From: a virus
IMG/VR virus record: IMGVR_UViG_3300033388_004058
Coordinates: 1 to 22,434 of that record
Length of the DNA: 22,434 bases
Strand: one strand, 5' to 3'
This document shows positions 1-22,434 of this stretch, in pieces. The position numbers were made by a program, and so were the translations under genes. Under the pieces are notes generated by a model, which was not told the DNA's origin, searched no databases, and worked only from the letters and a program-made list of their open reading frames with translations. Position 1 is the first letter of the stretch; the number at the start of each line of letters is the position of its first letter.

Positions 1-258
1 GTTAGGTCTTATTTTTTTTATAGTAACATAATCAAAATCAAAATTTTCCAATAAGGATAACTTATAAGAACTCGCCCCATCAATATCTGGGTCTTCATTA
101 TCACATATATAAACCTGTTCAATAATTGGGTCATATGTTAAATGTTTTATCACTATTGCTGTTGGACCATTTCCATCACCAAAATCTTCATAAATTGTTT
201 TACCTAACATTATATGTCTAAGTACTATCTCTAGGAAATTTGTTTCTTGTATTGCCAT
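1..258 (-). CDS. Partial CDS running off the left edge, unknown phage protein (86 codons seen)
   Basis: An open frame reads from an ATG at 258 leftward to the window edge without a stop, giving 86 codons that begin MAIQETNFLEIVLRHIMLGK. The start overlaps the stop of the upstream gene in a TAATG arrangement (shared base 258), the same tight coupling seen between other genes of this block, which is good evidence that it is real. The visible part is acidic and mixed alpha/beta in appearance, with no signal peptide, membrane segment or recognised motif. It follows a run of virion genes on the same strand, so a structural or assembly role is plausible by position only. I do not recognise the family. 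The C-terminus lies outside the window. Confidence 0.72.
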   Translation of the reverse strand, partial: MAIQETNFLEIVLRHIMLGKTIYEDFGDGNGPTAIVIKHLTYDPIIEQVYICDNEDPDIDGASSYKLSLLENFDFDYVTIKKIRPN

Positions 259-1019
259 TAAATTGTGTTTGTTAATTCTATTATTCTATCCCATACTAGT
301 TTATCTACAAATTCATCTACTAACTTTTCTTCTAATTCGTCCCAACTACCTTTTTTAAGGGTATATGCATTAAACCTTAACCCAGTACCAACAAATGAAT
401 TTGTAGATGTTATATAATTTAAAATACCATCCTTAGAGTCCCCATAACCTAAACCTAAACGACCAGAATTCAAGTAATACGCAACTAGGTTCTCAATAGT
501 ATTCAATAAATCAGTCGCATCAACAAAAGAAAGGTATTTAACCGCTACTTTAACGGCTTTCCTCCACCTAGCTGGTGCTTCAATAACAACGTTTTCCCAG
601 TAATTGTGCCATCTATCAACTACCTCATCAGTTGCTTCATCTATAGATAAATTTTTAGTTGTCATTAAATGAGTGATTACTTGTATGGTTTGAGTATCAC
701 CAGTTGGGTCTAGTTGAGGGTTTGCATAGTATTTAACAACTAAATCTTTTTCTGCGTCAGTCAAGACATCCCAACCCTTTTCATAGTGAAATAACCTAAT
801 TATTTTTTGTTTATGTTGGTAATCATCGCAAAATGTCTCACCATACTTATCAACAATATCTAACGCATCCGAAGTCACATCAACATAATCATTATCAGTT
901 GTACCAGTAGCGATAATAAATGGTGTCTTACCATTCAAATCGCTTTCGTTCCATGTATCCAAATATGCAACTGGTGTCCCACCAATGTCATAAGAATATA
1001 ATTTTAAATTATTAGCCAT
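258..1019 (-). CDS. Unrecognised protein in the virion gene block (253 aa)
   Basis: A 253-residue soluble-looking protein with no signal peptide or membrane span. The middle (about residues 75-175) is helix-rich and charged, with a Trp/His/Tyr patch (WHNYWENV, near residue 140) followed by a basic ARWRKAVKVAVKYL stretch. The N-terminal 50 residues look beta-rich and the C-terminal 25 residues are again helical and acidic. The ATG at 1019 is preceded on its strand by TATAAATATG with no Shine-Dalgarno, a context shared with other genes here. It lies 24 bases after the fibre gene 2369-1044 and overlaps the next gene by one base, so it is probably co-transcribed with fibre genes. Tail or baseplate assembly is a guess from position; I cannot name a family. 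Confidence 0.75.
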   Translation of the reverse strand: MANNLKLYSYDIGGTPVAYLDTWNESDLNGKTPFIIATGTTDNDYVDVTSDALDIVDKYGETFCDDYQHKQKIIRLFHYEKGWDVLTDAEKDLVVKYYANPQLDPTGDTQTIQVITHLMTTKNLSIDEATDEVVDRWHNYWENVVIEAPARWRKAVKVAVKYLSFVDATDLLNTIENLVAYYLNSGRLGLGYGDSKDGILNYITSTNSFVGTGLRFNAYTLKKGSWDELEEKLVDEFVDKLVWDRIIELTNTI

Positions 1020-1043
1020 ATTTATAAATATTATCTAATTCTG

Positions 1044-2369
1044 TTAAACTACGTTACTATCTAAAATACCATTAATTGAAAGAGTTCTTTCGTAAACAGT
1101 ATGGACACCACCCCCAGAAGCATCGTACTCAATTTTTATTATTGTATTATTAGTTACGTTTTCCACATCAGCTGATAAGCTAACACTATGAATTTCATTG
1201 CTAAAACTCCTAACCCTAGTTTTTGATACTCTAACCCCATCTACCGTGATATAAAAATAGTTAATATTATTAGAAACTGAATTACTCCTAGATGCGGTAA
1301 AATTTATATTATAAGTGGCTGGACCACCTAAGTTTTTAGTTGTTAATGTTATCCCATTCAAATCTACAGGTGAAGTACTAACAGTGGACGTTGTACCAGT
1401 AACGTATACAGACTGTATATCATTAGTAATACCAGTTGCTGAACCAGTTTCACCTCTTTCACCTTTAGGTCCCTTAATATTAATAATGGTTAGAGATGAA
1501 CCACCACTCTGTAAATTAATAGTTGATGTACCATTGGTTCTTCTGAATTGCATTTTAACTTTATCATTAATCGATAATGTTAATGGTGCCACAAACGTAG
1601 CTGACCCACCAAAAAGATTCTGTCTAACATATATTTGACCCTGTGTACCATCAACTTGTGCATAACCACTACCATCATCATGCATTAATCTTGTCTGAAC
1701 TTGAGACCTACTGTTTGAAGCACTACCCTCACAGGAAATAGTACCAATTAATAAATAAACACCATCTGTTTGAATTGTAACTTCTTCATTATTAACGGTG
1801 GTATTATGAGAATAATCAACATCATTTTTTCTCTGCACATCCATAGGAACATCAACCCAAGTATTGGTTACTGTACCCAAAGTACCACCACTACCATCAT
1901 ATGCATTAAAATAATTAGCACTTTGCGATGTTAATGCACTTAATGATATAGTAAGTTGAGTGTCATCACCTCTAAGTAACTCTAAGTTATCTGTATTATC
2001 ATTGTAAGTACCACCTGTAACATATATATCACTATTAGATACACCAGATAAATTAGAACCATCACCATAAAGTGTATCAGCACTTAGTGAACCAGATAAG
2101 ACCAAATTTTGATTTATCTTACCACCAAATGATTCTATAACATTAATACCTATGTTATCAATTGAGACTATTTCATTAGTATTTGAAAATAACCTCACAT
2201 CACCAGAGGTTATTTTCGATTTTAAATCTAACGAAGTTCTCAAATCTTCCATAGTAAAATCACCATTTGGTGTGAGTAATTCAGTTGTACCAGCAGAAAA
2301 TGTTGTTCCGTTTGGTGATATTAAGTCACCAATAAATTGATTTGTATTTGCACTTAAAGTTATACCCAT
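1044..2369 (-). CDS. Tail fibre protein with C1q/TNF-like domain and short collagen-like segment (441 aa)
   Basis: Probable distal fibre or receptor-binding protein of the virion. In order: an N-terminal beta-rich region (1-90), a fibre module with YGDGSNLSG (101-109) and DIYVTGGTY (114-122), a region of about 155-298 with the strand pattern and Gly/aromatic spacing of C1q/TNF-like jelly rolls (for example TWVDVPM, TDGVYLLIGTISCEG, GSATFVAPLTLSINDKV), a short Gly-X-Y stretch GPKGERGETG (300-309), and a second beta domain to the C-terminus. Collagen-like linkers and C1q-like heads both promote trimers, as expected of fibres. Its start overlaps the stop of the paralogous upstream gene by one base (TAATG), so the two are probably translationally coupled. 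The fold is assigned by pattern only. Confidence 0.82.
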   Translation of the reverse strand: MGITLSANTNQFIGDLISPNGTTFSAGTTELLTPNGDFTMEDLRTSLDLKSKITSGDVRLFSNTNEIVSIDNIGINVIESFGGKINQNLVLSGSLSADTLYGDGSNLSGVSNSDIYVTGGTYNDNTDNLELLRGDDTQLTISLSALTSQSANYFNAYDGSGGTLGTVTNTWVDVPMDVQRKNDVDYSHNTTVNNEEVTIQTDGVYLLIGTISCEGSASNSRSQVQTRLMHDDGSGYAQVDGTQGQIYVRQNLFGGSATFVAPLTLSINDKVKMQFRRTNGTSTINLQSGGSSLTIINIKGPKGERGETGSATGITNDIQSVYVTGTTSTVSTSPVDLNGITLTTKNLGGPATYNINFTASRSNSVSNNINYFYITVDGVRVSKTRVRSFSNEIHSVSLSADVENVTNNTIIKIEYDASGGGVHTVYERTLSINGILDSNVV

Positions 2370-3196
2370 TAATTTAAAAATTCTTTGTTTATTGTTATAT
2401 TTGAATCATTAGCTATGGTCACTAATGTACCACCACCTGTAAATCTGGAAATTTGTGTTTTTATTTTATCACCAGAATTAAAGAATTGTCTTATTTTTTT
2501 ACTAGCACTGTCTTGACCTTGTACACCACTTCTATGATAAGCATAGACACCACTTCTTATTATCTCAGAATAACCACTACCAGTATCCAGAACCAATCTA
2601 CTTCTAGATGTTTTTCTACCACCACTATTAATATCAATTGAGGTAGTATAATCAACACAATACCATCCATTAGTATTAAATGTTATTTCTGGCCCAGATA
2701 TACTATAATCAGAGTCGGAAACTATTACTACATCCCATATTATATCAGAATATGAAGAACCAGCCGTGGTTGTCGTACCACTTTGATAGATATCTAATAT
2801 CTGTCTCTCTTTAGTAATCCCAGTAATAATAATATTATTATTATCATTCCTAGTCAGAGTTAGTGTATCATTAGATTGATTAACAGTACCACCTGTAACG
2901 TAATAGTCTGTTGAGGTTATACCAGATAGATTAGAACCATCACCATAGTATGTACCACCAGAAAATGTTGTTGCTGAGAATGATGGTCCAGTAAGAGGCC
3001 CCGTCATTGTATCACCTGTTCGAGATACCCTATCCCAACCTATTGGTATTATATCATTTTGGGTTGTTCCAGATGTCCACATTATACCATCTGATGTATT
3101 CAAAGCTACTTCTCCCAATAATAAATCACCTGTTGAAGGTACCTTACCAGCAACATTTGAACGCTTAAAAAGTTGTTTTATTTGTCTTTTTGCCAT
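2369..3196 (-). CDS. Tail fibre protein with Mtd-like N-terminus and C1q-like head (275 aa)
   Basis: Probable fibre protein, a shorter paralogue of the next gene. Residues 20-45 hold GDLLLGEVALNTSDG, the pattern seen at the N-terminus of many phage fibres (Mtd N-terminal-like GE-x3-NT-x-DG). Residues 60-70 hold TGDTMTGPLTG, a classic fibre repeat motif. Then come YGDGSNLSG (84-92) and DYYVTGGTV (97-105), both shared with 2369-1044, and a C-terminal jelly-roll-like domain of about 130 residues (FNTNGWYCVDYTTSI, SRSRLVLDTGSGYSEI, FFNSGDKIKTQISRF). The ATG at 3196 has CATAAATATG context without a Shine-Dalgarno. Upstream lie three perfect palindromes and the terminator of the preceding gene, so this gene may begin a new transcription unit. 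Confidence 0.82.
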   Translation of the reverse strand: MAKRQIKQLFKRSNVAGKVPSTGDLLLGEVALNTSDGIMWTSGTTQNDIIPIGWDRVSRTGDTMTGPLTGPSFSATTFSGGTYYGDGSNLSGITSTDYYVTGGTVNQSNDTLTLTRNDNNNIIITGITKERQILDIYQSGTTTTAGSSYSDIIWDVVIVSDSDYSISGPEITFNTNGWYCVDYTTSIDINSGGRKTSRSRLVLDTGSGYSEIIRSGVYAYHRSGVQGQDSASKKIRQFFNSGDKIKTQISRFTGGGTLVTIANDSNITINKEFLN

Positions 3197-3217
3197 ATTT
3201 ATGACTTTTTTTTAATA

Positions 3218-3229
3218 TCCTATATAGGA
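3218..3229. promoter_or_regulatory. 12-bp perfect palindrome upstream of fibre gene
   Basis: TCCTATATAGGA is identical to its reverse complement and lies 22-33 bases upstream of the ATG at 3196. It could be a dimeric regulator site or part of a leader hairpin. The sequence shows symmetry only; function is inference. Confidence 0.4.
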
Positions 3230-3235
3230 CTTATT

Positions 3236-3255
3236 AATTGATTACGTAATCAATT
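3236..3255. promoter_or_regulatory. 20-bp perfect palindrome, possible operator
   Basis: AATTGATTACGTAATCAATT is its own reverse complement over all 20 bases, 40-59 bases upstream of the ATG at 3196. A loopless palindrome of this length suits a dimeric DNA-binding protein better than an RNA hairpin. No family of regulator can be named. Confidence 0.45.
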
Positions 3256-3276
3256 TAAAAATAAATATAATAAAAC

Positions 3277-3294
3277 ATTTATTTATAAATAAAT
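3277..3294. promoter_or_regulatory. 18-bp AT palindrome containing TATAAATA on both strands
   Basis: ATTTATTTATAAATAAAT is a perfect palindrome. It places TATAAATA, the consensus of T4 late promoters, on both the plus strand (3284-3291) and the minus strand (3280-3287). On the minus strand it lies about 84 bases upstream of the fibre gene start at 3196, so it could be a late promoter. In such AT-rich DNA the match may be chance. Confidence 0.35.
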
Positions 3295-3318
3295 ATAATA
3301 AAAAATAATAAGGTAAAT

Positions 3319-3346
3319 AAAAAAAGGAAGGTAATCCCCTTCCTTT
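3319..3346 (-). terminator. Rho-independent terminator after the 530-aa fibre gene
   Basis: AAAGGAAGG (3323-3331) and CCTTCCTTT (3338-3346) form a perfect 9-bp stem with the 6-base loop TAATCC on the plus strand. Read on the minus strand the stem is followed by a run of seven T (complement of 3319-3325, partly in the stem). It sits about 50 bases after the stop of 4987-3395, so it ends that transcript and separates it from the 3196-2369 gene. Confidence 0.88.
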
Positions 3347-3394
3347 AATAAATATGTTAAAATATTGTAAAAGTAGTAACTTACACGGTCTATC

Positions 3395-4987
3395 TCAATA
3401 TGAACCTCCATCTAGTACGTCAAATTCTGCTAACACCCTAACACCATCTGGCGTGGTAATATCAGTACTTCTAATCACAATATCATTTAGTTGTGTAACA
3501 AATGCCCTGTTAGTGTAACCCGTTGGTCCACTATATTCGGTTATATCTGGAACATTACTAGCAGTAAGACCAGTAAACCCATTCATTGCCCTAATATCAA
3601 AATTAACATCACCAGAAGTAACCCCATTACCATCTTGAATTAACAACCCAGAACCTATTGATGATGAACTAGTATCCCCAGTTGGGTTATAATTAAGTGT
3701 TATTTGATTATCTTCAATATAAAGTTGTCCAGTTGATGCAGTAATCGAATCACCAAAAACAGTTAAATTACCATGAACAACCACATCACCTGTTCCAGAA
3801 GAAGATGGTGAACCACCAGTCCCAACAATTAAACCACCAGTACCAACAAATGCAGAACCAGAAGCTGAAGTATTAATATTACTAGCTAATAAAGTATCAC
3901 TACTATCATCATATTCGAACCCAGATTCATCAGTTAATAAACCACCATTACCAACATAAACCACCCTACCTTTAGTAAGATTGGTTACTGTTAAACCACT
4001 TACGACATCAAAAGAAACAGATACATCAACATCATCATTTCTTTTAAACGTGAAGGTATTTGAATTATCATATGTACCACCTGTGACAAATGTATCATTA
4101 GTGTCTAACCCACTTAAATCAATACTTTCTTGAACACCATCATTTTTATCCAGTAATAAATTAGTTCCAGAAAGTGTACCCCCAGTAATAAATGTATTTT
4201 CAAATTGTAATGTATAAGAATTACCATCTTGATTTTTATAAGATAAGTCAATAACACCAGAATTAGTATTATCTGTAGCTGAAGTTGAAACCGTACCCCC
4301 AGTAACATAAGTATCATTAGACTCAACATATCCAGTCAATGAACCATAATTTACAATTTCTGTAGGTGATTGTCCAGTAGCATTAATTAGATATTTTGTA
4401 ATACCACTTAAAGTAGTTTCATTACTAACTATTAAATTATTAGTGACATTTAAATCATTAAAGGTATCAATAGTTTCATTAACCGAACTACCATTATCTA
4501 AACCTATAGTTAACGTATTAGGAGACCATGTTAAACCAGTAACAACAGTATCTGTAACACCAGTTACTATAACACTTGGTCTACCATTATTCAACCCTAT
4601 AGTTATTTCATCAGTACTTGGATTATACGTTGCCCCAGTTGTAAATGAATCAGTCGAATCAGCAATATCTGTGATATCAGCTAGTACAAAACCATTAGTT
4701 GTACCAGATAAAAACTTACCAGTTAAACCAACACCACTAACATCTTGATACGATGTGATTTTATTCCTTAAACGTAAATCATATAAATTAGAACCAACCT
4801 CAAAGTAGTTAGCAGTTGTACCAGTTCCAGCTGGTGTCCATTCCGATGTTGATGATGTCACACCAGAGTAAAATAATACACCATCAGCTGTATTAACAAT
4901 TGCCTCTCCAGCTTTAAGTGATGTTGCTAATGGTCTATTTACAATATCACTATTTTTAGTTATTAACTGTGTTTTTCTTGTTGCCAT
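3395..4987 (-). CDS. Long tail fibre protein with repeated VTGGT modules (530 aa)
   Basis: Probable tail fibre shaft protein. Residues 20-42 carry AGEAIVNTADG, the Mtd-like N-terminal fibre pattern also seen in 3196-2369. The shaft holds repeated beta modules: TTGATYNPSTDEITIGLNNG and VTGLTWSPNTLTIGLDNG (about 116-165), then DTYVTGGT (225-232), NTFITGGT (264-271) and DTFVTGGT (298-305). A later segment, GNLTVFGDSI with IEDNQITLNYN, is the usual fibre pattern leading to GSGLLIQDGNG. No chaperone/peptidase S74 domain is visible at the C-terminus. Upstream on its strand the start is preceded by an A-rich tract (ATAAAAATAAAAAATG) without a Shine-Dalgarno. It follows the 131-residue fibre-like gene after about 30 bases and ends at a clear terminator. 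Confidence 0.83.
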   Translation of the reverse strand: MATRKTQLITKNSDIVNRPLATSLKAGEAIVNTADGVLFYSGVTSSTSEWTPAGTGTTANYFEVGSNLYDLRLRNKITSYQDVSGVGLTGKFLSGTTNGFVLADITDIADSTDSFTTGATYNPSTDEITIGLNNGRPSVIVTGVTDTVVTGLTWSPNTLTIGLDNGSSVNETIDTFNDLNVTNNLIVSNETTLSGITKYLINATGQSPTEIVNYGSLTGYVESNDTYVTGGTVSTSATDNTNSGVIDLSYKNQDGNSYTLQFENTFITGGTLSGTNLLLDKNDGVQESIDLSGLDTNDTFVTGGTYDNSNTFTFKRNDDVDVSVSFDVVSGLTVTNLTKGRVVYVGNGGLLTDESGFEYDDSSDTLLASNINTSASGSAFVGTGGLIVGTGGSPSSSGTGDVVVHGNLTVFGDSITASTGQLYIEDNQITLNYNPTGDTSSSSIGSGLLIQDGNGVTSGDVNFDIRAMNGFTGLTASNVPDITEYSGPTGYTNRAFVTQLNDIVIRSTDITTPDGVRVLAEFDVLDGGSY

Positions 4988-5018
4988 TTTTTATTTTTAT
5001 AATAAATATTATGTTATA

Positions 5019-5414
5019 TTAATAAGTTCCACCAAATAAACAATCATCTTGTATTATTGAATTATTAGCTGTTATCTTCCTAGAATTACCTAAAGAATCA
5101 TCCCCAAAATCTATTTCTGGTGTCTTAACTTTAGTTTCTGAAACCCATAATGAGGTTGTACCACTAACCACATTTATTTCCCTAAATCTTTTTGTTTTAG
5201 AACCAATACCCAAAGATGAGTCATTTTTTGGTTCTAAATTAGTATTAAATATTGTCGCACCATCTGTTAAAAGTACTTCAGTGTCACCACTACAACTTTC
5301 AATCTTATTGGTATAAACTGCAGTACAAGCACTAACACTAGTGTCACCAGTAACTTCAACCGCCTCAATAATAAAAGTTTTATTTATATTTCCAGTATTA
5401 TTTGTACAACTCAT
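5019..5414 (-). CDS. Small fibre-like structural protein (131 aa)
   Basis: A short beta-rich protein whose middle part, SLGIGSKTKRFREINVVSG (about residues 67-85), matches the motif found in many phage fibres, where LG-x-KRF-x-I-y-v-x-G marks a strand-turn unit. The N-terminus contains several Cys (C3, C30, C41) and Thr/Val strands, and the C-terminus ends CLFGGTY, similar in spirit to the GGSY end of the next gene. The start overlaps the stop of the upstream tail gene by four bases (ATGA), indicating translational coupling. A fibre accessory or adaptor subunit is likely; the exact role is unknown. Confidence 0.7.
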   Translation of the reverse strand: MSCTNNTGNINKTFIIEAVEVTGDTSVSACTAVYTNKIESCSGDTEVLLTDGATIFNTNLEPKNDSSLGIGSKTKRFREINVVSGTTSLWVSETKVKTPEIDFGDDSLGNSRKITANNSIIQDDCLFGGTY

Positions 5415-6448
5415 ATTAGATTACCAATTAATAGAAAACTACTTGTTTTCTCCAAATTTTTTGTTATATCAATAAATATATTATCACCAGCCGTAACTAC
5501 GAATGGGGTTGTAGTTATAACACCATTTACTCTAATATCCAATCCAGTTACATCAACCATATTAATAATATCGTTAAATCTAATATCATAATCAGCCTTA
5601 AATGTTACTGAACTAATCGCTCTAGGTTTAAAAATAAAACTATAATTAACAACACTAGTTTCTTTATCAGTTGTTATCTTTATTCTAGGTTTAGGTGTAC
5701 TCTCCATAACCTCAGAAACCACGAGTGCTCTATTAACCGTTGGTGTTACCTCAAATTTATTTTCATCTAGTAAATATCCAGCTAATTTCATTTCAAATAA
5801 TTGAACATAAAACCTCCTATTTTCAAAATCATCTATCGGACTTTCATCACCAACCGATTCTAAATGAATTGGCATTGGGTGCCCGTTTGGGGCTATATAA
5901 TGTTGTCTAGAATTAAACGTTTCTTGAACCACTTTATGTAATTTATTTAAATCTCTCATTCTATTACAGAACAACCTAACCTCATACGTTACATCAACAG
6001 AAGTTGGTTGAGGTATTTTATATAAATCAATACCCTTCCTACCATTCTCCCAAGTCGGGACTTTAACGTATGTGTATGATTTATGTCCTTGAGGTATATT
6101 CCAGTTACCAGCTTGATTCGTCCCAACTTGAACATCTGGTCTCCTAACAATTGTAATAAACGGTAATTTAATATCTTTAAATTCATCTGAATGTTGCCAA
6201 GTTTTTGAAAACTCAGCCCACCTTTGTATTGTTAAGAATATTACAGGTACTTTATCTCCATCAATAGTTACATTAAAATCTTTATTAATTGATTCAATAA
6301 AAGCTTTATCCATATCTTCATAACCAACCCCCCTAGGTAAAAATGTACCTTGGTTATCAATGTCATCCAAAATTTCCTGTCTTCTATCTGGACCTACTTT
6401 ACCCTTATTAAGTTTAATATTTTTTATAAATCCCTTTGGTAACCCCAT
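5411..6448 (-). CDS. Putative tail completion / sheath-stabiliser-like protein (345 aa; distant gp15-like)
   Basis: A 345-residue protein without membrane segments. The central block (about residues 150-240) runs: strand VDVTYEVRLFCNRMRDLNKL, a helix ending VVQETFNSRQHY, then PNGHPMPIHLESVGDESP, then ENRRFYVQLFEMKLAGYLLD. This order (strand, two-protomer-like helix, target loop, strand pair) recalls T4 gp15, the tail terminator joining tail to neck, which has a comparable YEL-x-IFTRY...NDIPFKRDIKIVL...RRRIEWSLTFEVNGW layout. That is a pattern match by eye, not an alignment score. The gene sits between another neck-like protein (15 bases upstream) and a fibre-like gene (4-base overlap), which fits a tail role. 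If not gp15-like it is still most likely a virion protein. Confidence 0.6.
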   Translation of the reverse strand: MGLPKGFIKNIKLNKGKVGPDRRQEILDDIDNQGTFLPRGVGYEDMDKAFIESINKDFNVTIDGDKVPVIFLTIQRWAEFSKTWQHSDEFKDIKLPFITIVRRPDVQVGTNQAGNWNIPQGHKSYTYVKVPTWENGRKGIDLYKIPQPTSVDVTYEVRLFCNRMRDLNKLHKVVQETFNSRQHYIAPNGHPMPIHLESVGDESPIDDFENRRFYVQLFEMKLAGYLLDENKFEVTPTVNRALVVSEVMESTPKPRIKITTDKETSVVNYSFIFKPRAISSVTFKADYDIRFNDIINMVDVTGLDIRVNGVITTTPFVVTAGDNIFIDITKNLEKTSSFLLIGNLI

Positions 6449-6462
6449 ATTAATAAATATAA

Positions 6463-6981
6463 TTAAAGTCCCCTAAATTCACTAGGGTCTGTAGGTGCAC
6501 ACAAAACAGACCTAAACGCTCCTTTGTAACCCATAATGGTGTGTGCATTATCATAGTTTTTTCTACCATCATTAACAACAGAAAAATACCTAATCTCAGT
6601 TTCAGATACTGGATACCCGATATAATCACCAAAACTAATATCAGTATCCATTTCAGATAACTGTTCATCGTAAATACCAAAAGATAATTGACCATCCTCT
6701 AAATACCTTAATGAACCAGAACTTTGATTATACGCTTTATTAACTGGTGTACTCATAATTGGTATGACTCTAAGTTCAATAGGTGGAAAATATCTAATAT
6801 CATCTTTACCAGCTTCACTATAGACATCATCAGCAGCAGTTGCTTCTCTATCAACTCTATACAGTATTACCACAAAATTACCATCACCCTCAATAGCTTC
6901 CCTACCCATTTCAACTTCAAGCCTGAAATCTTCATAACCAAAAAATTTATTAATTCTAGTAATTGGGATTCGTTTATTCAT
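6463..6981 (-). CDS. Putative virion neck/tail protein (172 aa)
   Basis: A compact 172-residue protein. After a basic N-terminus (MNKRIPITRINKFFGYEDF) it has long beta strands: GNFVVILYRVD, PIELRVIPIMSTP, LEDGQLSFGIYDEQL, FGDYIGYPVSETEIRYFSVVNDG, then a C-terminal HTIMGYKGAFRSVLCAP. The beta-barrel-like arrangement with GDYIGYP resembles small head-closure or neck proteins, but I cannot match a named family. It is the first gene of the leftward block, starting at the divergent intergenic region 6982-7150, with the gp15-like gene 15 bases downstream. In T4-type phages neck genes 13, 14 and 15 cluster, so a gene-14-like role is possible; this is inference from context. Confidence 0.6.
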   Translation of the reverse strand: MNKRIPITRINKFFGYEDFRLEVEMGREAIEGDGNFVVILYRVDREATAADDVYSEAGKDDIRYFPPIELRVIPIMSTPVNKAYNQSSGSLRYLEDGQLSFGIYDEQLSEMDTDISFGDYIGYPVSETEIRYFSVVNDGRKNYDNAHTIMGYKGAFRSVLCAPTDPSEFRGL

Positions 6982-7150
6982 AACTATATTTAATTTTTTT
7001 TATGTTATTATTTAACCTAGTGTTTTTATTTGTTTTAATGTATATTTTTAGATAAATATTTGGTATATAATAAATATCATTAAAGTATTTATTTTTTATT
7101 AATAATGATTATACTTAATTAAATAACAATAAAGCTAAAAGCAAATCATT
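6982..7150. promoter_or_regulatory. Divergent intergenic region, likely promoters both ways
   Basis: This 169-base AT-rich stretch separates the leftward neck gene (start 6981) from the rightward helicase gene (GTG 7151), so it must carry or lie near promoters for both directions. A perfect TATAAT occurs on the plus strand at 7066-7071, about 80 bases before the helicase, but I see no convincing -35 element at the right distance. No terminator hairpin or small gene is visible. Assignment as promoter region is from layout rather than a clear motif. Confidence 0.4.
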
Positions 7151-10030
7151 GTGATAGATTTAAATGACCTTAAAAGTCACTCTGCAATTACACTTCTGAA
7201 AGAGTACGAAGGTAAAAACCCTTACTTACGTAAAATTAAGAGAGAATACTTGAAAAACAACAAAATCAGATTAACTGAAAACCAATCAAGATATATTGTA
7301 GACTTCCACGATAAAGAACCTCAACTAATTAACAAGGTGGTGAATATTAGTGAGTTTTTGGGGGGGGAACTTAAAAAACAAAATGATTTGACATTCACAC
7401 CAGAAAGGGTGTTGATTGAATTCATGTTAGCAGATACTGAAAAAACTTTTCATATCTATGGGAAACTTAAAAGAAATCAAAAGAAGTCAAAGATGTATTG
7501 GTTACCTAAGACTCAAGTAATGGACGACCCATACTTTGAGGAAATAGATATTGACGTGGATTTTGATAAATACGTCACTATGGATAAAAAAGGTAGAACC
7601 CCTTACGACCACCAAAAAGAAGGTATAAAATTCTTATTAACTAGAAATGGTTGCATTCTTGCTGACGATATGGGATTGGGTAAAGCGATAGCTGATGATG
7701 TCCCAGTATTAACACCAGATGGTTGGATACCCCACGGTACATTAAAAGTCGGTGATTATGTAATTGGGTCCAATGGTTCAAAAACTAAAGTATTAGAAGT
7801 TCACCCACAACCATTAAAAGACTATTATAATATTACATTTACAGATGGGACCATTGTTGAGTCCTGTGATGAACATTTATGGAACGTTCAAACAACAAAC
7901 CATAAAAAACGTAATTCTGGTTATCAAACAAAACCATTAAAAGATTTAATTGGTGATTTAACGTATGGTAATAAAGGTAATGTTAAGTGGTATATTCCAA
8001 TGATTAAACCTGTCATATTTAATGTTAGAGAAGTGTTTATAGACCCATACATTTTAGGTTGTATATTAGGTGATGGTGGTATTAGTGGTCATAATATAAA
8101 ATTAAGTTCAGAGGATAGTGAATTAATACAAGAGGTTAATGATAGATTGCCACGAAATCATAGTTTACACTTTATCAAGAATCATGATTATCAATTATGT
8201 GGTAATAATGGTGTTAATAAAATAATTAGACATTTAAGTGATTATGAATTAATAGGTCTCAATTCAGAAACTAAATTTATACCAAAAGATTATTTATATA
8301 ATACTAAAACTATTAGATTAGAGTTATTACAGGGATTATTAGATACTGACGGTTATTGTTCAAGTAAAGATGGAACAATTCAATATTATTCAATTTCTAG
8401 AGAATTAACCAACGGTGTTAAAGAGTTAGTTCAATCGTTTGGTGGTGTTGCTAGGGAAACAAGTAAGATTGGTAAATATAAATTACCAGATGGTACAATC
8501 AAAGAATGTAAAAAATGTTTTATATTAACAATTAATTTACCAGAAGATATAATCCCATTCAAACTACAACGTAAGATTGGTAATATGAAACGTAATAGAA
8601 AGTATTTACCATCTAGAGGTATTAAATCTATTGAATATTCTAGAACTACACATGGGCAATGTATTTCTGTTGAAGCCAAAGATTCATTATATGTTATGGA
8701 CCAATATGTTGTAACTCATAATACTTATCAATCAATTATTGCGGCATTAGAATCTGGTGCTGAAAGAATCCTAATTGTGTGCCCTTCCGCAGTTAAAATC
8801 AACTGGGAGAGAGAAATTAATGATTTCTGCAATGAAACAGCAATCGTTAGCGGTAGGAAATGGGATAGGAGTAAATTTACAATAATAAATTACGATATTC
8901 TTAAAAACTTCCACACAATCGGAGATGGTAAGAAAAATAAAGATGGTCATATTATTGAGTTTAATCGTGAGATGGTTAACTCTAAATTTGATTTATGTAT
9001 TATTGATGAGGCACACTACCTTAAAAACCACAAATCAATTCGTGGTGAAATTATGGTAGACCTTTGTGTTAAACACAAGATTGATAAGGTTTGGTTACTC
9101 ACAGGAACCCCAATTGCAAATAGACCTATGGATTTTTATAATCTATTGAAGCTAATTAAAGCCCCTATAGCTGATAATTGGAAATTCTTTGCACAGAGAT
9201 ACTGTGAGGGTAGAAGATTCTTTAAAACACTTAAAAATGGTCGTAGAAAGCAAATATGGCTTACTGATGGGGCGTCAAATCTTGGTGAACTATCAATTAA
9301 GACTCGTAATGTTATTTTGAGAAGAAAAAAAGTTGATGTGTTGGATATGCCTGATAAACTTGTTGGTTCTGTATATCAAGAGTTAACCAAAAAACAATGG
9401 AAAGAATATGATGACCTATGGGAAGAGTATCTTATTAAGAGAGCTAAGGAAAAGAAAAGGGGTACACCAGATAAAGATTTGGTTGAACTTATACTTCTTA
9501 GACAATTTATTGCTATGGCTGCTATCCCATATACTATTGAGGAAGCAGAAAATGCTATTGGTCAAGGTCAAAAAGTTATCATTTTCACTAGTTTTACTGA
9601 TGAGATAAATGAATTAGCTCACCATTTTGGTAATAAATGTGTAATACACAATGGTTCGATGTCCCCAGTTGCGAAACAAAATAGTGTTGATACGTTCCAG
9701 AATAACCCCAACGTGAAGGTATTTATTGGTAATATTAGGTCTGCTGGTGTTGGGATTACACTAACTGCTGCTGAGTATGTTATATTTAACTCATTTGATT
9801 GGGTTCCAGGGAATAATGAGCAAGCAGAAGACCGAGCATATCGTATCGGACAGAAGAATCACGTAACTGTTAAGTATCAATTATTTAAAGATACAATCTC
9901 AACTAAGATGTGGTGGACACTGAATAAGAAGAAAGATATTATTTCAACAATCATCGGTGAAAAAGAACTTGATGATGTGGAAATTGAAAAAAGAATAATA
10001 GATGAATTAATTGATGTAAATGGAGATTAA
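7151..10030 (+). CDS. SNF2-family DNA helicase/translocase precursor containing an intein (959 aa; 613 after splicing)
   Basis: ATP-dependent DNA translocase of the SNF2 group (superfamily 2), probably acting in phage replication, recombination or repair. Helicase motifs: DDMGLGK (172-178, Walker A, interrupted after the Lys), DEAH (619-622), LLTGTP (649-654), SAGVGITLTAAE (motif V) and QAEDRAYRIGQ (891-901, motif VI). Without residues 179-524 the Walker A reads GLGKTYQS as expected. The start is GTG at 7151: a TAA lies five codons upstream in frame, and the first internal Met in a plausible place is about 90 residues later. Upstream there is no strong Shine-Dalgarno. The 3' end overlaps the glutaredoxin start by 11 bases. 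A run of eight G (7360-7367) lies in the N-terminal part; the frame is open across it. The role relative to T4 UvsW is unknown. Confidence 0.93.
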   Translation: MIDLNDLKSHSAITLLKEYEGKNPYLRKIKREYLKNNKIRLTENQSRYIVDFHDKEPQLINKVVNISEFLGGELKKQNDLTFTPERVLIEFMLADTEKTFHIYGKLKRNQKKSKMYWLPKTQVMDDPYFEEIDIDVDFDKYVTMDKKGRTPYDHQKEGIKFLLTRNGCILADDMGLGKAIADDVPVLTPDGWIPHGTLKVGDYVIGSNGSKTKVLEVHPQPLKDYYNITFTDGTIVESCDEHLWNVQTTNHKKRNSGYQTKPLKDLIGDLTYGNKGNVKWYIPMIKPVIFNVREVFIDPYILGCILGDGGISGHNIKLSSEDSELIQEVNDRLPRNHSLHFIKNHDYQLCGNNGVNKIIRHLSDYELIGLNSETKFIPKDYLYNTKTIRLELLQGLLDTDGYCSSKDGTIQYYSISRELTNGVKELVQSFGGVARETSKIGKYKLPDGTIKECKKCFILTINLPEDIIPFKLQRKIGNMKRNRKYLPSRGIKSIEYSRTTHGQCISVEAKDSLYVMDQYVVTHNTYQSIIAALESGAERILIVCPSAVKINWEREINDFCNETAIVSGRKWDRSKFTIINYDILKNFHTIGDGKKNKDGHIIEFNREMVNSKFDLCIIDEAHYLKNHKSIRGEIMVDLCVKHKIDKVWLLTGTPIANRPMDFYNLLKLIKAPIADNWKFFAQRYCEGRRFFKTLKNGRRKQIWLTDGASNLGELSIKTRNVILRRKKVDVLDMPDKLVGSVYQELTKKQWKEYDDLWEEYLIKRAKEKKRGTPDKDLVELILLRQFIAMAAIPYTIEEAENAIGQGQKVIIFTSFTDEINELAHHFGNKCVIHNGSMSPVAKQNSVDTFQNNPNVKVFIGNIRSAGVGITLTAAEYVIFNSFDWVPGNNEQAEDRAYRIGQKNHVTVKYQLFKDTISTKMWWTLNKKKDIISTIIGEKELDDVEIEKRIIDELIDVNGD
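7685..8722 (+). other. Class 3-type LAGLIDADG intein inserted in helicase Walker A (346 aa)
   Basis: In-frame intervening protein, residues 179-524 of the precursor, between GLGK and TYQS. The first residue is Ala, not Cys/Ser. Block A is VLTPDGW...LKVGDYV; block B is SCDEHLW with Trp244; blocks C and E are the LAGLIDADG motifs LGCILGDGG (Asp308) and GLLDTDG (Asp400), with block D as KFIP (375-378); block F is QCISVE with Cys504; block G is VVTHN with Thr522, His523, Asn524, and the following extein residue is Thr525. The Trp, Cys and Thr at these places form the WCT triplet known for class 3 inteins, which use the block F Cys as first nucleophile. Both LAGLIDADG acidic residues are present, so the homing endonuclease may be active. 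Leucine is TTA in about 29 of 32 cases, unlike the host gene. Confidence 0.93.
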
Positions 10031-10292
10031 CGTATATACAATACCAGAATGCCCTTTTTGTACAAAACTTAAAGGTTTATTAAGTGATGCTGAATTAGTA
10101 TTTAATGAATATAATATCTATGAGGATGAGTATGAAGAAATTTTTGAAAAACTAATGGAATTATCGGGTAGTGATTCAGTACCAATGGTGACCGTTGGTA
10201 AACATCTATTGGCTCCAGACGTTAACTTCAATAGTATAGAACAAGCCATAGAGTTGATTCAACACATCATTAAAGTTGAATCTAGTAATTAA
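10020..10292 (+). CDS. Glutaredoxin (90 aa)
   Basis: Small thiol-disulfide oxidoreductase. The redox motif CPFC lies at residues 11-14, directly after the first strand (INVYTIPE), and the cis-Pro segment SVPMV follows near residue 53, as in the thioredoxin fold. Length (90 residues) is typical of phage and bacterial glutaredoxins. In T4-type phages such proteins reduce ribonucleotide reductase; no reductase gene is in this window, so the partner is inferred. The gene overlaps the end of the helicase gene by 11 bases in another frame, so it is co-transcribed and probably translationally coupled. The Phe in place of the common Tyr between the two Cys is an ordinary variant. Confidence 0.9.
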   Translation: MEINVYTIPECPFCTKLKGLLSDAELVFNEYNIYEDEYEEIFEKLMELSGSDSVPMVTVGKHLLAPDVNFNSIEQAIELIQHIIKVESSN

Positions 10293-10370
10293 ACGTAGGG
10301 TCATAAACCAACAAGTATTTATCTTTTACGGTACGCTAGTTTTTTTTATTTTATCTTATCAACACTCCCT

Positions 10371-10387
10371 TTCTACCAATGGTAGAA
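10371..10387 (+). promoter_or_regulatory. Short hairpin in the leader of the virion gene
   Basis: TTCTACC (10371-10377) and GGTAGAA (10381-10387) form a perfect 7-bp stem with an AAT loop. It starts 41 bases upstream of the ATG at 10412 and is followed by an AT-rich stretch rather than a T run on the plus strand. It could protect the transcript or serve as a weak terminator of the helicase-glutaredoxin unit together with the earlier T tract near 10340. Confidence 0.4.
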
Positions 10388-10411
10388 TATTTATAATAAA
10401 AGGAAATAACT

Positions 10412-11572
10412 ATGGGAGCTAGTAACGAAGATAAAGAAAGAATATTCACACAATTTAAACACTCTATGGGTGCACCCCTTAGACAGATAGAATTGACTGA
10501 CGAACAACTATGTACATTTTTAGATATTGCAATTGAAGATTATGCGCAATATGTTCAAGAATGGTTAATCGAACATCAATGGCAATCACTATTAGGTCAA
10601 AATATTGATACAACTGATATGGCTTTTGCCATGTCAGTTAGAAACTTTGATTTTATGACCCAGTACACATATGCATACTCTAAACAAGTTGGACTACAAG
10701 CTCGTGGACCATGGGAATTAAAAAAAGATTATATTGATATCGAACTTGGAAGACAAGTATACCAAATACCAGCAGGTCGGGAAGTAAATGAAGTACTTTG
10801 GTTAACACCAAACTCAACTGACCACGCACTATATGGTCACATGGGTGGTTTTGACGGTGGATTTGGTGGTGGTCTAGCCCAAATGGGTGGTGGAGTCGGC
10901 ATGGGAGCCCAAGGTGGTTACGGTCAAGGTGGTGCTGGTGGTTACTATATCGCACCAGCGTTTGATGTACTATTAACAGCTCAAGATATGAACCTTAAAA
11001 ATAGGTTATTAAGAAGTGAAATGGTCTACAAATTAACTGCTGGACCAGATGGAACTAGATTATTACACCTATTAAGTACACCTGGTTCTAAACTAACTTT
11101 TGGTAACGGTGGTGCTCACGGAGTAACAGGAGGTAGTGGTATTGGTTTACAAGGTTGTAAAGTATGGTATCACTATTATGATACTAACGGTAACACAGAT
11201 GAATGTAGGGCCGATAACCCAGACATTATTAAACTACCAAACGAAGTTCCATTATCTAAACTAGACTTTAAAGATTTTAACGAACCAACCAAAACACTCG
11301 TAAGACAATTATTTGTAGCTGAAGCAAAAAGAGCACTTGGTAGGACACAAGGTAAGTTTGGTGGAGTAGTTGGTCCCCCAGAAGCTGAAAGAACAATGAA
11401 CTACGAAACATTGATTACTGAAGGTAATGAAGAGCGCAAAGCTGTATTAGAAAGACTTGATGAAAGACTTGCTAGATTAAGTAGTGATAAACAAATTGAA
11501 AGGGCAGCTAATGAATCTGAAAATTTAAATAAACATTTAAAATATAGACCGTTAGGTTACTACTTTTATTAA
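10412..11572 (+). CDS. Virion structural protein, possibly head-tail connector/neck (386 aa, Gly-rich insert)
   Basis: Probably a particle protein of the head-tail region. The N-terminal part has a helical pattern (IELTDEQLCTFLDIAIEDYAQYVQEW, in pieces from residue 27) typical of phage connector or neck proteins. Residues 141-178 are an unusual glycine-rich stretch (repeats of GGF, GGG, GGYG). The C-terminus has AKRALGRTQGKFGG (305-318), then a charged helix ERKAVLERLDERLARLSS (341-358), an arrangement common in large-phage virion proteins. It is one of the few genes here with a Shine-Dalgarno-like AAGGAA seven bases before its ATG. It is the last gene of the rightward block and ends at a bidirectional terminator. 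The precise T4 equivalent is unclear; gp13-like is only a guess. Confidence 0.7.
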   Translation: MGASNEDKERIFTQFKHSMGAPLRQIELTDEQLCTFLDIAIEDYAQYVQEWLIEHQWQSLLGQNIDTTDMAFAMSVRNFDFMTQYTYAYSKQVGLQARGPWELKKDYIDIELGRQVYQIPAGREVNEVLWLTPNSTDHALYGHMGGFDGGFGGGLAQMGGGVGMGAQGGYGQGGAGGYYIAPAFDVLLTAQDMNLKNRLLRSEMVYKLTAGPDGTRLLHLLSTPGSKLTFGNGGAHGVTGGSGIGLQGCKVWYHYYDTNGNTDECRADNPDIIKLPNEVPLSKLDFKDFNEPTKTLVRQLFVAEAKRALGRTQGKFGGVVGPPEAERTMNYETLITEGNEERKAVLERLDERLARLSSDKQIERAANESENLNKHLKYRPLGYYFY

Positions 11573-11576
11573 TATT

Positions 11577-11612
11577 AAAAAAAAAGGTGAGTATTACTCA
11601 CCTTTTTTTTTT
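11577..11612. terminator. Bidirectional rho-independent terminator between convergent genes
   Basis: GGTGAGT (11586-11592) pairs with ACTCACC (11596-11602) around an ATT loop, flanked by nine A on the left and ten T on the right that extend the stem and give a U run in both directions. It lies between the end of the plus-strand virion gene (11572) and the end of the minus-strand DNA polymerase gene (11616), and can stop both transcripts. Confidence 0.93.
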
Positions 11613-11615
11613 AAT

Positions 11616-14600
11616 CTAGAAATCCCATAAATCATCGTCTTCATCCTCATCGAATTTTAAGACATCATCATCATTTGGTTTTGTTGGTTCTGGCTCCTTA
11701 TGGTCTGGTGGTAAACCAACTTTAGTGTTTAACCTCTCTTGTTGATATTTTAAAACATCTTCATAAGCTTGTTTAATCTCAGCATCTACTTTAGCTTGGT
11801 GTTCTTTAACCTTAACCTCAGTTTCACCAACTTTTGGCATCACTACTGGTTCTTTAGTACTACACTCACAACTTTTTTGTTCTTCAACACAAACTTTACA
11901 AGTTCCGATTGTTTTCTCAACCTTCAAAGCTTCCTTAATAACATTTGATTCCCGCAAACCATTCGGGTGCTCAACTAGGTAAGTATTCAACTTATCCTTA
12001 TCCCCCTCAAATTGTTCAAAGCAAGAACATTGACCATCCCATTCTTCTGAACAACATAGTTTATGAGTACAAGTAGGATTAAACCTTTCACTGCTAGATA
12101 AACCATTATTTTTACGTTCAATCTCCATTTGTGTTTCCCATATATCATATTTTGTTTGCCCTCTCTTCAATTTTTTAAATAAGTTTGGGTTCTCTAAATA
12201 ATAATCGTGTCGTTCATTAGCTAAGTTTTTATATTTAAATAAGTCAACTAATTTACACAACCACACATCCCATTTTTCAGAATTAAACGAATGACCGTGT
12301 TCAGTATGTGTGGTTGGGTACGCAACAGTTAATATTTGTTTAGGTAAGACCCCCGACTCCTCAATTAAACTAATCTCATCTTTTTCAAGTCTCTTAAATA
12401 AATTATCTAGTAGTAATTTCTCATCCCTAATACCATCAATTCTAGCTTGTCTCATTCTTTCCTTCCAGTCAGCTTCAAGTGGTAACCATTCATCCATTTC
12501 CATTTGATTGGGTAATTGATTAACAGAAGACCAAAATCTAATTTCTTTATCTTCCATAATCATAAGTGCGTCATATGAGTCTTGGTCAGATTCTTCAAAT
12601 GGTGAGCCAGCAGTCAATTGACATTGTTTTGTTGTGAATTGTCCCCTATCTTGTAAAGACCATTCTAAATCTTTAGCTTTAACACCTTTAATTTTAATTT
12701 TCTCAACCCCTATCAAAATTTCCTCCCTAATATCTGGATTAAAACAAACTAACAATGAGTGAATTCTTTTATTAAATGCCTCTAAATATTTAGCAACATT
12801 ATACTCATTAGTTGTTAATTCTGGATTCTTTTCAATTTGTTCATTTGGTATTAATTTACAGTTAAGTGTAACTGTTTCTCTACCAGTTTTCTTATCAGTA
12901 ACCTTTTTAATATCCCCAGTTGACTTAACACTACCAGTATTAACATAGTAAATAGTGTCCCCATTATCAACATGTAAATCATGTTTAATAGCTAGCTCCA
13001 TGTGAGCCTGTCTAGCTTTTAATGTACCAGCCTTTGTCTTAGTTTTAACATAAACGTTTTTATATTCATTAACGGACATTTTAACCCTTTTTTTAGTTGC
13101 AATCTTAACTAGAGGTATCTTGTAATTAAAAATATCATCAACATAATCATAATAATACTCAACAAATTCCTTACCCTTACCATCCAAAAGCATTCTAACA
13201 CCTTTATCAATAAATTCTTCAATATATATTGGCATAGCTTTAGACTTGATTGAATTACCAACTAACTTAACTTTACCATCAATTAAGTTAGCGTAGTTTT
13301 TACGTCTAAAGTTAATTGTAGATTCACAAATATCATCAATATCAAGCCCCATTCTACCTTCCATATAGACCTCATTAAATTCAGCTAATACAGCCTCTAA
13401 ACCAGATAGTTCTTGACCAGCAGTGAATTTATTTGTCTTCCAATGCTCAGCAGTACAAATATATTTAACCTCATCAACATGGTCTGGAATAGCAAAGTTG
13501 AATCCATCAGTATCACCAACTAACGGTCTAAACCCATGCTTTTCAGTAAAATGTTTTACCATCAACCTCAAGTATTGGCGACCCCTACACGTAATCTCTT
13601 CCGCTGAATCCATATCACCCCAAGGAAATAAGTACGGAGCACCGAATGAACCAAAAAATGAGTTAGCTAAAATTTTAAGTGGTAATTGTTTCTTATCATA
13701 ATCAGAAGCTAAACGCTGGTGTTTTTTAATCAATTTATTAAGGTCAACGATTTCTTGCTCACTCATCGAACCACCATCCTTATCAAGTTGTTCTTGTAAT
13801 TTCTTAGCTAATTTTTTCTCATCACCAGTAAGGAATTTAAACCTATCACGAGTATCAACAACATATGTTAATAAACCTTCCATTACACCAGATATATCTA
13901 ATTTAGGGAATATACCATGTGTTAACTGAGTTTTAGGATATAAGGCAGCATAATCTAGTTTAATAACCCTCATAGCGTAACCAACCTCAAGTAACCTCGC
14001 TAACCCCCCAGTAAATTCTCTTTTAGGTTCAAAATCTGGAATAGCTAGGTTATTCTCTAATGACCATGCAGACATAATTAGTGTCCATGTACCAGCAGTA
14101 CCCATTGTAGAAGAACGCATAAATGACGTTGGTAAAATCTTAGATAGTAAGAATGATGCTTGATTATAAATCGCATCTACTTGCTCAGTTTCCCATAAAT
14201 CATCTAATAAATATCGTTGAACAATATAATCACCATCACACCTAACATATGGTGTATCTTTACCACTAATCTTTTTCAAGTGTTCTGGGTCTGGTGATTT
14301 CACATCATACTCAAACCAATCACCATTTTTATCATTAAGGTAAAACGTAGATTTACTAGACCAAGTTGAATGTAATTTATCCCCCTCAACATAAACCCTA
14401 TTTTTTTTAGCTACTTTAGAAAACTGAGTTATATACTTTAACCCAGCTTTCTTAATATTAGAGTTAATTGCTTGAGCCTTACGAACAGCATGAATTATAT
14501 CCAATATATTATAACCCCACAACATTGTTTGTTCAAAGTACTCAGTTTCTTGACCTAATTTAAGTGTGGATGATTTTCTTTTAATATTAACCCTAGAATT

Positions 14601-15416
14601 TAATGTCTTAGCTAATGATTCAATATTAAGGTATAAAACTTCACATCTTTTATAAAAGTAGTCCCAATCAAAGTTCTCAGAGTTATACCCAGTAATAGTA
14701 TCTGGCTTAATATTATCAATAATAATGAAAAATTCCTTAATAGCCTCACGCTCCGAATCTCGTCTCTCCTGTTCAGTATCACCCTTAATTTCAATAATCC
14801 TTTCAAACCCCCTATTATCCTTCATACCTATCTGAAAAATAGGGTGTCTATATGGGTCTAACCCCATAGTTTCAAGGTCAAACTGGAATCTATGTACATC
14901 ATCATAATCATCCATACCCTTAAATAAACGTTTACCAGTTTGCATCAAAAATTGCTCCTCTGGTCTCATAGACATAAATAAACGCTCTTTACCTTTACCA
15001 CCATAGGTTTCTACACCACCAAACTTAAAAAAATTCTGTAAATCGTTTGGCGTTCCACTACATGTTGCGATATACTTGAAACCCCTAGACATTCTGTCTG
15101 GTTCTTCACCCTGTGAATTTGTGGTTGTTAATCTTTTTATCTTAACCTTATACCTAGACATAGCCTCCCTACGTTTAGTTTTACTACCACCATACAGTTT
15201 ACCAGCAACACTCTCTTTCATCCACATAAATGGTTTGAATTTATGTTGTTCTATATATTTACCTTGTTCTGGGTCATTAATTATTAGCGATACCTTATTA
15301 CTACCGTCCTCAGCCTCAATACCAACAATGTATTTTTGTGGGTCTCTACCTTCAAGAAATTTTTCGATTACATTACTATCTACAGTATTACTACTCGTTT
15401 CTACTTTTTGTGACAT
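11616..15416 (-). CDS. Family-B DNA polymerase with long C-terminal extension (1266 aa)
   Basis: Replicative DNA polymerase with 3'-5' proofreading. Exonuclease motifs: FDLET (Exo I, Asp180 and Glu182), YNSENFDWDYF (Exo II, Asp250) and a likely Exo III in YLLDDLWETE. Polymerase motifs: LDYAALYP (motif A, Asp488; usual form DYxSLYP), LKILANSFFGS (motif B) and GDTDGF (motif C, Asp635 and Asp637; usual form DTDS). T4 gp43 has about 900 residues; here about 630 residues follow motif C, roughly 350 more than in RB69. The extension carries two Cys clusters (Cys1116/1121/1122/1130/1132 and Cys1173/1176/1183/1185). The acidic end DDDLWDF resembles clamp-binding C-termini of T4-type polymerases. A hairpin precedes the start. 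Reading is convergent with the plus-strand block, past a shared terminator. Confidence 0.95.
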   Translation of the reverse strand: MSQKVETSSNTVDSNVIEKFLEGRDPQKYIVGIEAEDGSNKVSLIINDPEQGKYIEQHKFKPFMWMKESVAGKLYGGSKTKRREAMSRYKVKIKRLTTTNSQGEEPDRMSRGFKYIATCSGTPNDLQNFFKFGGVETYGGKGKERLFMSMRPEEQFLMQTGKRLFKGMDDYDDVHRFQFDLETMGLDPYRHPIFQIGMKDNRGFERIIEIKGDTEQERRDSEREAIKEFFIIIDNIKPDTITGYNSENFDWDYFYKRCEVLYLNIESLAKTLNSRVNIKRKSSTLKLGQETEYFEQTMLWGYNILDIIHAVRKAQAINSNIKKAGLKYITQFSKVAKKNRVYVEGDKLHSTWSSKSTFYLNDKNGDWFEYDVKSPDPEHLKKISGKDTPYVRCDGDYIVQRYLLDDLWETEQVDAIYNQASFLLSKILPTSFMRSSTMGTAGTWTLIMSAWSLENNLAIPDFEPKREFTGGLARLLEVGYAMRVIKLDYAALYPKTQLTHGIFPKLDISGVMEGLLTYVVDTRDRFKFLTGDEKKLAKKLQEQLDKDGGSMSEQEIVDLNKLIKKHQRLASDYDKKQLPLKILANSFFGSFGAPYLFPWGDMDSAEEITCRGRQYLRLMVKHFTEKHGFRPLVGDTDGFNFAIPDHVDEVKYICTAEHWKTNKFTAGQELSGLEAVLAEFNEVYMEGRMGLDIDDICESTINFRRKNYANLIDGKVKLVGNSIKSKAMPIYIEEFIDKGVRMLLDGKGKEFVEYYYDYVDDIFNYKIPLVKIATKKRVKMSVNEYKNVYVKTKTKAGTLKARQAHMELAIKHDLHVDNGDTIYYVNTGSVKSTGDIKKVTDKKTGRETVTLNCKLIPNEQIEKNPELTTNEYNVAKYLEAFNKRIHSLLVCFNPDIREEILIGVEKIKIKGVKAKDLEWSLQDRGQFTTKQCQLTAGSPFEESDQDSYDALMIMEDKEIRFWSSVNQLPNQMEMDEWLPLEADWKERMRQARIDGIRDEKLLLDNLFKRLEKDEISLIEESGVLPKQILTVAYPTTHTEHGHSFNSEKWDVWLCKLVDLFKYKNLANERHDYYLENPNLFKKLKRGQTKYDIWETQMEIERKNNGLSSSERFNPTCTHKLCCSEEWDGQCSCFEQFEGDKDKLNTYLVEHPNGLRESNVIKEALKVEKTIGTCKVCVEEQKSCECSTKEPVVMPKVGETEVKVKEHQAKVDAEIKQAYEDVLKYQQERLNTKVGLPPDHKEPEPTKPNDDDVLKFDEDEDDDLWDF

Positions 15417-15434
15417 AAATTATATATTATATTA

Positions 15435-15456
15435 TTAAGCTTTTTCATAAGCTTAA
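15435..15456 (-). promoter_or_regulatory. Leader hairpin upstream of DNA polymerase, possible translational operator
   Basis: TTAAGCTT and AAGCTTAA (15435-15442 and 15449-15456) form a perfect 8-bp stem. On the coding strand the loop is ATGAAA. It begins 19 bases upstream of the polymerase ATG at 15416. In T4 and RB69 the polymerase represses its own translation by binding a hairpin at its ribosome-binding site; a similar role here is inferred from position only. Confidence 0.4.
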
Positions 15457-15500
15457 GCAAAATAACACAATAAAATTAACAACCACAATATTTTTGACTA

Positions 15501-15875
15501 TTATTTTTTTATTGAACCACTTAATATATGTATGTTCAATTCTTCCCTAATAGGAACTATTAACGTACCAGAACCATCATCAAACTCAATTGTGAATTTA
15601 CCAATAAATGTCCCAGACTTTTTAGTTTCTTTAGGTGAAAATTGATACGCTAAATAATACTCCTCACCGTTACAATCACTTTCTGGTTCTTTAACAACAC
15701 ATAATGCTGGTTTCTTACCAATCTTTTTAATACCAGTTTCAACCTCAGACATACTAAACGTAATTGTTGTGTTTTGAATCATCTCGTGAAACTTTTTATA
15801 GTCATTACGACCATCTTTTATTAGTTCCAATTTAAGAATTGGTAGTGTAGCATTTTTGTTTATAAAGAAATCCAT
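15501..15875 (-). CDS. Small protein with BppU N-terminal-like (Ig-like) domain (124 aa)
   Basis: A 124-residue beta-rich protein. FFINKNATLPILKLELI at the start, ITFSMSEVETG in the middle, YYLAYQF then KKSGTFIGKFTIEFDDGSG and PIREELNIHIL near the end follow the pattern of the N-terminal domain of phage baseplate upper proteins (BppU-like: short kRgDt-x-P-x-l-x-l start, membrane-free Ig-like strands, Gty-x-x-eF-x-v strand, closing P-x-x-x-x-l-x-I). This is a visual match. Such domains connect receptor-binding proteins to the baseplate, which suits its place beside fibre genes. Its start (ATG 15875) follows AATATT with no Shine-Dalgarno, and its upstream element overlaps the sulfotransferase stop. 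Confidence 0.6.
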   Translation of the reverse strand: MDFFINKNATLPILKLELIKDGRNDYKKFHEMIQNTTITFSMSEVETGIKKIGKKPALCVVKEPESDCNGEEYYLAYQFSPKETKKSGTFIGKFTIEFDDGSGTLIVPIREELNIHILSGSIKK

Positions 15876-15896
15876 AATATTGTTTTATTATAAATA

Positions 15897-16712
15897 TCAC
15901 TGACTAGCTAAATCGTTAACCCATGTAAACCTATGGTTAATTTTCTCTATAATGTGGTTTGGTAAGTTAACTTTATGTTTAACATATTTTAACTCACCTT
16001 CTTTAATTGTGTGTGGGAACTTAAAGTTATATAAACTATCTAACTCAACCGTAGTTTGTTTTAAATCACTAAAATTGTTTGTATCATATTGATAAGGTTT
16101 TTCACCTATAAAGTTATGTATTTTATCTAATGTTTCTTGAGGTTTATTCGTCAAATCCCAGTACTTAACGAATAAAATTCTATCAGCATACCCCATATCG
16201 TGAGCATCATTTAACAACCAAACTGGTCTAGCTACAATACCACCATCATTTATAAAATTATCCACCCTGGTTCCGATAGTACTAAAATCACCACCAGAAG
16301 CTTCATCTGGATTTTCTAATAAAATTGTTTTTTGGTAGTGTTTTTCAATACTTGAAACAACATCAACAGGGTCCCTATATGTCCATATTACCTTAGTATT
16401 AGAATGACCTAAAATCGCATCTAATAAAGATAGATTATTAGTCCAACCCCTACACTTATCAAACACAATATTTTTATCATAGTAAAAACCATTGATAAAT
16501 CCATCCATACCCCTTCTCATACCTTCATATTGACTTAACCTATCATTCGTCTTAAACGTTGGGTTATGTGAAAATGTACTTCTAATATTATTTAAAACAT
16601 CTATTACTGGGGATGTGGCTGTAGCATGAAAAGAAGGGTTCATATTAAGTAAGTTACATAATAATGTTGAGCCACTTCTTGGCATACCAGATATTAAGTT
16701 TAATTTTTTCAT
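15897..16712 (-). CDS. Sulfotransferase (PAPS-dependent, 271 aa)
   Basis: P-loop-like sulfotransferase that would move sulfate from PAPS to a hydroxyl or amine acceptor. The 5'-phosphosulfate loop is GMPRSGSTLL (residues 9-18, with the PRSGST signature), and the 3'-phosphate binding segment is TYRDPVDVVSS (111-121, with Arg113 and Ser120/121). Length fits the single-domain family. No signal peptide or membrane span, so it acts in the cytoplasm. It lies between tail-associated genes (BppU-like gene downstream, small unknown genes and adhesins upstream), suggesting a surface glycan or a virion protein as acceptor; the substrate cannot be read from sequence. A 19-bp inverted repeat precedes its start. 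Sulfotransferase genes are known from some marine phages. Confidence 0.88.
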   Translation of the reverse strand: MKKLNLISGMPRSGSTLLCNLLNMNPSFHATATSPVIDVLNNIRSTFSHNPTFKTNDRLSQYEGMRRGMDGFINGFYYDKNIVFDKCRGWTNNLSLLDAILGHSNTKVIWTYRDPVDVVSSIEKHYQKTILLENPDEASGGDFSTIGTRVDNFINDGGIVARPVWLLNDAHDMGYADRILFVKYWDLTNKPQETLDKIHNFIGEKPYQYDTNNFSDLKQTTVELDSLYNFKFPHTIKEGELKYVKHKVNLPNHIIEKINHRFTWVNDLASQ

Positions 16713-16724
16713 GAAGTTAATCTA

Positions 16725-16772
16725 ATTGATTAATAAAAATTATCAATAGTTAAATAATTTTTATTAATCAAT
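16725..16772. repeat. 19-bp perfect inverted repeat with 10-base loop between two genes
   Basis: The arms 16725-16743 and 16754-16772 are exact reverse complements (core TTGATTAATAAAAATTAT and its complement), with loop CAATAGTTAA. The right arm covers the stop codon of the gene 17111-16764 and the left arm ends 12 bases before the sulfotransferase ATG. Nearly all pairs are A-T and there is no T run after it, so it is an unusual terminator; it may be a processing, attenuation or protein-binding element. Confidence 0.6.
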
Positions 16773-17111
16773 AATTAAATCAATCTGACTAATATTAGTC
16801 AAATCATTAAACGTCCTAATCATCTCAATTTTCATAGCCTCATAAAATACAGTATCAATATAATTCATAAAACCATCATCAGGGTTAGGTAACCCAAGTT
16901 TAATAACATCATACATCATTTCAACATCAGAAGCTTTAACATTAAAACCATCAAGTTGTATTTCAACACCATTATGTAGATATTCGTATACAACATTTAT
17001 ATCTCCATTTTCTAAAAATTGTTTTTTTAAAACCCTACCCTCTATTATACCAGAAGTAGTTTCAGTTAATCCCACATTATATGTAACATCAATATTAGTT
17101 AATAATTTCAT
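16764..17111 (-). CDS. Small hypothetical protein in the fibre cluster (115 aa)
   Basis: A 115-residue acidic protein. The N-terminal half is strand-rich (LLTNIDVTYNVGL, GIIEGRVLKKQFLENGDINVVYEYL), and the C-terminal half is helical (FNVKASDVEMMYDVIKLGLP, YIDTVFYEAMKIEMIRTF). No membrane span, signal or catalytic motif is visible. Its ATG is preceded by ATATAAATATG without a Shine-Dalgarno, as for other genes in this phage. It lies 41 bases downstream of another small unknown gene and ends inside an inverted repeat. I do not recognise it; a tail accessory or assembly role is possible by context. Confidence 0.7.
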   Translation of the reverse strand: MKLLTNIDVTYNVGLTETTSGIIEGRVLKKQFLENGDINVVYEYLHNGVEIQLDGFNVKASDVEMMYDVIKLGLPNPDDGFMNYIDTVFYEAMKIEMIRTFNDLTNISQIDLIID

Positions 17112-17152
17112 ATTTATATTTTATTTTTTTTATTATTTAACTCCAGAACATT

Positions 17153-17371
17153 TTAATTAAACACCGCCTTTATTGAGCCCCCCTCCATAACAATAGTTAC
17201 AGTATTTGGGTATGTTGGTGTTACATCGTTGATTATTATACCATTAAACTGATTTAACACTTCTATGTTTTCTATTACATTAATACTTACACATAAGCTA
17301 CCATCAATTACCTGAACATATACGTTTGTCCCTATACTTTCTAAATCTATTTTTAATTTTTCTAAATCCAT
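17153..17371 (-). CDS. Very small hypothetical protein in the fibre cluster (72 aa)
   Basis: A 72-residue protein with a helical start (MDLEKLKIDLESIG) followed by alternating hydrophobic strands (TNVYVQVIDGSLCVSINVI, GIIINDVTP, TVTIVMEGGSIKAVF). There is one Cys. The start ATG at 17371 lies one base after the stop of the upstream gene (17993-17373), so it is probably coupled to it. The strand pattern is consistent with a small beta domain or a subunit of a larger tail assembly. No family recognised. Retained as real because of spacing, strand and lack of an alternative gene here. Confidence 0.62.
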   Translation of the reverse strand: MDLEKLKIDLESIGTNVYVQVIDGSLCVSINVIENIEVLNQFNGIIINDVTPTYPNTVTIVMEGGSIKAVFN

Positions 17372-17372
17372 A

Positions 17373-17993
17373 TTATAAGTAATTTATTTTGATTATTGGT
17401 CGTTCATTAGTTAAAATAGTATTCCCTGATGGGTATGATTCGTCATTTCGTTTATATACGGTTAAATTAGAACCAAAACTAGTGTCGTAGTACACCATTG
17501 GACCAGTAAAGGTGAAACTACCATCTTTATTCTCCCACATAATAACTAAACTATCCGTCCCATTATAATTAAATGTAGAAGTTGTTAAATCAAATACCAC
17601 CCAAGTATTGTTATCTGAAGTTGTATAACTTTTTGTGAATGTACCTTTAACTGTTGTTTTATTACTTACAGTGTAATTAGTTAAATCAACACTAGGTGTG
17701 GCCCCAGAAAAAGAGGTCTCACTAATATGCCCCATAATAATTTTTTGGTTATTAGCAGTAAAATTATCACTAATGTCACCAACTTTAAACTCAATACTTT
17801 CAATTGTTTTATTAGAACCTAATTCACTTTGTAATACAATCATAGCTGAAAACGAATAATCATACTCATAGGACCAAGGGACTTTATTTAATGAAGTTTG
17901 AATACTACCAGTATCTGGGTCACCAACAGTAATTGTACCAGGCACATTACTAACTAATTGACTAATTACACCTAAAAATATATTATACAACAT
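17373..17993 (-). CDS. Surface/adhesin-like beta protein resembling Bacteroidota cell-surface domains (206 aa)
   Basis: A 206-residue beta-sandwich-like protein. The order PWSYEYDYSFSAMIVLQSELG, IESIEFKVGD, KIIMGHISETSFSG, then TWVVFDLTTSTFNYNG, DSLVIMWENKDGS, YKRNDESYP and RPIIKINYL follows a domain that recurs in Bacteroidota surface and secreted proteins (Y-x-YS-x-S-x-x-I-y-x-x-x-EL, then x-x-I-f-MGH-x-x-x-x-F, then W-x-x-f-x-l-x-x-x-F-x-Y-x-G-x-x-n-L). I recognise the pattern but cannot name the entry. The first residues (MLYNIFLGVISQLVS) are hydrophobic but no clear signal peptide follows. The start overlaps the end of the upstream fibre gene by 11 bases. Likely a virion adhesin or host-mimicking binding domain. 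Confidence 0.65.
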   Translation of the reverse strand: MLYNIFLGVISQLVSNVPGTITVGDPDTGSIQTSLNKVPWSYEYDYSFSAMIVLQSELGSNKTIESIEFKVGDISDNFTANNQKIIMGHISETSFSGATPSVDLTNYTVSNKTTVKGTFTKSYTTSDNNTWVVFDLTTSTFNYNGTDSLVIMWENKDGSFTFTGPMVYYDTSFGSNLTVYKRNDESYPSGNTILTNERPIIKINYL

Positions 17994-19203
17994 AAGTTAT
18001 CTCTTTTACCGCAAAATGCCAAGCATTATAAATATAAGTGGCAGTAATAATCACCCTTTCGTCATCCGCTAACGTTGTGAAATCAAAAGGTGCAACATCA
18101 TTTAACCACCAACCAGAAGGTAAATCAACATCATGAGTCCCACTACCTTGTACAAATAATAAGGTATACGAACCACCTTCAACTTCATTAGAAAATGTGA
18201 TAGAACCATTACCAGTCATACCTGAAGCATCTACATGTTGTACCATACCTAAATCACAATCAAAATTCCAAACGTTAGATGTAAATGTATTATCATAATC
18301 AGTACCTACAGATAATTGACCAGTAGTTTTTATATTACCACCAACATCTAATTTACTTGAAGGGTTATCAAGCCCAATTCCAACATTACCACCATCTTCA
18401 ACAACTAACGTAATGGTTTCACCAGAGTCTCTTGTCATAAGTGTGTAACCATTTGAATCATCACCATGACCAATAATTTCAAGTCTTGCATCAGCACTTT
18501 GTAATGCACTTGAAAGACCAATACCAACACTTTGATTAGTATCAATAGTCATAGCCAAAATACCAACATTAGAACTAGCATTATTATTCCAACTGGTACC
18601 AAATAAGATTCTACCAGTGGAATCAATATATGTATTCCCATTTGCTGATGCAGCTCTCATCGCTATACCATTACCGTTTCTATTCGAATGAAAACCAGTA
18701 AGAAGTGCTGTACTACTAAATTGGGTGGTAGTTTGGGTTGCTTGTAGTAAATAATTACCTGATTGGTTTCCCATATAAGTCCTTTCACCATTAGTAGATA
18801 ATTCAACCCTACCACTATCTCTAAATTGACTTAGTACTGTTCCATCACCATTTCTCAACTTAAGTATATATGCTGATGCATTTGTGCTAGAACCATCAAT
18901 ATAATTACCATTTCCATTTGTAGCTTTAACATGAAATCCAGTGTTGGGATACGTCCCAATACCAACCCTATTATGTGAAACATCAATAACAAATGTATTA
19001 TCCACAGTCGCACCTTTAATTCTAATATCTGACGTTGTTAGATTATCATCATTAAAAGTAAGTGCCCCCACACTACTTATGTTTAATAAATTAGCGTCAG
19101 TTGTTGTTATTAGTGACAATAAATCATCAGAATCAGTGCCTTTAATATTTAATTTTGCTGTTGGTGAATCCACGTTGATACCAACATTACCATCTATTTT
19201 CAT
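17983..19203 (-). CDS. Tail fibre protein with VGIG-type repeats (406 aa)
   Basis: A fibre/tail-spike-like protein. NVGINVDSPTAKLNIKG (near residue 6), RVGIGTYPNTGFHVKA (about 78-94), VGIGLSSALQSADARLEI and NVGIGLDNPSSKLDVGG (about 270-300) are repeats of the well-known fibre pattern VGIG-x-x-x-P-x-x-x-L-x-V. The C-terminal 100 residues (VQHVDASGMTGNGSITFSN, then SYTLLFVQGSG, then AWHFAVKEITYVV) look like a compact beta tip domain common at the end of phage fibres. No S74 intramolecular chaperone domain is seen after the repeats, which is unusual because VGIG fibres often carry one. Its start overlaps the previous stop by one base (TAATG). Confidence 0.8.
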   Translation of the reverse strand: MKIDGNVGINVDSPTAKLNIKGTDSDDLLSLITTTDANLLNISSVGALTFNDDNLTTSDIRIKGATVDNTFVIDVSHNRVGIGTYPNTGFHVKATNGNGNYIDGSSTNASAYILKLRNGDGTVLSQFRDSGRVELSTNGERTYMGNQSGNYLLQATQTTTQFSSTALLTGFHSNRNGNGIAMRAASANGNTYIDSTGRILFGTSWNNNASSNVGILAMTIDTNQSVGIGLSSALQSADARLEIIGHGDDSNGYTLMTRDSGETITLVVEDGGNVGIGLDNPSSKLDVGGNIKTTGQLSVGTDYDNTFTSNVWNFDCDLGMVQHVDASGMTGNGSITFSNEVEGGSYTLLFVQGSGTHDVDLPSGWWLNDVAPFDFTTLADDERVIITATYIYNAWHFAVKEITYVV

Positions 19204-19448
19204 TAACCTATAATTATTACTCTCATTATTTCACTAGTTAATACGTTAACATCAACACTATTACTAGAATAACTACTTACCGTATTCGGTATTATTAATT
19301 CACCAGAACTATTTTTAATTTGAACTAAAACATCTGTTGTACCTAAATTATGTGTTATAGTTGAAGTTGTACCACCAGTAAATGTGAAATCAACCGCATA
19401 TTTATTCACACTAGTTGCTAATTGTTTAGTTTTAATTAAATTATTCAT
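19203..19448 (-). CDS. Small fibre-type protein (81 aa)
   Basis: An 81-residue protein. The N-terminus MNNLIKTKQL resembles MGNLINGKQL of the 757-residue protein upstream, which suggests a shared docking peptide. The rest, TITHNLGTTDVLVQIKNSSGE then VDVNVLTSEIMRVIIIG, matches a small domain seen at or near the ends of many phage fibres (ithnLGt-x-dV-x-VQi and a closing e-x-v-rViIiG). It lies just after a leader hairpin (19470-19501) and its stop overlaps the start of the next fibre gene by one base. It may be a fibre accessory or cap subunit. Confidence 0.7.
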   Translation of the reverse strand: MNNLIKTKQLATSVNKYAVDFTFTGGTTSTITHNLGTTDVLVQIKNSSGELIIPNTVSSYSSNSVDVNVLTSEIMRVIIIG

Positions 19449-19469
19449 TTCTTAATTCAGTTTTATTTG

Positions 19470-19501
19470 AACTGATGGTAACAACTAAGTCACCATCAGT
19501 T
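19470..19501 (-). promoter_or_regulatory. Strong leader hairpin between adhesin gene and small fibre gene
   Basis: AACTGATGGT (19470-19479) and ACCATCAGTT (19492-19501) are perfect complements. In minus-strand RNA the stem extends by three more pairs (one G-U) to 13, leaving a UUAGUU loop; the plus-strand RNA would not have this extension. It starts seven bases after the stop of the 757-residue gene and ends 21 bases before the next ATG. No U run follows, so transcription probably continues; a partial terminator or mRNA-stability element is possible. Confidence 0.55.
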
Positions 19502-19507
19502 TATGTA

Positions 19508-21781
19508 TTATTGTAATATATTATAGAAAAAATCTACCCTATCATCAGCATCCAAATCAAAACCAGAAATAGTACCATTCCAGTAGTACACATCACCAGC
19601 AGAAATAGAAGCGATATTCTTAGCTGTAGTACCACCATCACTAGAAAAGTAACCATCTTTAGTTTTAACACCATCACCTAATGAATAACCAACACCATTT
19701 ATCTCAACCTTAACATAACCATTATTTACTGGTGTATTAGTAATCGTAAGTGTTGTACTAGCAAAATTACCACTAGTAACAGCAGGTGTTTTATCCTTAT
19801 CATCAACTGATTGTACAGCTAACTGTAATAAATCGTAGTCGATACCGACAGTTGCAACACCATCAATTGTTGTTGCAGTAATAGCTGTATTACCAGAAAC
19901 GGTTTCTAACACGGTACCACCAGTATATGAAGTGAATCCAGCATTACCAACTACAGTTATAATACCATTATTAATCGTTAAACCAGTTGAGTATGTATCA
20001 TCAACACTTAATGTTGAACCGTCCACAACCATTCCGTTTGCATCTAATGCTAATGGCGTTACAGCTGTTGTACCATTAAGTGTTTTAATATTTAACTTCT
20101 GAACGTGTGCTGTATTAGCTGATACTGAAGTTATATTAGAACCAATAATATGTGAATTATTATGTGTGGATGTATTATTAGTACCACCAATTATCGAAGA
20201 GTTATTACCACTAATCACATTAGTACGACCACCACCAATAGTTGAGTATAAACCAGTAATATTATTATCATAACCACCAGCAATAGTTGAATAACCATAA
20301 CCTCCAGCCACAGTAATGTCATTATTATTACCACCACCAATAGTGTTAGCATAACTGTAACCACCGATACTATTATTTGTACCACCAGCAATTGTACTGT
20401 AAGTCGTAGGGTTAGTCCCATCACCAATAGTATTACTACTACCACCACCAATAAAAGAATCATTGTTACCACTCTCTATAGTGTTACCACCTAATTTTGG
20501 TAATACTGCATTTGTTGATGATGTCCCATATTTAAATGGTGATTCATCAAGTATTGGTGTTAAATCAACATTATATAGATTACTACCTTGAATATTATTT
20601 GTAAACGTTATAGCGTTACCACTTAACGCTGCTGATGTGGTATAACTATCAGTCATTCCAGACGTAAACCCACTAACTTCAAATGTATTTCCAGAATTAT
20701 TTGTAAATGTAACAACACCAGTTGATACTTCATACGTACCACCAGTAACATTAACATCATTAGCTAATAAACCTAAATTAGTTACAATAGTCGTACTATC
20801 GTTAAGACTAAGTGTTAAATCATATGTACTATTATCAAAAGACATACCATCTACAAACCCCTCTACACCAGCTAAACCACTAAGAGTGTTTTTAGTAATC
20901 TGACCATCTAATTCCCTAATTAATATATGGTTATTTCCAGAATTAGGTGGTAGTGTATCTATATTAAGTTGTGAAACATAAACCATATTATCGGTACCCC
21001 CAGTTATATTTGAACCACCTAAAACAACAGTATTCTCTCCACTAGCTATTGAATCATTTGAATGTACGAACGAACCCTCACCACTAGCTGTTGAACCATC
21101 ACCACCAGCATGTGAATAATCACCACTAGCAACAGTACTCTTACCTTCAGCATGAGACGCACTACCACCAGCAATAGTCAATTGACCTTCAGCATGTGAA
21201 GAAGCACCACTTGCAATTGTACTATCACCTTCAGAATGTGAAGCACTACCACTTGCTTCAGTACCTATACCTTGAGAATGTGAAAAATTACCACTAGCGG
21301 TTGTACCATTACCTTCAGCATGTGACCTCAACCCAGAAGCATTAGTCCCAAAACCTTCAGCATGAGATATATCACCACCTGCAATAGTCAATTGACCTTC
21401 AGCGTGTGAACATTCACCACTTGCAATTGTGATATAACCTTTACCTGCTACATCACCACCTTCAGCATGTGAAGCAACACCACTAGCGATATTCCCCTTA
21501 CCTTCAGCATGTGAATAATCACCACTAGCTGTGGTTGAAATACCTTCAGACACTGATAATGTACCACTTGCTACACCACCACTACCTTTTAAAACTGCTG
21601 AGTCAGTACCAGTTCCAGCTGACCATAACCCTTCAGCTATGCTATTAACCCAAGCAAAACCTCCATTAGAAGCATCATAAGACAAAATTTGCCCATTAGT
21701 TGCTGTCGCCCCAGTAACCAATAATAAATTCTCTTTTAATGTATTTTGTTTTAATTGTTTACCATTAATTAAATTACCCAT
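19508..21781 (-). CDS. Large trimeric-adhesin-like fibre protein with two beta-roll repeat arrays (757 aa)
   Basis: Probable receptor-binding fibre. Residues 1-10 (MGNLINGKQL) match the small fibre protein 19448-19203. Residues 76-250 are YadA-head-like 14-residue repeats with the core SHAEG-x-x-T-x-ASG: ten clear copies plus degenerate ends, with one 7-residue insertion. VTGGT and FTSYTGGTV fibre modules appear around residues 345 and 620. Residues about 440-548 hold a second array with STIGGG-x-NN-x-I units, also typical of left-handed beta-rolls. The C-terminal 100 residues contain VDDKDKTPAVTSGNFASTTL and DGYFSSDGGTTAKNIASI, a fibre tip-like domain. The start has no Shine-Dalgarno; the leader is almost pure A/G. 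No membrane anchor of true autotransporters is present, so it is a virion protein rather than a secreted adhesin. Confidence 0.85.
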   Translation of the reverse strand: MGNLINGKQLKQNTLKENLLLVTGATATNGQILSYDASNGGFAWVNSIAEGLWSAGTGTDSAVLKGSGGVASGTLSVSEGISTTASGDYSHAEGKGNIASGVASHAEGGDVAGKGYITIASGECSHAEGQLTIAGGDISHAEGFGTNASGLRSHAEGNGTTASGNFSHSQGIGTEASGSASHSEGDSTIASGASSHAEGQLTIAGGSASHAEGKSTVASGDYSHAGGDGSTASGEGSFVHSNDSIASGENTVVLGGSNITGGTDNMVYVSQLNIDTLPPNSGNNHILIRELDGQITKNTLSGLAGVEGFVDGMSFDNSTYDLTLSLNDSTTIVTNLGLLANDVNVTGGTYEVSTGVVTFTNNSGNTFEVSGFTSGMTDSYTTSAALSGNAITFTNNIQGSNLYNVDLTPILDESPFKYGTSSTNAVLPKLGGNTIESGNNDSFIGGGSSNTIGDGTNPTTYSTIAGGTNNSIGGYSYANTIGGGNNNDITVAGGYGYSTIAGGYDNNITGLYSTIGGGRTNVISGNNSSIIGGTNNTSTHNNSHIIGSNITSVSANTAHVQKLNIKTLNGTTAVTPLALDANGMVVDGSTLSVDDTYSTGLTINNGIITVVGNAGFTSYTGGTVLETVSGNTAITATTIDGVATVGIDYDLLQLAVQSVDDKDKTPAVTSGNFASTTLTITNTPVNNGYVKVEINGVGYSLGDGVKTKDGYFSSDGGTTAKNIASISAGDVYYWNGTISGFDLDADDRVDFFYNILQ
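20138..20463 (-). repeat. Beta-roll repeat array 2 (GGG-x-NN-x-I units) within the 757-aa fibre gene
   Basis: Roughly seven irregular repeats such as STIAGGTNNSI, NTIGGGNNNDI, STIAGGYDNNI, STIGGGRTNVI and SIIGGTNNT. The units are more variable in length than array 1. The pattern is known from trimeric beta-roll fibres and adhesins. Confidence 0.7.
21014..21556 (-). repeat. YadA-like 14-residue (42-bp) tandem repeat array 1
   Basis: Ten copies of SHAEG (variants SHSQG, SHSEG, SHAGG) at 14-residue spacing, with one 21-residue step, plus degenerate flanking units. A 30-base segment occurs twice with one difference (21171-21200 and 21381-21410), exactly five units (210 bases) apart, which implies duplication of a multi-unit block. 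Confidence 0.88.
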
Positions 21782-21806
21782 TTTCTTTTTTTCTTTTTTT
21801 TATTTA

Positions 21807-22433
21807 TTATATGTAAATTATTTCCATTTCATCATCAGTATCAATAATATGTTTATTTGTTAACCAAACAACTGTAGTACCACCAGTTATATTATAATCT
21901 GAATTGTATCTTTGTTTCACACCATTAACATATAATGAAGTTTTTTCATTACTTATTGGTGCTAAAGGTAAGACATTGAACAGTGTTTGATTCGTTGTTG
22001 ATGCGGTAAAAAACACATTAATTTGTGTTAAATTAACTGCGGTAAAAAACACATTAATTTGTGTTAAATTAACCACACTACCACCAGAATAAATTAAATA
22101 ATCCCCATCTGTTGGGTTAGTCACAACTGTATCCGTTAACCCACTAAATGTCCCACTACTACCAGAAAAACCTAATTCAGTCCAATCAGATATTGTACCA
22201 GTCCAAGGTTCTGGATTTAATTTATAATATTGCGCACCATCATTCACACCAACAAACATACCTGCACGTCTTCTAAGATTAGGGATACTATTTAAAGCTG
22301 ATGTACCACCACTTAAATTCCTTAACCCATCAATACCATATAATGTATCAATTACTGCGTATGTATCATTCGTATCCGTTGGAGAAATAAACCCCGTTAT
22401 CTTAACACCACCTAAAGGTCCAAAATCACCCAT
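21807..22433 (-). CDS. Fibre/adaptor protein with in-frame tandem duplication (208 aa; start at window edge)
   Basis: A beta-rich virion protein. GGVKITGFISPTDTNDTYAVIDTLYGIDGLRNL at the start (in pieces) and MFVGVNDGAQYYKLNP followed by TISDWTELG resemble adaptor domains at the N-terminus of fibre proteins. FSGLTDTVVTNPTDGDYLIYSGG is the common fibre motif for a linker strand. Residues 121-132 and 133-144 are identical copies of VNLTQINVFFTA. The end, EKTSLYVNGVKQRYNSDYNITGG then DDEMEIIYI, is a frequent fibre C-terminal domain. The ATG at 22433 is one base from the window end, so its ribosome-binding context is unseen and a start further upstream cannot be excluded. It is 25 bases upstream of the adhesin gene. 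Confidence 0.75.
   Translation of the reverse strand: MGDFGPLGGVKITGFISPTDTNDTYAVIDTLYGIDGLRNLSGGTSALNSIPNLRRRAGMFVGVNDGAQYYKLNPEPWTGTISDWTELGFSGSSGTFSGLTDTVVTNPTDGDYLIYSGGSVVNLTQINVFFTAVNLTQINVFFTASTTNQTLFNVLPLAPISNEKTSLYVNGVKQRYNSDYNITGGTTVVWLTNKHIIDTDDEMEIIYI
22003..22074. repeat. 36-bp near-perfect tandem duplication, in frame
   Basis: Two adjacent 36-base copies (22003-22038 and 22039-22074) differ only at the last base. Each encodes VNLTQINVFFTA on the minus strand, so the frame is kept. Near identity points to a recent slippage or recombination event in a fibre gene. Confidence 0.93.
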
Positions 22434-22434
22434 A

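Follow-up and report, generated by a model that had tools for sequence, protein, structure and literature searches.

Class 3 inteins are defined by a Trp at position 12 of block B (B12), a Cys at position 4 of block F (F4) and a Thr at position 5 of block G (G5). The F4 Cys is the nucleophile of the first, class-specific branched intermediate (PMC3196547, PMC4031507, PMC5222942). In the structure of the M. chimaera DnaB1 intein, a protease-like triad is formed by Cys124, His65 and Thr143 (PMC7664689). A survey lists 1,701 class 3 inteins and finds LAGLIDADG motifs in 82.5% (PMC7891396). For the Deinococcus radiodurans Snf2 intein, both splicing and the block F branched intermediate are on record (Southworth and Perler 2002 and Brace et al. 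2010, as cited in PMC3196547). Kelley et al. 2016 describe inteins of mycobacteriophages that are class 3 with the Trp-Cys-Thr (WCT) signature; a P-loop insertion that parts the Lys from the Thr was termed 'classic' for them, and a HepA-related helicase is among their hosts (PMC5050341).

The window analysed here, a 22,434-nucleotide stretch of viral DNA, carries the SNF2 helicase gene of a probable jumbo phage, and the Walker A motif of that helicase is interrupted by what is best read as a full-length, mobile class 3 intein. In this reading, to which a probability of about 0.94 is assigned, the intein would splice via Cys504 of the precursor, leave the P-loop split beforehand and be capable of homing. 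The reading is built on the anatomy, homology, signature residues, modelled fold, insertion site and empty alleles. The original prediction cautioned that SNF2-hosted class 3 inteins may already be known, and the D. radiodurans case bears this out: by its published description in PMC3196547, that intein shares class and host protein family with the window intein, although its host lies on a bacterial chromosome rather than in a phage. The mycobacteriophage inteins share the class 3 WCT signature, the phage setting and the Lys/Thr P-loop site, but come from other phages and have chiefly terminases as hosts (PMC5050341). Mycobacterial DnaB class 3 inteins (6bs8, 6rix/6riy) align over the splicing domain, with corresponding W, C, T, H and N residues; they differ in their DnaB host, and the crystallised forms are without an endonuclease domain. 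Walker A class 3 inteins in Erwinia phages Kwan and Rebecca, Erythrobacter phage L02, Brevundimonas phage Domovoi and the uncultured phage LR756508 are, like the window intein, full-length, LAGLIDADG-bearing and inserted at GK^T. They are 33–43% identical to it, have A, V, G or M as residue 1, and sit in helicases or ATPases, some of which are distantly or not detectably similar to the window helicase.

Among Deinococcota genomes, full-length matches with a readable C-terminal junction have a non-SNF2 host (THN^TLNDAFIILD). One candidate for a Deinococcota Snf2 intein, L232, was rejected for its Asp at F4.

The precursor gene is organised as follows, with the matching empty site given last.

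7151 to 10030, plus strand: precursor open reading frame, 959 residues with a GTG start; SNF2-family helicase split by the intein (PF00176 and PF00271)
7151 to 7684, plus strand: N-extein, ending ...ADDMGLGK, the Walker A motif as far as its Lys
7685 to 8722, plus strand: class 3 intein with LAGLIDADG homing endonuclease, 346 residues
8723 to 10027, plus strand: C-extein, beginning with the +1 Thr525 (8723 to 8725), which is the Walker A Thr, followed by the remaining SNF2 motor
Empty site of the L019 type, with insertion at ^: ...GGACTTGGTAAA^ACCTATCAATC...

The helicase thus consists of precursor residues 1–178 and 525–959, and the insert of residues 179–524. Pfam matches to the precursor include PF00176 (E = 3.3e-30), which spans the insert, and PF00271 (E = 3.9e-14), and the precursor also matches the phrog_62 DNA helicase (E = 2e-105). 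SNF2_N and Helicase_C domains, a Walker A motif, a DEAH-type motif and motif VI (QAEDRAYRIGQ) are all present. The host protein is confirmed as an SNF2 helicase interrupted inside its ATP-binding loop by an intein. Several neighbouring features were recorded. A small glutaredoxin gene (10020–10292, plus strand; PF00462, E = 7.8e-13) overlaps the end of the helicase frame. A 1,266-residue family B DNA polymerase lies at 11616–15416 on the minus strand (phrog_262, E = 2.3e-64); its match stops near residue 827, and the C-terminal 440 or so residues have none. At 21070–21570, many short overlapping matches to several places of L002, on both strands, suggest a repetitive coding stretch within the frame at 19508–21781.

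The insert parts the Walker A Lys from the Thr that follows it. The original prediction of an intein at 7685–8722 holds to the codon: the span is exactly 346 codons, beginning with Ala and ending in THN, and its removal leaves a continuous 613-residue protein reading DDMGLGK|TYQS. Eight distinct empty SNF2 genes on IMG/VR contigs align without a gap at this GLGK|T/S join. In the closest of them, L019, the join reads DDMGLGK^TYQSIIAALESG, the same as the spliced window protein across that stretch. DNA homology to L019 stops at window position 7684 and restarts at 8719, which correspond to L019 positions 6000 and 5997; L019 is a base-exact empty site for the window intein. The spliced window helicase is 93% identical to that of L019, and the regions flanking the insert are colinear. 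L019 lies within a 353-kb phage contig, and no relatives of the window intein were found anywhere in that contig. From this large, intein-free and colinear relative, together with the helicase identity, the window most likely represents some 22 kb of a jumbo-phage genome of roughly 350 kb.

An open reading frame that runs unbroken across the insert would also be expected of an in-frame functional helicase domain, or could come from an assembly artefact. This explanation is extremely improbable, as the insert separates the Lys–Thr pair of Walker A, it matches inteins whose hosts are unrelated, among them terminases and further P-loop or non-SNF2 proteins, and relatives occupy the same codon in independent metagenome contigs. 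Within the intein, the following elements can be placed.

7685 to 7723, plus strand: block A, AIADDVPVLTPDG, with a non-nucleophilic Ala1
7847 to 7888, plus strand: block B, with Cys61 at B7 (7865–7867), His64 at B10 (7874–7876) and Trp66 at B12 (7880–7882; W244 of the precursor)
8045 to 8077, plus strand: LAGLIDADG motif 1 (block C), PYILGCILGDG, with Asp130 at the catalytic position
8315 to 8467, plus strand: LAGLIDADG_3 domain match (Pfam PF14528, residues 211–261), which includes motif 2
8318 to 8353, plus strand: LAGLIDADG motif 2, LELLQGLLDTDG, with Asp220/Asp222
8651 to 8698, plus strand: block F, with Cys326 at F4 (8660–8662; C504 of the precursor), the predicted initiating nucleophile
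8714 to 8722, plus strand: end of block G, with Thr344 (G5), His345 (G6) and Asn346 (G7)

Translation places A179, W244, C504, T522-H523-N524 and T525 of the precursor where they had been claimed. The middle of the insert, which the first reading left unmentioned, is a LAGLIDADG endonuclease domain (PF14528, E = 3.6e-12). Its acidic residues D130 and D220/D222 are present and are conserved in nearly all relatives among 128 non-redundant inteins; the insert therefore contains an intact-looking homing endonuclease and is probably a mobile element. Third-position GC content is 0.147 in the intein, compared with 0.26–0.34 in the exteins.

A tblastn search with the intein alone finds matches in 779 phage records, with E-values down to 3e-70, a degree of sequence similarity that is far beyond chance. 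Over its full length, the insert aligns with inteins from many phages and also from bacterial genomes. H64, W66, C326, T344, H345 and N346 are among the positions invariant in 16 aligned inteins. Wider counts were made on 128 non-redundant inteins clustered at 80% identity; they were gathered by similarity to the window intein and therefore sample its own family, not all inteins. H64, C326 and N346 are conserved in all 128, W66 and H345 in 127, and T344 in 126. The +1 residue is Thr in 119, Ser in six and Cys in three. Residue 1 is far more variable: Ala in 88, Ser in 10, Val in six, Cys and Gly in five each, Phe and Leu in three each, with others including Glu, Pro and Asp. At B7, the original prediction correctly read a Cys in the CDEH of block B but took it as unusual. 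Cys is the commonest residue there (71 of 128, against six with Thr), so CDEH is no oddity in this family.

Comparisons with solved structures point the same way. By sequence, the family profile finds the class 3 inteins of known structure 6rix, 6riy and 6bs8 over blocks A and B, with a second, weaker match over blocks F and G, and it also matches 6riz, a gp41-1 intein engineered with WCT (blocks A–B, and more weakly F–G). An AlphaFold model of the intein, made with 69 sequences, has a pLDDT of 96.3 and a pTM of 0.93. Over its whole length, the model best matches PI-SceI (E = 3.9e-16), with I-DmoI also matched, and its splicing domain matches the fold of the class 3 DnaB inteins (6rix, 6riy, 6bs8). 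Like the window intein, PI-SceI combines a Hint domain with a two-motif LAGLIDADG endonuclease; it differs in being class 1 and in having yeast VMA1 as its host.

The class assignment turns on the residues around block F. All three members of the claimed Trp-Cys-Thr signature are present as defined in PMC3196547: W66 at B12, C326 at F4 and T344 in the terminal T344-H345-N346, together with a non-nucleophilic Ala1 and a +1 Thr. C326, H64 and T344 align with Cys124, His65 and Thr143 of M. chimaera DnaB1, so that Cys504, whose position in block F was the test set beforehand, stands opposite the catalytic Cys. In the intein tree, the window intein falls in a starred clade of WCT inteins, and class 1 is represented by one sequence on a very long branch of its own. 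The WCT and residue-1 pattern is in itself evidence of conservation, not of chemistry.

Ala at residue 1 is also found in class 2 inteins, in which case the +1 Thr would itself attack the N-terminal junction, and the Cys of block F would be incidental. Class 2 inteins so far are orthologs of the archaeal KlbA intein, whose prototype has Asp at F4 (PMC4031507), and they use Cys as the attacking +1 residue. The window intein has Cys at F4 and Thr at +1, and the F4 Cys recurs in 128 of 128 relatives alongside the B12 Trp and G5 Thr, making a class 2 route very unlikely. Similarly low odds attach to a degenerate, non-splicing intein that leaves a dead helicase. Such loss has a precedent in the class 3 clade: Arth_1007 is an inactive pseudogene intein in which neither the Cys at F4 nor the His of block B is present (PMC3196547). 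The window intein keeps both of these residues, its frame is open, all splicing and endonuclease signature residues are intact and its fold is confidently predicted. Both extein halves are likewise intact, with 93% identity to a homolog that has no insert.

With every sequence hallmark of the class in place, the mechanism with the best support is that of class 3, and splicing via Cys504 is very likely. After translation, Cys504, activated by His242 and Thr522, would attack the Lys178–Ala179 bond, and the N-extein would be held on Cys504 as the first branched thioester. Transfer of the N-extein from Cys504 to the +1 Thr525 would follow, and Asn524 would then cyclise with the assistance of His523. 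The products would be a helicase of 613 residues, its exteins joined as ...GLGK-TYQS..., and a released intein of 346 residues. Because the insert separates the Walker A Lys from its Thr, the precursor is expected to bind ATP abnormally until splicing and is probably without ATPase activity. In a co-infected cell, the freed LAGLIDADG domain may cleave alleles that lack the intein, at the conserved codons of the P-loop, and repair of the cut allele would copy the intein in, completing homing.

The distribution of inteins at this site is patchy. On a helicase tree of 25 exteins, a site coded as empty or as holding an intein of clade I or of clade II requires at least eight changes. The nearest neighbour of the window helicase is empty, and the sister helicases L037 and L084 (96*) carry inteins from different clades. 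This distribution, the empty site and the low GC3 make up the usual picture of a homing intein, and active homing is a plausible reading of it. Forcing the two clades together at the Walker A site costs 36.6 log-likelihood units, with a p-AU of 0.088 that does not reject their common origin at 0.05; two independent invasions are therefore not claimed.

Clade II inteins at the Walker A site have C, F, L, G or A as residue 1. In a tree of representatives clustered at 80%, built without residue 1, Cys1 arises in clade II by one change, nested among inteins with other first residues, and WCT is kept. L073 (Ala1) and L046 (Cys1) are 82% identical and both WCT-intact, a pair hidden by the 80% clustering. 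Cys1 together with a full WCT signature occurs in the Walker A inteins of L028, L046, L065 and L074. Such Cys1/Ala1 variation fits a dispensable residue 1. Class 3 inteins that keep Cys1 or Ser1 have reportedly been described before, by Tori and Perler in 2011, and for this reason Cys1-bearing class 3 inteins are not claimed as new. It is possible, if rather doubtful, that divergent class 3 inteins have entered and left the same Walker A codon of one helicase gene several times over in these jumbo phages, with Cys1 arising once within one clade.

Variation was also seen elsewhere in these genes. The first LAGLIDADG motif of L073 reads LGNGHI where relatives have LGDGHI, with splicing residues intact; its endonuclease may be inactive, because an acidic residue is replaced by Asn. 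Motif VI of this SNF2 helicase family holds another intein site (QAEDR^C...NVHN^CYRIGQ), as in the L030 frame at 5443–8373. The same long frame is present in L031–L035, and the motif VI intein also occurs in L046, where its start is followed by the contig end, and in L084, which has both a Walker A class 3 intein and the motif VI intein. The splicing blocks of the motif VI intein (Cys1, Asp at F4, Val at G5) look like those of class 1. In Pseudomonas phage PA1C (L011, MK599315), the SNF2 intein frame is divided into two overlapping frames, 3500–4543 and 4483–6654, with the break within the endonuclease region; this may be a frameshift, whether real or introduced by sequencing, or the intein may be arranged in split form.

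The window intein is a sound but ordinary addition, because its family and mechanism are already well described and both the SNF2 host and the Lys/Thr P-loop site have been published. Alone, it is one further mobile class 3 intein beside some 1,700 known. Its modest value lies in the comparison set, which joins very close empty alleles with Cys1/Ala1 natural variants at one site and would permit direct tests of homing and of residue-1 dispensability. If the Cys1 and F4 Cys routes both work in inteins of this kind, these natural pairs could reveal how intein classes interconvert.
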